Shown here: positions 1 to 64,000 of the stretch, piece by piece | Position numbering within the stretch: position 1 is the stretch's first letter | Layout of the letters: every line of letters begins with the position of its first letter | From: Actinomyces sp. S6-Spd3 | GTDB taxonomy: Bacteria; Actinomycetota; Actinomycetes; Actinomycetales; Actinomycetaceae | NCBI RefSeq assembly: GCF_000758755.1 | Contig: NZ_JRMV01000272.1 | Location: 124,001 to 188,000 of the forward strand | Direction: 5' to 3' | Length of the DNA: 64,000 nucleotides | Made by a program: the position numbers and the translations under genes | Notes under the pieces: model-generated | The model's input: only the letters and a program-made list of their open reading frames with translations | The model's database searches: none | What the model was told of the DNA's origin: nothing

Positions 1-249
1 GCCTTGGAGATTCACCTCGGCGGAGATGGCGAGGCTCCAAGTTCCGAGCCGCAGATCGTGATCTTAGGATCGCCGGCAGCTGAGGAAGAGGAACTCTCCC
101 CTTCTGAGCCTTCGAACCCCGTGCAATTCCTTGTCCCCGCCGGTTCGTGGCAGCGTACTTTTGCTCGAGGCCAAGCGGCGCTGGCCACTTGCGTTGTCTC
201 GCCCGAATTCTCTTTCGAGGACTGGAAATTAGCCTCGGCTGGCGAATAA
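1..249 (+). CDS. Cupin, DUF985 (Cupin_5) type, C-terminal part
   Basis: The reading frame is open from the first base and stops at TAA 247-249, so the gene begins left of the window. The visible 82 residues have the ending of the DUF985/Cupin_5 family: LEIHLGG strand, a variable loop, then VPAGSWQ, and the closing VVSPEFSFEDWKLA, which matches the family's usual 'VAPGFDFEDFELA' end. Members are small single-domain cupins of unsettled function. A TTG at 4 could be read as a start but would leave half a cupin, so a truncated reading is preferred. Family call is from memory of the motif. Confidence 0.72.
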   Translation, partial: ALEIHLGGDGEAPSSEPQIVILGSPAAEEEELSPSEPSNPVQFLVPAGSWQRTFARGQAALATCVVSPEFSFEDWKLASAGE

Positions 250-262
250 GAGATTCGCGCGT

Positions 263-2542
263 CTAAAAGGATTCACAGTAGACGCGTCCCCCTCCGCTTC
301 GGATCACGCGACGCACATCGGCGACCATGGTCGGTGAGCCGCACACGTAGTAGTCGGCGCTTTGATCGATGCCGCTCGTGCGAAGGTAGTCCGTGACGCG
401 GCCCTTAAATGCGGTAGTGCTTGATTCGCGTGTTATGCAGCGGATGATGGGAGGGATCGGGGTTTCGAGTCGTAGCGTCAGATCCTCATCCGTGTTTGCG
501 CATCCAAAGATCAGCAGCTCGTCAGCACGGATCCCCTCCTCAAAAGCAGCACAAAATGGCGCAATCCCGCTTCCCGTTGCAATGAAGATCCTGCGGCGGG
601 TGGGAGCCTCGTCGTTTTCGGCATCTTCGCTGTGAATTTCGAAATTACCCAATGGGAGTTGGAGTTCAACCTTGTCTCCAGGCTCTAGGCCGCGCGCGAA
701 TGCTGCTCCCTTCCCCTTGGTTCTCACATCGATGAGGAAACGGGCACTTTCTCCAGATGCACTTGCCAAGGAATATGGCCGCCACTCAAAGGGAGCAACT
801 CGGATCAGGGCATACTGGCCGGGGCGCCACTGCAGTGAACGCGGGAGCTTGAGGACAATGTCTCGGATGTGGGGGCTTAGCCAGTCCGCATGGACGACCT
901 GAGCGGCGAGGCGTGGCGCGCTGCGGGATGGGTCCTGTGTTGGTTCTGGATCTGAGGTTTCACATGCACTCTCCGGGTCGCTGCTCAGGCTCTGATTGAT
1001 CTGCAGATAGCCTTTTGGCCCGAGGATTCGACATGCGCTTGTCCACCCCGCCATTGTGGCCCCGACAATTCCAGGGAATCCTGCATCTTGGCCCGTCAGG
1101 AAGAGCCCTGGGATCGGCGTTTCTGGGGTGGTCAGTCCCGCTGTGAATCGTTGCGGGGTGAGGGGGAGGCCGTAGAAGCATCCCTTTGAATGAGAGGTGT
1201 AGTGCTCAATACTCAGAGGCGTCGCTACTTCTTCGTAGCGAACAGCATCCGCGAAGCCCGGAAGAGTGCGGTCAACGAGTGCGACCAGTCCCCTCGCCAT
1301 TTTCGATTTGAGCAAGTCGTAGTCACTTCCTCGATCCCCTTTCATTGTGTCCTCCCACGTACGAAAAGCACCGGCTTCAACGAAGGAGACAATTTCTGCG
1401 GTGGCGTGCTGGTCGCCTGCTTTGAGCCCCGGGAAGGAAACGAATGCCGTTTGTGGGGTGCCGTTGAGCAGGGAAGTGGTTAACTCCGCGGGAGTCTGCG
1501 AACCATCACCCTCATTGATCCAGATGTTGGAGCCGTCGATCCCTTCGGGATAGTGGTCAAGCGTGAGGTAGACGATGACCGCTGTTCCTCCGTGTCCCAT
1601 GCGCGCGATCGTTTTGCGTATCTCTTCCGTGAGTTTTCCAATGCTTCCCTGCGTTGGAAGTAGACGGTTATACGTTTCGCTTGCCCCGACTCCTGAAACG
1701 ATGATCGGTGCGCGTTCTTCATAGGTCACTGGATGTGTACCGGAAGTGTCTGTGATGCGGACTCCGACCGCCCGACCGTTTTGAACAAGAATTTCTTCTA
1801 CGCTTTGAGAGACGCGAATTTCTCCCCCATTCGCGCGGATCTTTTCTTCGACCATTCGCGAAATTTGCCCGCTTCCTCCCTGGGGAAACCACGCTCCATT
1901 CATGTAGTGGCCGACGATCATCGCGTGGGCGACAAAAGCACTGCGCTCGGGTTCGACTCCGTAGTCTCCCCAGTGCGTCGTCAGGAGAGTTCTCAAAGCG
2001 GGATCACGAAAACGACGATTCATATAGTGCGCGGTCGTCTCACATGCGAGGGAGGTGCGCATCTTCTGCGTCAAAGCGACAAGAGGGGCAACCTGCTGCG
2101 GGACAACCTGGCGAACATAGTTGAGCGTCATCCACGAGTATGCCCGCGCAACATCCTTGAAATAGCGCTTCAGTGCTCGTTTCTCCTTCGGAAAGAGCGC
2201 CTCGAGTCGCTGGCGATAGACGCCGGCATCCGAGGGGACATCAAGATTCACCCCGAGCTTTGGGAGGCAAAAGCGATCGTAGCTATCGGGCATCTGCATC
2301 CACGAAAGCTTCCCGCCCGTGAGGTAATCAAAGATTTGACGAGGCCGAGTCCCGGGAGCCATGTCGCCGACGTAGTGCAAACCCACGTCCCAGCTTGCGC
2401 CTTGGCGTCGAAATGCGTGGGTGAGTCCCCCTGGGGTGGAGTGTTTTTCGAGGACGAGCACCCGCTTCTTCGCCACTCCTGCGAGCAGTCCTGCGGTTGT
2501 CAATGAACCTATTCCTGAACCGATCACAATTGCGTCGTACAT
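263..2542 (-). CDS. Fused phytoene-desaturase-like / ferredoxin-reductase-like flavoprotein
   Basis: A 759-residue two-part oxidoreductase. The N-terminus has the dinucleotide-binding motif VIGSGIGSLTTAG (residues about 6-18) and an acidic strand end, as in CrtI/carotenoid isomerase/amine oxidase-like FAD proteins; this half closes near residue 520 with the FAD-contacting LFLTGQDAGFPGIVGA segment. From about residue 560 a second module begins, with RPYSLAS (flavin-binding RxYS), IATGSGIAPF (nicotinamide-binding) and YYVCGSP near the end, as in ferredoxin-NADP reductases. The fusion suggests electrons pass from NAD(P)H to the first flavin domain for a hydrophobic substrate. The ATG at 2542 is preferred because AAGGGG lies 5-6 bases before it; a longer frame to 2587 would overlap the operator. 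Divergent from a TetR gene that probably controls it. The substrate is unknown. Confidence 0.8.
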   Translation of the reverse strand: MYDAIVIGSGIGSLTTAGLLAGVAKKRVLVLEKHSTPGGLTHAFRRQGASWDVGLHYVGDMAPGTRPRQIFDYLTGGKLSWMQMPDSYDRFCLPKLGVNLDVPSDAGVYRQRLEALFPKEKRALKRYFKDVARAYSWMTLNYVRQVVPQQVAPLVALTQKMRTSLACETTAHYMNRRFRDPALRTLLTTHWGDYGVEPERSAFVAHAMIVGHYMNGAWFPQGGSGQISRMVEEKIRANGGEIRVSQSVEEILVQNGRAVGVRITDTSGTHPVTYEERAPIIVSGVGASETYNRLLPTQGSIGKLTEEIRKTIARMGHGGTAVIVYLTLDHYPEGIDGSNIWINEGDGSQTPAELTTSLLNGTPQTAFVSFPGLKAGDQHATAEIVSFVEAGAFRTWEDTMKGDRGSDYDLLKSKMARGLVALVDRTLPGFADAVRYEEVATPLSIEHYTSHSKGCFYGLPLTPQRFTAGLTTPETPIPGLFLTGQDAGFPGIVGATMAGWTSACRILGPKGYLQINQSLSSDPESACETSDPEPTQDPSRSAPRLAAQVVHADWLSPHIRDIVLKLPRSLQWRPGQYALIRVAPFEWRPYSLASASGESARFLIDVRTKGKGAAFARGLEPGDKVELQLPLGNFEIHSEDAENDEAPTRRRIFIATGSGIAPFCAAFEEGIRADELLIFGCANTDEDLTLRLETPIPPIIRCITRESSTTAFKGRVTDYLRTSGIDQSADYYVCGSPTMVADVRRVIRSGGGRVYCESF

Positions 2543-2556
2543 ACACACCCCTTCTG

Positions 2557-2604
2557 CTTGACAGTGTCTAGTAATAGAATCATGCACTCCTAGACACTGT
2601 CAAG
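2557..2604. promoter_or_regulatory. Inverted-repeat operator between divergent flavoprotein and TetR genes
   Basis: CTTGACAGTGTCTAG at 2557-2571 is repeated as its exact reverse complement at 2590-2604, 18 bases apart. Each 15-base arm is itself nearly palindromic (GACA-G-TGTC core), so two regulator dimers could bind. The TTGACA inside the right arm, read on the minus strand, could serve as the -35 of the flavoprotein gene, so binding would block it. Location between a TetR gene and its divergent neighbour is the typical TetR arrangement; the assignment to this regulator is inferred. Confidence 0.7.
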
Positions 2605-2636
2605 TAGTGACGGTCTATTTCCCCTATACTGATGCC

Positions 2637-3236
2637 ATGACACGCTCAAGCGAAGCCCCCGGCCTACGCGAAACAATCCTCACTATCAGCGGAGAACTCC
2701 TCAACGAAGGAGGGCCCGCTTCCCTATCCATGCGCGAGGTCTCGAGGCGAGCCGGATGCACACACCAGGCTCCCTACCACCACTTCAAAAGCCGAGAGGG
2801 AATCCTTGCAGCGCTGATCACAGAGGGATTCCTCGCCTTGGAAAAATCGCTCAGCGAAGCACTTCGTGCCAGCACCAACGCAACCCCCCAGGAGACGACA
2901 CGCGCAGCAGGACACGCATATCTGACTTTCGCGCTTAAAAATCCAGGGGTTTTTCGCATCATGTTCCGCTCTGACATGTACGATCCCGACTCACACCCCG
3001 AGCTCATCCAGGCTAGCCAAGCAGCGCGTTCCCAGCTCCACGGCCTCGCAAAAATTGCCTACGGGAGCGAGGATCCACGCGCAGAAGCAACGCTTTGGGC
3101 ATACATCCACGGCCTCGCGATCCTCATTCTCGACGGACCGCCCGCACTTGGGGGGAACGAAGGAAAAGAAACACACCAATTCGCACACGAGTGCATCGAC
3201 TCCCCCTTCTTTATCGATGGTGTTCCTAGGGAGTGA
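2637..3236 (+). CDS. TetR family transcriptional regulator
   Basis: A 199-residue repressor with an N-terminal TetR helix-turn-helix (SMREVSRRAGCTHQAPYHHF, about residues 31-50) followed by an alpha-helical ligand domain of normal length that resembles the WHG/TetR_C group. The ATG at 2637 is chosen: TATACT lies at 2625-2630, so transcription would begin at or next to this ATG and the message would be leaderless; an upstream GTG at 2607 overlaps the operator. Likely represses the divergent flavoprotein and itself. Ligand not predictable. Confidence 0.88.
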   Translation: MTRSSEAPGLRETILTISGELLNEGGPASLSMREVSRRAGCTHQAPYHHFKSREGILAALITEGFLALEKSLSEALRASTNATPQETTRAAGHAYLTFALKNPGVFRIMFRSDMYDPDSHPELIQASQAARSQLHGLAKIAYGSEDPRAEATLWAYIHGLAILILDGPPALGGNEGKETHQFAHECIDSPFFIDGVPRE

Positions 3237-3366
3237 GGAGAATATGCGCGATGCGTCACCCGCGTCTCCTTTAAAGATTGAATCTATCGACAAGAACACC
3301 ACCGTGCCCTAGGCTGAGAGAACGTTCCAGTAATCACTGGAAACACCCCTATTCAAGGAGCCCACC

Positions 3367-3525
3367 GTGGATCTGGAAAACATCAAGAAGCAGGCCGAAG
3401 AGGGCTTGGAAACCGCAAAGGACAAGGCCGAAGATCTCAAGGACAAGGTCGGAGAAGCTGTAGAGGCAGCGAAAGATAAGGCCGAGGACGTCGTTTCAGA
3501 CATCAAAGACAAGCTTGGCAAGTGA
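3367..3525 (+). CDS. Small charged helical protein, LEA/CsbD-like
   Basis: A 52-residue ORF starting at GTG 3367 with a good ribosome site (AAGGAG at 3354-3359). It is almost entirely Lys, Glu, Asp and Ala, with repeats of KDKAED and DLKDKVGEA; no Cys, Trp or membrane segment. Such 11-residue-type amphipathic repeats are typical of LEA-like or CsbD-like stress proteins, small acid-rich cytosolic proteins of general stress regulons. A hairpin follows directly, so it is probably a single-gene transcript. Function is inferred from composition only. Confidence 0.7.
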   Translation: MDLENIKKQAEEGLETAKDKAEDLKDKVGEAVEAAKDKAEDVVSDIKDKLGK

Positions 3526-3546
3526 CCATTAGCGTCAAATAAATCA

Positions 3547-3577
3547 GAGGGCAGATCCAATCATCGGGTCTGCCCTC
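3547..3577 (+). terminator. Hairpin after the small charged protein gene
   Basis: GAGGGCAGA (3547-3555) pairs with TCTGCCCTC (3569-3577) around a 13-base loop, 22 bases after the stop. No U-run follows, which is common for actinobacterial terminators. Confidence 0.55.
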
Positions 3578-3753
3578 GGGTATTAGATATAGTCTAACCC
3601 GCATCCCAGAGTGATTTTTACCAAATCTCACCATCTGCAATATCGCTTCCCACCCGGTCGCAATTGCATTTAGCCTTATAGCGTGGGTGCTTCACCCTTG
3701 GGTTGACAGGCACTCACAACAAAATTGTCCCAATATTTCCTTAGGGAGCACAC

Positions 3754-4635
3754 GTGGTTCGTCCCAAGATCCGTTTCCGTAAGTCCGCACTCGTCGCAAT
3801 CGCAGCAACCACCGTCATGGCCCTGAGCGCGTGCGCGGGCGGGACCACTTCAAGCAACACCACTTCCGCAAGCGCCGACGCTAACGCAACCGGCGAAGCA
3901 CTTCCCACCGTCACCAAGGGCAAGCTGACCATCGCCACCGGCGATCCGGCCTACAGCCCCTGGGTCCTCAACGACAAGCCCGAATCCGGTGAAGGCTACG
4001 AGGCGGCAGTTGCCTACGCCGTCGCCAGTGAGCTCGGTTTCTCCAAGGATCAGGTCGTGTGGAAGCGCACCACCTTCGATTCGGCGATCGCACCCGGCGC
4101 CAAGGACTGGGATTTCAACATCCAGCAGTTCTCCATCACCGATGCACGTAAGCAGGCTGTGGACTTCTCCAGCCCCTACTACACAACCTCAGAAGCGGTT
4201 GTCGCCGTTAAGGGCACTCCTGCCGCTGAAGCAAAGAGCATCAACGATCTGAAGAAGCTTAAGTTCGGCGTCCAGGCCGGTACTACTTCCCAGAACTACG
4301 TGATGAACAAGCTCAAGCCCAGCGTTGATCCCCTGGTCTTCAACGGCTCCGCCGATGTTGTCCAGGCCCTCAAGGGCGGACAGGTTGACGCGATCGTCGT
4401 CGATCTGCCCACCGCATTCAACGTGATCGCAACCCAGGTTGACAACGGCACGGTCGTCGGTCAGTTCACCGCAAACGAGGACGGCAATAGCTTCGGTCTG
4501 CTGCTGCCCAAGGGAAGCGCGCTGACCCCGGCAGTCACCAAGGCTGTCGACAAGCTGCGTGACAACGGCACTCTGGCCGAGCTCCAGAAGAAGTGGCTGG
4601 CGGATGCCGCGTCAGCTCCGATCTTCGAGCAGTGA
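3754..4635 (+). CDS. Amino acid ABC transporter substrate-binding lipoprotein
   Basis: A 293-residue family 3 solute-binding protein. A lipoprotein signal precedes the lipobox LSAC (Cys at about residue 27), followed by a Ser/Thr-rich linker. The fold contains GKLTIATGDPAYSPWV, a central VDFSSPYYTTSEAVVA segment and KFGVQAGTTSQNYV, all typical of polar amino acid binding proteins. Starts at GTG 3754 after AGGGAGCAC. First gene of an SBP-permease-ATPase operon; a strong hairpin after its stop probably keeps its mRNA more abundant than that of the downstream genes. Substrate probably a polar amino acid; which one cannot be read from the sequence. Confidence 0.9.
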   Translation: MVRPKIRFRKSALVAIAATTVMALSACAGGTTSSNTTSASADANATGEALPTVTKGKLTIATGDPAYSPWVLNDKPESGEGYEAAVAYAVASELGFSKDQVVWKRTTFDSAIAPGAKDWDFNIQQFSITDARKQAVDFSSPYYTTSEAVVAVKGTPAAEAKSINDLKKLKFGVQAGTTSQNYVMNKLKPSVDPLVFNGSADVVQALKGGQVDAIVVDLPTAFNVIATQVDNGTVVGQFTANEDGNSFGLLLPKGSALTPAVTKAVDKLRDNGTLAELQKKWLADAASAPIFEQ

Positions 4636-4641
4636 TTCTTC

Positions 4642-4675
4642 TTCTCCGGCTTGGGGTCTTCCCCAAGCCGGAGAA
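4642..4675 (+). terminator. Intercistronic stem-loop after the binding-protein gene
   Basis: A perfect 15-bp stem (4642-4656 with 4661-4675, beginning TTCTCCGGCTTGGGG) closes on a 4-base loop and is followed by TTTTC. It lies between the binding-protein gene and its permease gene, so it probably acts as a partial terminator or 3' stabiliser that sets high binding-protein to low permease ratios. Confidence 0.8.
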
Positions 4676-4733
4676 TTTTCATTTATCCTTCCGCTGATTG
4701 CCCCGCGCACTCGTTATCCATTTAGAGGACCCC

Positions 4734-5612
4734 GTGCTCAATCACTCTCGTTCAGATGACCCAATGGCTGAATTCCCGGTCTCTGCGGTCGAAGAGCAGC
4801 GCCGTCGCTATCGACGTAAACGCACCACTCGTTCACTTTTTATCTCCGCGATTTCAACCCTGATTATCGCCGCCATCATTGTTGCGGTCCTTGCTTCCTC
4901 TCCCGGATGGAAGACCACTCAGGAAACCTTCTTTAACTGGGAATACGCACGTCAGGCCATTCCCGCCGTGCTCTCCGGCATGTGGCTAAATATCCGCATG
5001 CTGCTGGTGGCAGCAACCGGCGTGGCAATCTTCGCTACTCTCCTGGCTGCTACCCGCACCTTGGCTGGACCGGTGTTCTTCCCGCTGCGTTTCCTCGCGG
5101 CCGCCTACACCGACATTTTCCGCGGAATCCCCTTCATCGTCGTCTTGTACTTGATCGGCTTCGGCATCCCGGCGCTCAACCCCACGAGGCGTATCGACGT
5201 CACGCTCTTGGGCACTGTCGCGCTCATCATCACCTACACCTCGTACGTTTCTGAGGTTCTGCGCGCGGGTCTTGAATCCGTTCACCCCTCGCAGCGCTAT
5301 GCAGCACGCTCCCTTGGCCTCACCCACGGTCAGACCATGCGTCACATCATCGTTCCCCAGGCAGTCCGCAAGGTCACTCCGGCACTGATGAATGACTTCA
5401 TTTCAATGCAAAAGGACGTGGGCCTGATCTCGGTCCTGGGCGCAACGGATGCCATCCGAGCCGCTCAGCTCCAGCAGGCAACTACCTACAACTTCACCTC
5501 CTACGTGGTTGCAGGTATCTTCTTCATCATCTTGTCCTTCCCCTTCATTCGTCTTTCCGATTGGTACACCGCGCGCCTGCGTAAGCGCGAACAGATGGGA
5601 GGAACCGTCTGA
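4734..5612 (+). CDS. Amino acid ABC transporter permease (HisM/GlnP type)
   Basis: A 292-residue inner membrane permease. A hydrophilic basic N-terminus (RRRYRRKRTTR) precedes several membrane spans; the EAA loop that contacts the ATPase is visible as YAARSLGLTHGQTMRHIIVPQAVRKVTP. The family arrangement SYVSEVLRAGLESVHPSQ is typical for polar amino acid permeases (His/Glu/Gln/opine family). GTG 4734 is chosen over an upstream TTG at 4698 because AGAGGAC lies just before it and the TTG would overlap the preceding terminator region. Its TGA overlaps the ATG of the ATPase gene, indicating translational coupling. Confidence 0.88.
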   Translation: MLNHSRSDDPMAEFPVSAVEEQRRRYRRKRTTRSLFISAISTLIIAAIIVAVLASSPGWKTTQETFFNWEYARQAIPAVLSGMWLNIRMLLVAATGVAIFATLLAATRTLAGPVFFPLRFLAAAYTDIFRGIPFIVVLYLIGFGIPALNPTRRIDVTLLGTVALIITYTSYVSEVLRAGLESVHPSQRYAARSLGLTHGQTMRHIIVPQAVRKVTPALMNDFISMQKDVGLISVLGATDAIRAAQLQQATTYNFTSYVVAGIFFIILSFPFIRLSDWYTARLRKREQMGGTV

Positions 5613-6394
5613 TGAGCCAGACAACAGCCACAAACGAGGCCGCCGAGCAAGCAGCCACCGATGAGACCGTCCTGAGCATCCAAGGCGTCGTCAAGCGCTT
5701 CGGATCCAATATCGTGTTGCGCGGCCTCGACCTTGACGTCCGCCGTCACGAGGTCGTGGTCCTCTTGGGTGCCTCCGGTTCCGGTAAGTCCACCCTCCTT
5801 CGCTGCGCCAACCTCTTGGAACGCGTTGACGATGGACAGATCTTCCTCTCTGGCCAAGACATCACCGATCCGAGCATCAACGCGGATAAAATCCGCGCGC
5901 AGATCGGTGTCGTCTTCCAGCACTACAACCTCTTCCCCCACATGTCGGTCATCGACAACGTCACCCTTGCAGCGCGCAAGGTTCACGGGTGGAGCCCCGA
6001 AGAGGCAGCGGAGCGCGGAATGAGCCTGCTCGAGCGAATCGGTCTTGCCTCAAAGGCCCGCGAGTTCCCCGATCGTCTTTCGGGCGGTCAGCAGCAGCGC
6101 GTGGCAATTGTTCGCGCACTCGCCACGAACCCCGAACTTTTGCTTCTCGACGAGATCACCTCGGCACTGGACCCCATGCTGGTTGGCGAAGTGCTCGACT
6201 TGGTTCGCGAGGTCAAGGACGGCGGTTCAACGATCCTCATGGCTACACATGAGATTGGCTTTGCCCGTCAGGTCGCCGACCGTGTCGTCTTCCTGGAGCG
6301 CGGAAAGATCGTCGAACAGGGACCGCCGGAGGAAGTCATCGGAAACCCGAAGATGCCTCAGACTCAAGAGTTCCTTGCTCGAGTGTTCCACTGA
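5612..6394 (+). CDS. Amino acid ABC transporter ATP-binding protein (GlnQ type)
   Basis: A 260-residue ABC ATPase. Walker A GASGSGKST (about residues 50-58), Q-loop VFQHYNLFPHM, signature LSGGQQQRVAIVRAL, Walker B LLLLDEITSALDP and switch His in MATHEIGFA are all present. The 20-residue hydrophilic start ending in DETVLSIQ precedes the nucleotide-binding domain. It overlaps the permease stop by 1 base (ATG/TGA). It powers the amino acid importer encoded with it. Confidence 0.93.
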   Translation: MSQTTATNEAAEQAATDETVLSIQGVVKRFGSNIVLRGLDLDVRRHEVVVLLGASGSGKSTLLRCANLLERVDDGQIFLSGQDITDPSINADKIRAQIGVVFQHYNLFPHMSVIDNVTLAARKVHGWSPEEAAERGMSLLERIGLASKAREFPDRLSGGQQQRVAIVRALATNPELLLLDEITSALDPMLVGEVLDLVREVKDGGSTILMATHEIGFARQVADRVVFLERGKIVEQGPPEEVIGNPKMPQTQEFLARVFH

Positions 6395-6410
6395 GAATAA
6401 GCGAATAGTT

Positions 6411-6455
6411 GTGTGCCCCTTGGCGGCTTCCCACGGAAGCTGCCAAGGGGCACAC
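6411..6455. terminator. Long bidirectional terminator hairpin
   Basis: A 21-bp stem (6411-6431 against 6435-6455, one G-T change) with a 3-base loop separates the amino acid transporter operon (+) from the convergent hydrolase gene (-). The arms begin GTGTGCCCCTTGGC. It can fold from either strand. Confidence 0.85.
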
Positions 6456-6460
6456 GGCAT

Positions 6461-7330
6461 TTAGTCCGCAAGTGATTCGACGTCTTCCCAAAAGCGCGTG
6501 ACGACATCAGCCAAAACAGCAGGATTTTCCAATTGAGCGCTGTGCTTCGCGTCAGGAATCGTCTCATAGCGTGCTCCAAGAACCTGAGCTTCTTGACGAT
6601 GCATTCGCTCCGGCCAGACACTGTCCCCTACCCCGTGAGTGATCAGTACGGGAAGTCCGCTCTGGCGCAAAGGCACAGAGACATCCGGGTAACGAGCCAA
6701 GATAAAGGCCGCTCCCATCAGCGAATCCTCGCTGGTAACCAGTGAACGATGTGCAATGAGTTCGTCCCTGGGATCCTCACTTAAGAACTGCGAGATATAC
6801 CAAGCCGAAAGTCTCTTCCCCGTTGTCGAAGACAGCAAACGCTGACGTAAGGGAGTCCACCGCATTCCTTCGGGAGGCCTAGGACCGGTAGAAAACAGGG
6901 TGAGTGAGCGGAAAAGCTCAGGGGCTTTCACCGCGGCCTGCCGCGCAATGACGCCTCCGAATGAGTGCCCCAAGAGGTGCACAGGATTCTCCTGCGCACC
7001 CATTGATCGAGCAACCTCAATCAGGTCACCGACAAAATCACTCAAACGATAATTTTTCACGCCTACCGGGGCCGCGGAATCAGCTTGTCCTCGCTGCGAA
7101 TATGCAAGTGCCGCGCGAGAGCGCTGCACCAAATAGGGCATAAAGGGAGTGAAGTCTTCTTTGGAACCGGTAAAACCTGGCACGAGGAGCGCAGGGGTAG
7201 ACCCAGCCACGGCCTCGTCAGTTACTACCGCAGTCAAGACGCCAGCAGCACTGGGAATCCCCAGGCAACGCAAGCCTTCGGGAAGCTCTCCCCCAAAAGG
7301 CTCGCAATGAACTTCTCCACGTATCTGCAT
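6461..7330 (-). CDS. Alpha/beta-fold hydrolase
   Basis: A 289-residue serine hydrolase of the alpha/beta fold: LLVPGFTGSKEDFTPF (oxyanion region), nucleophile elbow LLGHSFGGVIARQ with Ser within GHSFGG, a late Asp in ITHGVGDSVWP and catalytic His in IPDAKHSAQLENP. Esterase, lipase or haloperoxidase-like; substrate unknown. The start is uncertain. ATG 7330 is preceded by a run of ten G (positions 7335-7344) that could serve as ribosome site; alternatively GTG 7363 overlaps the TGA of the upstream exporter gene and would place the G10 run inside codons 7-10. With the second start, slippage in the run would switch the reading frame. Confidence 0.82.
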   Translation of the reverse strand: MQIRGEVHCEPFGGELPEGLRCLGIPSAAGVLTAVVTDEAVAGSTPALLVPGFTGSKEDFTPFMPYLVQRSRAALAYSQRGQADSAAPVGVKNYRLSDFVGDLIEVARSMGAQENPVHLLGHSFGGVIARQAAVKAPELFRSLTLFSTGPRPPEGMRWTPLRQRLLSSTTGKRLSAWYISQFLSEDPRDELIAHRSLVTSEDSLMGAAFILARYPDVSVPLRQSGLPVLITHGVGDSVWPERMHRQEAQVLGARYETIPDAKHSAQLENPAVLADVVTRFWEDVESLAD

Positions 7331-7334
7331 ACAT

Positions 7335-7344
7335 CCCCCCCCCC
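7335..7344 (-). repeat. G10 homopolymer at the 5' end of the hydrolase gene
   Basis: Ten consecutive C on the plus strand (ten G on the coding strand) lie five bases before ATG 7330. No comparable run was noticed elsewhere in the window. It could alter ribosome-site strength or, if GTG 7363 is used, the frame. Confidence 0.9.
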
Positions 7345-7359
7345 ACGCACGTGGGAATT

Positions 7360-9312
7360 TCACTCGAGCTCAAAAGCTCCCGTGTACAGCTGGTAGTACA
7401 CGCCCTTTTGAGCAATCAGTTCGTCGTGGCTTCCACGTTCAATAATACGGCCGTGATCCAACACCATAATGGCATCAGAATTGCGCACCGTGGAGAGGCG
7501 GTGAGCAATGACGAAGACCGTGCGTCCTTCCATGAGGTTATCCATACCGTTTTGGACCAGCGACTCGGTACGCGTATCGATCGAGGAGGTCGCCTCGTCC
7601 AGAATCATCGCCGGCGGATCGGCAACAGCTGCGCGCGCAATAGAGAGCAACTGGGCCTGGCCCTGCGACAGGCTCGAACCATTTCCACTCAGCATGGTCT
7701 GGTAGCCATCGGGAAGACGCTCGATGAAGGAATGCGCATTCGCGAGCTTCGCGGCAGCAATGCACTCTTCATCACTCGCGTCCAAGCGCCCGAAGCGAAT
7801 ATTGTCCATGACCGTTCCGGTGAAGAGCTTTACGTCTTGGAGAACAACGCCCAGAGAGCGACGCAGATCCGGCTTGTGAATCTTGGTGATATTGATTCCG
7901 TCAAAGCGGATTTTGCCATCGGCAATATCGTAGAAACGGTTGATCAGGTTGGTGATGGTCGTCTTACCCGCACCCGTCGCACCAACGAAGGCAATCTTCT
8001 GACCGGGAGTTGCCCACAGCGAGATATCGTGCAGGACCGTCTTCTTCCCGTCGTAGGAGAAGTCGACATTTTCCATGACCAACTCGCCGCGCAGGCGAGT
8101 GTAGGTGATCGTTCCATCGCTGTGGGGGTGGCGCCATGCCCACACTCCCGTGCGTTCCTCAGTGGGGTGGACCTCGCCGTTTTCATCGACGCGTGCGCGG
8201 ACCAGTGTCACGTAGCCTTCGTCTTCTTCGCTCTCTTCTTCCATGAGGGCAAAGACTCGCGAGGCGCCGGCCAGGCCCAGCGCAATCATCGGGACCTGCA
8301 TCGAGGCCTGCCCCAGCGTCTGCGTAAAGTTACGCACCATGCCTAGGAAGGAAACGACAATACCGACGGTGATTGTGCCCATACCCGCAAAACCAAGGTT
8401 CGGGGCGTGCAACTCGATCATGACGCCGCCGATGAGTGCGACCAAGACGTAGAGAATATTTCCGATGTTTCCCAGCGCCGGCATGAGCATATTGCCGTAC
8501 TGATTCGCGCGCTGCGAATCGTTGAAGAGCTGGTGGTTGTATGTGAGGAACTCTTCCTTGACGGCGTCTTCGTGGTTGAAGACCTTGATGACCTTCTGGC
8601 CATCCATCATTTCTTCGATATAGCCTTCTTCGTCGGCCAGTGAGCGCTGCTGGGCAACCATGAATTTCGCTGAGCCACCGCCCATCTTCTTGGTTACGCC
8701 GAACATTGTTCCCGACATCAAAAGGACCACAAGTGTCAGCCACACCGAGTAGCTCAGCATAGTTGCGAGCAGCGCAACGATGGTCAAGATGGAAGAAATC
8801 AAGGTCGGAATTGACTGACCGATCAACTGACGCAGCGCATCCGTGTCATTGGTATAGGTCGACATCACCGCGCCGTGCGGGTGGGTATCGAAGAACTTCA
8901 GGGGCAAGGACTCCATGCGATCGAACATGTCATCGCGCATCTTCTTCAAGGTGCCCTGGGTGATGATGGCCATCAGTCGCGTGTAGATGAATGAACACAC
9001 GATTCCCGAACCGAAGACAATCCCCATCACGGTAACGATGCGGATCAAGGTCGGCATAACCGCAGGAAGACCCTGTTCCATGCCCGGGAGAATAACGCGG
9101 TCAACGATTTGCTGGAGGAAGATCGCGCCAACAGCCGATGCGATTCCCGAAACAATGATGCAGACGAAAACGACAAGGAGAAGACCCTTGTAACTCGCCC
9201 ACAGGTACTTGAGGAGGCGACCGAGCGGCTTGGGAACGCCCTCGAGCTTGTGCGGATCTTTTTCTTCCGCTTGCAGTGCCTGTTCTTTTTGTTCCGTTTG
9301 CTGCGTCGTCAT
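7360..9312 (-). CDS. ABC exporter, fused membrane and ATPase domains (second subunit)
   Basis: A 650-residue type IV ABC exporter half: six predicted membrane spans in the first 370 residues, then a nucleotide-binding domain with Walker A GATGAGKTT, a signature-region SLSQGQAQLLSIARA (LSQGQ instead of LSGGQ), Walker B PAMILDEATSSIDT and switch His in VIAHRLSTV. A charged insert of about 50 residues (EEESEEDEGYV...) lies between the membrane and ATPase domains. ATG 9312 follows the preceding gene's stop by one base (TGAGATG) with GAGGTGG as ribosome site; the frame further upstream overlaps the partner gene. Forms a heterodimer with the partner; resembles multidrug/lipid exporters such as TmrA/B or BmrC/D. 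Substrate unknown. Confidence 0.9.
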   Translation of the reverse strand: MTTQQTEQKEQALQAEEKDPHKLEGVPKPLGRLLKYLWASYKGLLLVVFVCIIVSGIASAVGAIFLQQIVDRVILPGMEQGLPAVMPTLIRIVTVMGIVFGSGIVCSFIYTRLMAIITQGTLKKMRDDMFDRMESLPLKFFDTHPHGAVMSTYTNDTDALRQLIGQSIPTLISSILTIVALLATMLSYSVWLTLVVLLMSGTMFGVTKKMGGGSAKFMVAQQRSLADEEGYIEEMMDGQKVIKVFNHEDAVKEEFLTYNHQLFNDSQRANQYGNMLMPALGNIGNILYVLVALIGGVMIELHAPNLGFAGMGTITVGIVVSFLGMVRNFTQTLGQASMQVPMIALGLAGASRVFALMEEESEEDEGYVTLVRARVDENGEVHPTEERTGVWAWRHPHSDGTITYTRLRGELVMENVDFSYDGKKTVLHDISLWATPGQKIAFVGATGAGKTTITNLINRFYDIADGKIRFDGINITKIHKPDLRRSLGVVLQDVKLFTGTVMDNIRFGRLDASDEECIAAAKLANAHSFIERLPDGYQTMLSGNGSSLSQGQAQLLSIARAAVADPPAMILDEATSSIDTRTESLVQNGMDNLMEGRTVFVIAHRLSTVRNSDAIMVLDHGRIIERGSHDELIAQKGVYYQLYTGAFELE

Positions 9313-9313
9313 C

Positions 9314-11062
9314 TCAGGCCACCTCGCTTTCGCTCGGGCTGTTTTGCGTGTCGTAAAGTTCGCGGTACTCGCCGCCCAAATCCAGAAGCTCTTGGTGCGT
9401 GCCGTGTTCCTTAATACGTCCATCGTCCAAAACGATGATCTGGTCGGCGTGCTGAACTGAAGAAATGCGCTGAGCGATGATGATCGTCGTCGTATCGGGG
9501 ATTTCAGTCTCGAATGCTTGGCGGATCAGGGCGTCGGTCTTGGTATCCACCGCACTGGTTGAGTCATCCAAAATGAGGATCATGGGCTTCTTGAGGAGCG
9601 CGCGAGCAATGCACAGGCGCTGCTTTTGGCCGCCGGAAAGGTTGGCGCCGCCTCGTTCGACCATGGTGTCGTAGCCGTCAGGGAATTGGCGGATGAACTC
9701 GTCCGCCTGGGAAAGCTCGCACGCGCGGATCAGTTCCGCATCGGTCGCGTCAGGGTTACCCCAACGCAGGTTCTCTTTGATGGTTCCCGAGAAGAGAATG
9801 TTCTTTTGGAGGACGACGGAAACCGCATCTCGCAGGGGTTCGAGGCGGTAGTCGCGAACGTCGATGCCGCCGACCGTGACCTTTCCTTCGGTGACGTCAT
9901 ACAGGCGAGGGATTAACTGGATGAGTGAGGTCTTTGCGGAACCTGTTCCGCCCACGATGCCCAGTGTTGAACCGGCGGGAACGGTCAAGGAGATATCCGA
10001 TAGAGCGGGGCGCTCGGAGTCCTCCTTGTACTTGAAGGTGACGTTTTCGAAGGTGATATCCCCGGTGGGGACCTCGCGAATACCGTATTCGGGAGAGGTC
10101 AGCGGCGATTCGTAACGAAGAACCTCCGCGATACGATTCGCGGATTCTCCGGCAATCGTGATCATGACGAAGATGAAGGCGAGCATCATCATGGCCGTCA
10201 GAATTTGGATGCCGTAGGTGATCAGGGCCGAGAGCTGGCCTGTGGTCAACTCCGTGCCGCCAGAAGCAACAATCATCTGCGCGCCGATGAAGTCCACCAG
10301 CATGATTGCGCCAAAGATGAAAAGCATCATGACGGGAGTATTGAGCGCCAGAACCTTTTCCGCGAAAGTGAAGTCTGCTCGCACTTCTTCTGAGCGCTTG
10401 GCGAAACGGGTCTTTTCGTACTCTTCGTTGACGAAGGATTTCACAACTCGGATGCCTGCGATGTTCTCTTGGACGGAGTTATTCAGGGCATCGTACTTCT
10501 TAAAGATTCGACGGAAAACCGGGAAGATAAAGATGATAATCCCGAACATGATTGCCGCCAGGAAAGGCAACATGATGAGGAAAATCAGGGACATGTGCCA
10601 GTTGATGCGAAGCGTCATGATGATCGAGAAGACAACCATCAAGGGGACGCGGACGGCAACACGGATGATCATGCCGTAGGCGTTTTGGACGTTTGTCACG
10701 TCCGTTGTCATGCGGGTCACCAGGGAGGATGTCGAGAAACGATCGACATCTCCAAAAGAGAAATCCTGGACCTTGAAGAAGAGGTCTTGACGCAGATGCT
10801 TTGCCAGCCCAGCTGCTGCGGTCGCACCGAAGCGCGCAGCGAGGATCCCGAAAAGGAGCGAGAACATCGCCATGACCAGCATGAAGATGCCGAGGCGCAC
10901 GACCGGAGTGAGTGCACCTCCTTGGAGGTGATCAACCAAGGATGCCATGACCAAGGGGAGGAAGCACTCAAGAATGACTTCTCCCGTCACGAAAAACGGC
11001 GTCAGGAGTGATGGGCGACGATACTCGCGAAGGCTCCTCAACAAGGTGCGAATAGTTGACAT
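9314..11062 (-). CDS. ABC exporter, fused membrane and ATPase domains (first subunit)
   Basis: A 582-residue ABC exporter half with six membrane spans, then Walker A GGTGSAKTSL (Ala in place of the usual Gly before Lys), signature LSGGQKQRLCIARALL and Walker B MILILDDSTSAVDTKT. Asp replaces the catalytic Glu after Walker B, the known sign of a degenerate ATPase site in heterodimeric exporters, whereas the partner keeps Glu. The pair therefore has one full and one degenerate site. Translation is coupled to the next gene. Starts at ATG 11062. The downstream hydrolase may be part of the same transcript. Confidence 0.9.
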   Translation of the reverse strand: MSTIRTLLRSLREYRRPSLLTPFFVTGEVILECFLPLVMASLVDHLQGGALTPVVRLGIFMLVMAMFSLLFGILAARFGATAAAGLAKHLRQDLFFKVQDFSFGDVDRFSTSSLVTRMTTDVTNVQNAYGMIIRVAVRVPLMVVFSIIMTLRINWHMSLIFLIMLPFLAAIMFGIIIFIFPVFRRIFKKYDALNNSVQENIAGIRVVKSFVNEEYEKTRFAKRSEEVRADFTFAEKVLALNTPVMMLFIFGAIMLVDFIGAQMIVASGGTELTTGQLSALITYGIQILTAMMMLAFIFVMITIAGESANRIAEVLRYESPLTSPEYGIREVPTGDITFENVTFKYKEDSERPALSDISLTVPAGSTLGIVGGTGSAKTSLIQLIPRLYDVTEGKVTVGGIDVRDYRLEPLRDAVSVVLQKNILFSGTIKENLRWGNPDATDAELIRACELSQADEFIRQFPDGYDTMVERGGANLSGGQKQRLCIARALLKKPMILILDDSTSAVDTKTDALIRQAFETEIPDTTTIIIAQRISSVQHADQIIVLDDGRIKEHGTHQELLDLGGEYRELYDTQNSPSESEVA

Positions 11063-11379
11063 ATAGTACTGAACCCCTGGCTGATTACTGTGTGTAGCAC
11101 ATACCTACCCGGCAGTGTTTTGAGCACGAAGCTTCACCGCGACCACTGTAGGAATGCCGAAAAGATGTGATGCCTTCATATTAACTGTCGCCGCATCAAT
11201 TGGCATTGCGCGTCATTTCCTCCGCCATTCTCATTCATAGCTTATTCATAGCTTGACCCCAAAGCTCCCACAGATTCGCCTCGTACATTTGCAATATCAG
11301 ACATCGGGGGTCGCAAGGCCCCGTCTCCTTTTACCTGTTGAGGGACGCTGTTTTTTACGCATATTGTGTTGATGGGATG
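11063..11379. other. Intergenic region before the exporter operon
   Basis: No reading frame with coding character was found. It holds a small hairpin (CGGGG at about 11305 with CCCCG at about 11318). Because a strong rightward terminator follows at 11380-11420 with no rightward gene upstream, a short rightward transcript could arise here, but no promoter is convincing. Confidence 0.35.
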
Positions 11380-11420
11380 CACTGTGGGGGTCGGTTTCAC
11401 CGGCCCCCACAGTGTTTTTC
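11380..11420 (+). terminator. Rho-independent terminator without an obvious upstream gene
   Basis: CACTGTGGGGGTCGG pairs with its near-exact reverse complement (15 bp, one G-T) across loop TTTCA, followed by TTTTTC. It points right, though all genes to its left up to 7330 point left. Either it ends an unannotated rightward transcript or it shields the next gene. Confidence 0.75.
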
Positions 11421-11532
11421 TATCCATGCAGCTGCCTCCCATAGAAGCCACTAAATCTTCAAACTTTCTTTCGTTATACTGTGCCCCAGCACAATCTACT
11501 CACAAGACAGCAAATCTAGAGGAGCGCGAGCA

Positions 11533-11895
11533 ATGACGAACGAACAGGTAGCACCGCAGGCGACCCCCGAAAAGCAGACCGAGGACAGCATTCCTACTCG
11601 CCGCCTCGACCCCAGCGCCGACGTACTCGGGGCAGCTGAGTGGACCTGGGGATTTTCTACCAAGCACACGCCCTCAACGATGCTTTACCTTCTTCTCCTC
11701 CCGGTGGCCATCATGCTTCTGTGGGCGGGGTTGACCAGCCGTGAGGACCTATTCCTCCCCATTTCAGTAGCCTTGGGGGTTTTCTTAACCGCCCTGGGCG
11801 CTCAGAGCCGTTCATTTCTGCTCTGCACGATTTCCGTCATGATTCTGCTCTTCCCGGTCTATCTCTTCGTCTTTGGACTTCTTTTTAATCCGTAA
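11533..11895 (+). CDS. Small membrane protein, unknown function
   Basis: A 120-residue protein: about 45 hydrophilic residues (TEDSIPTRRLDPSADVLGAAEW), then three hydrophobic spans (around MLYLLLLPVAIMLLWAG, FLPISVALGVFLTALG and LLCTISVMILLFPVYLFVFG). No enzyme motif. ATG 11533 is preceded by GAGGAGC; TATACT at 11475-11480 could be the -10. I do not recognise the family. A hairpin separates it from the convergent next gene. Confidence 0.75.
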   Translation: MTNEQVAPQATPEKQTEDSIPTRRLDPSADVLGAAEWTWGFSTKHTPSTMLYLLLLPVAIMLLWAGLTSREDLFLPISVALGVFLTALGAQSRSFLLCTISVMILLFPVYLFVFGLLFNP

Positions 11896-11908
11896 TAGAC
11901 AGTGAGGC

Positions 11909-11937
11909 CAGTGAGGTCTTATCCGCGGACCTCACTG
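11909..11937. terminator. Bidirectional terminator between convergent membrane protein genes
   Basis: CAGTGAGGTC (11909-11918) pairs with GACCTCACTG (11928-11937). The left-reading gene ends inside the hairpin (stop at 11919-11921). Confidence 0.65.
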
Positions 11938-12551
11938 ACGTGTGTTACCACGCGCGTCCGGGGATACATCGAAACCGTAAACATATCCTCATAAGCACAG
12001 TGCTTACGCAGTTGTCTGTATGCGTGAGTATTCGTGTAATTCGTGCCGTCAGTGAACTTCAGCTTGATCTCTTCGCCGGACTCCTTCGCCAAGGTGACAT
12101 GCGTGGTAAATATGCGGGTCTTTAGATTTCTCCTGCGCATCACGGTTGATGTCTCTTCTTTGTGCGCCACGCAACGCACGGTGAGGCTCTCACTGCCCGA
12201 TACGACATCTGCCACTACCTGAGACGACAAGACAGCGCCCATTCCCACAAGACCGCAGTCAATGGCGACCAGTCCGACGCACAACGCCTTGGACATCGCG
12301 GGAGACAAGCGACGACGAAATCTCACGGCATCACGCACGCTCCCCTGAGCGCAGCCCTTGATGACGGGAATCAACACGATCGCAACCACAATGGGCGTCA
12401 CGCACACAAGAGCCCAACTCACCATCGCAAAAGACCACAATTTCGGAGACATCAGGTAGAAGAGCGGCCCGGTGATGGCGGTGATGATGAATAGCCACAG
12501 GTTGACCGTTCCGCGCCGACTCATTGAGCGAAGCGATAGCAGCGTCTTCAC
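11919..12551 (-). CDS. Membrane protein of unknown function
   Basis: A 210-residue protein with three predicted membrane spans (residues about 18-36, 42-62 and 88-110) and a C-terminal soluble part of about 90 residues rich in Arg, Lys and Thr, containing KEETSTVMRRRNLKTRIFTTHVTL. No catalytic motif seen. GTG 12551 lies two bases after the TAA of the modBC gene, with GGAG from the end of that gene as ribosome site, so it is translationally coupled to the molybdate transporter. The family is not recognised; a link with molybdate is only positional. Confidence 0.72.
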   Translation of the reverse strand: MKTLLSLRSMSRRGTVNLWLFIITAITGPLFYLMSPKLWSFAMVSWALVCVTPIVVAIVLIPVIKGCAQGSVRDAVRFRRRLSPAMSKALCVGLVAIDCGLVGMGAVLSSQVVADVVSGSESLTVRCVAHKEETSTVMRRRNLKTRIFTTHVTLAKESGEEIKLKFTDGTNYTNTHAYRQLRKHCAYEDMFTVSMYPRTRVVTHVSEVRG

Positions 12552-12553
12552 CT

Positions 12554-14209
12554 TTACTCCTGCCCGAGTGCCCTCTCCAAAGCACTCAGCCCCATTGCCA
12601 ACAGCGCGGAATCACTACCCTGTGCCTGGCTCATCGATTGATCGACAATTTCCCGCCACGGGCCTTGCCTAAGAACACAACCATTCTTCAATACGATGAT
12701 CCACGCGTCCAGTGCCGCGGCGTCTTCAATTTGGTGCGTGGCCATGATGATGGTCCTACCCGCAAAGCGCTGCGCAATCAACTCGCGTAAGCCGCGCGCG
12801 GCCTCGACGTCAAGCGCCGCCATCGGTTCATCCAAGAGCAGCACATCCGGGTCCACAACCAGTGCTCGCGCAAGGGCGATTCGCTGTGCTTGGCCACCAG
12901 ACACCTGCGCGGGCCTACGCTGCTCCAAGCTTGCCAAACCCACAGACTCCAGGGCTTCGCGCGCACGCACCTCGGCCTCGTCGGTGGAAATACCCGCGCA
13001 ACGCAAGGGGAAGGCAACATTGGCAAGCACACTCATATGGGGGAACAAGACCGGTTTCTGCTCCAAAGTTGCGATCTTCGGCTGGCGACCTGAAACGCCG
13101 TCTGGCCACTGCCAGGTGCAGGTCATCTGCGGAGCGTCGAGGACACCAGAAAGCACCGACAGCAACGTGCTCTTTCCCGAACCGTTGTGCCCCATAAACG
13201 CAGTGACGGCGCCGCCCTGGCAGGTGAGGTCGACATCGATACGTCGCTCGGGAAACTTCCCGGCAATCCGCACGCCGGGGACGGGGACGCGTGGATGCTG
13301 GCCCTGCGCGTCTCCATTCTCATTCCCGAGGCCGTGGTCGGGCTGCGTAGCCACGCGCGAGGCCCCTGAGGGAACATTCGCCTCGTCAAGGGCGGCGCCA
13401 CTCATGAGGCGCGAATACCACCACTGCGAAAAGGCCGAAGCTCCGCCAACCAAGACAAGCGCAACAAAGACCAAGATGACCGAAAGCATCAATGCCATAT
13501 CGGTTGATTCTTCGCGCTGGAGGTAAATCTCGAGGGGAAGCGTGCGGGTTACTCCAGCCAAAGAACCCGCGAAAGTGATCGTCGCGCCGAACTCCCCCAG
13601 TGCACGCGAGAAGGCCAAGGCAGTCGAAGACACCAGCGCTGGGATCATCAGAGGCAGGGTCACCGACCACAGTGTCCGAGAAGGCGATGCACCCAGCGCA
13701 CTCGCAACGCGTTCCTCCTTGAAGCCTCGCGTGCGCAATGCCCCCTCAAGCGATAAAACGAAGAAAGGCAGCGACACGAAGGTCTGCGCCATGATGACCG
13801 CGAGCGTCGTGAAGGCGATATTGATTCCGAATATTTGCAGATAGGCTCCGATCAGGCCTCGGCGGCCCCACGTAATGAGAAGCGCCAAGCCTGCGACAAC
13901 CGGAGGAAGGACCATGGGCAAAGTAACCATGGAGCGCAGAAGCCGCGACCACCACACATCTCGCGCACGCGCACACACCAGCGCCAGCGGAACTCCAACA
14001 ATGATGCAGGCAAGTGTCGAGGCAAGACAGGTGCGCAGCGAGAGGGCAAGAGCCTGAGAACCCAGTGCCTGAGTGAATAGATGGGGAAATTGAACCCAAT
14101 CAATGCGCAGGAGCAGTGCAATGAAAGGAACGAGGAGAAAAAGAACAGCACAGGCCGCGGGGAGTGCGATCCAACGCGGGATCCCCGCATGCCTGTGCTT
14201 CTTTCTCAT
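12554..14209 (-). CDS. modBC: Molybdate ABC transporter, fused permease-ATPase (ModB-ModC)
   Basis: A 551-residue fusion. Residues about 1-265 form the ModB permease: several membrane spans and the EAA-type loop VASALGASPSRTLWSVTLPLMIPAL, plus ALGEFGATITFAGSLAG, a ModB hallmark. A linker of about 45 residues leads to a ModC-type ATPase: Walker A GHNGSGKST, signature VSGGQAQRIALARAL, Walker B VLLLDEPMAALDV and switch His in MATHQIED. The usual C-terminal TOBE domain of ModC is missing; the separate TOBE regulator two genes upstream may stand in. Follows modA in the same direction, so the complete molybdate importer is encoded here. Confidence 0.93.
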   Translation of the reverse strand: MRKKHRHAGIPRWIALPAACAVLFLLVPFIALLLRIDWVQFPHLFTQALGSQALALSLRTCLASTLACIIVGVPLALVCARARDVWWSRLLRSMVTLPMVLPPVVAGLALLITWGRRGLIGAYLQIFGINIAFTTLAVIMAQTFVSLPFFVLSLEGALRTRGFKEERVASALGASPSRTLWSVTLPLMIPALVSSTALAFSRALGEFGATITFAGSLAGVTRTLPLEIYLQREESTDMALMLSVILVFVALVLVGGASAFSQWWYSRLMSGAALDEANVPSGASRVATQPDHGLGNENGDAQGQHPRVPVPGVRIAGKFPERRIDVDLTCQGGAVTAFMGHNGSGKSTLLSVLSGVLDAPQMTCTWQWPDGVSGRQPKIATLEQKPVLFPHMSVLANVAFPLRCAGISTDEAEVRAREALESVGLASLEQRRPAQVSGGQAQRIALARALVVDPDVLLLDEPMAALDVEAARGLRELIAQRFAGRTIIMATHQIEDAAALDAWIIVLKNGCVLRQGPWREIVDQSMSQAQGSDSALLAMGLSALERALGQE

Positions 14210-14249
14210 GAGATTATTCCGAAACTACTGTGAGTAGTAGAAGGCGATT

Positions 14250-15074
14250 TCAGCCCTTATCCGCAGCGGTCGGTGCCGAGAAGCCGTACTTCTTCAGCAC
14301 TGCCTGTCCCTTATCGGAAAGAACAGCATCGATGAACTTCTGCGCGGCTTCCTTGTTCTTTGTCGAGACGGTCAGGGCGATGGGGTATGAGTTCACGACC
14401 TCGTTCGCTCGTGCGACCTCGATGGTTTCGACCTTGTCGCCGGCAGCCTTCGCGTCGGTCGCGTAGACGAGGCCTGCATCAGCTTCACCGCTCTCGACCT
14501 TTGCGCGTACGTCGGTCACCTTCTGTTCTTCCGAAACAGGGTTGAGGGTGACGCCGAGCTTTTCAGCCAACTGCTTGGTTGCGTTACCGCAGGGAACGCC
14601 CTGTGCGCACACAACAAGCTTCTTGCCGTCAAGAGAGGAGTCAAGGCCGGTAATCTTGGCGGGATTTCCCTTGGGAACAATCAACGTCAGGACATTAGAT
14701 GCGAAGGGCTTCGGTGCATCAACAAGCTTCGCATCGCTTGCCTTGGTCATGTTCTTCTGGTCTGCAGAGGCAAAAACGTCAGCAGGTGCACCTTCCTTCA
14801 TCTGATCGACCAAGGTGGAGGAACCCTGGAAGTTGAAGGTCACCTTGATGTTCGGATCGCTTTCCTTGAGGACCGTATCAGCGATCTCCGGGAAGGCCTT
14901 ATTGAGCGAGGCTGCTGCAAAAACGTTGAGCTCGACGGGTGTAGCACTGGCAGTCGCTGCAGCTGACGAGGCCGTCGAGGAACTCGAGGAAGCCGATTCG
15001 CTTCCTCCCGAACACGATGAAAGAGTAATGAGACTGAATGCCGCAACTACGGCAATTCCACTGAAGCGTTTCAT
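14250..15074 (-). CDS. modA: Molybdate ABC transporter substrate-binding lipoprotein
   Basis: A 274-residue ModA: signal peptide with lipobox LSSC, Ser-rich linker, then ELNVFAAASLNKAFPEIAD, FNFQGSSTLVDQMKEGAPADVFASAD (oxyanion-binding Ser residues) and CAQGVPCGNATKQL, all typical of molybdate/tungstate-binding proteins. ATG 15074 overlaps the stop of the preceding TOBE regulator by four bases (ATGA). It delivers molybdate to the fused ModBC transporter for molybdenum cofactor synthesis. Confidence 0.95.
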   Translation of the reverse strand: MKRFSGIAVVAAFSLITLSSCSGGSESASSSSSTASSAAATASATPVELNVFAAASLNKAFPEIADTVLKESDPNIKVTFNFQGSSTLVDQMKEGAPADVFASADQKNMTKASDAKLVDAPKPFASNVLTLIVPKGNPAKITGLDSSLDGKKLVVCAQGVPCGNATKQLAEKLGVTLNPVSEEQKVTDVRAKVESGEADAGLVYATDAKAAGDKVETIEVARANEVVNSYPIALTVSTKNKEAAQKFIDAVLSDKGQAVLKKYGFSAPTAADKG

Positions 15075-15487
15075 AGGTTTCCTCCGCGCGGGATTTGAAG
15101 AGAAACATTCGTTGCTTTGATTTGTGCCATAGCGATGGACCCGACCTCAAGCCCCAGCTCGCGCACCCCTTCGGTGGAGATCAGAGAGACGACTCGATAG
15201 GGCCCACACTGCAGGTCGACTTGGCTCATTACTGTGTCACTGCGGATTGCAATAACCAGCCCCTGAAGGTGGTTTCGAACGGACTGAGAGTCCTGCCCTG
15301 CAGCGATTTGGTGAACTTCGGGTTGACTGACAATGAGCTCGGCAACCGATGCGCCATCAACGCGTAGTGGGCCGGTATTCCCATCGTTTTCCGCGCGTCT
15401 GACTAGGCCTTCGTCGAGCCAACGGCGAACGGTATCGTCACTGACGCCAAGGAGAGTTGCAAGAGTGGAGACTTTGTAGTGTGGCAC
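15071..15487 (-). CDS. HTH-TOBE molybdate-responsive regulator
   Basis: A 138-residue protein. An N-terminal excisionase/MerR-like helix-turn-helix (YKVSTLATLLGVSDDTVRRWLDEG) is followed by a single TOBE (molybdate-binding) domain, roughly residues 70-133, with SVRNHLQGLVIAIRSD and AMAQIKATNVSLQ. This domain pair is a known actinobacterial alternative to ModE. It directly precedes modA with a 4-base overlap, so it probably senses molybdate and controls the mod operon. Confidence 0.85.
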   Translation of the reverse strand: MPHYKVSTLATLLGVSDDTVRRWLDEGLVRRAENDGNTGPLRVDGASVAELIVSQPEVHQIAAGQDSQSVRNHLQGLVIAIRSDTVMSQVDLQCGPYRVVSLISTEGVRELGLEVGSIAMAQIKATNVSLQIPRGGNL

Positions 15488-15561
15488 TCACTCAGTCTAG
15501 TAGAAATTAACAGATTTCTCCGAATAAATTGCGCTTTATAGATGGAATCTCCGCAAATACG

Positions 15562-16272
15562 TCATTCTCCAGCTGCCTGGCGTACGGGAATGTCTTCAAA
15601 GATCACTCGGCATCCGCAATCATCGGCAAAGGGCACAACCGTCAGCGAGATGGCCCCGTTGCTGAGCTCCTCCACAATGTGGCGAACAGCCGAGCCGTGC
15701 ATGCGACAAACGATCCGTTGAATGCGGGTATCCCCAATACCCACATAGGGGCAGGAATTAATAGAAATGTTCCCATCATCGGTATTTTCGGCACGGAAGC
15801 CACGCGTCGACAGGAACACCCTCAACAAAGAGAAGAGCGCGTCCTGATCATCTCGAGCAGCATCAAAAGCACCTGATTCGCGAATGAGGTCAACGTACTG
15901 CTGCCCCCAATTGCGCCCCATTGCGTCAGCGAGTTGCTCCCCGCCATCCTCCGCCTGCGCCATTGCCGAGGCCGCAGCAATAAGAAGTTCCGTCGACTGA
16001 CGCTGGAGGCGGGCAGCGTCTTCGAGGACAGCAATTTCGTAATACATCGCGGGGCGGCCTCGCCCTTCGGGATTGTGAGTTCGACGCACAACTAAGCCCT
16101 GTTCGACCAAAGGAACAAGAGTCTCACGAACCGAGTTCTTATGGATTCCCAAACGATCTGCGATTTCAACAACGGTTGCTTCGCGACCAATATCGGTAAG
16201 GGTGTGCAGAACCTTACGCTGCGCCGGGGATGCGGTCGCCAACTGGGTGATCATGTATTCGATGCCGTTCAA
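15562..16272 (-). CDS. ArsR-like (COG2345) regulator, probable Fe-S sensor
   Basis: A 236-residue winged-helix regulator. The N-terminal 80 residues hold the helix-turn-helix (TVVEIADRLGIHKNSVRETLVPLVEQGLV) and wing RRTHNPEGRGRPAMYYE. The C-terminal half carries clustered cysteines: SCPY, VCRMH and DDCGCR, resembling SufR/ArnR-type proteins that hold an iron-sulphur cluster. In corynebacteria ArnR represses nitrate reductase under oxygen; the position here beside narI suggests the same role. TTG 16272 (after GGGGTAGAGA) is preferred to ATG 16254, which has no ribosome site. Assignment as Fe-S sensor is inferred. Confidence 0.75.
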   Translation of the reverse strand: MNGIEYMITQLATASPAQRKVLHTLTDIGREATVVEIADRLGIHKNSVRETLVPLVEQGLVVRRTHNPEGRGRPAMYYEIAVLEDAARLQRQSTELLIAAASAMAQAEDGGEQLADAMGRNWGQQYVDLIRESGAFDAARDDQDALFSLLRVFLSTRGFRAENTDDGNISINSCPYVGIGDTRIQRIVCRMHGSAVRHIVEELSNGAISLTVVPFADDCGCRVIFEDIPVRQAAGE

Positions 16273-16289
16273 TCTCTACCCCTTTTCCA

Positions 16290-16990
16290 TAAACAGTCAT
16301 AAAGTTTGTCAGAATAAGCTTTGTAAGTGTATAAATTACATTTCTACAGAACTAAACTATTCCCCTGTTTAAAATAAATTGATTCATATTTTATAAAATC
16401 AATATGTATATATAGTTCCGAAAACAGAAGATATTGCATTGTTTTTACTTTAATTGAAAGCTATTCTTGTCAAACCAGGTTTTACGAAAAGTCTTACTTG
16501 TGCCACATTTGTACCAAATTGAACTTTAGTCTATTTGTATATGAAATCTAATTTAGTTAATTTAGATTTAAATTCGGTATATATATTGTTGAATATAGTT
16601 CGCCCGAACAAATAGAATGCTTGCAATCGGCAGAAATAACCGGCAACTATTTTATGAAGCTGCTGGTTTTGTTTATTTAATTTTTATAAAGAAGTAATAA
16701 AAGTTAAACCGCCTAATATCACTCCCGCTGCATTGGGAATGATGAGGATCCAGTCTTTTTTAGGTTCTTTTGTCCAACCATAGATTACCCAAATTAAACA
16801 AGAAAATGCTGCGAATAGTGGTTGGAATGGTTGAGCTTTTTCTCCTTGTAAGTTAGCGATAATTTGTGGAATATATGCAATAAAGACAAGGATCCCAATA
16901 AAAGCTCCAATAGATCCGACAAAGCGATTAATTTTTTGTTTAGACATGTAATACCTCCTGGGGTTTTTATATCAGAAAGGAGAATCGACC
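16290..16990. other. AT-rich insert carrying a SemiSWEET gene
   Basis: Base composition drops sharply from the GC-rich background to mostly A/T between about 16290 and 16690 and stays AT-rich through the SemiSWEET gene to about 16980. The non-coding 16273-16683 part has no credible gene; it contains TTTTATAAAA and other short AT palindromes. No insertion sequence, tRNA or direct repeat marks the edges. Composition and the Firmicutes-like AGGAGGT ribosome site indicate transfer from a low-GC bacterium. Confidence 0.75.
16684..16947 (-). CDS. SemiSWEET sugar transporter (MtN3 family)
   Basis: An 87-residue three-helix membrane protein with the SemiSWEET fold: helix 1 with VFIAYIPQIIANLQGEKAQP (the PQ-loop Pro-Gln), helix 2 with FAAFSCLIWVIYGWTKEPK (conserved Trp and Tyr) and helix 3 with IIPNAAGVILGGLTFIT (conserved Asn). 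SemiSWEETs work as homodimers and move sugars passively. Codons are AT-rich unlike all neighbours and the ribosome site is AGGAGGT, typical of Lactobacillales/Bacillales genes, so horizontal acquisition is likely. Confidence 0.9.
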   Translation of the reverse strand: MSKQKINRFVGSIGAFIGILVFIAYIPQIIANLQGEKAQPFQPLFAAFSCLIWVIYGWTKEPKKDWILIIPNAAGVILGGLTFITSL

Positions 16991-17090
16991 GGCTTTCACC
17001 TCGCCGTTAGTCACAGCTACTCCTTGTCTTCAGGGACTTGGTTGACATTCTAGTGCACAGGCAACAACTAGCCGTCATTCGTTTCAAATA

Positions 17091-17130
17091 CTGAGGCCTG
17101 TATGTGCAGGTCAGCACATACAGGCCTCAG
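17091..17130. terminator. Perfect 17-bp hairpin after narI
   Basis: CTGAGGCCTGTATGTGC (17091-17107) and its exact reverse complement (17114-17130) with a 6-base loop lie 17 bases after the narI stop. Probable end of the nar transcript and shield against the SemiSWEET transcript. Confidence 0.8.
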
Positions 17131-17146
17131 ATCACATCACCATAGA

Positions 17147-17935
17147 TCAGGCACCCTGGTAGGGAGCATCATCTTCGGGGAAACTCTGAGCCTTGGGACC
17201 TGCAGCGCCACCGCGAACCGGCGTCCATCCTCGTGCGGGACGAGAGGTAGAAGTCGCCGATCGACGTGAGCGGTACACAACGTAAGGACGCGTCGGGTAT
17301 GCCACCGGAGCCGAGACGACGTGCACCAGACGAGTGAAAGGCCAGGCAGCAAAAAGGATGAAGGCAGCAATGATGTGCAGCTTGAACTGGAGCGGGACAT
17401 CCGTCATCAAAGAGACATCAGGCTGGAGCGTGAAAATCGAACGGAACCACACTGCGATTGTCTCGCGGTAGTTGTAACCACCAGGCTTGCCCAAGATCTG
17501 CGTCGTCAAGGTGGCTGCAGCTCCCAAGAGGATGGCGCAGGTCAAAAGAAGGTACATGAAGATGTCATTGCGGCTAGTTGCCAGACGCACCGACTTCTTG
17601 ACGATACGTCGATACAAGAGGCCGAACAGACCAACCAGCGTCATCAGGCCGGCAATACCACCACCGATGATGGCCACCATGTGGTAGGCATGCTCGCTCA
17701 CACCCATTGCCTCGGTCCAGGACTGAGGAATAACCAGACCCATGACGTGACCCAGCGCCACACCCAAAATACCGAAGTGGAACAAGGGCGAGGACAGTCG
17801 CAGGATACGCCCCTCGTTGAGCTGGGAGGAACGTGAAGTCCATCCGTACTGATCACTGCGGTAACGCCAAATCAACCCACCGATCAGAAGGGTGAATGAA
17901 ATGTAGGGAAGCACTCCCCAGAGGAAAAGGTTCAT
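17147..17935 (-). CDS. narI: Respiratory nitrate reductase gamma subunit (cytochrome b)
   Basis: A 262-residue membrane cytochrome. Five membrane spans are visible; the two heme b ligands pairs stand at His53 and His63 (SPLFHFG...LGH) and, late in the protein, in LHIIAAFILFAAWPFTRLVH with 18-residue spacing, the same spacings as in E. coli NarI. The start NLFLWGVLPYI is canonical. It anchors NarGH and passes quinol electrons. A basic C-terminal tail of about 45 residues follows. narG and narH are missing upstream, so this intact-looking gene is probably an orphan. Confidence 0.95.
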   Translation of the reverse strand: MNLFLWGVLPYISFTLLIGGLIWRYRSDQYGWTSRSSQLNEGRILRLSSPLFHFGILGVALGHVMGLVIPQSWTEAMGVSEHAYHMVAIIGGGIAGLMTLVGLFGLLYRRIVKKSVRLATSRNDIFMYLLLTCAILLGAAATLTTQILGKPGGYNYRETIAVWFRSIFTLQPDVSLMTDVPLQFKLHIIAAFILFAAWPFTRLVHVVSAPVAYPTRPYVVYRSRRSATSTSRPARGWTPVRGGAAGPKAQSFPEDDAPYQGA

Positions 17936-17943
17936 GACAATCC

Positions 17944-18090
17944 TTAGAGTTCGTTCTCACCCGCGGGCGAAACAAGGGATGACGGAGTTTGTACAGTGGG
18001 CCAAGGAAGATCACCGCGATCAGCCATTCCCACCATTTCGCTGGGAGGGCCTTGACGGACAAGCGTCTGCATGCGCGCGAAAGTAGCCTC
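17944..18090 (-). pseudogene. narJ: narJ remnant, only the last ~48 codons
   Basis: Reading leftward from 18090 to TAA 17946-17944 gives a frame whose segment LVRQGPPSEMVG matches the C-terminus of NarJ, the nitrate reductase assembly chaperone (usually about 200 residues or more). The frame sits in the normal place just before narI (8 bases between stop and start). To the right of about 18090 the similarity ends abruptly and the sequence becomes moeA on the opposite strand. The rest of narJ, with narH and narG, is absent: a deletion breakpoint. Confidence 0.82.
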
Positions 18091-18589
18091 GTCCACCTCG
18101 GGCGGCGTCAGCGCAGGTGCCTACGATGTGGTCAAGGAAGTCGGCTTGGGACAGGGCGTTGAATTTGTCCGCGTCGCAATGCAGCCCGGGAAACCCCAGG
18201 GTTTCGGAGTTCTTCAGGCAGCGGATGGACGTGACGTCCTTCTTGCAACCCTCCCGGGCAATCCCGTTTCTGTCTTCGTATCCTTCCACATGTTTGTTCG
18301 ACCAATTTTGGCTGAACTTACTGGTCGTGATGGGCACGAACTACTACGCCCCATTGTTGTGACTTCGCCGAATGGCTGGCGCTCGCCGGCGGGTAAACGT
18401 CAGCTGGTTCCAGTTGTTCTTTCCGAACCCGATGGTCCCGAACAAACTCCGGTTGTTGTTCCCACGCACAGGCTAGGTTCGCGCTCGCATCTTGTTGCCT
18501 CTTTGCACTCCGTGAACGCACTGGCCATTGTCCCTGAAGACGTCACCTCGGTTGAACCCTGGTCGATTCTTACCGCAATTCGTGTCTGA
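18089..18589 (+). pseudogene. moeA: moeA remnant, C-terminal half
   Basis: The frame ending at TGA 18587-18589 encodes the second part of molybdopterin molybdotransferase MoeA: TSGGVSAGAYDVVKE (Mo-insertion domain motif), PGKPQGFG, LPGNPVSVFVSF, and the C-terminal beta domain ending in VEPWSILTAI. About 220 N-terminal residues are missing; left of about 18090 the DNA is narJ read the other way. An ATG at 18071 exists in the antisense of narJ but belongs to the joint and not to moeA. It is unlikely to be functional. moaC follows 10 bases later, as expected for a moeA-moaC operon. Confidence 0.85.
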
Positions 18590-18599
18590 AAGAAGAAAC

Positions 18600-19085
18600 A
18601 TGAGCGACACACACCCCTTTACTCACCTCACCGAACGCGGCGAGGCACACATGGTTGATATCACGGCGAAAACTCCGACCGTCCGCCAGGCGCGAGCCCG
18701 TGGATTCGTCGAGTGCTCGCCTGCCATCATGAACGCCCTTCGCGACGAGTCAGTACCCAAGGGCGATGTCCTTGCTGTCGCACGCATCGCTGGAATCCAA
18801 GCTTCGAAGCGCACTCCCGATTTGTTGCCTCTGGCCCACCCCATTGCCGTTCACTACTGCGCGGTTGACCTTTCCTTGGCCGAGGACGGGGTTGAGATTC
18901 GCGCGACCGTGCGCACAGCTGACCGAACGGGAATTGAGATGGAGGCCCTCACAGCCGTCACCGTTGCGGCTTTGACCGTCATCGACATGGTGAAGGGCGT
19001 CGATAAGATGGTCGCCATTCGCGAATGCTACGTCGAGGAAAAGAGCGGCGGCCGGAGTGGAACATGGACTCGCTCAGCGCATTAA
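18600..19085 (+). CDS. moaC: Cyclic pyranopterin monophosphate synthase MoaC
   Basis: A 161-residue MoaC, which acts in the first step of molybdenum cofactor synthesis by converting the MoaA product into cyclic pyranopterin monophosphate. Conserved parts are visible: HMVDITAKTPTVRQARARG near the start, KGDVLAVARIAGIQASKRT, LLPLAHPIAVH, RTADRTGIEMEALTAV and MVKGVDKMV with the catalytic Lys/Asp region. ATG 18600 is preceded by AGAAGAAA. Its end overlaps mobA by 22 bases. Confidence 0.95.
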   Translation: MSDTHPFTHLTERGEAHMVDITAKTPTVRQARARGFVECSPAIMNALRDESVPKGDVLAVARIAGIQASKRTPDLLPLAHPIAVHYCAVDLSLAEDGVEIRATVRTADRTGIEMEALTAVTVAALTVIDMVKGVDKMVAIRECYVEEKSGGRSGTWTRSAH

Positions 19086-19705
19086 TTGTCCTAGGCGGGG
19101 GTGATGGAAAGCGCCTAGGTGGAGCGTCAAAACCAGACTTGGTCATTCGAGGTCGGCGAGCGCTGGAGTGGGCGCTGATCTCTCAACCGAATATTCCGCA
19201 TGTGTGCGTTGTTCCCGAAACTGTCACTGTCCCCTGCGACGTTATTCGAGTGATGGAAGACCCGCCGAAATCCGGACCTGCGGCCGGGTTCTTGACCGGT
19301 GTCGATGCAGTGAAGAGGATCCTCGGGGATGCTTATGCGATGCCGCGCTGGATTGGCCTTGTTCCCGTGGACGCTCCCCTTGCATCCCTGTGCTTTCCTC
19401 GCCTTCTCGAGGCCGTGGCTCATTTGGCGGCGAAAGGAAAGCACGTGGATGGCGTCAGTGCATGCGCCGATGGTTACCGTCAAAATCTCATCGGAATTTT
19501 TTCGCTCGAGGCAGTGAGTCGCTTCCCCGCGAGTGAGTGGGTCAATCGTTCGATGCGTTCGCTGCTTGCCGAGCTCAATACCGTTGATATCGAAGCCCCG
19601 GCATCGTGGGTCGCTGATATTGATACTCCCCTTGATTTGCAGCGCGCACAGACATACGCAATAGACGGGGAGCTTCGCACAGAAGGAGAAGGCTCAAGTG
19701 AGTGA
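19064..19705 (+). CDS. mobA: Molybdenum cofactor guanylyltransferase-like NTP transferase
   Basis: A 213-residue nucleotidyltransferase. The N-terminal VLGGGDGKRLGGASKPDL corresponds to the LAGGxSxRMGxxK nucleotide-binding motif of MobA; PPKSGPAAGFLTGVDAV and LVPVDAPLASLCF (metal-binding Asp) follow. MobA attaches GMP to the molybdenum cofactor. ATG 19064 lies 8 bases after GGAG and overlaps the end of moaC, a common arrangement; longer starts are not supported. Its stop overlaps the next gene's GTG. Confidence 0.85.
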   Translation: MDSLSALIVLGGGDGKRLGGASKPDLVIRGRRALEWALISQPNIPHVCVVPETVTVPCDVIRVMEDPPKSGPAAGFLTGVDAVKRILGDAYAMPRWIGLVPVDAPLASLCFPRLLEAVAHLAAKGKHVDGVSACADGYRQNLIGIFSLEAVSRFPASEWVNRSMRSLLAELNTVDIEAPASWVADIDTPLDLQRAQTYAIDGELRTEGEGSSE

Positions 19706-20264
19706 ATCGATTGAAATTCCGGGTTCGGGAAGCTTGGAGACCCGTCCCGCTCTTGAGCACCTCGATCTTGTGGCTCCGCCAGTCGCACGCGCGCTCACTG
19801 CGCTTGAAGCGGCCAACCCCGCGGTGGCCTCGTTAGCGCGAGTAAGTGAAGTTGACCCAGAACTGGCTGATACGGAAGTTCTCACCCAGGCTTTCGGGAT
19901 GGATCTTGCGCTGTCTTCGAATTGTATTTTGGTTGCGGGCAAGCGCGCGGGTGAAGAAAGAATCGCAGCGTGTGTTGTGCGCGCAACGACCAACGCTGAT
20001 GTCAATCACGTGGTGAAGAAGCTTCTCGACGTACGAAAAGCCTCATTTTGGCCACAAGAACGCGCAGTCGAGGCCTCGGGGATGGAATACGGAGGGATCA
20101 CTCCGCTTGGCATCCCCGAGGCCTGGCGACTGTTGATCGATTCGCGTTGCGTGCAGGGATGGTCCTGCATCGGCTCGGGGCTGCGCCGCTCAAAGCTCTT
20201 CGTTCCCGGAGAGCTCCTTGCTGCGCTTCCCGGCGCCAAAATAGTGGAGGGCCTGGGAATTTAG
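19698..20264 (+). CDS. YbaK/EbsC-type aminoacyl-tRNA deacylase
   Basis: A 188-residue protein whose C-terminal 130 residues form a YbaK/ProX domain: SNCILVAGKRAGEERIAACVVRATT, VRKASFWPQERAVEASGMEYGGITPLGIP (Lys and Gly-rich catalytic loop) and IGSGLRRSKLFVPGELL. This family hydrolyses mischarged tRNAs. GTG 19698 has GAAGGAG as ribosome site and overlaps the mobA stop. It ends tail-to-tail with ndk, overlapping by two to four bases. It is joined to the moa cluster only by position. Confidence 0.88.
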   Translation: MSESIEIPGSGSLETRPALEHLDLVAPPVARALTALEAANPAVASLARVSEVDPELADTEVLTQAFGMDLALSSNCILVAGKRAGEERIAACVVRATTNADVNHVVKKLLDVRKASFWPQERAVEASGMEYGGITPLGIPEAWRLLIDSRCVQGWSCIGSGLRRSKLFVPGELLAALPGAKIVEGLGI

Positions 20265-20731
20265 TCGATTTCGGGGAACCAGATGCCGATTTCGCGCAGT
20301 GCGGATTCAGGCGAATCTGAACCGTGAATGATGTTCTCCATGTTCGGCGTATCCCAGGCGCGTCCGAGGTCCCCGCGGATGGTGCCGGCGGGAGCGGTTG
20401 TCGGATCGGTCGAGCCCATCATGGTGCGCATACCTTCGATGACGCGCTGGCCTTCAACGATGATCGCGACCAGGGGGCCGGCGCTCATGAAGTCCAGGAG
20501 GCCTTCGAAGAAGGGCTTGCCTGCGTGGTCGCGGTAGTGCTCAGCGAGGATTTCACGCGAGGCAACCATGATCTTCAGGCCCTTGATGATGTAGCCCTTC
20601 GCTTCGATGCGGCGCAGGATCTCACCGGTCAAACCGCGGGCGTAACCGTCGGGCTTGACGAGGATAAGGGTGTGCTCCAACGAGGGATCCAATAGGTGCT
20701 GACGTGTAATCAGAACGGAATCGGCGCTCAC
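20261..20731 (-). CDS. ndk: Nucleoside diphosphate kinase
   Basis: A 156-residue Ndk exchanging phosphates between NTPs and NDPs. LILVKPDGYARGLTGEILRRIEAKG at the start, the AEHYRDHAGKPFFEGLLDFMSAGP helix region, the catalytic-loop MMGSTDPTTAPAGTIRGDL and the active-site histidine segment NIIHGSDSPESALREI are all present. GTG 20731 with GGAGATTTT is chosen over longer frames. Slightly longer N-terminus than usual (about 16 extra residues before LEHTLILVKPD). Confidence 0.97.
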   Translation of the reverse strand: MSADSVLITRQHLLDPSLEHTLILVKPDGYARGLTGEILRRIEAKGYIIKGLKIMVASREILAEHYRDHAGKPFFEGLLDFMSAGPLVAIIVEGQRVIEGMRTMMGSTDPTTAPAGTIRGDLGRAWDTPNMENIIHGSDSPESALREIGIWFPEID

Positions 20732-20807
20732 AAAATCTCCTTTGCTTGAGTGAGGACGCTTCAGCATAACCGGCGATGGGCCGAAAGTCATAGCCCCAGA
20801 CGATACG

Positions 20808-20840
20808 AAAAAGGACTGACCGCCATGGTCAGCCCTTTTT
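20808..20840. terminator. Bidirectional terminator hairpin
   Basis: AAAAAGGACTGACC (20808-20821) pairs with GGTCAGCCCTTTTT (20827-20840, one mismatch). It carries U-runs in both directions and lies downstream of the left-reading gene at 21030-21695. Confidence 0.75.
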
Positions 20841-21029
20841 CGTTATCCCATCAACACAGAGCAGTCTTCCCAGAAAGTCTTCCGGAGAGATACGAGCAAC
20901 ACCAGTCACTCGTTGTCTGATGCACTTAGTCTACGAAGATCAACTGCGAGGAATACGTGCGTTTCCTGGGAGTTTTCTGGAGCAGGTTTCCCATGCGTCA
21001 ACTGCGCTACTTGGCTTTAACCCCGCAGC

Positions 21030-21695
21030 TCACAGATTCGCATCATTGGACTGCGAAAAATGATCTTCCACAAATGCTGGACCCTCAAAACCATGACGCC
21101 CCAAAGTCTGGAAAATATCGTCCATGATCTGCGAAGGTTCCTGCAATCCCGCCGAAAACTCCGGGTGTTGAATTTCGATTGCCGCAAACCCGGCGGGATC
21201 CGACACGGGCTGAGTATCGTACTTCTCCCCCAGGAGCCCATTCACTTCCTCAAGGTCCGCGGGCGCGCCGAAAATCCATGTTGTCGCTGCGGGGCCTTCG
21301 GCGTTTCGCCCCAAGTAGAGGCGCATCAGCACGACCTTCTTACCCGCTCGCGGGAAACTTCCGCCCACGCGCGTGAAGAGGTGCAGATCCAGATCGCCCA
21401 GTGATCCATCAACGAGGCAGTAGGCGTAAGCGCCGATGCCTCGAACGCTCAGCGCATCGGCCAAAATCCCGAGGAACTCATCCGGGAAGGGTTCTTCTTG
21501 GAAGTAGATTCCTTCTCCGCGCTCAGGTGCGTGCTCGCCCATGATGGAAATCGGCAGTCCCGCTTCCTCAAGTGCGCGCGCCACCAAGGAGATATTGAAT
21601 TCAGGGAAAGGGTGCAAGATTGCTGCGTTCTTACCTAGGCGCTCGACGAACACGTAGGTTGAAAACCCCAGTTCTTGCGTGACCTGTGTACTCAC
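21030..21695 (-). CDS. Hypothetical cytosolic protein
   Basis: A 221-residue soluble protein without membrane spans, cysteine clusters or recognisable catalytic motif. It contains VERLGKNAAILHPFPEFN, GIGAYAYCLVDGSLGDLDLHLFTRVGG and a C-terminal acidic QIMDDIFQTLGRHGFEGPAFVEDHF. GTG 21695 has a good ribosome site (GAGGAG six bases upstream). The nitroreductase gene lies just upstream in the same direction (61 bases), so they may share a transcript. I do not recognise the family. Confidence 0.65.
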   Translation of the reverse strand: MSTQVTQELGFSTYVFVERLGKNAAILHPFPEFNISLVARALEEAGLPISIMGEHAPERGEGIYFQEEPFPDEFLGILADALSVRGIGAYAYCLVDGSLGDLDLHLFTRVGGSFPRAGKKVVLMRLYLGRNAEGPAATTWIFGAPADLEEVNGLLGEKYDTQPVSDPAGFAAIEIQHPEFSAGLQEPSQIMDDIFQTLGRHGFEGPAFVEDHFSQSNDANL

Positions 21696-21756
21696 AAACT
21701 CTCCTCTTTCAACGTGGTCGATGACCACCTACGCCCTACCGCCTCGGCAATGGAAA

Positions 21757-22557
21757 TTAACTCAGGCACAGGCCTTGCGAATGCAAGACCTCAAGGACGG
21801 GGGCCGTGTCAAAGGTGTCAGGCAGTCCCATCTGTTCGCTGATGATCTGAGTGAAGGCATTGGTGGCTCCAAGGCCAGCCTTGCGCATTTCGTAGTAGGC
21901 GCGTACGTCTTCGTCATATTCGGCAAGGGCCTCCAGGTAGGAACCCTCGACCTTCGGGTAGGTGTTTTCGCCGACTGCCAAGTCCTTGGGGACGCGAGGA
22001 CGGTAAGGCGGGTCCTGCAGCGGGCGTCCCACCAGTAGGCCGAGGATCGGGAAGGTCATGCGCGGCAGCTCGAGGAGCTCGATCGTGCGCGCGGGACCTC
22101 GCAGCAGCGAGCCAAGGTAAACCGTGCCCAAACCCATGGATTCAGCGGCAACCTCCATGTTGTGAGCGGCCAAAACCGCGTCTTCCATGGCTGCTAAGAA
22201 CAGATTGGTGCGCTGGAGCGGAGCAATATCCATTCCCGCTTCCTCACGAATTCGCGCATTGCGGTAGAGGTCGACGACGAACATGAAGAGATCGCCGCAG
22301 CTGGTGCCCACGTAGGGCTGGCATGCGACCTCAGCCAGAGCATCACGCTTTGCCACATCGGTAATGTGAATGATTGAGAACTGCTGGCGGAAGGATGAGG
22401 TGGGCGCGCGACGGGCTACGTCGATGAGGGCATCGCGTTCCTTGAGGCCAAGCTGTGTGTCCTCGAATTTGCGGATGGTGCGATGTGCGCGCAGGACGTC
22501 GATGGTCGGGTTGGTCAGCCCAACTTCGGGAACCTTGCGATAGTCTTCAGCCTGCAT
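21757..22557 (-). CDS. NfsA/FRP-type nitroreductase family flavoprotein
   Basis: A 266-residue FMN-dependent NAD(P)H oxidoreductase of the nitroreductase superfamily. AHRTIRKFEDTQL near the start (FMN phosphate contact HRSxRxF), APTSSFRQQFSIIHITD, the DAVLAAHNMEVAAESMGLGTVYLGSL segment and GLLVGRPLQDPPYRPRVPKDL place it near NfsA/flavin reductase P. ATG 22557 follows AAAGGAGC. Substrate not predictable. Confidence 0.88.
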   Translation of the reverse strand: MQAEDYRKVPEVGLTNPTIDVLRAHRTIRKFEDTQLGLKERDALIDVARRAPTSSFRQQFSIIHITDVAKRDALAEVACQPYVGTSCGDLFMFVVDLYRNARIREEAGMDIAPLQRTNLFLAAMEDAVLAAHNMEVAAESMGLGTVYLGSLLRGPARTIELLELPRMTFPILGLLVGRPLQDPPYRPRVPKDLAVGENTYPKVEGSYLEALAEYDEDVRAYYEMRKAGLGATNAFTQIISEQMGLPDTFDTAPVLEVLHSQGLCLS

Positions 22558-22729
22558 TTTGCTCCTTTGGTCGAAGTGCGTATTTCTATTGTGTGTTTGC
22601 GGCTGACTTTTCGCCATTTCTTCCCTTTGACGGTCCTATCTGGTCACAATTTGGCGACAACTTGGTGCAATTATCCAAAATGTGGTGGCAAAAATGGACG
22701 CTCCTCCAGCTATCGCTAAACTTAGCTTC

Positions 22730-23086
22730 ATGCGTAAATCTCTCATTGCAACTATGTCCATTGCCGTTATGGCAGCAACCGGTCTTGCTGCTTGCTCCAG
22801 TGGCCCCTCATCAGCAACCAACGAAAAGTTCATCACCAAGGACCCGGCCTCGGTCGTCGAAACCGGCGTGAAGCTCCCCGAGCAGCGTGACCTCGAGTTC
22901 AAGCTCGATGGCAGCGTCTCGAAGGCAAAGGTTGAGATTGCTGACGCGGAAATTGCCGAGCAGGTCAAGGGCTCCAAGAACCTTCGTATTCACCCCAAGA
23001 AGGTCGGTGAAACCACCATTAAGCTCACCGACCCCAACGGCAAGGAATACCAGATTCCTCTCGAGGTTGTTGAAGGTAACAACTGA
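22730..23086 (+). CDS. Small secreted lipoprotein
   Basis: A 118-residue lipoprotein: signal peptide MRKSLIATMSIAVMAATG with lipobox LAAC (Cys about residue 22), then a compact beta-type domain of about 85 residues with LEFKLDGSVSKAKVEIAD and KKVGETTIKLTDPNGKEYQIPLEV, which looks like a bacterial immunoglobulin-like fold. ATG 22730 is preferred; TAAACT at 22717-22722 would make a leaderless message. A strong terminator follows. Function unknown. Confidence 0.78.
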   Translation: MRKSLIATMSIAVMAATGLAACSSGPSSATNEKFITKDPASVVETGVKLPEQRDLEFKLDGSVSKAKVEIADAEIAEQVKGSKNLRIHPKKVGETTIKLTDPNGKEYQIPLEVVEGNN

Positions 23087-23103
23087 CATTTATTCAATCT
23101 CGT

Positions 23104-23140
23104 CCCCGGGGGCCAGGTGAGCTGGCCCCCGGGGCATTGT
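23104..23140 (+). terminator. Terminator after the lipoprotein gene
   Basis: CCCCGGGGGCCAG (23104-23116) pairs perfectly with CTGGCCCCCGGGG (23122-23134), loop GTGAG, followed by CATTGTTTT. Confidence 0.88.
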
Positions 23141-23214
23141 TTTACCTAAGTCGACAGACTCATATTCATGTACTTTTCCTTGAACTTGTCTAGAAAATAC
23201 GTACATGAGGGATA

Positions 23215-23244
23215 TTGACCTGTATATGATCTACATCATATATT
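23215..23244 (+). promoter_or_regulatory. Promoter with operator for the GntR-ECF operon
   Basis: TTGACC (23215-23220) and TATATT (23239-23244) form a -35/-10 pair with 18 bases between. A perfect inverted repeat TATATGAT-ctac-ATCATATA (23223-23242) fills the spacer and touches the -10, the classic place for a repressor. The GntR protein encoded 35 bases downstream is the likely ligand-sensing binder. Confidence 0.7.
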
Positions 23245-23277
23245 GTCGCCTGTCCGCAGATTGCAAAGGAGCATGAG

Positions 23278-24030
23278 GTGACAAGCATTTCCCCTCCGGT
23301 CTACGAACAGATCGCACAGACTATCAGACGCCAAATCCTGGACGGCGATCTCACCGCCGGTTCACGGATTCCTTCTGAGAGCATTCTGTGCGAGCAGTTC
23401 TCAGTGACCCGGGGAACAGTCCGCCGCGCACTCCAAGTCCTCGTCAGTGAGGGCTATCTTCGGTCCTATCAAGGTAAAGGAACCTTCGTTACCTCACAGG
23501 AAAACAAGCGTGTCTTGTGGGGATTCGGCTCGTTGACCGACCGCCTCGAGGGGACAAGCGACCACGCCCGCGCACGCGTCTTGGATCACTCGGTGGTACT
23601 GCGTCAGAATCGGCCCTTCCTACGTCTCAAGCGCCTTCGCTTGATTGAGAACGACAACGGCTCTTTCCCGGTGAGCCTCGATATTTCTTTCCTCCCGATT
23701 GATCTATTCCCCGGCATCCAACAAGTTGATTTCACCGATGCCTCGATCTATCACATCCTTCGCGATGCCTATCGGACAACTCCGAAGTTCTCGGTGGTTT
23801 CGATGAGCGCGCGAAGCATTGACCAAGAAACCCGAACAGTGTTGGGCGAACCCGTGGGAACGCGATGCCTGCTTCACGTCACAGGATCAACCTACGACCA
23901 CAATGGTGCATGCATTGAAGACAGCGAAGTCACGTACTCCACACGCGTCCAGGCAACCATGACGATTGATCAGGTCAGAGGATATGCCGAACCTGTAACT
24001 CTCAAAGAGGAGAATACCCATGTCTGCTAA
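23278..24030 (+). CDS. GntR family (HutC subfamily) transcriptional regulator
   Basis: A 250-residue regulator with an N-terminal winged helix (QIAQTIRRQILDGDLTAGSRIPSE then QFSVTRGTVRRALQVLVSEGYL and wing YQGKGTFV) and a C-terminal UTRA effector domain (FLRLKRLRLIENDNGSFPVSLDISFLP ... VTYSTRVQATM). UTRA domains bind small metabolites such as sugars or nucleosides. GTG 23278 follows AAAGGAGC. It is the first gene of the ECF transporter operon and overlaps the S-component gene by 11 bases, so it very probably represses this operon in response to the transported compound or its phosphate. Confidence 0.9.
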   Translation: MTSISPPVYEQIAQTIRRQILDGDLTAGSRIPSESILCEQFSVTRGTVRRALQVLVSEGYLRSYQGKGTFVTSQENKRVLWGFGSLTDRLEGTSDHARARVLDHSVVLRQNRPFLRLKRLRLIENDNGSFPVSLDISFLPIDLFPGIQQVDFTDASIYHILRDAYRTTPKFSVVSMSARSIDQETRTVLGEPVGTRCLLHVTGSTYDHNGACIEDSEVTYSTRVQATMTIDQVRGYAEPVTLKEENTHVC

Positions 24031-24619
24031 GCAGATGAACAAGATGACGCTCTACGTCATCCCCATCGCCATCGCTCTTAATATTGTTGTTTCCAATATC
24101 GTTTTTGCCCTCAAGCTCCCAATTTGGCTTGATTCGATCGGCGTTGTACTCACCGCAGTCATCTCCGGCTTCTGGCCAGCAACGATCGTCGGTGTTATCA
24201 CTGGCCTTGCATCTCTGATTACGAACCCCTCCAACATCTTCTACATTCCGCTTTTCGTTATTACCGGTGGAGTCGCGACAATCTTGTCCCACTACAACGG
24301 CTATTCGACATTCCTGCGTTCATTACTCTCGGGAATTATTGGCGGAATTACTACCGGCGTATCGGGATCACTTATCACGATCATCGTGTACCACGGTTTG
24401 TCCTCAACAGGAACAGGCATCATTGCTGGCCTCTTGCGTCAGATTGGTGCTCCAAACTGGTTGGCAGCAATGAGTGCCGGCGTTTCAGGCGATATCACAG
24501 ACAAAGTCATCACAGCTCTTGTCGTTTTCTACATTTTGATTGCCTTGCCACAGCGCACACTTGCGAAGTTCCCCAATGGAGAGAAATACCTCCACTCTCG
24601 TCAAAAGGTTACAAAGTAA
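24020..24619 (+). CDS. ECF transporter S component (substrate-specific)
   Basis: A 199-residue integral membrane protein with six predicted spans and the ECF S pattern: IPIAIALNIVVSNIVFALKLPIWLDSIGVVLTA, then SGFWPATIVGVITGLAS and a Gly-rich stretch. Length and topology fit energy-coupling-factor S components, which bind the substrate. It does not match the known biotin, riboflavin, thiamine or folate S-component signatures that I can recall, so the substrate is open. RBS GAGGAG before ATG 24020. T and two A genes follow, making a dedicated (group I) ECF importer. Confidence 0.8.
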   Translation: MSAKQMNKMTLYVIPIAIALNIVVSNIVFALKLPIWLDSIGVVLTAVISGFWPATIVGVITGLASLITNPSNIFYIPLFVITGGVATILSHYNGYSTFLRSLLSGIIGGITTGVSGSLITIIVYHGLSSTGTGIIAGLLRQIGAPNWLAAMSAGVSGDITDKVITALVVFYILIALPQRTLAKFPNGEKYLHSRQKVTK

Positions 24620-24646
24620 GCATTCAGACGCCGACGAAGTAATGTC

Positions 24647-25474
24647 ATGACTACGGCTTCCAGCCAGAACACCGCGGAATACACCACGATGCGGCAGGCA
24701 ATTCTCGACGAGATTGCGCAGGATGTTCCACAACGATTCGTTGAGAGAATTCACCCTCTGCTACGCCTTGCCATACCTGTGCTCCTCATGATCGGGGTTC
24801 TCAGCACCGGCGATGCGCCGACATACTATGCCTTCTCAATAGTGATCATCATTGCCTCCACTCTCTTCGGAGTTTTCTCGGTGTTCTGGCCAAGGTTTTG
24901 GAAGATTGGCACAACGATTGCGGTTTTTACCCTCTTTGTTCGCGCCTTCTTCGAATACGGAGATTCTGTTCTCTTCCATGTTGGCCCCCTAACTGTCACT
25001 CAAGAAGGGGTCGATTCTGCAATTTGGTACATCGCCATGTTGCTTGCGGTATGCGCTCCACTCATTCTTCTGAGTTCAATACTTTCCCTCAAAGACATGG
25101 CTCAGGCTCTTGAGACAATGGGAGCGAGCCGACAAGCCTCTTATGTCGTCATGAACTCGATCCGCTTGGTCCCTGAACTTGGACAGCGCGCAAGTGCCGT
25201 CCAAGATGCTCAACGATCACGCGGGATCCAAGTGGACGGAAGTCGCTGGATTCGCCTACGCGCGTTACTTCCAACGGTGTCTCCGCTGGTTCTTTCTTCT
25301 CTCGCAAGCGTTGAAGAACGCGCGATTGCAATGGAAGTTCGCGGTTTTGGTGTCTCAAAAGATACACAGCTTCTCAAACCTCACCAAAAGTTCTCTGTTA
25401 GGGACGCTCTTTACCTACTTATCTCTTTACTTGTATCAACAGCCATTGCTTTGGGAGGTCGATTCCTATGGTGA
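24647..25474 (+). CDS. ECF transporter T component
   Basis: A 275-residue EcfT-type protein: four to five membrane spans, then a coupling helix region with ALETMGASRQASYVVMNSIRLVPELGQRASAVQDAQRSRGI, which includes the Ala-Arg-Gly coupling motif QRSRG of CbiQ/EcfT proteins; a second motif EERAIAMEVRGFG follows. It couples the S component to the two ATPases. ATG 24647 is used, though its ribosome site is weak. It overlaps the next gene. Confidence 0.88.
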   Translation: MTTASSQNTAEYTTMRQAILDEIAQDVPQRFVERIHPLLRLAIPVLLMIGVLSTGDAPTYYAFSIVIIIASTLFGVFSVFWPRFWKIGTTIAVFTLFVRAFFEYGDSVLFHVGPLTVTQEGVDSAIWYIAMLLAVCAPLILLSSILSLKDMAQALETMGASRQASYVVMNSIRLVPELGQRASAVQDAQRSRGIQVDGSRWIRLRALLPTVSPLVLSSLASVEERAIAMEVRGFGVSKDTQLLKPHQKFSVRDALYLLISLLVSTAIALGGRFLW

Positions 25475-26325
25475 ACGCAATAAGCGTCACTGATCTTTCG
25501 GTTCGCCACCCACTAGCTCCGACCAATGCCCTCGACGGCATTTCACTTGAACTCGAGCAAGGAAAGATCTACGGATTAATCGGTCCAAACGGATCTGGAA
25601 AGACGACTCTGTGCAATACTCTGCGCGGACTCATTCCCTCTATTCTTGGGGGAACAGTGACCGGAAGTATCCGTATTCTCGGTGAGGATCTCACCGAGCT
25701 GGACGACCGACAACTTGCAGCCTCTATCGGCCTCGTCTTCGAAAACCCCTACACACAACTCACAGGGGTGTGCACTACAGTCGTCGAAGAAATCGCATTC
25801 GGGTTAGAAAACCTTGGTTGGGACCGCGATCGCATGATTGATCGTGTCGCCCAGACTATTGTCGATACACATCTACAGTCCCTTGCCTTTAAAGACCCCC
25901 TCGAACTCTCAGGGGGTCAGCGTCAGCGAGTCTCGTTGGCTGCTGTCTTGGCCATGGATACTCCCATTTTGCTCATTGACGAACCAACTTCGCAGCTCGA
26001 CCCTTTGACCACTGACATGATTCTGGAGGTAATTTACTCACTGAAGAACACAGGAAAAACAGTACTTCTGGCGGAAAACAAGGTCGATCTACTTGTAGAT
26101 ATCGTCGATGAATTTATCATCGTCGATCGAGGACGCACCTACGCTCAAGGAAGGGCACAACAGGTACTCCCCAAAGCACTGGATGATGGTGTGCGCTGCG
26201 GCTTCCCTGAAGTACTGCGTCTATCGGCCGAAATTGGGCGCTCACCATGGCTCACTCGCGAAGACGCTTGGGCTGACATCGCTGCATCTACCCGAGTAAC
26301 AGATCTCGGAGCACATCATGATTGA
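25468..26325 (+). CDS. ECF transporter ATPase (A component 1)
   Basis: A 285-residue ABC ATPase: Walker A GPNGSGKTTLCN, Q-loop GLVFENPYTQLTG, signature LSGGQRQRVSLAAVL, Walker B PILLIDEPTSQLDP. The usual switch His after Walker B is replaced (TVLLAENKVD, Asn/Lys instead of His), which may mean it forms the less active site of a heterodimer. Overlaps the T gene by seven bases and the next ATPase gene by eight. Confidence 0.92.
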   Translation: MVNAISVTDLSVRHPLAPTNALDGISLELEQGKIYGLIGPNGSGKTTLCNTLRGLIPSILGGTVTGSIRILGEDLTELDDRQLAASIGLVFENPYTQLTGVCTTVVEEIAFGLENLGWDRDRMIDRVAQTIVDTHLQSLAFKDPLELSGGQRQRVSLAAVLAMDTPILLIDEPTSQLDPLTTDMILEVIYSLKNTGKTVLLAENKVDLLVDIVDEFIIVDRGRTYAQGRAQQVLPKALDDGVRCGFPEVLRLSAEIGRSPWLTREDAWADIAASTRVTDLGAHHD

Positions 26326-27136
26326 ATGCCGTGATATTTCGTTTTCATACCCGGATGGAAACCTTGCTCTCAACAGAGTTTCCGTACGCTTTACTTCGGG
26401 CGAACGAGTTGCTCTTGTCGGGCAAAATGGCGCGGGAAAATCAACGCTTTCAAAACTCCTCAACGGTCTTATTACGCCCTCGTCTGGCGAAGTATTCCTT
26501 GATGAGACAAGCCTTACACGTATGCGGAGCGACCAGATCGCCCAACATATCGGCTACGTTTTTCAAAATCCGAATGATCAGATCTTCTGCACGAGCGTGC
26601 ATCATGAGTGTGCCTACGCTCTGGAACGTCGAAAGACTCTCACCGCTGAAGAGATCGATCAGAGGGTTAGCGATGCTCTAGAAGTCTGTGCCCTCACGGA
26701 TGAGGCCGAGACTAATCCTTTGGATCTACCTCTTGCTCAGAGGAAATTCGTTACCTGCGCCGCGGCTCTTGCACTGCGCCCCGATTACCTCATCGTTGAC
26801 GAGCCCACCGCAGGCCTTGATGACATCGGACGGGAAACGCTAAGTGGAATCCTCCAGTGGGCTTCCCAAGAAGGAATATGTGTCATTGCGGTATCGCACG
26901 ACATGCGTTTTGTAATTGAAAATTTCCCCAGAGTTGTCGTTATGTCCGAAGGAACCATCATTTGCGACGACACTGCATCCTCTGTATTCGCAAACGAGGC
27001 GGTCCTTGAGCGCTCGTATTTGCGTGTTCCTCCAGGTGTTGAGGTTGCCCGCCGCGCGAATGCTTCGCCGGATCTCATCACGCTTGATGCTCTGCACGCA
27101 TTTTTTAATCAGATCTTCACTACTGCAGAAAGATAG
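26318..27136 (+). CDS. ECF transporter ATPase (A component 2)
   Basis: A 272-residue ABC ATPase: Walker A GQNGAGKSTLSKLLNGL, Q-loop YVFQNPNDQIF, Walker B DYLIVDEPTAGLDD and switch His in VIAVSHDMRF. The signature motif is unusual: the position of LSGGQ reads LPLAQRKFVTCAAAL, so only this subunit's own Walker site can be completed by the partner's intact signature. Both ATPases thus look asymmetric, in complementary ways. Ribosome site GGAG before ATG 26318. Confidence 0.9.
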   Translation: MIECRDISFSYPDGNLALNRVSVRFTSGERVALVGQNGAGKSTLSKLLNGLITPSSGEVFLDETSLTRMRSDQIAQHIGYVFQNPNDQIFCTSVHHECAYALERRKTLTAEEIDQRVSDALEVCALTDEAETNPLDLPLAQRKFVTCAAALALRPDYLIVDEPTAGLDDIGRETLSGILQWASQEGICVIAVSHDMRFVIENFPRVVVMSEGTIICDDTASSVFANEAVLERSYLRVPPGVEVARRANASPDLITLDALHAFFNQIFTTAER

Positions 27137-27141
27137 GAATA

Positions 27142-27894
27142 ATGACTCCTTCACGTAGTGCCTGTCTTGGACAATGGCCTCACAACCGATCAAAGCTCCT
27201 GTTGGGAATGCTCCATCTCAAAGGCGAGGGACAGCAGGACATTCTGGACCGCGCGCGCAAAGAAAGTGAGATCTTCAGTGAAGAAGGTTTCGACGGAGTT
27301 ATCGTAGAAAACTACTTTGGAAGCTATGACGATGTTGTCTACTGCCTTCCTCGTATTCTCGAAGAATTCCCTCAACTGTTTGTCGGTGTCGATATCATCT
27401 GGGATAACGACAAAAGCTTCGATCTTGCCGTCGAGTACCAACTTCCATTCATTCAACTCGACTCCCTGGCGGGGCAGCTTCCTCCCGAGCAAGAACCAGC
27501 TTTTGAAGAGCGAGTGAACTGGTGCCAAGAAAACTCCCCCACTGTGATCTTGGGAGGCGTGCGACTTAAGAATCAACCCGTACTTAGCGGAAACTCTCTT
27601 GAAGAGGATCTTCACCGCGCAATGCGACGAGGTGATGGAATCATCGTCACCGGACGTGCGACAGGTGTCGAAACTGAGATCGAGAAAATCTCAACATTTC
27701 GCGAGATTATTGGTGATTTTCCACTAATTGTTGGCGCCGGAGTGCGTGCATCAAATTGCGTCGAACAACTGAGGATTGCCGACGGAGCAATCATTGGCTC
27801 TTCGTTGAAGACAGACGGCGACGCCCACGGCGACCTTGAACGTCCACGTGTCGCAGAGCTTGTCCGCCTAGTTCGTAAACTTGAGGGGCACTGA
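27142..27894 (+). CDS. BtpA/SgcQ family TIM-barrel protein
   Basis: A 250-residue protein of the BtpA/SgcQ family: KLLLGMLHLKGEG at the start, EEGFDGVIVENYFGSYDDVVYCLPRI, VGVDIIWDNDKSFDLA, DGIIVTGRATGVETEIEKIS and the phosphate-type loop IVGAGVRASNCVEQLRIADGAIIGSSLK with Gly-rich segments like other phosphate-binding TIM barrels. BtpA was named for photosystem I stability in cyanobacteria; SgcQ lies in a sugar PTS operon of E. coli; no reaction is established that I know of. Here it sits in the ECF operon, suggesting it acts on the phosphorylated import product. Confidence 0.85.
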   Translation: MTPSRSACLGQWPHNRSKLLLGMLHLKGEGQQDILDRARKESEIFSEEGFDGVIVENYFGSYDDVVYCLPRILEEFPQLFVGVDIIWDNDKSFDLAVEYQLPFIQLDSLAGQLPPEQEPAFEERVNWCQENSPTVILGGVRLKNQPVLSGNSLEEDLHRAMRRGDGIIVTGRATGVETEIEKISTFREIIGDFPLIVGAGVRASNCVEQLRIADGAIIGSSLKTDGDAHGDLERPRVAELVRLVRKLEGH

Positions 27895-28421
27895 TGAAAT
27901 CCCATGTTCGTCCCACTTATACGGTGGGTATCGATGATATCTCCGCATGGGGACAAGAATTATGTTTTTCTCCGGAGCACCCCACCGTCATTCAAGCATC
28001 CGGTGAAGGCTGGGAAGACTTCAAAAGCCGGGAGAAGATCAACAGCAATCCTGTTAACCTCGCAATGACCTTCGTGGAATGCTTCGACACGCCCGTAACT
28101 GCACTCGAGCGACATGACCACACCCAAGAAACCTTGCTCCCAACCTCCGAACCTATCATTTTCGCAGTCTGTTCTTCACAGCACCCCGTACCAACTGCTG
28201 AAGACTCAGCATTTATTGTCATCCCACGTGGCTGTGCGATGATCCTCCATCGTGGGACATGGCATTCACCGTGTTTCGGAATTGATAGTTCGACTGCGTA
28301 TCACTGGCTTGCTGACTCTGACCCTCGTTTTCCTTCCGAATGGATCCCCATCGAAGGCGGTTGTGTCACAAGCGCACTATTTGCTCACTGCACAGACGGA
28401 GGGCCGAGGAGGCACTCGTGA
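27894..28421 (+). CDS. Ureidoglycolate lyase (AllA)-like cupin-fold protein
   Basis: A 175-residue protein resembling the AllA family: MTFVECFDTPVTALERHDHTQETLLPTSEPIIF gives the metal-type His/His/Glu cluster (ERHDHTQE), and FIVIPRGCAMILHRGTWHSPCFGI gives the second conserved His. AllA releases urea from ureidoglycolate, but several family members near sugar genes have other roles. ATG 27894 overlaps the BtpA stop and its end overlaps the kinase start. No other purine-ring degradation gene is nearby, so a different substrate related to the ECF cargo is plausible. Confidence 0.75.
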   Translation: MKSHVRPTYTVGIDDISAWGQELCFSPEHPTVIQASGEGWEDFKSREKINSNPVNLAMTFVECFDTPVTALERHDHTQETLLPTSEPIIFAVCSSQHPVPTAEDSAFIVIPRGCAMILHRGTWHSPCFGIDSSTAYHWLADSDPRFPSEWIPIEGGCVTSALFAHCTDGGPRRHS

Positions 28422-29353
28422 ACGCACGTGTGACATTCATCGGGGAACCGATTATGGATGTCCTATGTCCGCTCGATCACTGGCCACAGCTGGGGGACAA
28501 AGCGACATTTTCTTCACTGGCTCGAATCCCCGGAGGAACAATCGCCAACATGGCTGTCGCCGCTCGTTGCAGCACAGCCGATGTTGCTCTCATTGGCTTC
28601 CTCAAAGATTGTCCCGATTCAGGTACTTTGCTCGATGATCTCAATAGCTGTGGGATCGATACTTCACTCATTACACAAATCGCTGACGGTGTTGAGCCAG
28701 TCTGTTTAGTGTTCATAACCGAAGGTTCTAACGCTGTCATCTACCCTGATCGACAATCTGAAACAGTCACCCTAGATGAGCAAGCTCTAGAACGAATCTC
28801 GACTTCGACTATCCTGTGCTCGACTCCTGAAAAGATCCGTAGAGTGAGGAATAACGACCAACTTGCTAGGGCCATTTCCTCTATGCAAGTGAGCGGTGGT
28901 CGATTCGTCATCGATGCAGACACTGGTGCCGAATTTGACCCTACTGATCCAATCCTGTCAACAGCCAACATTCTCATTGTCAATGAGTTTGGTGTCCGCA
29001 GGTGTTTTGCGACCAGCTGGGATGACATTACAAACGAAATGCCCTTACTCACCAGCAAATATAAAGATGCAACCTTGCCGCCGACTCTTATCGTAACCGG
29101 CGCAGAGAAAGGTGCCTGGGTCTATACCAGGGAAGCAGATTCATGGGAACATCGCCCCGCAATCCCCACGCATGTAGTTGATCCAACTGGTGCAGGAGAT
29201 GCTTTTGTCGGAACCCTGGTTGCAGAACTGGCCCTCGACAAACCCCTGGGCTCCGCTCTTGATAGTGCAATCAGAAGCGGAGCCCAGGCAGTCAGTACCA
29301 AAGGCGCAAGGCTCCCGCTCCCCTCAAGGGAGCGCGGCCTCGGCAATCCCTAG
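28418..29353 (+). CDS. PfkB family carbohydrate/nucleoside kinase
   Basis: A 311-residue ribokinase-fold kinase. The N-terminal Gly motif appears as ARIPGGTIANMAVAAR, the C-terminal signature as VVDPTGAGDAFVGTLVAELAL with catalytic Asp in GAGDAF, and an internal GAEKGAWVY nucleotide loop. It would phosphorylate a sugar or nucleoside hydroxymethyl group. GTG 28418 after GAGGAGGCACTC overlaps the previous stop (GTGA). Last gene of the ECF operon; a hairpin lies in its final codons (29316-29334). Probably traps the imported compound by phosphorylation. Confidence 0.88.
   Translation: MNARVTFIGEPIMDVLCPLDHWPQLGDKATFSSLARIPGGTIANMAVAARCSTADVALIGFLKDCPDSGTLLDDLNSCGIDTSLITQIADGVEPVCLVFITEGSNAVIYPDRQSETVTLDEQALERISTSTILCSTPEKIRRVRNNDQLARAISSMQVSGGRFVIDADTGAEFDPTDPILSTANILIVNEFGVRRCFATSWDDITNEMPLLTSKYKDATLPPTLIVTGAEKGAWVYTREADSWEHRPAIPTHVVDPTGAGDAFVGTLVAELALDKPLGSALDSAIRSGAQAVSTKGARLPLPSRERGLGNP
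29316..29334 (+). terminator. Possible terminator inside the end of the kinase gene
   Basis: CGCTCCC (29316-29322) pairs with GGGAGCG (29328-29334), loop CTCAA, just before the stop and before the convergent deaminase gene. No U-run; weak call. Confidence 0.35.
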
Positions 29354-30612
29354 AAGTGCACGCGGCGTGCGAGGGGTTCGCACTCCGCCAGCACTCGGCC
29401 GGCGCGGAAGTTCGCAAGCACAGGAGCACCGAAGCTCAGTGCGTGGAACCAATCCTCGGCGTCCAGCACAATGAAGTTCGCCGTGTTTCCAACCTCGATG
29501 CCGTAATCGGACAGGCTCAGCGTGCGCGCAGCATTGTGGGTGATGAAGTTGTACGAACCCGTGATCTCCGGGCGCGCCATCATCTGCGTGACATACAGGC
29601 CGTTGAGCACGACATCACGCAAGTTTCCGGTACCCATGGGATTCCACGGATCCTCGATGTCGTCCTGCCCGAATGAGACGTTGATTCCTGCCTCGGTTAG
29701 TTCCTTCACGCGGGTGACGCCTCGGCGCTTTGGGTAGGTATCGACGCGCCCCTGCAGGTGCGTATTAACCAGCGGATTCGATACGAAGTTGATGCCACTC
29801 ATCTTGAGCAGGCGCACCAGACGCAGGAAGTACGCATTGTTGTAGGAGTGCATCGCCGTCGTGTGCGAGGCGGTCACTCGCGGCCCAATCCCGGCTTCGA
29901 GTGCGCGCGTGGCCAGTGTTTCTAGCCCGCGCGAGGCCTCGTCGTCGATTTCGTCGCAGTGCACGTCCATGAGCAGGTTGTATTCCTGGGCGAGCTCGAC
30001 TGCGAAGTTCAGTGAGGACACGGAATACTCGCGGGTGAACTCAAAGTGCGGGATCGCACCGATGGCGTCCACACCCATTTCCGCCGCGCGGCGCATCAGG
30101 TCGCGTCCGTTGGGGAAGGACTCGATGCCCTCCTGCGGGAAGGCGACCAACTGCAGGGTCATGGAGTCCTTGAGTTCCTCGCGCAGATCGATAAGCGCGC
30201 GAAGGGCCGTCAGGTCCGGGTCCGTCACGTCGACGTGCGAGCGCACGTACTGGATGCCGAACTGTGCCTGCTGGCGAAGTGCCCGGCCGGCGCGATCTTT
30301 GACGTCCTCGTAGGTCAGGCTCTGCTTGCGCTCGCTCCACACCTCGATGCCCTCAAAGAGGGTTCCGCTTTCGTTGTAGCGCGGCTGGCCCGAGGTCAGC
30401 GCCGTATCCAAGTGAACGTGGGATTCGATGTAGGGAGGCAGCACCAGCTTGCCCGTGAAATCGCGGATTTCTTCGCCTTCACGAGGCGTCAGTCCCGCGC
30501 CGATTTCCGCGAACTTTCCGTCCGTGATGCGGATGTCGACTCCGGTGGGTCCGTCTTCAATACGGACACCCTTGATGAGCAGGTTCACTCCAGCGCTTGC
30601 GGGGATGCTCAT
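29350..30612 (-). CDS. Cytosine deaminase-like amidohydrolase
   Basis: A 420-residue metal-dependent amidohydrolase of the cytosine deaminase group: LPPYIESHVHLDTAL (His65 and His67 metal ligands), LLMDVHCDEIDDE (metal His and catalytic Glu of HCDE), ASHTTAM, and NVSFGQDDIEDPWNPMGTGN (metal Asp region). This arrangement is that of CodA and related N-deaminases acting on cytosine, isoguanine or creatinine-type rings. ATG 30612 overlaps the stop of the upstream permease (ATGA), so codB and this gene are an operon for import and deamination of a nucleobase. Confidence 0.88.
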   Translation of the reverse strand: MSIPASAGVNLLIKGVRIEDGPTGVDIRITDGKFAEIGAGLTPREGEEIRDFTGKLVLPPYIESHVHLDTALTSGQPRYNESGTLFEGIEVWSERKQSLTYEDVKDRAGRALRQQAQFGIQYVRSHVDVTDPDLTALRALIDLREELKDSMTLQLVAFPQEGIESFPNGRDLMRRAAEMGVDAIGAIPHFEFTREYSVSSLNFAVELAQEYNLLMDVHCDEIDDEASRGLETLATRALEAGIGPRVTASHTTAMHSYNNAYFLRLVRLLKMSGINFVSNPLVNTHLQGRVDTYPKRRGVTRVKELTEAGINVSFGQDDIEDPWNPMGTGNLRDVVLNGLYVTQMMARPEITGSYNFITHNAARTLSLSDYGIEVGNTANFIVLDAEDWFHALSFGAPVLANFRAGRVLAECEPLARRVHF

Positions 30613-31868
30613 CGACGGATTCCCTTCTCGATTGCGCTTCCGACGAAGTAGACGAGGATCGCGACAGCCATGGCGTTGATCGAGACAATTCCGAAGCCGG
30701 GGGTCAGCCAGCCGGTGAGTGCGCCTGCGACCAAGGCGACGATTGGCGCCCACTTGATGGTGGTTGCGCTCTCGCCTTCGGTCACGTAGGTCTTCCTGCG
30801 GGCGAAGTAGTCTGCGACTAGGACCGCGCCGATGGGGGGCAGGGTGGCGTTGAGCAGGCTCAGCCAGCCGACGAAGTTGTCGTAGAGCCACAGGGCACCC
30901 AAGGTACCGATGACTCCAGCGATCAGGACCAGGGGCTTCTTGTTGACTCCGGTGATGTTCGCGTATCCAAGACCGGTCGTGTACAGGGCGTTGTTGTTCG
31001 TTGTCCAGATGTTTGCACCGAGGACGATGAGGGCAGGGATCAGCAGTCCCTGGGCCATCATGACGTAGAAGATGTCGTCCTTGCCGGTGAAGGCACCGCC
31101 GACCGCGCCGAAGGAGAACATCAGGGTGTTGCCGATGAAGAAGGCGATGACCGTCGTGATGACCGCCGAAGTGGTGGTCTTAGCGAAACGCGTGAAGTTC
31201 GGGGTTGCGCTTCCGCCGGAGACAAAGCTTCCGATCACGAGGCCGATTGCGGTCACCGTGGTCATTCCCTGGTTTTGTCCGAAGACAGCGTGGAGGCCGC
31301 CTCCGTCGTTCACTGCGGCGATCATCGAGTAGCTACCGAGGATTGCGATCAGGGGCACCGAGATGAAGGAGACGATTTCGATGGCCTTGATTCCGAAATA
31401 GGCCGAAGCGGTCATGAGTCCGCCTGCAACGATAACGACCGGCCAGGGGCTGATTCCCAAAGTTTCTGCTGCGGGGATACCAAACATTGCCACGCCGACA
31501 CCGAACCAACCCATCTGCGTGAAGGAGATGAGCGCCGAGGGGAGGTAGGAACCAATGCGTCCGAAGGTGTGGCGAGACATGAGGTCGAAGCTCAGTCCGG
31601 TCTTTGCGCCGATGTAGCCCAGGGATCCGGTGTAGACGGCCAAGATCGCGCCGCCGATGATCACCGCCCACACGTACTGTGAGTAATTCAGGCCGTTTCC
31701 GAGCTTTGCTCCAACGCTCATCGAGGCTGAGAAGAAGGTGAAGCCGAGCATAACAAAACCGACGGCCCAAAATGACCGTCGGTTCTGAGATGGAACTGCT
31801 TCAAATGAGAAGTCATCATCATGTCGAGTGACTTCTTCTTTTTCTCGGGTGGGGGCGATCGTGCTCAT
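30609..31868 (-). CDS. codB: NCS1 family cytosine/purine permease (CodB-like)
   Basis: A 419-residue membrane protein of the NCS1 family with about 12 membrane spans. The N-terminus FSFEAVPSQNRRSFWAVGFVMLGFTFFSASMSVGAKLG and TGLSFDLMSRHTFGRIGSYLPSALISFTQMGWFGVG are typical of CodB-type permeases. ATG 31868 follows GGAAGG. Coupled with the deaminase, it supplies cytosine or a related base. Symbol given by analogy. Confidence 0.88.
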   Translation of the reverse strand: MSTIAPTREKEEVTRHDDDFSFEAVPSQNRRSFWAVGFVMLGFTFFSASMSVGAKLGNGLNYSQYVWAVIIGGAILAVYTGSLGYIGAKTGLSFDLMSRHTFGRIGSYLPSALISFTQMGWFGVGVAMFGIPAAETLGISPWPVVIVAGGLMTASAYFGIKAIEIVSFISVPLIAILGSYSMIAAVNDGGGLHAVFGQNQGMTTVTAIGLVIGSFVSGGSATPNFTRFAKTTTSAVITTVIAFFIGNTLMFSFGAVGGAFTGKDDIFYVMMAQGLLIPALIVLGANIWTTNNNALYTTGLGYANITGVNKKPLVLIAGVIGTLGALWLYDNFVGWLSLLNATLPPIGAVLVADYFARRKTYVTEGESATTIKWAPIVALVAGALTGWLTPGFGIVSINAMAVAILVYFVGSAIEKGIRR

Positions 31869-32014
31869 CGGTTATCCTTCCTGCTTCTAAGGTTTCGTGG
31901 CACTACATTCGTAAACTTCATCAACTTGGTGCTAAACCAGCCCAAATTGTCAAAAGACTATCGCGCCGCGAACACTCATTGCAAACCCATTCCATGTGAG
32001 ACATAACGCACCCA

Positions 32015-32063
32015 GAAAAAAGACCGTGGCCCCACCTCTCCCTCCAAGGAAATGGGGCCACGG
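32015..32063 (-). terminator. Terminator of the dextranase gene
   Basis: On the minus strand an 11-bp stem (32063-32053 with 32034-32024, CCGTGGCCCCA) is followed by TCTTTTTT. It lies 23 bases beyond the dextranase stop. Confidence 0.85.
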
Positions 32064-32085
32064 CCACTACGGAGTTCCCCAGCGG

Positions 32086-34743
32086 CTACCGCTTGAAACT
32101 CCATGTTTCAGTCTGCCCTGAATGGCAATCCCACAGGTGAATGACTGTCCCATTTTCGGAAGAGTCTTCCCGAACTGCCAGACATTTCCCAGTCGCCACG
32201 TTTTGCAGTTGACCGCCTGACAACTGCCTCCATTCCTGCGTGGGCGCGGGAACACAATCCCACAAGTGAATGGGAGTTCCGTTCTCATTGCGCTGCTCGA
32301 AGATGTCAAGGCACTTACCGGCCAGCATGAGTTTGCCCTGATCGAAGGTCACATTCTGTGCGTAGATCGGCTCGGAGGCGCTTCGCTCAGAAGAAGTCGT
32401 GCGCACACAATCCCACTCCTGAATCTTGCGACCATTGAGGCTTGCGCCATCCCACAGGTCCAAGCACTTCCCATTTCCATTGACCAGCGCACCCTCCCGA
32501 AGCTGAGTGCTCGGAGTGTTGTCAGGAGTGTCGGCGTCCGAGTGAGCGTCAGTGTTACCGCTATCGTTGTGCGCGGCCTCGTCCTTTTGCGTGTAGAAGA
32601 AGTCCCACACGGACAGCATGTCTGCCGTGAAGTTCACGGTGAGCTGTCCCTGCTCGTTGGTCTTCACGGTGAAGGGAATCTCGCGAGCACGACCGCCATC
32701 AACGTCGGGACTGACCGCGTACAAGTGCGCGGGAACTTCACCGTCGCCAATCGTGTAGGAGACGGGCAAGCCAAGCAAAGTCTCGGGCTTTGCGGTGGGG
32801 TCGCGCCACTTGCCGTCGTTGTCCTTCTCGAGGTTGATCAGGTGAAGGACCTGCGTATCGCCATTGGTCATGGCGTTTGCCCAAATGGTGTTTGCGCTTC
32901 CGTTGGAGCTGACGTTATGCCCCTGGATCGACACTCCTCGGCTGACGCGGTGAAGCTCGGGTCCGTAGAGGACATTTTCATAACCGGTAATGACGTTGTA
33001 GTAGTTACGCAGCCAGTCCTGCAGCTCATAGCTCATGAACTTGATGCGGTCAGGGAAGAAGGGGCCATTGAGCATGTTGTTGTCCTGGCCCAGTTCCAGG
33101 TGGTGCGCGCCATTTGCCGCGAAGATCGCATCGGCCAGCTCAACGGAAGGAGTGTCGAAGGAGGAAACAGTCAGCGAATCAACGTTGATATCCCCATAGT
33201 CGCCCTCATCGAACTGGTAGGTGATTGTGTGCTGTCCCTTGTCCAGCCACGTGCTCCTGGCCTCGCCCGTGCTCCACCGGGTCCAGATGTCAGAGTTGTC
33301 GTTGAAATGTGTCGGGCTTGATCCCATGTACAGGACGCCGATCTTCTTGCCATCGACGTACACGCTGCGCACAGCCATGCGTCCGGTTGCATTCGCCCAG
33401 CGCAAGACCAGACCGTAGTTGCGACTCTCAGTGACATTGACGTTGAAGGAGACAGCCTTCCTTCGCCATTCGGGCTGCTCGACGAATCCCTTGCCCGTGT
33501 AGCCCTCGTGGTCCGAGGCCGTGGGCAGTCCCGCGTGAGACGCGTCCTCGGCCTCGTATCGGTCGCCCGTCACGGAGTCGGAGTTCATGTATGCAGCGAC
33601 GACTGCGCTCTTGCCTCCGGACTCCTTGCGCTGACGTTCCAGATAGTCCGCCAAGTTCGAGTTCGAGGCCTGGCTGCCCCACAGCTCGGTGTAGAGGTAG
33701 TCGGCTTTGGACTGAGCCAATTGGCTGGAACCGTAGCCGTCAACGGCATTGAGTCCAACAGGCTTCTTCGTCTGCTCCGAAGTCTCGTTCACGAGCGACG
33801 CAAAACCGGCTTCGAGGTCGACGGGGTTCCCGTTGACATCCCACGCGCCCTGAGGGTTACCGAGCTGGTCGATATGCGTTCCCTCGAAGCCCAGTTCGAT
33901 CTGCTTCTTGTACTGATCGACCATATGCTGACGCCACTGAGTATTCTGCGGGTTCATCATGTGCAGGGTTGTGTCCTGCTGGCCGGGGATCATGACGCTT
34001 GTCCAGGGGACGCGGGTGTCGTTGTCGCCTCGGATGTTGATTGCCCAGTCGCTACTCACGCCGTGGTTTTGGTACCCCTCAAGTGCTGCATAGCTCATGG
34101 AGTAGGGCAGCGAGGCGACGCCGGCATCATCGCCCGAGGCGATGAATTGCTTGATGACGTCCGAGGAGAAGTTCCACTTCTTCCAGTCGCTCCACTGCGG
34201 CGCGACCTTGCCGTCTTCGTAGCGCACCGGGTCTTCATGACGCCACATCCAGTCGTAGTACTGGAGCGAATTGATGTGGTAGTCCTGGGCCAGCTGATCG
34301 ATGATGCCGTCAGTCTTTCCGCTGAGATCAGCGCTGTAGTTACCCAGGTAGCCAAAGCGCGGGTATCGCGTCCAAGTGCTGGAAACGTCAATCGCCGTAT
34401 TCGCCTGGGAATCTTTAGTGTCGACTTCCACCATGTAGCCCGTGAAGTCCGTGCTCGGGGGAGTAAAAGTCCAGGTTGTTTTGCCGTTTTCCGAGGCCTG
34501 GGCGGTGTAGTGATCGATCTGCTTTCCCAGGTGGGTGAGTGAGAAGTTTACTTCCCCGCTCCCTTGAGTTTGGGCAGTGACAGTGACAGGTGTCCCCGGC
34601 TCATAACGCGCTTTGTCGGCCCAGACTTTCGTAATTGTTGGGGCGGCTTCTGCTCGGTATTCTGCGCCGAGTACTGTCGCGCTTCCCGCGAGTACACCGG
34701 CGGTTACGAGCGCCCCGATCTTCTTTGCGGTTCCAATCCGCAT
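32086..34743 (-). CDS. Secreted GH66 dextranase / cycloisomaltooligosaccharide glucanotransferase with CBM35 and ricin-type lectin
   Basis: An 885-residue secreted enzyme. Signal peptide (MRIGTAKKIGALVTAGVLAGSATVLGAEYRAEA in two parts, cut near residue 34); an Ig-like domain; a GH66 barrel from about residue 125 with FEGTHIDQLG (likely nucleophile Asp) and LYTELWG (likely acid Glu). A CBM35-like module (YEAEDASHAGLPTA ... NVDSLTV, about 400-535) interrupts the barrel, the known layout of cycloisomaltooligosaccharide enzymes, after which the barrel resumes. A Ser/Asp-rich linker leads to a C-terminal ricin B-type trefoil with GKCLDLW, GKCLDIF and GKCLAVR repeats and QxW ends. No LPXTG anchor. 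It attacks dextran outside the cell and the products fit the importer nearby. GH66 dextranase and transferase cannot be told apart by eye. Confidence 0.9.
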   Translation of the reverse strand: MRIGTAKKIGALVTAGVLAGSATVLGAEYRAEAAPTITKVWADKARYEPGTPVTVTAQTQGSGEVNFSLTHLGKQIDHYTAQASENGKTTWTFTPPSTDFTGYMVEVDTKDSQANTAIDVSSTWTRYPRFGYLGNYSADLSGKTDGIIDQLAQDYHINSLQYYDWMWRHEDPVRYEDGKVAPQWSDWKKWNFSSDVIKQFIASGDDAGVASLPYSMSYAALEGYQNHGVSSDWAINIRGDNDTRVPWTSVMIPGQQDTTLHMMNPQNTQWRQHMVDQYKKQIELGFEGTHIDQLGNPQGAWDVNGNPVDLEAGFASLVNETSEQTKKPVGLNAVDGYGSSQLAQSKADYLYTELWGSQASNSNLADYLERQRKESGGKSAVVAAYMNSDSVTGDRYEAEDASHAGLPTASDHEGYTGKGFVEQPEWRRKAVSFNVNVTESRNYGLVLRWANATGRMAVRSVYVDGKKIGVLYMGSSPTHFNDNSDIWTRWSTGEARSTWLDKGQHTITYQFDEGDYGDINVDSLTVSSFDTPSVELADAIFAANGAHHLELGQDNNMLNGPFFPDRIKFMSYELQDWLRNYYNVITGYENVLYGPELHRVSRGVSIQGHNVSSNGSANTIWANAMTNGDTQVLHLINLEKDNDGKWRDPTAKPETLLGLPVSYTIGDGEVPAHLYAVSPDVDGGRAREIPFTVKTNEQGQLTVNFTADMLSVWDFFYTQKDEAAHNDSGNTDAHSDADTPDNTPSTQLREGALVNGNGKCLDLWDGASLNGRKIQEWDCVRTTSSERSASEPIYAQNVTFDQGKLMLAGKCLDIFEQRNENGTPIHLWDCVPAPTQEWRQLSGGQLQNVATGKCLAVREDSSENGTVIHLWDCHSGQTETWSFKR

Positions 34744-34938
34744 GCGTATCCCTCACTCTGTTTTTCTGCGTGTTATCAGCGAAAACAGCCTGTTAAAGCT
34801 TCGCGATGACGCTACAAAGATCGCCTGAACGCATCCAGAACCATTCCTGCACGCAACATTGGCATAACAATGAATCACAGCGACTTAATTCTGGATTGAA
34901 AAATCGTTGAAATACCGCGGAAGAGTGACAATAAAACA
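34744..34938. promoter_or_regulatory. Upstream region of the dextranase gene
   Basis: The ribosome site GTGAGGG precedes the dextranase ATG. No -35/-10 pair stands out in this stretch. Nothing codes for protein. The LacI-type operator at 34989-35002 lies 246 bases before the ATG, suggesting a promoter there and a long leader. Confidence 0.35.
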
Positions 34939-34978
34939 GCTCTGACCTGCACTGATAACTATCAGCGCAGGTCAGAGC
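34939..34978. terminator. Extended hairpin between alpha-glucosidase and dextranase genes
   Basis: GCTCTGACCTGC pairs with GCAGGTCAGAGC (12 bp), and after one mismatch CTGATA pairs with TATCAG around a 2-base loop. On the minus strand it is followed by TGTTTTATT, so it can end the alpha-glucosidase transcript; alternatively it lies in the leader of the dextranase mRNA. Confidence 0.75.
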
Positions 34979-34988
34979 CTCAATTCAC

Positions 34989-35002
34989 CGAATACGTATT
35001 CA
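34989..35002. promoter_or_regulatory. LacI-type operator upstream of the dextranase
   Basis: CGAATACGTATTCA matches the perfect 14-bp palindrome found at the LacI promoter (42452-42465) in 13 of 14 positions. It suggests that the dextranase belongs to the same regulon. Confidence 0.7.
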
Positions 35003-35072
35003 CTATTTCTCAGAAAAATCGTGAATTTCCAGCGAATTCAAACATGAATGGTCTCAATGGTTGACACGATGA

Positions 35073-36815
35073 CTATCGAAGAAAAACCCGCGCCCTCCAC
35101 GGAGCAAGCGGCGCACCCATCTCTTCCCACACATTCGCATTGGTCAGGACTGGGACAAACGCAGGTACGGCCTCGGAAATCTCTGAAGGAAGGACCGGGG
35201 CCAGATCTTTCGAGGAAAGATTTGCAATAACTACCAGCTGGCGCTCACCCAAGGTGCGGCGGAAGGCGAAGATCTCACGGTGGCCGGCGTCGATGCGCTC
35301 GAAGCGCCCATCAGCGATAACCGGCAGGTGATGACGCAGGCGAATGAGCGCGCGGAAGTAGGAGAACACCGAGACCGGGTCCCCCACCTGCTCGGAGGCG
35401 TTGATGACCGGGTAGTTCGGATTGACAGTAATCCACGGCGTACCCGTCGTAAAACCGGCATTGTCCGACGCATCCCACTGGACGGGAGTGCGCGCGTTAT
35501 CGCGGCCCATCGCACGCAGGCCATCAAGGACGCGCTCGGGATCGTCTCCGTGTTCGGTGGCCACACGGTAGTAGTTGGTGGACTCGATGTCCTCAAAGTC
35601 CTCGATCCCCGCGAAGACCGTATTCGTCATGCCCAGTTCTTCACCCTGGTAGATATAGGGGGTTCCGCGCAGGAGATGAAGAATTGTCGCAAGCGCAGTC
35701 GCACTGTCATACCAGTACTTTTCATCGCCGAAACGACTGACCGTGCGCGGTTGATCGTGGTTGCACAGGTAGAGGCTGTTCCATCCCCGCTCGGCGAGGC
35801 CTTCTTGCCAGCGCGTGAGCGAGTCCGCGAGGTCTCCCGCTTCCAGGGTGCGGCGGCCGAATTTTCCTTCAGGCAGCCCTAAGCCGACGTGCTCGAATTG
35901 GAAGATCATGTTGACTTCGTGGCGCGCGGGATCAGAGTAGAGAGGCGCATTTTCGAGGAGCACCCCGGGGGTTTCCCCAACGGTGAAGATCGCTCCACGG
36001 CCTTCGAAGACCTCGCCGTGCATTTCCTGGAGGAATTCATGCAGGCGCGGTCCCTCCATGTAGAAGGGGCTTCCGTCGGCAAGATCCTGACCGGGCTGGC
36101 AGGTGCCATCGGGAAGGCCGGGGACCTTCGAGATCAGGTTGATGACATCCATTCGGAAGCCATCGACCCCGCGGTCTAGCCACCAGCGCATCATTTCGTA
36201 GACGGCCTGGCGAACTTCGGGGTTCTCCCAGTTCAGGTCGGGCTGTTTTTCTGCGAAGAGATGGAGGTAGTACTGACCGGTATGCGGGTCGTATTTCCAC
36301 ACGGGACCGGAGAAGAATGACCCCCAATTTGTGGGTTCGGCTCCGGGGGTTCCTCCCTCAAAACCCGGACGCGGGTCACGCCAGTAGTACCAATCGCGCT
36401 TTGGATTATCGATCGAGGAACGCGACTCAATGAACCACGGGTGCTCGTCCGAGGTGTGGTTGACGACCAGGTCCATGACCAGTTTCATCCCTAGGGAGTG
36501 AACGTCTGCGATGAGTTCATTGAAGTCGTCCATGGTCCCGAAAGCGGGATCGATGTCCTGATAATCGGAAATGTCGTAGCCATTATCGGCTTGGGGCGAG
36601 CGGTAGATCGGCGAAAGCCACAGGACATCAACGCCCAGTTCCTTCAGGTATCCCAACCTGGAGCGGATCCCTTGGAGATCGCCGAAACCATCTCCGTTCG
36701 CGTCGTTAAATGAGCGGGGATAGATCTGGTAAACAACCGCGCTCTTCCACCATTCATCGGCCGGAAAGTGAAGTGCCGAGTGCGTTTCGGGAAGTTGAGT
36801 TTCATCGAATAACAC
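35073..36815 (-). CDS. GH13 alpha-glucosidase / oligo-1,6-glucosidase
   Basis: A 580-residue cytosolic GH13 enzyme without signal peptide. Family regions in order: AVVYQIYPRSFNDANGDGFGDLQGI, MDLVVNHTSDEHPWF, GFRMDVINLI (nucleophile Asp), FTVGETPG (acid/base Glu) and NHDQPRTVSRFGD (stabilising Asp). The VINLISK stretch after the nucleophile is typical of alpha-1,6 or alpha-1,4 oligoglucosidases (subfamily 31). It would split short isomaltooligosaccharides imported by the neighbouring transporter. GTG 36815 is used; the ribosome site AGGTTCTCT is modest. A palindromic element lies upstream. Confidence 0.88.
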   Translation of the reverse strand: MLFDETQLPETHSALHFPADEWWKSAVVYQIYPRSFNDANGDGFGDLQGIRSRLGYLKELGVDVLWLSPIYRSPQADNGYDISDYQDIDPAFGTMDDFNELIADVHSLGMKLVMDLVVNHTSDEHPWFIESRSSIDNPKRDWYYWRDPRPGFEGGTPGAEPTNWGSFFSGPVWKYDPHTGQYYLHLFAEKQPDLNWENPEVRQAVYEMMRWWLDRGVDGFRMDVINLISKVPGLPDGTCQPGQDLADGSPFYMEGPRLHEFLQEMHGEVFEGRGAIFTVGETPGVLLENAPLYSDPARHEVNMIFQFEHVGLGLPEGKFGRRTLEAGDLADSLTRWQEGLAERGWNSLYLCNHDQPRTVSRFGDEKYWYDSATALATILHLLRGTPYIYQGEELGMTNTVFAGIEDFEDIESTNYYRVATEHGDDPERVLDGLRAMGRDNARTPVQWDASDNAGFTTGTPWITVNPNYPVINASEQVGDPVSVFSYFRALIRLRHHLPVIADGRFERIDAGHREIFAFRRTLGERQLVVIANLSSKDLAPVLPSEISEAVPAFVPVLTNANVWEEMGAPLAPWRARVFLR

Positions 36816-36927
36816 AGAGAACCTGCCAAATCTTCGTTGGTGGAGGTGCGAATGCCCTGCGGACCTTGGATGTTCGTGATCTCAGTGAACACCAACTTCT
36901 GGGCGATGTCTACACGCGTCCATCCCC

Positions 36928-36997
36928 TCCTGCTTTAGCTCGCTCACCTACGGCCTTAGAACAGTCATAGGCCCGGAGTCAGTGAGCTAAAGCAGGA
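36928..36997. repeat. Palindromic element copy A
   Basis: TCCTGCTTTAGCTC (36928-36941) and its exact complement (36984-36997) bracket a 42-base interior with an inner GGCCT/AGGCC pair. A related copy lies at 50106-50175. Both follow the stop of a left-reading gene and share TCATAGGCC near the right arm, with a paired C/G to G/C change in the arms. Confidence 0.8.
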
Positions 36998-37051
36998 ATG
37001 AGAGAGCGAAGTGGGGAGGGCACGCCCCGGCCTCGCAACGCTATATCCCCT

Positions 37052-37993
37052 TCACCCCTTCGTCGCGCCACCGGCGAGGCCAGCGACGATGTAGCGCTGC
37101 AGAGCAATGAAGAGGATCAAAACCGGGATTGCAATAACCGTGGCCACAGCCATCAGGTCATTCCAGTTCGTCGCATACTGACCGATCAAGCGGTTCAAAG
37201 CAACCGTCAAAGGCTGCAGATCCGCCTTCGTCAGCAAGGTCAACGCAAAGGTGAATTCACCCCAGGTCATGAGGAATGAGAAGGATCCGATCATGATGAC
37301 GCCGGGGCGAATCGTTGGGATCACCACGCGAACGATGGTTCCAATGATTCCGAGGCCATCAAGTCGCGCCGCCTCCTCAACTTCCTTCGGGAACTGCTTG
37401 AAGAACGGTCGCAGCATGATGATCGCGAAAGGCAGGGTGCCCGTCACGTCCGCCAAGATGATCGACGGAAGGGTGTTGACCATTCCCGCTTGGCGGAAGA
37501 GCACGAACATCGGGATCGAGATCGCGATGGCGGGGAGGAGCTGAACGACGCTCAACAAGATCAGCATTCCGGTTGTCACTGCGCTCCTCATTCGCGCGAT
37601 CGCGTAGGCCGCGGGGATTGCAAAGAGCAGCGTCAACACCAGACACCCAGCAGCGATGATCGCCGAGTTCCCCAGCGCCTTCCAGATCCCAAAGTTGTCG
37701 CTGAATGCGACTCGGAAGGAATCAAGCGTCGGATTTTGCGGGATGAGGTGCGGTGGCTGAACGAATGTTTCTTTCTGCGTCTTGAAGGCGGTGCACACCA
37801 TCCAATAGACCGGGAAAAGATAGAAGATCGCCATGACCCATGCGGCGGCAGATTTTGTGATGCGCACGCGGCCTTCACGCTTCTCGTGCTTTGTCTTCGC
37901 AAAAGTCCTCGTTTCCGAGGCCTCGGCGCGCTTTCCGTCCTTGGGTGCACTTTCGCTGGCCACACCTTGGACTTCAGAAGTCTCCACAGACAT
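37052..37993 (-). CDS. Sugar ABC transporter permease (MalG type)
   Basis: A 313-residue inner membrane permease. A Lys/Glu-rich cytosolic start of about 45 residues precedes six spans; the EAA loop EEAARLDGLGIIGTIVRVVIPTIRPGVIMI is typical of MalG-type CUT1 permeases. Ends with LQRYIVAGLAGGATKG, the family signature end. Starts at ATG 37993, overlapping the TAA of the partner permease by one base. Partner of MalF-type protein and the binding protein. No ATPase gene is present here, so a shared MsmK-like ATPase encoded elsewhere is needed. Confidence 0.93.
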   Translation of the reverse strand: MSVETSEVQGVASESAPKDGKRAEASETRTFAKTKHEKREGRVRITKSAAAWVMAIFYLFPVYWMVCTAFKTQKETFVQPPHLIPQNPTLDSFRVAFSDNFGIWKALGNSAIIAAGCLVLTLLFAIPAAYAIARMRSAVTTGMLILLSVVQLLPAIAISIPMFVLFRQAGMVNTLPSIILADVTGTLPFAIIMLRPFFKQFPKEVEEAARLDGLGIIGTIVRVVIPTIRPGVIMIGSFSFLMTWGEFTFALTLLTKADLQPLTVALNRLIGQYATNWNDLMAVATVIAIPVLILFIALQRYIVAGLAGGATKG

Positions 37994-38916
37994 TACGCGT
38001 CCTCCTTATCCAGCGAACGAACATAGAACCACGACAGCGCCAAGGGCAGAACCATCGTCAGCATCGAGGCGGCTGCACCATTACCAAAATCGAAGACCTT
38101 GAAGGTCTGCAGGTAGGTGAAGATCGGCAAAGTCGTCGTCGCTTCAACGGGCCCGCCTTTCGTCATCGTGTAGATCAGGTCGAAGACCTTGTAGGTATTG
38201 ATGACGCCCAAGAGCAAGAGCGAGAAGACGACAGGACGCATGAGGGGTTCCGTAATGGAGAAGAAGGTACGGATGGGGCCCGCACCATCAACTTCGGCGG
38301 CCTCGTACAAGCCATCGTCAATGGTGTGCAATCCCGACAAGATCAGGAGCATGTTGAAGGGCATTCCAACCCAGAGGTTTGCGACAACGACCGCGACCAT
38401 TGCGGTTGTTGGACCGGTGAGCCACATGACCGGTTTGTCCACCAGGTGCATTGAGGTCAAGAAGTAGTTAATGACGCCGAAATCAGAGTCGAACATCCAG
38501 CGGAAGATCGTGCCGGTCACAACGGCGGGAAGAATCCAGGCGACCAGCAGTAGCGCGCGAATAATGCCGTTTCCGGGGAAGGGCTTGCGGAAGAACAGTG
38601 CCAGCGCGTATCCGACGAGGAACTGCAAAGCAAGGGACGCGACGGTGAAGATCGCCGAAAGCTTGACGCCATTCCAAAAACCGGGGCTGGCCAGCATTTC
38701 CTTATAGTTCGCAAAGCCCGTCGGGTGGTAGTCGCCCGTAATGAGATTGGAACCGTTGGCGTCAGAGATTGACAGCCAGATGTTATAGACCAGGGGAACA
38801 ACGAGGAAAATTGTTATGTAGATGATTGCGGGTAGCGCAAGGAGGAACCCCAGGCGACGAGTGCGCGCCATGGAACGAGATCCTGCGTCGTGACCCGCTT
38901 TCTTTGTTCGCGTCAT
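37993..38916 (-). CDS. Sugar ABC transporter permease (MalF type)
   Basis: A 307-residue CUT1 permease: ARTRRLGFLLALPAIIYITIFLVVPLVYNIWLS start, six spans, EAA loop YEAAEVDGAGPIRTFFSITEPLMRPVVFS. Together with the MalG-type protein it forms the channel of an oligosaccharide importer. ATG 38916 has only a weak ribosome site (AAGTG). An intercistronic hairpin separates it from the binding-protein gene upstream. Confidence 0.92.
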   Translation of the reverse strand: MTRTKKAGHDAGSRSMARTRRLGFLLALPAIIYITIFLVVPLVYNIWLSISDANGSNLITGDYHPTGFANYKEMLASPGFWNGVKLSAIFTVASLALQFLVGYALALFFRKPFPGNGIIRALLLVAWILPAVVTGTIFRWMFDSDFGVINYFLTSMHLVDKPVMWLTGPTTAMVAVVVANLWVGMPFNMLLILSGLHTIDDGLYEAAEVDGAGPIRTFFSITEPLMRPVVFSLLLLGVINTYKVFDLIYTMTKGGPVEATTTLPIFTYLQTFKVFDFGNGAAASMLTMVLPLALSWFYVRSLDKEDA

Positions 38917-38946
38917 CGTAAATTCACTTACTCAGAGTTGCGGGCT

Positions 38947-39014
38947 CCCCACGCGAGTAGGGATACCGTGGCTTTGCCACGGGCTCCCATTGTTGCGTTC
39001 GTACTCGCGTGGGG
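38947..39014 (-). terminator. Intercistronic double hairpin after the sugar-binding protein gene
   Basis: CCCCACGCGAGTA (38947-38959) pairs with TACTCGCGTGGGG (39002-39014), enclosing a second hairpin CCGTGGC-ttt-GCCACGG (38966-38982). It lies between the binding-protein stop and the permease start and probably limits read-through, as in many binding-protein operons. Confidence 0.82.
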
Positions 39015-39081
39015 TGCCACTAGGTATTGTGCGGTCCTTGACGAGGCCTACGATACTCGCCGGACCTGTGTCCTTTGCCGC

Positions 39082-40329
39082 TCAGTTCTTGGGCAGCAAG
39101 GGGTTCATCGTGTCCGCGGCCTTCTTTGCTGCGGCCTCGGGAGTCGACGCACCGGTCAGGGCTTCCTGCATGGACAGCTGGATGGCCTCGGAAATCTTCG
39201 GGTAGTCCTTTCCGTATGCGCGTGCGTGTGCATACTGGAGCTGATCTTCGAAGACCTTGAGCTTAGGATCGCTCGAGAGCTTGAGCTTGCCCTGCAGGTC
39301 GGGGCGCGAGGAGAGCTGGCCGGAGCCGTCGCAGTAGATCTTGGCGCCTTCTGCGCTGGTCAGGTACTTCGCGAGCTTCACGGCTGCCTCGGACTGCTTT
39401 GCACCGTTCATGACGACAACGTTTTCGCCACCCATCGAGGTTGCTGCGCGCTTGTCCTTAGGAAGCGGAGCGACGTCCCATTCGATCTCGGCATCCTTGG
39501 TCAGGGTCGAGAGCTCCCACGGGCCATTGATCATCATTGCGGCCTTGCCGGTGATGAACTGGGTACGTGCATCTTCCTGGGTGTAGTTGGAGACGGCCTC
39601 GGACATCGAGCCTTCTTCAATCATGCCGCGCAGGTAGGCCAGTGCGGTTGCGCCGGACTCGCTGTAGTTGGACAGGTCGCCACCGGTCTGCCACACGAAG
39701 GGCAGGATCTGGAAGGTTGCGGACTCAGACTTCACACCGGAAATCGCCAGGCCCTTGACGTCGCCCTTGGTGGTCTTCTTTGCAACTTCCTTCAAGGACT
39801 CCCAGTCGGTCGGAACCTCAACACCGGCTTCCTTGAGCATGGTCTTGTTGTAGTACAGGGCGAGGTTGTTCGAGTTCAGCGGAATACCGTAGGTCTTTCC
39901 ATCGAATTCAACCGAGGACCAGGGGCCATCGAAGAAATCAGACTTGTTGATACCATCACCGCTGAGGTCCTTGAGCATGCCCAAAGACGCGAAGTTCTGG
40001 TTGTCGACCACGTCCACGACTGCAACGTCGGGGACCTCGCCGCCGACCGAGCCCTGGAGAATGGACTTCGACAGGTCAGCGAAAGCAAAGGTGGTGCGCT
40101 TGACCTTGATGTCGGGGTTTGCCTTCTCGAACTCTGCAATCGATGCTTCGATCGAGCTGTTGGCGGTGTCACCGCTCAGGTAGTCCCACATTTCAACGGT
40201 GACCTGTCCACCGGAGGCGCCAGACGAAGAATCCGACTTGCCTCCCGAACATGCGCCCAGTCCCAGTGCCATCACTGAGGCACCGAAAAGGGCAACGCCG
40301 CGCATTGCGAGCTTCGATGTGTGTGCCAT
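39082..40329 (-). CDS. Sugar ABC transporter substrate-binding lipoprotein
   Basis: A 415-residue CUT1 binding protein. Lipoprotein signal with lipobox LGAC (Cys about residue 24), Ser/Gly-rich linker, then QVTVEMWDYLSGDTANSSIEASIAEFEKANPDIKVKR, typical of the family 1 extracellular sugar-binding proteins; later GIPLNSNNLALYYNKTMLKEAGVEVPTDWESL. ATG 40329 has AAAGGAGAG upstream; longer frames run into the GH31 gene. Between the GH31 gene and the permeases, so probably binds isomaltooligosaccharides or related alpha-glucans. Confidence 0.92.
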   Translation of the reverse strand: MAHTSKLAMRGVALFGASVMALGLGACSGGKSDSSSGASGGQVTVEMWDYLSGDTANSSIEASIAEFEKANPDIKVKRTTFAFADLSKSILQGSVGGEVPDVAVVDVVDNQNFASLGMLKDLSGDGINKSDFFDGPWSSVEFDGKTYGIPLNSNNLALYYNKTMLKEAGVEVPTDWESLKEVAKKTTKGDVKGLAISGVKSESATFQILPFVWQTGGDLSNYSESGATALAYLRGMIEEGSMSEAVSNYTQEDARTQFITGKAAMMINGPWELSTLTKDAEIEWDVAPLPKDKRAATSMGGENVVVMNGAKQSEAAVKLAKYLTSAEGAKIYCDGSGQLSSRPDLQGKLKLSSDPKLKVFEDQLQYAHARAYGKDYPKISEAIQLSMQEALTGASTPEAAAKKAADTMNPLLPKN

Positions 40330-40363
40330 TATTCTCTCTCCTTTGAGTGTTGATAGTTGTCCG

Positions 40364-42430
40364 TCAGCAACTACCAAGTTCCGTGTTTTCACGGACAAAT
40401 ACGGGGATGCACTCCAGTGGTGCATCGATGGTGACCTCTTGCCCACCCTCGAAGACGTCTCCCAGGGTGTACGAGGCCGTACCTGCCTTCTCTCCTTCTT
40501 CACCGCCTGCGATCAGCAGCTGCTGCCAGCGCACTCCCGCGGGAAGGTAGACGCGAGCGCTGCGGGCGCCGGCCTCGACAATGGGGGCGACAAGGAGGTC
40601 GGGACCGAGGAGGAATTCTCCTTCTTCTTCCCACGCGCGCGCGTCCTCGGGGAATTCGAGGAAGAGTGCGCGCATCGGGGGAATTCCGCGCTCGGCGGCC
40701 TCGTCCATGACGCGGCCGATGTAGGGGCGCAGCGCTTCCCTGAGGTGAATGTTGCGCGCGCAGATTTGCGCGACTTCCTCGCCGTAGGACCAGATTTCGT
40801 TGGGTCCTCCGGGGTTGTCCGAGGCCACGTCCTCGCGGGGTTCGCGGTGACCGTGGACGCGCATGAGCGGGCAGAATGTGCCGAACTCGAACCAGCGGGC
40901 GAAGAGTTCCTGGTAGGCGGGATCGCTGGGGTCGCCTCCGTGGAAGCCGCCAATGTCGCTCGTCCACCACGGGATTCCTGAGATTCCGATGGATTGGCCG
41001 GCTCGGACCTGAGTGAAGAGCGCCTCCCAGGTGGGGGCAATGTCGCCGCTCCATACCGCCGAGCCGTACTTGGCTTGGCCGGCCCACGCGCTGCGACACA
41101 GGCTGAGGAATTGGTCTTCGCCCTGCTCACGCATCCCTTCCCAGACCATGCGCGCGTTTTCACGCGGGTAGAGGTTGGAGACGTTCAGGCCGCTTCCGGC
41201 GTAGAAGCGCAGGTTGGAGGGGTGACCGGGGTTGAGTTCGGGTTCGCAAGCATCGAGCCAGAAAATGCGAACTCCCAGGTCGAAGTAGTTGTTTTTGAGT
41301 TTGTCCCAGACGTACTCGCGGGCCGCGGGGTTTGTCGGGTCGTAGAAGGCAACGGGGAGCGGGCGGTCCATTCCCTTATCGCGGAAGGTCTGGTGGTATT
41401 CGACGCCGGCTTCGGTGCCGACCAAGAGGCCCTTGGCGCGGATTTCTGCGTCCGTTTGCGCGAGCGGAGAGACAGTTGGCCACACGGAGACCATGAGCTT
41501 GGTGCCCATTTCTTCCAGTTCGGCCATCATTGCTTCGGGGTTTGGGTACTCGTTTTCGTCGAAGCGCCACTCCCCCATTGCGGGCCAGTGGATGAAGTCG
41601 GTGACGATCACGGACAGGGGCAGGCCGCGGCGCTTGTATTCGCGCGCGACTTCCATGAGTTCTTCTTGGCTGGTGTAGCGCAGTTTCGATTGCCACAGTC
41701 CCAGTGCCCACTGAGGGATGCGGGGCGCGTGACCGACGGCGTCGGCGTAGGCCTCGAGGATTTCCTTGGGGGTATCGCCCACGCACACCCAGTAGTCGAT
41801 CCACTCGCTGCCTTGGGCGACCCAGCGGGTGCTTTCTTTGGCGAATTCGACGCGGCCGACGGAGGGGTTGTTCCACAGGAAACCGTAACCCTTGTCGGAG
41901 AGGACGAAGGGAATGGACACTTCGCCGTTTCGCTGGATGAGGTCGGAGACGACTCCCTTGTGGTCGAGGAAATCGTAGGAGTGCTGGCCCATTCCGTAGA
42001 AGCGTTCGCTGGGGTCGGAGGCGAAGCACTGGTGGACTTCGTGTCCGCCGAAACCGGGGTAGATTCCGTGGGCGCCCGGCCACCAGAAGTGCTCGGGGGC
42101 TTCGCGCAGGACGGATTCGCCGTCCTTTTGGAAGTCGAGGAGGAAGCGGGCGATTCCTGTTCCACCGTCAAGGTTGGCGACGACGCTGATACGCCCGTTG
42201 GTGAAGACTTCTTCGGGTTTGTCGTAGCCGGGGACCTCGGTGACCTTTGCTTCTTCCATGCTTCCGAGGCCGGTGGCAGGCCCCGCTTCGAGGGCTCCTA
42301 GTCCTTGGGGGAAGTCTGCAGAGGGGCCGATGCGCACACGAAGCGCGTTGCGCCCCCATGCCTCAATGCGGATGAACTCGTGCGCGAAGCAGAGTTCAAC
42401 TGCGCCGGGGTACTGCTTCTTCGTGTACAC
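40364..42430 (-). CDS. GH31 alpha-glucosidase/alpha-xylosidase-type glycoside hydrolase
   Basis: A 688-residue cytosolic GH31 enzyme. The catalytic domain begins with PRIPQWALGLWQSKLRYTSQEELM, a GH31 landmark; the nucleophile Asp is in RIFWLDACEPE, the acid/base Asp in AVWSGDIAPTWE, and GISGIPWWTSDIGGFHGG follows. An N-terminal beta domain of about 230 residues and a C-terminal beta domain complete the normal architecture. GTG 42430 has AAAGGAG upstream. The first gene of the left-reading sugar operon and divergent from lacI across two operators. The isomaltose or isoprimeverose type of specificity cannot be read directly. Confidence 0.88.
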   Translation of the reverse strand: MYTKKQYPGAVELCFAHEFIRIEAWGRNALRVRIGPSADFPQGLGALEAGPATGLGSMEEAKVTEVPGYDKPEEVFTNGRISVVANLDGGTGIARFLLDFQKDGESVLREAPEHFWWPGAHGIYPGFGGHEVHQCFASDPSERFYGMGQHSYDFLDHKGVVSDLIQRNGEVSIPFVLSDKGYGFLWNNPSVGRVEFAKESTRWVAQGSEWIDYWVCVGDTPKEILEAYADAVGHAPRIPQWALGLWQSKLRYTSQEELMEVAREYKRRGLPLSVIVTDFIHWPAMGEWRFDENEYPNPEAMMAELEEMGTKLMVSVWPTVSPLAQTDAEIRAKGLLVGTEAGVEYHQTFRDKGMDRPLPVAFYDPTNPAAREYVWDKLKNNYFDLGVRIFWLDACEPELNPGHPSNLRFYAGSGLNVSNLYPRENARMVWEGMREQGEDQFLSLCRSAWAGQAKYGSAVWSGDIAPTWEALFTQVRAGQSIGISGIPWWTSDIGGFHGGDPSDPAYQELFARWFEFGTFCPLMRVHGHREPREDVASDNPGGPNEIWSYGEEVAQICARNIHLREALRPYIGRVMDEAAERGIPPMRALFLEFPEDARAWEEEGEFLLGPDLLVAPIVEAGARSARVYLPAGVRWQQLLIAGGEEGEKAGTASYTLGDVFEGGQEVTIDAPLECIPVFVRENTELGSC

Positions 42431-42442
42431 CTGTGCTCCTTT

Positions 42443-42471
42443 TTGACCGGACGAATACGTATTCGCTTAAT
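42443..42471 (+). promoter_or_regulatory. Predicted lacI promoter
   Basis: TTGACC (42443-42448) and CTTAAT (42466-42471) are separated by exactly 17 bases, and that spacer contains the perfect operator palindrome at 42452-42465. This would make the regulator self-repressing. Confidence 0.6.
42452..42465. promoter_or_regulatory. LacI operator 1 (perfect palindrome)
   Basis: CGAATACGTATTCG is a perfect 14-bp palindrome with the central CG dinucleotide typical of LacI family sites, 22 bases before the GH31 start and 157 bases before the lacI start. Confidence 0.82.
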
Positions 42472-42507
42472 GACAATTTTCAGGAGTTTTTCTGGTATTG
42501 TTCATTA

Positions 42508-42521
42508 CGCATACGTATTCG
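42508..42521. promoter_or_regulatory. LacI operator 2
   Basis: CGCATACGTATTCG differs from operator 1 at one position. Centres are 56 bases apart, a spacing compatible with cooperative binding. Confidence 0.78.
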
Positions 42522-42622
42522 TCGGATAAAAAATATTTGCGGGCATCGACGCCCGCACATGTGATGCGGAACTCACAATAAGTTGTTCACGCGATCCTGT
42601 CAAGATACCGGGAGGACCTGAG

Positions 42623-43723
42623 ATGGCGCGTCAGCCAACCAGCAGAGACGTTGCAAAACTAGCGGGAGTCTCGCAAACCACGGTCTCGTATGTCATGAGT
42701 GGACGCCGAGCCGTCTCCCCCGAGACGGAAAAGCGTGTCCAAATTGCAATGAAAGAGCTGGGGTATCAGCCCCATGCGGGTGCCCGGTCCTTGCGTTCGC
42801 GAAAGTCTCGCGTCCTGGGAGTAGTGGTCCCCTACCACGAGGGTGCGGACGCGGCGGCCCAGCACTACATGCTGATCACTCTGGCGCAGCTCTTGCGCGA
42901 ACACGATTTTGACCTGCTGCTGATCACCGCCGACGAGGGCGCTGCGGGGCTTCGTCGAGTCATGCAGACCGCGCTGTGCGACGGCCTGTTCATCATGGAG
43001 GTGCGCTTCAATGATGCTCGTTTGGGCGTCGTTGCAGAGAGCAAGATCCCCACTGTTTTCATTGGAACCCCGGGGTCTGGGCCTTTTAATGCACCGGTCC
43101 AGTCCATCGACGTTGATTATTACGAGGCCGGGCACGCCGCGGTCCACCGCCTGCGTGACGCGGGAGCGCGCAACATTGCTTTCGTCCATTCGGCAAGCCC
43201 CGATGTGCAATCGTTGAACTTCGTCTCGCAGTTCAGGCAGGCGGTTGTTGATACTGCGGGCGAGTCGGGGATTCCTTTGCTCTCGCGTACATGCGGGACG
43301 GGAATCCGTGAGATCCGTAAGCTCGTTGGGCAAATTGCCGGTGATAACCGGATTGATTCCTACGTTTTGGGGCCGACGATTTCTGCGGATGACTGGTGCA
43401 ATGCCCTGATTGACCTGGGGATTCGTCCTGGCCGCGATGTCTCACTGGTAGCCAGCGGCTGGTCTGCCGAGCGCGCGCACTGCCTATTCGATGTCGATCA
43501 CTTTGATACGCGCCCCGACGAACTATTGAGGCGTGCGGTTGAAATGTTGGTCGCCCAAATTGATGGCGAGCCCCGAAAGGAAGCCGCCGCGGAAGCTGTA
43601 GCCGCCGATGCCGCGACCTCGGCAGATTCCGAGGCCAAGATCCGCCGTCCCGTGCATGGCCTGACCTTGCTTGATCCGATCTTCGTGCCTGGGAATACGG
43701 TTGTTGGTGCTGATCGGTCATAG
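42623..43723 (+). CDS. LacI family transcriptional regulator
   Basis: A 366-residue regulator: HTH SRDVAKLAGVSQTTVSYVMSGRRAVSPET (residues about 7-36), hinge helix ARSLRSRKSRVLGVVVPY, then a periplasmic-binding-like effector domain. Near the end an Ala-rich insertion (EAAAEAVAADAATSADSEA) precedes RRPVHGLTLLDPIFVPGNT, which closes the family fold. Divergent from the GH31-transporter operon with two operators between. Probably represses dextran/isomaltooligosaccharide use until an oligosaccharide binds. Confidence 0.93.
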   Translation: MARQPTSRDVAKLAGVSQTTVSYVMSGRRAVSPETEKRVQIAMKELGYQPHAGARSLRSRKSRVLGVVVPYHEGADAAAQHYMLITLAQLLREHDFDLLLITADEGAAGLRRVMQTALCDGLFIMEVRFNDARLGVVAESKIPTVFIGTPGSGPFNAPVQSIDVDYYEAGHAAVHRLRDAGARNIAFVHSASPDVQSLNFVSQFRQAVVDTAGESGIPLLSRTCGTGIREIRKLVGQIAGDNRIDSYVLGPTISADDWCNALIDLGIRPGRDVSLVASGWSAERAHCLFDVDHFDTRPDELLRRAVEMLVAQIDGEPRKEAAAEAVAADAATSADSEAKIRRPVHGLTLLDPIFVPGNTVVGADRS

Positions 43724-43788
43724 CGTGAGGCCGTCTTTGGCCTTCAGTTTTTCTTTCGTAGATGCCGAAAAGTGCCAAAAATAGCGTT

Positions 43789-43821
43789 CGGGGCTCCGAA
43801 TTTTAATCGTTCGAAGCCCCG
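43789..43821. terminator. Hairpin between lacI and the CRISPR array
   Basis: CGGGGCTCCGAA (43789-43800) pairs with TTCGAAGCCCCG (43810-43821) with one G-T. On the minus strand it is followed by CGCTATTTTT, so it would end leftward transcription of the CRISPR array; on the plus strand it ends lacI. Confidence 0.8.
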
Positions 43822-43920
43822 AAAACCTTGCTATTCCACGGGAAAACCAATCCTCTGAAGTCTATCAAGAGGATTGGTAACTGATTCCCAACGTGAAATG
43901 GTTTGCGCTTCGGGACGATA
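43789..43920 (-). ncRNA. Predicted single-guide-like RNA: last spacer, repeat and fused anti-repeat
   Basis: Read on the minus strand, spacer 43920-43893 is followed by repeat 43892-43857 and then, without any spacer, by AGAGGATTGGTTTTCCC (43856-43840). This segment pairs with ACCAATCCTCT and GGGAA of that same repeat, leaving a loop TGATAGACTTC and a small internal bulge. GTGGAATAGCAAGG follows, then the terminator hairpin 43821-43789. So spacer, repeat and anti-repeat would be joined in one RNA. Whether Cas9 uses it is untested; it could equally be a leader feature for spacer integration. Confidence 0.45.
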
Positions 43921-45281
43921 GAAGTCTATCAAGAGGATTGGTAACTGATTCCCAACATCGCTGTCAACATTAGGAGTGTTGAAAGAAGTCTATCAAGAGG
44001 ATTGGTAACTGATTCCCAACAGTCACAAACATGTATTTTGGGCACATGGAAGTCTATCAAGAGGATTGGTAACTGATTCCCAACCGCGCCGACGCCTTGC
44101 ATAGCCGCTGAGGAAGTCTATCAAGAGGATTGGTAACTGATTCCCAACCTGATATGGAACAGTTGAACAGCCTTGTGAAGTCTATCAAGAGGATTGGTAA
44201 CTGATTCCCAACGGACGGAACGCACATCGTTTACACTCGCGAAGTCTATCAAGAGGATTGGTAACTGATTCCCAACCCAGCGTCACGGTCTTGTTCTCGG
44301 TGGTGAAGTCTATCAAGAGGATTGGTAACTGATTCCCAACCCGGCGAGTATAGCGAGTACAGCTGTGAGAAGTCTATCAAGAGGATTGGTAACTGATTCC
44401 CAACCTGTCGAGCTTCCAGCGCCTGCCAGGCGGAAGTCTATCAAGAGGATTGGTAACTGATTCCCAACTCCAGTAAGGACGATGCTGGGGACGTTAAGAA
44501 GTCTATCAAGAGGATTGGTAACTGATTCCCAACAATGGTCTCGCGTTCGCGAGATGTTCCCGAAGTCTATCAAGAGGATTGGTAACTGATTCCCAACATC
44601 TCAGCCGTAGCCGGAAGAATCTTAAGAAGTCTATCAAGAGGATTGGTAACTGATTCCCAACAATTAAGCTGCATATCGTCCTCAATATTGAAGTCTATCA
44701 AGAGGATTGGTAACTGATTCCCAACAATCGTGACAGATTTGCGTGATCTTTCCGAAGTCTATCAAGAGGATTGGTAACTGATTCCCAACTGATCCCGCCT
44801 GCATCCATATGGAATGAGAAGTCTATCAAGAGGATTGGTAACTGATTCCCAACCCAAGTCCTCGGCGGACGGTATCGCTTCGGAAGTCTATCAAGAGGAT
44901 TGGTAACTGATTCCCAACCCGGCGGGATGAGTAGTCAGATCAGGTCGAAGTCTATCAAGAGGATTGGTAACTGATTCCCAACATGCGGGAACGCTGGTCT
45001 CGGTTAGTTTGAAGTCTATCAAGAGGATTGGTAACTGATTCCCAACCCCATCCGAGAAGCGGTACGCCAGGATGGAAGTCTATCAAGAGGATTGGTAACT
45101 GATTCCCAACTCGTAAAGCCCGGACAGCTCCCACATAAGAAGTCTATCAAGAGGATTGGTAACTGATTCCCAACGAAGATCACCATGTCCCCCAAGCTGG
45201 TCGAAGTCTATCAAGAGGATCGGTAACTGATTCCCAACGCCTCTCCTCTTACGAGAGAGCAGCCACGAAGTCTATCAAGAG
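43857..45281 (-). CRISPR. Type II-C CRISPR array, 22 full repeats, one truncated repeat, 22 spacers
   Basis: A 36-base direct repeat (plus strand begins GAAGTCTATCAAGAGGATTG and ends CTGATTCCCAAC) starts at 43857 and recurs every 64 bases. Spacers are 28 bases, two of them 29 (44469-44497, 44854-44882). Repeats are identical except the one at 45203, with one base change (ATTGG to ATCGG). The last, at 45267-45281, keeps only 15 bases. Degeneration at the cas2 side marks the old end; new spacers are probably added at the 43857 side. By analogy with corynebacterial II-C repeats ending GATAGACTTC, crRNAs are read on the minus strand. Confidence 0.98.
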
Positions 45282-45295
45282 CAGTGATCTGTAAT

Positions 45296-45616
45296 TCAGA
45301 AGATAGTGAGCTGCTCAGGAGCCCCCTCCGTTTTCTGTTTCTTAGCCTGTTCAAAATGAAGTCCAGTTGCCCACTGACGATCCGTAATCCCGATAACTCG
45401 CACTTGACCTCCCTCTGGGAGATGAGACTGAATCTGTCGAAGAGTCGCATGGTTCTGCCCACCGCTTGGCCAGTATTTTGCATAAACACTGAACTGGACC
45501 ATTGTGAATCCCCAATCCAGCAACGCCTGTCTAAATCGCGTTGCTTCCCGCCTCTGGGCTTTTGTTTCAACTGGAAGATCAAACATGACCAGACACCACA
45601 TGGGACTATCCACCAT
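45296..45616 (-). CDS. cas2: CRISPR-associated endonuclease Cas2
   Basis: A 106-residue Cas2: LVMFDLPVETKAQRREATRFRQALLDWGF is the standard first strand with the Asp of the FDLP motif and the following helix; MVQFSVYAKY and QVRVIGITDRQW follow. Cas2 bridges two Cas1 dimers in the spacer integrase. ATG 45616 lies two bases after the cas1 stop; GTG 45625 within cas1 is an alternative. Its stop lies 14 bases from the truncated CRISPR repeat. Confidence 0.95.
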   Translation of the reverse strand: MVDSPMWCLVMFDLPVETKAQRREATRFRQALLDWGFTMVQFSVYAKYWPSGGQNHATLRQIQSHLPEGGQVRVIGITDRQWATGLHFEQAKKQKTEGAPEQLTIF

Positions 45617-45617
45617 C

Positions 45618-46529
45618 TCAACCACTCAGATCAGTGGATGCGGGTCCCTGCCATGCGGGAACTTTTAGGCGCTCTTCTTCTCCTTCAACATAACGCCCGT
45701 ATTGCTGCGCAAGATCTTGAGCAACTGCCGAAATTCCATAACCATCCGAATCGAATTTCTGTGAAGCCGCAGCAACCAATATCCGCTTCACATCACTATC
45801 TGACGGAGATGCCGTTGGAGACAATTGCAGAGCAACTTCATCAATCGCTGGACGGAAAGGTTCAATAAGATCGTCGGCAAGCGCGAAAGCGTTGCCCCTT
45901 CCACGATGAAAGACACCTAGCGCCGGAGCTAATCCGGCGGACAGCACTGCCCGAATCACGTGACCACGTAACACTGCATAGCCATAATCAAGACACGCAT
46001 TCGAACCAATGAGCTGACCAGCACCAGGCTGTCGCCCTTCACCTAGAACGCGCGACCAGTAAAAACGTGCTGCACGCGCCTCAATATTGTCGGGGTCACC
46101 TGAGCGGACTTGGTCCGCGAGTGCAAAGAGTTCGCTACTCCCTGAACGACCAAGATTCTGAAGAACGTTTGCCTGTCCCTCAATCTTTGCTCTAATGATG
46201 CGTGCCCACGCATTTTTCTTTCGAGGAAGAGTCATGTCAGCCTGAGCCCGATGTCGTGCTGCTACTCGCCCATGATCCGACCATGAATAGCAAGCCCCTT
46301 CAGGAATCCCACGCCAGTCGCAGAAAAGAACTGCAATATCCGCGTCCGCAAGCCTGTGCAGAACAGCGGCGCTGAGATCGACCTTCATCCCGATGAGAAC
46401 AACTGCAAGCTCTGCAACGGGAAGAGTAACTGGATCCTTACCCTCAGGGCATACTTCTATCCCGCCCCGTGTGGAATGAAGCGCCCCCTCAAATTCGCAG
46501 AGGTCAATCACGCGCCACTGTTCTGCCAT
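45618..46529 (-). CDS. cas1: CRISPR-associated integrase Cas1
   Basis: A 303-residue type II Cas1. The N-terminal beta domain includes VAELAVVLIGMKVDLSAAVLHRLADADIAVLFCDWRG; the helical catalytic domain has NIEARAARFYWSRVLGE (metal Glu region), SNACLDYGYAVLRGHVIRAVLSAGLAPALGVFH (catalytic His) and FALADDLIEPFRPAID (Asp). It inserts new spacers with Cas2. ATG 46529 lies three bases after the cas9 stop, so the three cas genes form one operon. Confidence 0.96.
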   Translation of the reverse strand: MAEQWRVIDLCEFEGALHSTRGGIEVCPEGKDPVTLPVAELAVVLIGMKVDLSAAVLHRLADADIAVLFCDWRGIPEGACYSWSDHGRVAARHRAQADMTLPRKKNAWARIIRAKIEGQANVLQNLGRSGSSELFALADQVRSGDPDNIEARAARFYWSRVLGEGRQPGAGQLIGSNACLDYGYAVLRGHVIRAVLSAGLAPALGVFHRGRGNAFALADDLIEPFRPAIDEVALQLSPTASPSDSDVKRILVAAASQKFDSDGYGISAVAQDLAQQYGRYVEGEEERLKVPAWQGPASTDLSG

Positions 46530-46532
46530 GAG

Positions 46533-49500
46533 CTACCTCAGCAGTTGAGTAATCGGAAGTGAATTCTGTGAATTTGAACGCGGCTCACCAAGGCAGTTCC
46601 GACGTACCACTGATACAACACCTGATGCGAGCAAGACATTAATTGCTGGTCGCCATCCTTGTCCCTCGAGTAAGTCACTGAGTTCTTTTGAAGACCCCTT
46701 TTCCAGCCCCTCAACGGACAAGAGGTAGGGACGCAAGCGCAACTTTGCGGGATCTGGGAACCCAGCAACCCTCCAGCTTGTCAACTCCGGATACTGGGCA
46801 AGCACCTCACCGACAAATCCCTTCAAGTACTTATCCGTCTCGATTTGTAGCTCATCGCCTTCAACCAACCAGCCGATCTGAGTGACGGTTCCGTCAGCTA
46901 GTGCCTTCCGAATCTTCGGCTCAGCAGTACGCATGGAAATCGTCGATGGTTTCAGCGGCGTGGTGAAGACATCTTCGTGAGTCATCTTCACCAGATCTGT
47001 AGCAAAAACACGCACCATAGCGTACGTTGTCTTCTTCCCATCGATCCGGTAAATCCGCGCGTGGTGAATTGAGCTTCCAATCTCCACATAGCCACCGCGA
47101 ACCTTCAAACAGGCAGATGGCGAATTGAAGAAGTTCAACTGCTCGTCTGCGGTGATCTTCCGACCGTGAATATAGATTTCCCGCGACGGATCTTCAGGTA
47201 ACCCCTCCTTCGGATCAAAGTCAGGAAGTCTGGTCAATGCAGTCCATAACGCAGGTGTTTCCGCGCGATCGATCATTGCGACAGACAGGGCTTCGCCAAG
47301 CTTCGCGTGAATGAACTTACGAACCGTATCGTCGTGAACCTTACTTGAACCAACGCGCAGACGAACATTCTCATGGAAAGGAATGGCATTCTTCGCGAGC
47401 TCAATATTGAAGAGTTCGACCGCGCGAAGCATTCCTTCACGCCATTGCTCAAAACGATCGCTGGCTTGACCGGGCTTCCCGTAGAAGTTCTTCCAAGTTT
47501 CTTCCTGGCCGGTGATGCGCTGTGATTCCCGCATATTGACGCGCAATGCCAAGGTTTGCGAAACAGACTGGTTCATCATCGCAATGACCAAGGCATCCAT
47601 CGCATGGTGCCTGCGATCAAAACGCGTCTTACCTTTTCCACCGATTAGATTGACACGACTTTCAAATCCCGAGGCCTTGCGCGCTTCCGCAGTCAGCTGA
47701 CCGCGATAAATACCAATGTTCGGAACCGACTCTGCTTTGAGCTTCCGGTAGAAGCCATCAATACGCGTACGGAGCTCAATCGCCATCCATGCAACGGATT
47801 CCATGGAACGTCCGTCGAACTCTTCATCCGGCTTACGCGACTTCAGGCGGGAAATCACTTCCTCACGGAAATGAGCATATTGCTTCGGACGCATAGCCGG
47901 ATCGCGTTCCCACGCACGGACTCGCTCGATTGCACCCTCTAAAGAAACACCCGCGTGCGCCTGACCCGAGGTCGCCCACACAGCGAAGGGCACTGCACCC
48001 TTTTGATGGTTACAGGTACGGCAGACAGCGGCAAGATTCGAACGCTCATTCGAAGATCCTGAATTTGCACGAGGAACAATATGATCCATTTCGGCGGTTT
48101 CAAAGCCAATCGTGGTTCCACAGTACAAGCACATCGAATTCTGACGTTGAATTGCTTGGTGCTTCACCAGAGCAGAACGGCGCGCCTTACCTGAAATTCC
48201 CAGTTGCTGGATCATCTCATCCATATTTTTCTGGTTGAGATCCTGCCGCCTCTGGCTCTCACGCAATAGCTCTCTGGCAACTTTCTCCGAACCTAAGCCG
48301 TCACGCGTGTGTTCAATGTTAATGACAACCGGTTCACCCCAGCGATCTGTAGCCATATTGAGCCAACGTGCAACCTGCTTGAGAACACGATCAACTGCGG
48401 GGTTTCCAACCGGGGCCTCGATTGGCTCGGGTTCTGGTCGCCAATCATCGTCGACATTAAAGAGCTGCTTTCGAGCAGTGTGAAGGTCCACGCCCTCAGT
48501 CAGCATCCGCTCCGTGAGCTTGCGCAAGCTATCCAAGGAATAGGCTGCTCGTCCTTGAGGAAGCTGAATTTTTTCAAGCTCTGTCTGTTCGTCTTCGGTC
48601 GCTTGTTCAAGGAGCTCTGCAACTTCATCATCGATATCGTTATCACCCGTCGAACCTCCCGAGTTCGACAGTGCATCGACCATGAATCCGCGTCGCTCAC
48701 TATCTGCGGACTTCCACCATTCCTTGAGCCACTTCACCTTTGAAGCCATGATCTTTTCGGTGGTGACATCTGTTGGCGGGAAACGCAAAGCGGGCTCTCC
48801 ATCAACTGAGGGACGCGCTGTTCCACGCAAGTCAGCGCGCTCAATACCCAAGTTATCCGCCAGATCGGCCCAAGTCACCTGCTGTTTCAGCCCCGCATCG
48901 AGAAGGAAATCTGTCAACCCGCTCAGTTCTTCGGGAGTCAGACAACGTTCCGCTCCTGCCTCACGAACACGCAGATTCGTCAGCACTGAAACAATCCTGA
49001 AGAGTTGGAAATCAGGATGCGCTTTCTCTGCACGGATGTATTTGCCCTGACCCGGGAGTTGATCGTGACCGACGAGTCCCGCAGCGCTACCCCTGGGTGA
49101 CTTTGCGAAGAAAACTCTGCGGACCAAGAGCTTAAACACATCATGGTCCAGCCGCTGCACTTCGCAGATCTTTCGGATTTCAGCGGCATTGTCGTATTGG
49201 TGAAGCTTGCCCTGGAGAATACCATCGTCTCCACGGATACCATTGCTTTCCCTGTACTTCGGATCGCTCATGTATGCGCTGATCAATTGGCCCGGCGTTG
49301 TATCTTCAGGGAACTCCCGCCCCAGCGCTTTACCGACGCGTTCATTCAGACCGCGAAGGAATTCACTGGGCTCCATCGGAGTCAGGAGCGAATCAACCTT
49401 GATATAGGGATTCCTCCACCCACGATGACGAGCCATGTGCCTGATCGCAATCGAAAGTGCTTCCAAGCGCTCAGATTCGTCCTCAATGAAGTGATCGACA

Positions 49501-49844
49501 AGCTCCGCGCGGGTATGCCACGGCTCGTAGGGATCCTCAAAATCCTCAAGATTCGGCAATGGCCAGTGCAGTTCTTCAGACAGCACACGGTCGAGCTCCG
49601 CAAGACGGCGCCTATTCTGAGCGGTTCTGCGCTGAGTCCGCCGTGCGACGCCCGCAGTGAGCTTACGGCTCTTCGCGGCCTTATTCTCATTCGGGTCAAC
49701 GCCGGCGTCGTGAATGAACACCATGGAGTTCAGCAGGCGCAGTGGCTGATCCTTGTCATCAACCTCAACCGCGCAAAAACCAATTGATTTCAAGCCGACG
49801 TCAATGCCGACACGGTAGCGAAGATCATCATTAATCTCTGTCAT
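46533..49844 (-). CDS. cas9: CRISPR-associated endonuclease Cas9, type II-C
   Basis: A 1103-residue Cas9 very close in length to Actinomyces naeslundii Cas9 (about 1101). RuvC-I: VGIDVGLKSIGF with Asp15; Arg-rich bridge helix RRTQRRTAQNRRRLAELDR (about 68-86); RuvC-II: VVINIEHTRDG with Glu511; HNH: ETAEMDHIVPRANSGSSNERSN with His588 and Asn612, flanked by zinc cysteines CLYC (572, 575) and CRTC (608, 611); RuvC-III: RFDRRHHAMDALV with His747 and Asp750. All catalytic residues are intact. The rest forms a compact PAM-interacting end. ATG 49844. With cas1, cas2 and no csn2 or cas4 this is subtype II-C. Confidence 0.98.
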   Translation of the reverse strand: MTEINDDLRYRVGIDVGLKSIGFCAVEVDDKDQPLRLLNSMVFIHDAGVDPNENKAAKSRKLTAGVARRTQRRTAQNRRRLAELDRVLSEELHWPLPNLEDFEDPYEPWHTRAELVDHFIEDESERLEALSIAIRHMARHRGWRNPYIKVDSLLTPMEPSEFLRGLNERVGKALGREFPEDTTPGQLISAYMSDPKYRESNGIRGDDGILQGKLHQYDNAAEIRKICEVQRLDHDVFKLLVRRVFFAKSPRGSAAGLVGHDQLPGQGKYIRAEKAHPDFQLFRIVSVLTNLRVREAGAERCLTPEELSGLTDFLLDAGLKQQVTWADLADNLGIERADLRGTARPSVDGEPALRFPPTDVTTEKIMASKVKWLKEWWKSADSERRGFMVDALSNSGGSTGDNDIDDEVAELLEQATEDEQTELEKIQLPQGRAAYSLDSLRKLTERMLTEGVDLHTARKQLFNVDDDWRPEPEPIEAPVGNPAVDRVLKQVARWLNMATDRWGEPVVINIEHTRDGLGSEKVARELLRESQRRQDLNQKNMDEMIQQLGISGKARRSALVKHQAIQRQNSMCLYCGTTIGFETAEMDHIVPRANSGSSNERSNLAAVCRTCNHQKGAVPFAVWATSGQAHAGVSLEGAIERVRAWERDPAMRPKQYAHFREEVISRLKSRKPDEEFDGRSMESVAWMAIELRTRIDGFYRKLKAESVPNIGIYRGQLTAEARKASGFESRVNLIGGKGKTRFDRRHHAMDALVIAMMNQSVSQTLALRVNMRESQRITGQEETWKNFYGKPGQASDRFEQWREGMLRAVELFNIELAKNAIPFHENVRLRVGSSKVHDDTVRKFIHAKLGEALSVAMIDRAETPALWTALTRLPDFDPKEGLPEDPSREIYIHGRKITADEQLNFFNSPSACLKVRGGYVEIGSSIHHARIYRIDGKKTTYAMVRVFATDLVKMTHEDVFTTPLKPSTISMRTAEPKIRKALADGTVTQIGWLVEGDELQIETDKYLKGFVGEVLAQYPELTSWRVAGFPDPAKLRLRPYLLSVEGLEKGSSKELSDLLEGQGWRPAINVLLASGVVSVVRRNCLGEPRSNSQNSLPITQLLR

Positions 49845-49948
49845 GGGGAAATCATGCCACAGACAACAAGCATTTTTGTACAGTTTCCGCAGCTATTTTT
49901 CAGCGATTTTAAAGCTGTGTGAACCGTGTCAACCATGCGCACCAGGGT

Positions 49949-50040
49949 AAAAAAATACCGGCCCGCAGGCCGGTGGAGCAATCAGTGCCGCTAACCTGTC
50001 GGCACCTTATTGAGAATCAGTTGGCACAACTATAAGCCCT
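49949..50040 (-). ncRNA. Predicted tracrRNA
   Basis: Read leftward from about 50040: an anti-repeat containing AACTGATTCTCAAT (50022-50009) that pairs over 14 bases, including two G-U pairs, with the 5' end of the crRNA repeat (GTTGGGAATCAGTT); weaker pairing of GGGCTTAT with the repeat's 3' end. Then AAGG, a hairpin GTGCCG/CGGCAC (50005-50000 with 49990-49985), and a terminator ACCGGCC/GGCCGGT (49974-49957) followed by seven T. This is the standard tracrRNA layout, and it sits just upstream of cas9 in the same direction. Ends are estimates. Confidence 0.85.
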
Positions 50041-50105
50041 GGTCATCACTTCACGCAAGCACCTATTCAAACAACATCAATTCCCCGCTCTGCCCCCGCC
50101 CCATC

Positions 50106-50175
50106 TCCTGGTTTAGCTCGTCGACTCCTGACATATGAGCGTTCATAGGCCAGGAATCTGCGAGCTAAACCAGGA
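50106..50175. repeat. Palindromic element copy B
   Basis: TCCTGGTTTAGCTCG (50106-50120) pairs exactly with 50161-50175. Inside, TCCTG pairs with CAGGA (50126-50130, 50151-50155) and TATGA with TCATA (50134-50138, 50143-50147). It resembles copy A at 36928-36997 and, like it, follows a left-reading gene's stop (pyrG). Confidence 0.8.
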
Positions 50176-50193
50176 AAGAGGGAGCTAAAGCCC

Positions 50194-51900
50194 TTACTTG
50201 CGTCCGCCTCGCGCGGCGTACTTCTCGACGTGACGCTCAAGCGCCGCGCGAACGAGGCCCGCGAATAGCGGGTGAGCCTTCGTCGGACGCGACTTGAACT
50301 CGGGGTGCGCCTGAGTTGCTACATAGTAGGGGTGCATGGAGCGATCCAGCTCGACAAACTCGACCAGGTTCCCATCGGGGGAAGTACCCGAGATGTGCAG
50401 GCCAACCGATTCCAGCTGATCGCGGTAGTCGTTGTTGACCTCGAAACGGTGACGGTGGCGCTCCGAAACCTGGGTCTTGCCATAGGCCTCGGCGACAACA
50501 GAACCCTCTTGAAGGACCGCGGGGTAGGCGCCCAGTCGCATGGTCCCACCCAGATCACCATCGCCCTCAACAATGTCGACCTGGGAGTCCATCGTGTGAA
50601 CGACCGGATCCGGCGTCTCGGGATCCATCTCGGTCGACGAGGCCCCCGTCAACCCCAACAGATCACGCGCGGCCTCGATCACCATGCACTGCAAGCCCAA
50701 GCACAGGCCAAGGGTCGGGATCTTATGCTCGCGCGCCCACCGCAGCGCACCCAGCTTGCCTTCAATGCCTCGGATGCCGAAACCACCGGGGACGATGATC
50801 GCGTCCACGCCTTCGAGTGCCTTCTGCGCTCCCTCGGGAGTCTCGCAGGTGTCAGAGGCAACCCAACGCAGGTCTACGCGCGCATTATTCGCAAAACCAC
50901 CGTGCTTAACAGCCTCGGAAACCGAAAGGTAAGCGTCGTGCAGGTTGATGTACTTTCCAACCAAGGCGACCTCGACGCGGTACTTCGGGGACTCGACGCG
51001 CTCAAGGAGCTCGTTCCACTCACTCCAGTCCACATCGCGGAACGCCAAGCCCAGTCGCTGGACCAGGAATGCATCCAAGCCCTCGCGGTGCAGTGTCGGG
51101 GGGACCTCATAAATAGAGGCCGCATCCTTGCATTCGATGACAGCATCGCGGTCAACATCGCACATGAGCGCAACCTTGCCCTTGATTCCCTCGGGCAGCG
51201 GGCGGTCCGTACGCAACACTAGGGCATCGGGCTGGATACCGATCGAACGCAGGGTCGCAACCGAGTGCTGGGTCGGCTTGGTCTTGAGTTCACCAGCCGC
51301 AGGCAGGAAGGGAATCAGCGCGACGTGAACGAATGCGACATTGTCGCGACCCAGGTCGGCGCGCACCTGACGCGCGGCCTCCAAGAAGGGCTGGGACTCG
51401 ATATCGCCCACGGTTCCGCCAATTTCCGTGATGATGACATCGGGAGCGTTCCCCTCGGCATCGGGGATGGCCTGCGCGCGCATGACGCGCTTGATCTCAT
51501 CCGTGATGTGGGGAATGACCTGGACGGTGTCGCCCAGGTATTCGCCGCGGCGTTCCTTTGCAATAACAGTGGAGTACACCTGACCGGTCGTCGCATTCGC
51601 CGCGCCGGAGAGGTTCACGTCCAAGAAGCGCTCGTAGTGGCCGATATCCAGGTCGGTTTCCGCGCCATCTTCCGTGACGAAAACCTCACCGTGTTGGAAG
51701 GGATTCATGGTCCCGGGATCGACATTGATGTAGGGATCGAGCTTTTGCATGGCAACGCTCAGACCGCGTGAACGCAGCAGGCGCCCCAGCGACGAGGCCG
51801 TCAAACCCTTACCTAAAGAAGAAACCACACCTCCGGTGACAAAGATGTGGCGAGTGATGTTTTCCTGTGCGTCTTGTCGACGTCCATAGCTGTTTACCAT
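50194..51900 (-). CDS. pyrG: CTP synthase
   Basis: A 568-residue CTP synthase: N-terminal amidoligase domain starts with [25 protein letters not shown] (phosphate loop) and contains [38 protein letters not shown]; the C-terminal glutaminase has [14 protein letters not shown], nucleophile Cys in [13 protein letters not shown] and the His-Glu end [14 protein letters not shown]. It makes CTP from UTP and glutamine. Start ATG 51900 lies 11 bases after the stop of the response regulator gene, an unusual neighbour for pyrG. Confidence 0.97.
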
Positions 51901-51911
51901 GGAATCTCAGT

Positions 51912-52541
51912 TTACAACCACCCATTCTCAGTCGCGACCTTGAGCGCTTCGGCACGCGTGTGCGCGTGGGTCTTATCCATCGCCGAGCTCACGTAGTTGC
52001 GTACCGTCCCCGCCGACAGCATGAGCTCCGAGGCCACGTCCTCCACGGTCCCGCCACTTTCGAAAGCGCGCAGTACCTCGACTTCGCGGGCGCTGAGCGG
52101 GCTTTGGCCTTTCGTGAGCGCATCGACCGCGAGTGCGGGGTCGACGACGCGAAGTCCCTGTGAGGTTCGACGAATTGCATCGAGCAGTTGAGCAGCGGGA
52201 GCGTCCTTGACAACGAAGCCCAATGCGCCGGCGTCGAGTGCGCGCTGGACGTAGCCGGGGCGCCCGAAGGTTGTCACCATGAGTACGCGCGCGGCCGATC
52301 CTCGTTCTTTCAGTGCAGTGGCAGTACTGATCCCATCCATGACGGGCATTTCCACGTCCATGATCACGACCAGCGGGACCTCGCTGCCCGGATGTGCGCT
52401 CGTGTGGGCCTCGATTGCAGCCAAGGCCTCGTGCCCATTACCCGCCTGAGCGACAACTTCCATGTCGTCCTCGAGGTCAATGAGCGCACTAAGCGCACCA
52501 CGGATCAGGGCCTGGTCGTCGACCACAATCACGTGAATCAT
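51912..52541 (-). CDS. NarL/FixJ (LuxR-type) response regulator, DesR-like
   Basis: A 209-residue regulator: receiver domain with the acidic pair in VIVVDDQALIR, phospho-acceptor Asp in VVIMDVEMPVMDG and Lys in FVVKDAP; then a LuxR-type HTH (PLSAREVEVLRAFESGGTVEDVASEL followed by LSAGTVRNYVSSAMDKTHAHTR). ATG 52541 is preferred over 52547 because AAAGGA is then 8 bases away. With the histidine kinase upstream it forms a DesK/DesR-like system controlling the exporter genes 53817-55669. Confidence 0.92.
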   Translation of the reverse strand: MIHVIVVDDQALIRGALSALIDLEDDMEVVAQAGNGHEALAAIEAHTSAHPGSEVPLVVIMDVEMPVMDGISTATALKERGSAARVLMVTTFGRPGYVQRALDAGALGFVVKDAPAAQLLDAIRRTSQGLRVVDPALAVDALTKGQSPLSAREVEVLRAFESGGTVEDVASELMLSAGTVRNYVSSAMDKTHAHTRAEALKVATENGWL

Positions 52542-52591
52542 TGGCATTCCTTTTGCGCGCTAGTACTTGACCAGCCAATTCTATCTTCCGC

Positions 52592-53752
52592 TTAGGCGGA
52601 CTCCCCGCGGAAAGTCAGGCGCAGTGTCCACGTATTCCCTTGGCTCCCCCACGTCATCTCCCCTTCCGAGGCCGAGCGCTGACGCAGTCCTTCCAATCCG
52701 GCTCCTCCCCCTGCCGAGGCCTGTGAATAGCTGCGTGAATACCCGTCGTTTTCCACCAGGACCTCATGAGGACTCAGGCGGACGCTGATTGTGGAGGGAT
52801 GAGCGTGGGTAATCGCGTTGGCAGTCCCCTCTCGGATGACATGTGCGGCCAAAGTTGCCCTGGGACCGGGTGGGATTTCGCCCTGAATATCAGCGGTAAA
52901 TTCGATTCCCGCTTGCTCGCATAGTTCACGGGCCGACTCGACTTCTTCCTCGGCCGACAGGCTTCGCGAAGCAGCGATGATCCCACGCAAATCTTCTTTT
53001 GCCTTGCGGGATAACTCCAGGGTCTGCGCAATCTGCTCACTGGCCTCGTCAATCTTTCCAACGGAGAGCAAGCGCTGGGCAAGCTCATTCTTCATGGTGA
53101 TGACCGTCAGCGAGTGACCCAGAATATCGTGAAGATCCCCGGCAAAACGCAAGCGTTCGCGCTCGCGAACCAGGCTGATTGCTTGGCGTTGACGCTGTTG
53201 CTCTGAGTGGTGATTATCAAAACTGCGGCGCACGGCCAGGGTTAATCCCAGGACCATCAGTAGCGCGATGATCGCGTAGCTCAAGGCCAGCGCGTCGATG
53301 CTGCCAATGGGCAACAAGATGGCAATGACTTCCCAGCCGACAAGTGCCGCTAGGCCGGGAACCACATATTTCCTGGGGGCTTGAACGTTCCAGCCTGCAA
53401 TTGAGTAGGTCATGAAAAGGGCCGAGGTTACTCGCGATGCGCCGGCGATAACCAGGACGAGTCCCAGTGCAATCACCAGAGCCAGCAGGATCCCGTGCGA
53501 GATCCACATTTTCTTGGTGATGCGCGCTCCCCATTCGGGGGTCGGATTGACGATGTAAATTGCGATATCAGCAGCGGCAACCCCAAAGACCAGGGTGAGG
53601 ATCAGCGCGATCATCCCGGGGGATTCAACGGAAGGAATCATCCCCAAGGGAAAGGCCAAGAAAACCAGGTAGGGCAGTGCCCACAACACCGCGGTCAAGC
53701 GCGGGTGACGCTGTGACCACGAGGCATCTGTCCCCTGAGTTTTGGTGCTCAT
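52592..53752 (-). CDS. Sensor histidine kinase, DesK/HisKA_3 type
   Basis: A 386-residue membrane kinase with five to six spans in the first 185 residues and no periplasmic domain, then HisKA_3: RERLRFAGDLHDILGHSLTVITMKNELA with phospho-His in LHDILGHS; ATPase domain with HVIREGTANAITHAHPSTI (N box) and AGGGAGLEGLRQR (G box). This intramembrane-sensing form is typical for kinases next to ABC transporters. ATG 53752 follows AAGGACAGGA. Confidence 0.9.
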   Translation of the reverse strand: MSTKTQGTDASWSQRHPRLTAVLWALPYLVFLAFPLGMIPSVESPGMIALILTLVFGVAAADIAIYIVNPTPEWGARITKKMWISHGILLALVIALGLVLVIAGASRVTSALFMTYSIAGWNVQAPRKYVVPGLAALVGWEVIAILLPIGSIDALALSYAIIALLMVLGLTLAVRRSFDNHHSEQQRQRQAISLVRERERLRFAGDLHDILGHSLTVITMKNELAQRLLSVGKIDEASEQIAQTLELSRKAKEDLRGIIAASRSLSAEEEVESARELCEQAGIEFTADIQGEIPPGPRATLAAHVIREGTANAITHAHPSTISVRLSPHEVLVENDGYSRSYSQASAGGGAGLEGLRQRSASEGEMTWGSQGNTWTLRLTFRGESA

Positions 53753-53816
53753 TCCTGTCCTTCCCCAGTAATTGCGTTGAAAGTAGGGCGCGAGCGCGCC
53801 CGATTGCGCCGGCCTC

Positions 53817-54617
53817 TTAGCGATCAGTGTCCCTACGCTGCGCCCAGATCGCAAGCAGTGCCATGGGAATAAGCCACGCGACCGTGGAAATCACCCACTT
53901 CCACTCGAAATTATCGAAACCGTACAGGGGTAGCTGCGAGAGGTTGAAGAGTCCATAGAAGGGGCTATAGGGCGCGAGCGTCTTAAAAATCGACCCCATG
54001 GATTCGATCGGAATGAACATTCCCGCAAGGAAAGCACCCAAGACAACGACACCATTGATCACTGCGAAGGCAGTATCTGAGCGCATGAGGAAGGCCAGTG
54101 CCAGACCAAGGGCCGCGGAAATCACCGATGCAGCCAAGGTGATGAGTCCACTTTCAACCCAGGCCTCGGGAGTCATTCGTGCTCCGGTCGCGTATCCGAA
54201 TGTATAGGTAATGACAATAACCAGGGCGCTCATAGAGATCGCCGCGATCAAACGGGAAAAAATGAAGGCGCCCGAACCCACGGGGGACAGTGCAAAGAGC
54301 CTGGAGATTCCAGAGATTCGCTCAAGTGCGACAACGGTTGCAGCCGATGCGGCAGCGATCATTACGCCGTACAGGGTCATTGACACCAAGACCGTTGCGC
54401 CGATATTCGCATTGATCGCCCACTCTTTCGAGAACTCCTGTCCGGCTCCAAACATCATGTACATGAAGATCGGAAGGATCAGCGCAAAGGCGAACATGGC
54501 GGGATTGAGAACCAGCTTCAGGAATGACTTCCAGGTGAGAAGCCCAAAGCCCTGCCAGGAGCTCAGGGCTCGGCGGCTGATCCAGGGGTTTGTTGCTGCG
54601 TGAGTGTGAGTCGTCAT
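53817..54617 (-). CDS. ABC-2 type transporter permease
   Basis: A 266-residue membrane protein with six predicted spans in the ABC-2 pattern: FGLLTWKSFLKLVLNPAMFAFALILPIFMYMMFG at the start, ERISGISRLFALSPVGSGAFIFSRLIAAI (characteristic exporter helix) and FLAGMFIPIESMGSIFKTLAPYSPFY near the end. It pairs with the ATPase encoded upstream to export a lipid, peptide or antibiotic. ATG 54617 after AAGGATTCACA. Confidence 0.9.
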   Translation of the reverse strand: MTTHTHAATNPWISRRALSSWQGFGLLTWKSFLKLVLNPAMFAFALILPIFMYMMFGAGQEFSKEWAINANIGATVLVSMTLYGVMIAAASAATVVALERISGISRLFALSPVGSGAFIFSRLIAAISMSALVIVITYTFGYATGARMTPEAWVESGLITLAASVISAALGLALAFLMRSDTAFAVINGVVVLGAFLAGMFIPIESMGSIFKTLAPYSPFYGLFNLSQLPLYGFDNFEWKWVISTVAWLIPMALLAIWAQRRDTDR

Positions 54618-54682
54618 TGTGAATCCTTAAAGAAGAGGTGCGAGGTGGCCAAAGTGAAAGACAGGATTTCGTGCCCTGCGTT

Positions 54683-55669
54683 CTACTGCGTGAGCTCGGC
54701 GAAAACATCCTCGAGGCTCGAGAAAACAACCTCGAATTCGCATGCCTGGGGAATAGCAACGATGTGTCGAGCGGCCTCGTCAGAGAAGGTCGTGTGGAAC
54801 TCCACGCGTAACCACTGATCGGCAGCCAAGTCCTCTTCGCTCAAAGAAGCGGGGGCGGAATCGGGGGAATCGACCTCGGCAATATCGGAAAGCTCCCACA
54901 CTGTCCCAAGCTCAGCCGCACGCGCGGCCAGTCCAGCGCGCACACCCTCAAGAGAGGAAGAAGGAATAGAGAAGGCCAGACGCGTCGACGAGTGCGCACG
55001 GCGGATTTCTTCGGTCGGGGCGTCGGCACTCACTCGGCCGGCGTTGACGATGACCGTACGCTGAGCGTAGTCCTGCGCCTCGGCCAGATAGTGGGTGGCG
55101 AAAAGGATCGTCTTGCCTTTCGAGGCCTGGGTGCTCATGAGATCCCAGAACTCCTTGCGCATGGTGACGTCCATTCCGGCGGTCGGTTCGTCGAGAATGA
55201 TGAGTTCTGGGTCAGGAATGAGTGCCATTGCTAGGCGAACGCGTTGCTGCTCACCACCGGAAAGCTTGCGGATTTTGCGGCCAAGAAGGTGACGAAGGTG
55301 GGTTTCCTCGACAAGAGGGTCAATGGACTGGGTGCGCTTGTAGACGCGCGAGAAGAGTTTGAGGATTTCTGCGACGCTGTAGTCACCAGGAAGCGAACCC
55401 GATTGAAGAACGACACCGATCAGGCCGCGGCGGATTGCTTCTTTGGCACTCATGCCAAAAACTTCCACGCTTCCGCTATCTGCCTGTTGAAGGCCAAGAA
55501 TGATGTCAATTGTTGTGCTTTTTCCGGCGCCATTTCGGCCAAGGAAAGCAACGATTTCACCGGAATCAACGCGCAGGTTCATGCCCTTGAGAGCGTGTAC
55601 ATTCCCGTAGGTCTTCACCAGGTCTTTCGCAAGGATCACTGGGGTCGTAGTTTGAGTGTCCGTGTTCAT
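54683..55669 (-). CDS. ABC-2 exporter ATP-binding protein
   Basis: A 328-residue ABC ATPase: Walker A GRNGAGKSTTIDIILGLQ, Q-loop VVLQSGSLPGD, signature LSGGEQQRVRLAMAL, Walker B LIILDEPTAGMDV, switch His in FATHYLAEA. The C-terminal 110 residues form the extra domain found in DrrA/LnrL-type drug exporter ATPases. ATG 55669 follows TAGAGGC. First gene of the exporter-kinase-regulator operon. Confidence 0.93.
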   Translation of the reverse strand: MNTDTQTTTPVILAKDLVKTYGNVHALKGMNLRVDSGEIVAFLGRNGAGKSTTIDIILGLQQADSGSVEVFGMSAKEAIRRGLIGVVLQSGSLPGDYSVAEILKLFSRVYKRTQSIDPLVEETHLRHLLGRKIRKLSGGEQQRVRLAMALIPDPELIILDEPTAGMDVTMRKEFWDLMSTQASKGKTILFATHYLAEAQDYAQRTVIVNAGRVSADAPTEEIRRAHSSTRLAFSIPSSSLEGVRAGLAARAAELGTVWELSDIAEVDSPDSAPASLSEEDLAADQWLRVEFHTTFSDEAARHIVAIPQACEFEVVFSSLEDVFAELTQ

Positions 55670-55726
55670 GCCTCTAGTCAACCGTCGAGGCGCAAAGGGC
55701 AACAGTGTCGTTTTTACGAAGTTTCA

Positions 55727-55742
55727 CATGACACTTGTCATG
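55727..55742. promoter_or_regulatory. Inverted-repeat operator upstream of the exporter operon
   Basis: CATGACA-CT-TGTCATG: 7-bp perfect arms with a 2-base centre, 58 bases before the ATPase start and 34 bases before the divergent acetyltransferase start. Such TGACA/TGTCA palindromes suit LuxR-type response regulator dimers, so the operon's own regulator is the best candidate. Confidence 0.6.
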
Positions 55743-55775
55743 AGATCTTTATGAGGCTTCTTCTACTATTAAGGG

Positions 55776-56396
55776 GTGAGTTCTTGCGATTCCCATTTAA
55801 TTACTCTCCCCGTCCGCCGTTTTTCACACTTCTATCCTCAAGTTCGCGCGCTACTCACCGAGGCTTTCCCCTCTTCTGAACTCGTGCCTGAGTGGGTACT
55901 CAACACCTTCGCACTGCGTCGTTCCATTGATTTTCTGGCTTACTTTGATCCCGCTCAAGAGTCGAGTTTTTGCGGGATTACCCTCACGATTCACTCGGAG
56001 GATTTACTCTTTGTCATTTTTCTGGCAACGGACCGTTCCGCACGTTCCAAGGGGTATGGTTCGCGCATCCTGTCCCAACTCAAGGAGCACTACCCCGAAC
56101 ACGCGATTGCCCTGGAAATTGAACCGATGCTTCGCGATGCCGAGAATTTTCACCAGCGCGAGAGGCGACTGGCTTTCTATCAACGCAATGGCTTCGACGA
56201 GACCGGGTTGTTTACGAATTATGAGGGCGAGAACTACGAGATCTTGCTCTACCTACCCGCGCTGCTTCCCGACGAAGGTGCGACAGCGCAGCGCTACAAG
56301 GATTTAGGCGTATTGTGTGGAGCCCTTGAGGAGCTCCTGTCGTCATTGACCATGCCGGTCTTCATCCCCACCATCCACGTCGGTATGAGGGAATAG
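55776..56396 (+). CDS. GNAT family N-acetyltransferase
   Basis: A 206-residue GNAT-type protein: FVIFLATDRSARSKGYGSRILSQLKEHYPEHAIALEIEP carries the acetyl-CoA loop (RSKGYGS), and RRLAFYQRNGFDETGLF the C-terminal conserved segment. Substrate unknown. GTG 55776 has TACTAT at 55764-55769, so it is probably leaderless. Divergent from the exporter operon across an operator. Four copies of CCGAGG follow directly after its stop. Confidence 0.85.
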   Translation: MSSCDSHLITLPVRRFSHFYPQVRALLTEAFPSSELVPEWVLNTFALRRSIDFLAYFDPAQESSFCGITLTIHSEDLLFVIFLATDRSARSKGYGSRILSQLKEHYPEHAIALEIEPMLRDAENFHQRERRLAFYQRNGFDETGLFTNYEGENYEILLYLPALLPDEGATAQRYKDLGVLCGALEELLSSLTMPVFIPTIHVGMRE

Positions 56397-56420
56397 CCGA
56401 GGCCGAGGCCGAGGCCGAGG
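56397..56420. repeat. Tandem hexanucleotide repeat, four copies
   Basis: CCGAGG occurs four times in a row between the stops of two convergent genes (56396 and 56421). The copy number could vary between strains; both genes end right at its edges. Confidence 0.9.
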
Positions 56421-57554
56421 CTACGCGAGAGGGTCTGGTAAGTCGCGGTGGTCGTTGGGAATCAACACCGTCGGGTCAGACACAGAACCATCAGAAGGAC
56501 GAGCACCACTCTTGTAACTAAACTCCGTATTCTCCTGGCGAAGAATGACCGTCACAAGCCCCCCATTCTTCTCATCCTTCCACGCAAGATAGTGGCCAAC
56601 CCCAGGTACCGGACTGGCATAGTCATACACCAACTCATAGCCCAGCGGATTCAAATGAGCATTCCCCCACTCAACAACCCGCCCCACATCACGCGGACCA
56701 CACTGAACACGCTGGCTCTCAAGCCAATACTCTGGAGTGGGATACCTCTTCCTCGTTTCCATCTCGCTAGGTCTACGAGCCACGTAATACGATGAATCAC
56801 CAACAATTTCGTCTCTGAAACTCAAAATCTCCGGCTCAACCTCACGCTCAAACACCTCAATCGACTGACGTTTTCTCTCCAACTCGCTGCCATCAGTCTC
56901 TGGAAATCTAGGCGCGTCCCTATCAAAATCCCAAATACTGGGAAGACTAGGACTCACATATCCGGCAACATCCCGAGAATCATTAGGAATCAGCACCCGC
57001 GGATCAGGCACAGAACCATCAGAAGGACGATCTTGGGTGTCATATTGAAAAGCCAATGACTGATCCCTAATTAAGATTTCAACACGCCCTCCATTCTTTT
57101 CATCACGCCAAACCAGAGACTCCTGATCATGCACAATCGATACATACCCAAGGGGTTCGAGATACCGGCCGAGAATTTCTTCAACGCGGTCTGGGGATTG
57201 GGTACCCCCACGTACTCTCTGACTGGACAGCTCCCATCCATCGTAGAGACGACTAATTTTGCTCTTCTCAGTCTCAGGACGAAGAGACTGAGAACCACTA
57301 TAAATTTCATTTCGTGCGGCAAGAATGTGCGGCTCAACATCACGCTGAAAGGCCTCAACCGACACGCGCTTCTCCAAAGGAAGACTCCCACCCCCACGCG
57401 GGGGAATATCGATGTAAGGGAACGAGATAATTCCAATAAACACCCATATCGCGAATAGGAATCCCACCACTGCGCCTACAAAACGCAGCACGTACCGCAA
57501 ATAGCGCTTTACGCGCCGTCCCTGTACTCCACGCGTGGACTGCGAATCAGACAC
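56421..57554 (-). CDS. Membrane-anchored protein with tandem duplicated domain
   Basis: A 377-residue protein: one membrane span (YVLRFVGAVVGFLFAIWVFIG, about residues 22-42) after a basic start, then two copies of a domain of about 140-150 residues. Each begins with a 'VEAFQRDVEPHILAARNEI'-like helix and ends with RPSDGSVPDPRVLIPND (first) or RPSDGSVSDPTVLIPND (second); both contain WRDEKNGG or WKDEKNGG. Not recognised from named families. Three GTG codons stand in a row (57560, 57557, 57554); 57554 has the best spacing to AGGAGG. Confidence 0.75.
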   Translation of the reverse strand: MSDSQSTRGVQGRRVKRYLRYVLRFVGAVVGFLFAIWVFIGIISFPYIDIPPRGGGSLPLEKRVSVEAFQRDVEPHILAARNEIYSGSQSLRPETEKSKISRLYDGWELSSQRVRGGTQSPDRVEEILGRYLEPLGYVSIVHDQESLVWRDEKNGGRVEILIRDQSLAFQYDTQDRPSDGSVPDPRVLIPNDSRDVAGYVSPSLPSIWDFDRDAPRFPETDGSELERKRQSIEVFEREVEPEILSFRDEIVGDSSYYVARRPSEMETRKRYPTPEYWLESQRVQCGPRDVGRVVEWGNAHLNPLGYELVYDYASPVPGVGHYLAWKDEKNGGLVTVILRQENTEFSYKSGARPSDGSVSDPTVLIPNDHRDLPDPLA

Positions 57555-57631
57555 CACCACACCTCCTCGCCGTCGTTGAGGTCAGCCCCAGCCTAACGAA
57601 GAACGCTGATTCAGCAAGCAATTACTCAACA

Positions 57632-58126
57632 CTACTTCGATATTTGAGAAAACAACCCATCATAGGCAATTCGGGGGCACTGGCCTCGTACCGCAATCAT
57701 CCCACACGGCTCAAAGCCATAAGCCTCCAGCGCTCGACGCATCGGCGCATTATCAAGGTGCGTATCGCAGCGCAAATACGGAACTTGCCCCGCGCAAAAG
57801 TCCATCACCACGCGAGTGACCCCGCGGCCTCGGACGCTGGCAAGGCGATGGATCACGCCATACTCATCATCGAAGTGCCAGGCCCCATCAATCTGGGAAT
57901 ACTCCTCTTCCGGCCCGCGAGCGAAACTAAACACTGCCAAAGGCCCTTGTTCATCACAAACAAGGAAGCACTCGCCTCGTTCAATGTCCCTGAGCGCGTC
58001 ACTGCGGTTGGGGTAATCGCTGGGCCACTGCGTCGGATTACCGTTCGCCCGCATGAATTCGCGGGCGTGGTCAAAAGCAGACTCGATGAAATCCAGATCC
58101 TCGGAAGTGGCGGGGCGTATGAACAT
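57632..58126 (-). CDS. GNAT family N-acetyltransferase
   Basis: A 164-residue acetyltransferase: FIRPATSEDLDFIESAFDHAREFMRANGNPTQW start, HRLASVRGRGVTRVVMDF (acetyl-CoA loop), LRCDTHLDNAPMRRALEAYGFEPCGMI (conserved asparagine region). The pattern resembles actinobacterial and Firmicutes GNATs of unknown substrate. ATG 58126 is chosen; TACCCT lies six bases before, so the message may be leaderless. Divergent from the RarD-type gene with only 75 bases between. Confidence 0.85.
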   Translation of the reverse strand: MFIRPATSEDLDFIESAFDHAREFMRANGNPTQWPSDYPNRSDALRDIERGECFLVCDEQGPLAVFSFARGPEEEYSQIDGAWHFDDEYGVIHRLASVRGRGVTRVVMDFCAGQVPYLRCDTHLDNAPMRRALEAYGFEPCGMIAVRGQCPRIAYDGLFSQISK

Positions 58127-58201
58127 GTCATTAGGGTAGCCCACGCCCGAATCCCCCTTCGCCGCCGGGCACCCTTTCATCCAAACCGTTACGCTGCACC
58201 T

Positions 58202-59143
58202 ATGGCCAGCGAACATCCCACACGAAACGAGCACTTCGGAAAGTACCTTGCTTTAGGTATCGGCACTCACGTCATGTGGGGATTTTTCCCGCTGTACTTC
58301 CACCTTCTTGAACCGGCCGGCTCGCTGGAAATCATCGTTCACCGAGCGCTATGGGCCTTCATCGCCTGCTTGATTGCACTGGCACTGACTCGATCCCTTC
58401 CCAGAATGTGGCGCGTAATCCGCACTCCCGCGCTCATGGCGCCGCTTGCCGCCGCAGGTTTCCTGGTTGTCATCAACTGGACGACCTATATTTACGCGAT
58501 CCTCATTGGCCACACGACCGATGCCGCGCTCGGCTATTACATCAATCCGCTCTTCACGGTCGCCTTGGGAATGGTCGTTCTCCACGAGAGAATCTCGCGC
58601 CTTCAAGGCGTTGCTCTTGGCTTGGGCGTTCTCGCGGTGATTGTCATCATCGTGGGACTCGGCCGGCTCCCGTGGATTTCGCTTGCGCTTCCCGCATCCT
58701 TCGGCCTGTACTCACTGGTGAAAAAGAAGGTCGCACTCAAGGTTGCTCCCCTCGATGGAATGGCCATTGAAACCGCGGTCGTCATCCCGATTTTAGGGAT
58801 TTATTACGCCTACCTTGTTGCCCACCAATCGACGTCATTCCATACCCTTCAGCGCGCCGGCGATAGTGCGATGTCCTGGCAGCTTCACCTGGCAATGCTC
58901 ATCGGAGCGGGAATCCTGACCGTCATTCCGCTCATCACATTCGCCAAGGCATCGCAGGGACTCCCCCTGGGTCTCTTGGGCTTCCTTCAGTACATTTCCC
59001 CGAGCATCCAGCTGGTCATTGGCGTGTGCATCTTCCACGAGTACATGGAACCGACGCGCTGGATCGCGACCGGAATTGTCTGGGTCGCCCTTGCTCTGCT
59101 CAGTGTCGACGGCGTGATCAGAATGCGACGCGCCAGGCAATAA
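58202..59143 (+). CDS. rarD: RarD-type EamA transporter
   Basis: A 313-residue membrane protein with ten predicted spans, two EamA repeats. GTHVMWGFFPLYFHLLEPAGSLEIIVHRALWAF at the start and GYYINPLFTVALGMVVLHERIS, GLLGFLQYISPSIQLVIGVCIFHE are RarD family hallmarks. RarD members move unidentified metabolites (chloramphenicol-sensitivity in Pseudomonas). ATG 58202 has TACGCT at 58190-58195, which would give a leaderless message. Its end overlaps the convergent next gene by 26 bases. Confidence 0.88.
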   Translation: MASEHPTRNEHFGKYLALGIGTHVMWGFFPLYFHLLEPAGSLEIIVHRALWAFIACLIALALTRSLPRMWRVIRTPALMAPLAAAGFLVVINWTTYIYAILIGHTTDAALGYYINPLFTVALGMVVLHERISRLQGVALGLGVLAVIVIIVGLGRLPWISLALPASFGLYSLVKKKVALKVAPLDGMAIETAVVIPILGIYYAYLVAHQSTSFHTLQRAGDSAMSWQLHLAMLIGAGILTVIPLITFAKASQGLPLGLLGFLQYISPSIQLVIGVCIFHEYMEPTRWIATGIVWVALALLSVDGVIRMRRARQ

Positions 59144-59696
59144 CGACGCCCACTGCGACGATAACCGCCACCACGATCCCCGCGATCACGCGGTTTCGCA
59201 CGCTCTTTTCCCCGCGAGGCTTTCGCGAGCGCGTTCCGTTTGCGAAGGCCTCGAGGTCGCTGAGTGGACCGCTATTCGCCGTTTCCCGCCAGCTCCAATC
59301 CACGGCTTCACCTGACGAGGCCGTGGTGGGGATCGCCGTTGGAGCGTACTGCGGTGCTGTGCCTTGGGCAGGTTCAGACTGAGGCGGCTGAAGTTGCTGC
59401 GGGGCGCTTGGCGCTGCCTGGACGCCGTAATCGATGATCGGCGTCCCTGCGGCTTGGGGCATACCCATCTCGGAAGCGCTCGGGCCAATCGGCATGTTCG
59501 AGGTGTACTGGATCTGCGGTTCGAGCGTTCCCCCGGAAGAGTCAAGGATCCACTGGCGCAACTGTGGATACAGGCTGGGGTTTTTCAGCAGATGCCGACG
59601 AAGGTCAGGGCGCTCGGCCGCGAGTTGCGCCATGAGTTCAGGCGGCATCGTGGGGTCTTGAGCTTGGGCGGGTGTGATCGAATTGAGGTCGTACAT
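59118..59696 (-). CDS. Membrane-anchored protein with N-terminal variant leucine-rich repeat-like segment
   Basis: A 192-residue protein. Residues about 8-55 (ITPAQAQDPTMPPELMAQLAAERPDLRRHLLKNPSLYPQLRQWI) resemble the vLRR segment common in actinobacterial proteins; a Pro/Gln/Ala-rich disordered region follows; KPRGEKSVRNR and a single membrane span (VIAGIVVAVIVAVGVVIAW) end the chain. TAATG overlap with the dnaB stop shows coupling. Function unknown. Confidence 0.75.
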   Translation of the reverse strand: MYDLNSITPAQAQDPTMPPELMAQLAAERPDLRRHLLKNPSLYPQLRQWILDSSGGTLEPQIQYTSNMPIGPSASEMGMPQAAGTPIIDYGVQAAPSAPQQLQPPQSEPAQGTAPQYAPTAIPTTASSGEAVDWSWRETANSGPLSDLEAFANGTRSRKPRGEKSVRNRVIAGIVVAVIVAVGVVIAWRVAF

Positions 59697-61039
59697 TAGG
59701 CGGGTTCCTCGCGAGAGGTGAAGTTCGCAAAGCGCGCCATGTGTCCTTGGAAGAGGACGCGAATTGTTCCGGTCTCACCGTTACGGTGCTTTGCCAAGAT
59801 AATGTCGGCTTCGCCCGGACGATCCTCAGGATTGTAGTATTCGGGCCGGTGCAAGAGGATGATGATGTCCGCGTCTTGCTCGAGTGAGCCCGATTCACGC
59901 AGGTCGCTCATCATCGGCTTCTTATCGGTTCGCGCTTCGGGACCGCGGTTCAGCTGTGCGACAGCGATGACCGGGACATCGAGGTCTTTGGCCAAAAGTT
60001 TGAGGTTTCGCGACAGGACGGAAACTTCCTGCTGACGTGATTCGACCTGCTTGCCCGTTGTCATGAGCTGGAGGTAGTCCACGACGACCAGGCCCAGATT
60101 GTGCTGCTGCTTGAGTCGGTAGCATTTCGAGCGAATCTCGGTCATGGTGACATTCGCTGAGTCGTCGACGAAGATCGGGGCTTCAGAGATCTTCCCGGTC
60201 GTTTCCGAAACCTTGCGCCAATCGCGTTCGGTCATCTCGCCCTTCATCATCTTGCTCATGAAGACCGAGGACTCGGCGGAGAGCATACGCATGGCGATGT
60301 CGTTTTGGGACATTTCCAGCGAGAAGATGACCGATGTGATGTCGTGCTTGATGGAGGCGGAGCGGCAAAAATCAAGTGCCAGCGTGGACTTACCCATCGC
60401 AGGACGCGCCGCGACAATGATCATCTGCCCGCCTCGCAGACCACCGGTCATTCGATCAAGGTCGACGAATCCGGTGGGGACGCCGGCGACCTTACCCTGG
60501 TTAAGTTCGATCTTTTCGAGCTCGGTGAGGATGTTTTCGGACATATCGGCCATCGACACATAGTCGGTTTGCGCTTGGCGTTCTGCGACGGCGAAGATCT
60601 CCGCCTGGGCTTTGTCGACGATTTCATCGACATCGCCGCCAGCGTCCGCGTAACCGAGTTGGACGACTCGCGTGCCCGCAGTGACGAGGCGACGCAAGAT
60701 CGCGCGCTCTTTCACGATTCGCGCGTAGTAGCCCGCGTTTGCTGCGGTAGGAACCGATGCGATCAGGCTGTGGATGTACGAGGCCCCGCCGACCCTGGAC
60801 AGATCTCCTTGCCTTTGAAGTTCACCAACGACCGTCACTGCGTCCGCGGGTTCGCCCCGGCCCATGAGGTCGATGATCGTGTTGTGAATGATTTCGTGGG
60901 CAGGCTTGTAGTAGTCACTTCCACGAATCTCTTCGCTGACATCGGTGATTGCTTCTTTGGAGAGCATCATGGAACCCAAGACGGACATCTCTGCGTCGAT
61001 GTCTTGGGGTGGGGTGCGATCGAAGTCTTCCGATGCCAT
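59696..61039 (-). CDS. dnaB: Replicative DNA helicase DnaB
   Basis: A 447-residue hexameric helicase. N-terminal domain: PPQDIDAEMSVLGSMMLSKEAI and PTAANAGYYARIVKERAILRRL; C-terminal RecA-like domain: PTGFVDLDRMTGGLRGGQMIIVAARPAMGKSTLALD (Walker A), VVVDYLQLMTT (Walker B), RNLKLLAKDLDVPVIAVAQLNRGPE and DLRESGSLEQDADIIILLHR. No intein is present, unlike some actinobacterial dnaB. ATG 61039 follows AGGAGAGC. Downstream of the DnaA-box cluster, in the usual region near ssb and rpsF. Confidence 0.97.
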   Translation of the reverse strand: MASEDFDRTPPQDIDAEMSVLGSMMLSKEAITDVSEEIRGSDYYKPAHEIIHNTIIDLMGRGEPADAVTVVGELQRQGDLSRVGGASYIHSLIASVPTAANAGYYARIVKERAILRRLVTAGTRVVQLGYADAGGDVDEIVDKAQAEIFAVAERQAQTDYVSMADMSENILTELEKIELNQGKVAGVPTGFVDLDRMTGGLRGGQMIIVAARPAMGKSTLALDFCRSASIKHDITSVIFSLEMSQNDIAMRMLSAESSVFMSKMMKGEMTERDWRKVSETTGKISEAPIFVDDSANVTMTEIRSKCYRLKQQHNLGLVVVDYLQLMTTGKQVESRQQEVSVLSRNLKLLAKDLDVPVIAVAQLNRGPEARTDKKPMMSDLRESGSLEQDADIIILLHRPEYYNPEDRPGEADIILAKHRNGETGTIRVLFQGHMARFANFTSREEPA

Positions 61040-61155
61040 GTGTGAAGCTCTCCTCAGGCGGATTGTGCGCATGTGGATGGGGGTTAAACGCAAAGCGCGT
61101 ACACGCGAGCCTACTGCCAAGCGAGCGCCACTGCCACTCTCAAGTTCAACACGAA

Positions 61156-61499
61156 TGTGGACGGATTGTGGATACTCTGTGGACAGCGCCGCGTGTCTTC
61201 CACATGCCCTGTGGACGAAGAGTCTTTCACAAGCCTATTCTCAGCTTGCCTTCAGTTTAGGCTTTCCCCGGAAAGCCGCCATTTTCCGAGTATGATCTTT
61301 CCACAGATGTGTACACAGTCTGTGGATAAAAAGTGGAGGGACAATCAGTGGATAGCGCCGATCAGCGAAAAGACATGTCTCAATCGCAGATTGAAGGTTT
61401 ACCGGAGTCACAACTTGCGATCCACAATCAGGCTGCATCAACTGATAAAGAGTGTCCTGAACAGGCTTTATCCACAGATAAATCCACTTCCGTGGATAA
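61156..61499. promoter_or_regulatory. dnaA-box cluster: Cluster of DnaA boxes
   Basis: About ten matches to TGTGGATAA in 345 bases: perfect at 61321-61329 and, inverted, 61468-61476; one mismatch at 61167-61175 (TGTGGATAC) and 61491-61499 (CGTGGATAA); two or three mismatches at 61156, 61178, 61210, 61297 (inverted), 61347 and 61418 (inverted). They lie in the dnaB upstream region and continue into the first 50 codons of the MATE gene. Density is like an origin or a DnaA-titrating site. Confidence 0.8.
61260..61277. other. Small hairpin within the DnaA-box cluster
   Basis: GGCTTTCC (61260-61267) and GGAAAGCC (61270-61277) form an inverted repeat between groups of DnaA boxes. Role not clear. 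Confidence 0.4.
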
Positions 61500-62937
61500 A
61501 CCAGCACTCACTGATGCATCCGAGGATATTTCCAGCGCTTCCCCAGTTACGCGCGATGAATCCGCACAAACTCACAGCAAACAGCCCAGCCTGACACGCC
61601 AAATCCTCTCCCTCGCGATCCCGACCCTAGGCGCAACAATTGCGCAGCCACTTTTCCTCACGATCGACTCCGCAATGGTTGGCCACCTCGGCGCCGAAAA
61701 AATCGCCGGCATGTCACTTGCCATGATCGTGATCAACACGGTCTACGGCATGTCGATCTTCTTGGCCTACTCGACCACCGCCGAAACCGCTCAAGCAATG
61801 GGAGCCGGAAACGAGCGCCGTGCCCGCGAACTCGGCGTCCACGCCATGTGGCTGGCCGCCATCATTGGCATCACACTCGCAGGGGTTCTCGCACTTATCG
61901 GCACTCCTCTCTTGCGCGCACTGGGAGCAGCCGAGGAAATCATGCCCTACGCCTCGTCATTCCTGCACGCGTCCCTTCCGGGGCTTGCGGCATCGCTGAT
62001 CACCATGGCGGCCACCGGAGTTTTGCGCGGAATGAAGGACACCACCACTCCGCTCATCGCGGCTGGAGCGGGCGCAGCGCTGAACATTGGCCTCAATGCA
62101 TTCCTCATCTACGGGATCAATCTGGGGATTGTCGGTAGCGGCATTGGAACCTCGATCGTTTCAACCATCATGGCGATCACCTTGGTCGCAATCCTCGCCC
62201 GCCCCGCACGAGCCGCGGGTGTCTCTTTGCGTCCGTCACTGACAGGAATCCGCCAATCCGCGCGCGTCGGCGGCCCTCTCTTGGCGCGCTCGGTCGCAAT
62301 TCGCCTGGCCTTCCTCACCTCGATCTGGAGCGCGACGACGATCAGCGTCAACGGCCTCGCGGCCTACCAAGTCGTCATGTCGGCCTGGCAAATCCCGCTC
62401 TTCCTTCTCGACTCCCTTGCGATCGCCTCGCAAACTCTGGTCGGATTCGCCATCGGTTCGGGGGATCGCTCGCAGCTGCGCACGCTGCTCCGCACCCTCT
62501 CGTGGTGGGGAATCGGAGCGGGCGTCATCATCGGCGCGCTCACCGCTTCCCTTTCCCCGTGGATCCCTTCCTTCTTCGTTTCCGAGGCCGTCGTCCGCCA
62601 CATGGCAATCCCCGCGGTCATCGTCAATGCGGTCTTCTTCCCCGCACAATCACACGCATTCCTGCTCGACGGTGTCTTGATTGGTGCAGGGCGCGGAGCT
62701 TCCTTGGCAAAGGCAGCATTCCTCAACCTCGCGATCCTGCTTCCCGCGCTGTGGGGATTTACGCTTCTTCGTCCCCGCCTGAGTGAGACCGCGGCGGTAG
62801 CGGTACTCATTGGTTTGGTGACCGGTTTGTACATGGTGACCCGAGCGATCACAAACTCGTGGATCACGTGGTTTTCGCCGCGAAATGCGCTCATTCCGCG
62901 GGATGATTCGCTCGCTCCATCACAGGCCGCAGTGTGA
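61348..62937 (+). CDS. MATE family efflux transporter
   Basis: A 529-residue MATE protein with 12 predicted spans: SLAIPTLGATIAQPLFLTIDSAMVGHLGAEKIAGMSLA (first-half hallmark) and LLARSVAIRLAFLTSIWSATTISVNGLAAYQVVMSAWQ (second half). It begins with an unusual hydrophilic extension of about 75 residues with repeated STDK/SVDK units, encoded by DNA packed with DnaA boxes. GTG 61348 is preferred (GGAGGG, 7 bases); GTG 61333 is possible. Substrate unknown. Confidence 0.88.
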   Translation: MDSADQRKDMSQSQIEGLPESQLAIHNQAASTDKECPEQALSTDKSTSVDKPALTDASEDISSASPVTRDESAQTHSKQPSLTRQILSLAIPTLGATIAQPLFLTIDSAMVGHLGAEKIAGMSLAMIVINTVYGMSIFLAYSTTAETAQAMGAGNERRARELGVHAMWLAAIIGITLAGVLALIGTPLLRALGAAEEIMPYASSFLHASLPGLAASLITMAATGVLRGMKDTTTPLIAAGAGAALNIGLNAFLIYGINLGIVGSGIGTSIVSTIMAITLVAILARPARAAGVSLRPSLTGIRQSARVGGPLLARSVAIRLAFLTSIWSATTISVNGLAAYQVVMSAWQIPLFLLDSLAIASQTLVGFAIGSGDRSQLRTLLRTLSWWGIGAGVIIGALTASLSPWIPSFFVSEAVVRHMAIPAVIVNAVFFPAQSHAFLLDGVLIGAGRGASLAKAAFLNLAILLPALWGFTLLRPRLSETAAVAVLIGLVTGLYMVTRAITNSWITWFSPRNALIPRDDSLAPSQAAV

Positions 62938-62947
62938 TTCACCGCTC

Positions 62948-62976
62948 GTGACAGGAAGCTGAAAAAACGCTAGACT
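62948..62976 (+). promoter_or_regulatory. rpsF-ssb operon promoter
   Basis: GTGACA (62948-62953) and TAGACT (62971-62976) with a 17-base spacer. Transcription would begin near 62983, giving a leader of about 150 bases before rpsF. Confidence 0.65.
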
Positions 62977-62982
62977 TGGACG

Positions 62983-63120
62983 CTGGACTGTTTCCACCCA
63001 CCCGGGATGGAACTCAGTCTCGCGGACACCCATGTGTCCGTGTGCAAAAGCCGGTGGAACTCCGGTGATTGCAACGCATGACCCTCCTGTCACGGAAATA
63101 CCGTGACCGCGAAGACCACA
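62983..63120 (+). promoter_or_regulatory. Structured 5' leader of the rpsF operon
   Basis: Three inverted repeats lie in the leader: CGGACAC-ccat-GTGTCCG (63023-63040), a CCGG/CCGG pairing around 63051-63064, and GTCACGG-aaata-CCGTGAC (63089-63107) 14 bases before the ribosome site. Leaders that bind ribosomal proteins S6:S18 are known before rpsF in many bacteria; that role is inferred, not shown. Confidence 0.45.
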
Positions 63121-63136
63121 GGAGGTGGGTATCAAC

Positions 63137-63427
63137 GTGCGTGAATACGAACTGATGGTGATCCTCGATCCTTCGATCGACGAGCGCACCGTCGCCCCGC
63201 AGATGGAGAAGTACCTCGAGCAGGTCACCGCTAACGGCGGCTCCGTCGAAAAGGTCGACATCTGGGGCAAGCGTCGTCTTGCCTACGACATTCTCAAGCG
63301 TTCCGAGGGTATCTACGTTGTCATCAACATGACGACCACCCCCGAAATTGCGCTGGAAATCAACCGCTTGATGACTCTGAACGAGTCCATCCTGCGCACG
63401 AAGCTCCTGCGTCCGGACGCCCACTGA
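63137..63427 (+). CDS. rpsF: 30S ribosomal protein S6
   Basis: A 96-residue S6: [58 protein letters not shown] and [14 protein letters not shown] are family-typical. GTG 63137 gives the usual MREYELM start and 11 bases to GGAGG; a longer GTG at 63125 overlaps the ribosome site. S6 binds 16S rRNA with S18 in the platform. ssb follows, as usual. Confidence 0.96.
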
Positions 63428-63476
63428 CCTTCGCTCACCTGAGCAATCACCTCACACAGCCCACCAAGGAGATCCA

Positions 63477-64000
63477 ATGGCTGGAGAAACCGTCATCACG
63501 ATCATTGGCAATTTGACCAATGATCCGGAACTGCGTTGGACGCAGAGCGGAGCACCCGTCGCCGACTTCACGGTGGCATCCACCCCGCGTTCCTTCGACC
63601 GCCAAAGCGGCGAATGGAAGGACGGGGAAACCCTGTTCATGCGCTGCTCCGTCTGGCGCGAAATGGCTGAAAATGTCGGCGAATCCCTGCGAAAGGGAAT
63701 GCGCGTCATTGTCACCGGTCGCCTCGTGCAGCGCTCTTTCGAAACCCGCGAGGGCGAACGCCGTACCGTCGTCGAACTTCAGGTCGAAGAAGTCGGCCCC
63801 TCACTGCGTCGCGCAAAGGCACAGGTCACCCGCACGGGCGGCCAGGCCTCGGCAGGCGCACCCCAGGGAGGCTACTCCCAGGGTGGCGGATACGGACAGC
63901 AGCAGGGCTACGGAAACCAAGGTGGTTACTCGCAGAGCCAGGCCAGCTACGGCGCACCTGCCGGCGGTTCACAAGACGATCCGTGGCGCACATCCGATTC
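63477..64000 (+). CDS. ssb: Single-stranded DNA-binding protein, cut by the window end
   Basis: ATG 63477 with AAGGAG opens a frame that runs off the window after 174 codons. OB fold: [94 protein letters not shown] Gly/Gln/Ser/Tyr-rich flexible tail follows (about residues 120-170), which should end in an acidic DDxPF tip just outside. It protects single-stranded DNA and recruits repair and replication proteins; rpsR is expected next. Confidence 0.96.

Follow-up and report, generated by a model that had tools for sequence, protein, structure and literature searches.

The window, a stretch of 64,000 nucleotides from Actinomyces sp. S6-Spd3, carries on its minus strand a type II-C locus consisting of cas9, cas1, cas2 and a CRISPR array, with the following features:

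49949..50024, minus strand: canonical tracrRNA upstream of cas9 (anti-repeat 50022-50010, nexus, terminator), from motif, fold and genome search
46533..49844, minus strand: cas9, 1103 aa (TIGR01865, E 2e-55)
45618..46529, minus strand: cas1, type II (TIGR03639, E 1.2e-63)
45296..45625, minus strand: cas2, from open reading frame and profile match; its own end is ATCTTCTGA, without a T-tract
43857..45281, minus strand: CRISPR array of 22 full repeats and one truncated repeat, from repeat search; inverted, with its leader, with respect to relatives
45267..45281, minus strand: truncated trailer repeat adjoining cas2, from repeat search and comparison with relatives
43857..43892, minus strand: leader-proximal repeat, an exact repeat and one of the 22 with at most 3 mismatches
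43868..43878, minus strand: repeat half of the dyad, nucleotides 15-25 of the crRNA repeat, from dyad and fold
43840..43856, minus strand: inverted partial repeat copy within the leader, AGAGGATTGGT plus TTCCC, from dyad search, fold and like copies in relatives
43807..43856, plus strand: 50-nt leader read toward the array, with the ATTCCACGGGAAAA motif and the inverted copy; the length from TAA to first repeat is as in relatives
43797..43806, plus strand: CGAATTTTAA, a T-tract with a TAA, the counterpart of sequence overlapping the cas2 stop in relatives, from the T-tract position there
43787..43823, minus strand: terminator-like hairpin, then CGCTATTTTT on the crRNA strand, from inverted-repeat search and fold

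An Rfam scan of the window gave no family at gathering scores, and a search for phage protospacers of the array spacers found none. Also observed were a 14-bp perfect inverted repeat CCTGGTTTAGCTCG (50161-50174 and 50107-50120) between pyrG and the tracrRNA, and two near-identical palindromic sites ACGAATACGTATTCG (42451-42465 and 42507-42521) between an alpha-glucosidase-like gene and a LacI-family gene, which are likely operators.

On the crRNA strand, the last repeat of the array (43857-43892) serves the spacer at 43893-43920, presumably the newest one, and is followed in this order by AGAGGATTGGT..TTCCC, GTGGAATAGCAAGG, a hairpin and T5. The 11-mer ACCAATCCTCT at 43846-43856 is the exact inverse of AGAGGATTGGT at 43868-43878, five extra GGGAA/TTCCC pairs join 43840-43844 with 43885-43889, and the loop of this dyad (43857-43867) contains TGATAGACTTC. 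The 11-bp stem is followed by TTT on the crRNA strand; downstream of the inverted copy lies a 14-bp hairpin (43787-43823) with T5 a few bases beyond, within which a terminator scan flags only a 5-bp hairpin in the 3' arm (43800-43787) with a T-run, among four terminator-like sites found against 2.2 expected by chance. The 108-nt crRNA-strand RNA folds with -46.8 kcal/mol (z -6.4), equalled by none of 200 shuffles. The inverted copy is not a product of chance, because an 11-mer match with at most one mismatch is expected about once per 64 kb and the leader element matches exactly; the 24 matches are the 22 array repeats, the leader element and one elsewhere with a mismatch. The 17-nt element, with up to two mismatches allowed, occurs a single time in the whole genome. 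A previous sequence-only reading, which had described an intact repeat directly abutted by an inverted copy without a spacer, the 11-bp pairing with its GGGAA/TTCCC extension and the downstream hairpin with T5, is borne out in these points, and the RNA folding that it had proposed as a check gave the strong fold; its choice of the crRNA strand also appears right by sequence, as the tracrRNA pairs with the repeat of that strand. Three things had escaped it: that a tracrRNA lies ahead of cas9, that a truncated repeat adjoins cas2, and that this end of the array is the leader.

Relatives were collected by a type II Cas1 search of 213 genomes of the family, of which 39 including the strain's own scored above the cut-off and 38 others were retrieved, and by further Cas1 searches in overlapping sets, in which 3 of 394 genomes of the class scored above the cut-off, 25 of 396 of the order, 40 of 189 of family f50 and 1 of 3 of another family. 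A second batch of 40 more loci was made up of 30 of the 40 f50 matches and 10 others, the 10 highest-scoring f50 matches being left out as probable II-A, as guessed from their score. Family f1 is named Actinomycetaceae here, since it contains A. marseillensis, and f50 is taken by us to be Bifidobacteriaceae-like. The counts refer to 63 loci, 37 Actinomycetaceae including the window (36 unique loci in the permutations) and 26 f50, and stand without L065 (unrelated repeat type), L094, L109, L113, L116, L138 and L139 (no array found) and L115 (N-masked array). Repeat borders were set by hand in L072, L117, L123 and L126. The Cas1 tree omits L141 and L142 (no open frame of 250 aa); these two carry an in-frame TGA in cas1, yet their leader and array look intact.

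Read in cas orientation, the arrays of 35 other Actinomycetaceae and 26 f50 loci run GAAGTCTATCAA..CCCAGC (or kin) away from cas2, and a short leader sits between cas2 and the array. The array orientation is opposite to that of the window in all 61 other loci; only the window and L089 (A. marseillensis) are flipped, cas2 adjoining the truncated repeat and the leader lying at the cas-distal end, and the A. marseillensis flip comes from an independent assembly. The window leader shares with its relatives the 50 nt, the T-tract and the ATTCC..GGGAAAA motif; its ATTCCACGGGAAAACCAATCCTCT, joined at the repeat to GAAGTC, resembles ATTCCAAGGGAAAATCGTCCCCCT joined to GAAGTC in L088. Fifty nucleotides ahead of the junction it carries AATTTTAA, like the T-tract and stop that end cas2 in relatives, and the TAA within 43797-43806 would be a vestige of the cas2 stop. 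Where the stop-codon rule allowed measurement (all loci except the window, L068, L079, L089 and L121), the leader is 47-51 nt long in 32 of 33 Actinomycetaceae (of 37) and 50-51 nt in 24 of 25 f50 (of 26), a value of 6 nt for L110 being an artefact of that rule. Even between strongly diverged species (L066-L142), the cas2 stop and the first repeat are mostly separated by 47-51 nt. A TTTT starts at -60 to -53 in 31/37 Actinomycetaceae and 26/26 f50 (57/63 together), and the window and A. marseillensis keep this T-tract in their flipped non-coding leaders, their cas2 ends being ATCTTCTGA. The distal terminal repeat is mutated in 21/34 Actinomycetaceae and 7/25 f50, the leader-proximal one in 2/34 and 1/25; correspondingly placed, the leader abuts the non-degenerate array end, and the window and L089 have the truncated repeat at the opposite end. 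No spacer is common to the window (22) and its sister (46), and the spacers have therefore very likely been gained after the flip. The element is thus very probably the leader of a type II-C array, at the edge where acquisition is predicted, array and leader having presumably been inverted together in an ancestor of the window and A. marseillensis, and new spacers would enter at the leader end of the window array. An origin of the inverted copy from a terminal repeat that the inversion had cut in two was rejected, as unflipped relatives also carry such a copy.

The sequence-only reading had further proposed a comparison of the array edge in related genomes, and there the inverted copy is not absent: the ungapped dyad score is at least 14 in 54 of the 63 loci and below 14 in nine. 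With repeats permuted among loci, none of 10,000 permutations in either family reached the observed complementarity of leaders to their own repeat, which was 712 against 485 permuted (sd 18.5, max 576) in the 36 unique Actinomycetaceae loci and 676 against 451 (sd 18, max 524) in the 26 f50 loci; with one genome per species, the permutations keep relatedness. This is removed in part by a count on the Cas1 tree, on which 12 variable pairs of 24 f50 rows need, when summed, at least 34 changes between Watson-Crick pair types. The own repeat is best or tied for 24/36 Actinomycetaceae leaders and 23/26 f50 leaders. The dyad centre lies at most 1 nt from the leader-repeat junction in all 26 f50 loci, where sliding the dyad by 1-3 nt lowers Watson-Crick pairing from 66% to 25-34%. 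Among the Actinomycetaceae the register goes by clade, with centres at -8.5, about -1.5, 2 to 3.5 and about 5 and the window at +5.5, and hand-assigned centre classes change 11 times on the Cas1 tree. Among the nearest relatives, L092 retains the dyad and L091, L096 and L097 are without it but have a leader-internal hairpin, as do L100 and L101, the leader alone folding in these five with z of -6 to -9.5. Leader plus repeat on the crRNA strand folds with z < -2 in 34/37 Actinomycetaceae and 26/26 f50 (60/63; single-base leader shuffles, 60 each), L081, L093 and L098 not reaching this value, and the leader alone in 13/37 and 3/26. On this evidence, leaders of this kind have long contained the inverted partial repeat, which is conserved and covaries with the repeat.

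As separate observations on the register, -8.5 (L073, L090, L135) and +5.5 (the window type) are 28 nt of leader apart, which is the usual spacer length, and a weak second match at -8.5 is present in the window, L074, L075, L077, L089 and L095. Eight loci of other actinobacterial families gave no overall signal (98 against 90.3; 1230 of 10,000 permutations), though L135 of this group scores 24. Among type II-C loci of other phyla on plasmids, eight of 49 records listed or counted were examined, and none had a dyad clearly above shuffled flanks, L034 having given no array; the best were Persicobacter and Ilyobacter on the cas2 side (14/200 shuffles reach the score) and Pigmentibacter on the far side (6/200). 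A search of plasmids for a similar element found none. By eye, a hairpin with a T-run stands beside the array on the crRNA strand in L144, L149 and L150 of other phyla.

The best explanation of the dyad, which we put forward tentatively and with a confidence slightly short of even, is an array-end stem-loop in the crRNA-strand RNA. The inverted copy would let the leader-proximal repeat alone fold into a stem-loop, -10-like elements in the repeats would start transcripts that leave the array into the leader, and the stem-loop, or the leader-internal hairpin in some relatives, would cap or end these transcripts. The shifting register and the leader-internal hairpins are better suited by a stem-loop than by a fixed protein site. 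Of 62 distinct repeats, 57 have a TGnTAnnnT at their 3' end on the crRNA strand, and the motif has no other place on this strand. This position fits the promoters inside repeats and the transcripts running toward the leader that are described for II-C in the available excerpts of PMC8092290 and PMC12080349; a plain sigma-70 scan of 43500-45700 gave one site against 2.4 expected by chance and none marking repeats. The crRNA strand is slightly more stable than the other (median -1.3 kcal/mol, p 0.042). In 30 of 54 loci the crRNA strand has a T-run of at least three that starts at most 4 nt past the stem, and in 24 it has no such run; this association was matched by 0/5000 arm shuffles overall and in f50 and by 202/5000 in Actinomycetaceae, and is confounded since the arms stop where an A-run starts. 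The likelier terminator of the window would be the separate hairpin at 43787-43823 rather than the dyad. Against an RNA count the nearly equal numbers of G-U pairs in the copies (crRNA strand 16, other strand 18), because selection on the RNA of one strand should give a strand bias; the rigid leader length and the A/T tracts count against a pure RNA reading because they are DNA-like and not needed by an RNA.

The same features favour a second explanation, possible and only somewhat less probable than the RNA stem-loop, in which a dyad across the leader-repeat junction of a fixed-length leader tells Cas1-Cas2 which repeat is leader-proximal. The dyad could mark this repeat because no other repeat adjoins an inverted half. 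In f50 its centre coincides to within 1 nt with the junction at which the first cut is expected, and the near-constant leader length, the T-tract kept even in the flipped non-coding leaders, the G-U pairs without strand bias and the spacers very likely gained since the flip all agree with a DNA mark, as do AAA/TTT peaks 10-12 bp apart in f50 and about 21 in Actinomycetaceae, a spacing that is uncontrolled and about helical. A Sulfolobus Cas1 is described, in the excerpted text of PMC9456107, to prefer a leader-proximal stem-loop, there in single-stranded DNA and with no sequence preference. However, where Actinomycetaceae have a clear dyad, its best centre varies between -8.5 and +5.5, which is hard to reconcile with a fixed site, and in some loci its place is taken by a leader hairpin that has no relation to the repeat. 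For the dyad we favour an RNA role and for the entire leader a DNA role, and both may hold. The suggestion of the sequence-only reading that the element is a leader structure for Cas1-Cas2 integration has thus stood in the identity of the leader end and in the conserved and covarying copy, which may serve integration or act as RNA.

Covariation could also arise without function if quasipalindrome template switching kept matching the leader to the first repeat. Such switching is documented in other settings, according to the consulted parts of PMC7202029 and PMC8604942, and would account for near-perfect arms in varied registers; it is unlikely here, as the dyad centre is constant in f50, the leader length is near-constant, and leader hairpins in loci that have lost the dyad point to selection for a stem-loop. 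More improbable still is an additional short anti-repeat RNA (about 43853 to 43785) that the -10-like element of the leader-proximal repeat would start into the leader. It would pair in trans with the 3' halves of all repeats in the pre-crRNA and leave the 5' halves to the tracrRNA; if true, each repeat in these II-C systems would be covered by two such RNAs lying side by side.

The tracrRNA (50024-49949) is composed of CCAACTGATTCTCAATAAGG (anti-repeat, TAAG), a nexus hairpin, TGATTGCTCC and a terminator with T7. Its anti-repeat, present in one copy in the genome, pairs with about nucleotides 1-14 of the crRNA repeat and gives a 14-bp repeat:anti-repeat duplex when folded with the repeat in a joined construct. 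A strict tracrRNA motif was found upstream of cas9 in 46 of the 63 loci including the window (25/37 Actinomycetaceae, 21/26 f50), the 17 misses of this motif including short upstream stretches and variants (L074, L075, L077, L084); in L069 and L083 the distance from the upstream motif to cas1 exceeds that in the other loci with the motif by more than 1 kb. TAAG, a nexus hairpin and an TGAUUGCUC-like tail are common to the tracrRNAs of relatives and absent from the leader element. The proposal of the sequence-only reading that read-through from the newest spacer yields a natural single guide (spacer, repeat, anti-repeat, tail) loading Cas9 without tracrRNA, or a long-form tracrRNA for autoregulation, is very improbable and was rejected despite the order of parts and the strong fold, given the canonical tracrRNA, a main stem on nucleotides 15-25 of the crRNA repeat with only GGGAA (nt 4-8) in the tracrRNA-pairing 5' part, a tail which by eye has no TAAG, nexus or TGAAUGCUC, no feature in the sequence of the leader element supporting a long form or autoregulation, and, by orientation, a strand that in relatives continues into cas2 antisense.

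Pairing of the leader with the adjacent repeat has precedents in other CRISPR types. In II-A, the leader forms such a hairpin (Liao 2022, as described in excerpts of PMC12080349 and PMC13187072), which resembles the window element in its partners but stands at the 5' end and blocks an extra repeat (ecrRNA), whereas that of the window stands at the 3' acquisition end and involves the repeat of the newest spacer. In VI-B and relatives, a leader-repeat stem-loop, tested against scrambled leaders and by experiment, silences the extra repeat (PMC13187072, in the sections available); it is shared with the window as a structure and differs by the first repeat, Cas13, the lack of a tracrRNA and the ecrRNA suppression. 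Compared with the II-A and VI hairpins, the stem in the window is likewise kept across species, yet it leaves the extra spacerless repeat (crRNA strand: 45267-45281) uncovered. For II-C, the excerpts of Feussner 2025 (PMC12080349), which concern the region upstream of the array, report no leader-repeat hairpin found with the extra repeat; that work on ecrRNA insulation shares the subtype with the window and deals with a mutated extra repeat, the one in the window being truncated and beside cas2, and with the opposite array end, upstream of the extra repeat. The truncated trailer repeat at 45267-45281 and the trailer of L089 have both kept the -10-like end and lost the one that pairs with the tracrRNA, which is what the idea that II-C systems avoid ecrRNA would lead one to expect.

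II-C leaders with acquisition at the leader end are on record (PMC6008519, PMC8092290), with transcription toward the leader in Flavobacterium, and the portions of these papers that were consulted show no inverted repeat copy; leader and array of the window are, in addition, flipped. Tools are described to disagree on the orientation of II-C arrays (PMC12638026, in excerpt). A literature search gave, among the matches listed and in the excerpts at hand, no inverted repeat copy in II-C leaders, and leader surveys may contain one. Leader-repeat hairpins being known for II-A and VI, the case at the acquisition end of a II-C array is apparently an unreported variant.

To our knowledge, the recognition of the newest repeat by II-C adaptation proteins and the ending of arrays transcribed toward cas2 are both poorly understood. 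A covarying stem at the leader-repeat junction in two actinobacterial families provides a concrete, mutable target for these questions of recognition and termination, and may allow the leader end to be told from sequence alone in such arrays. As a natural transplant, the flipped array shows what has travelled with the leader, namely the inverted copy, the T-tract and about 50 nt.
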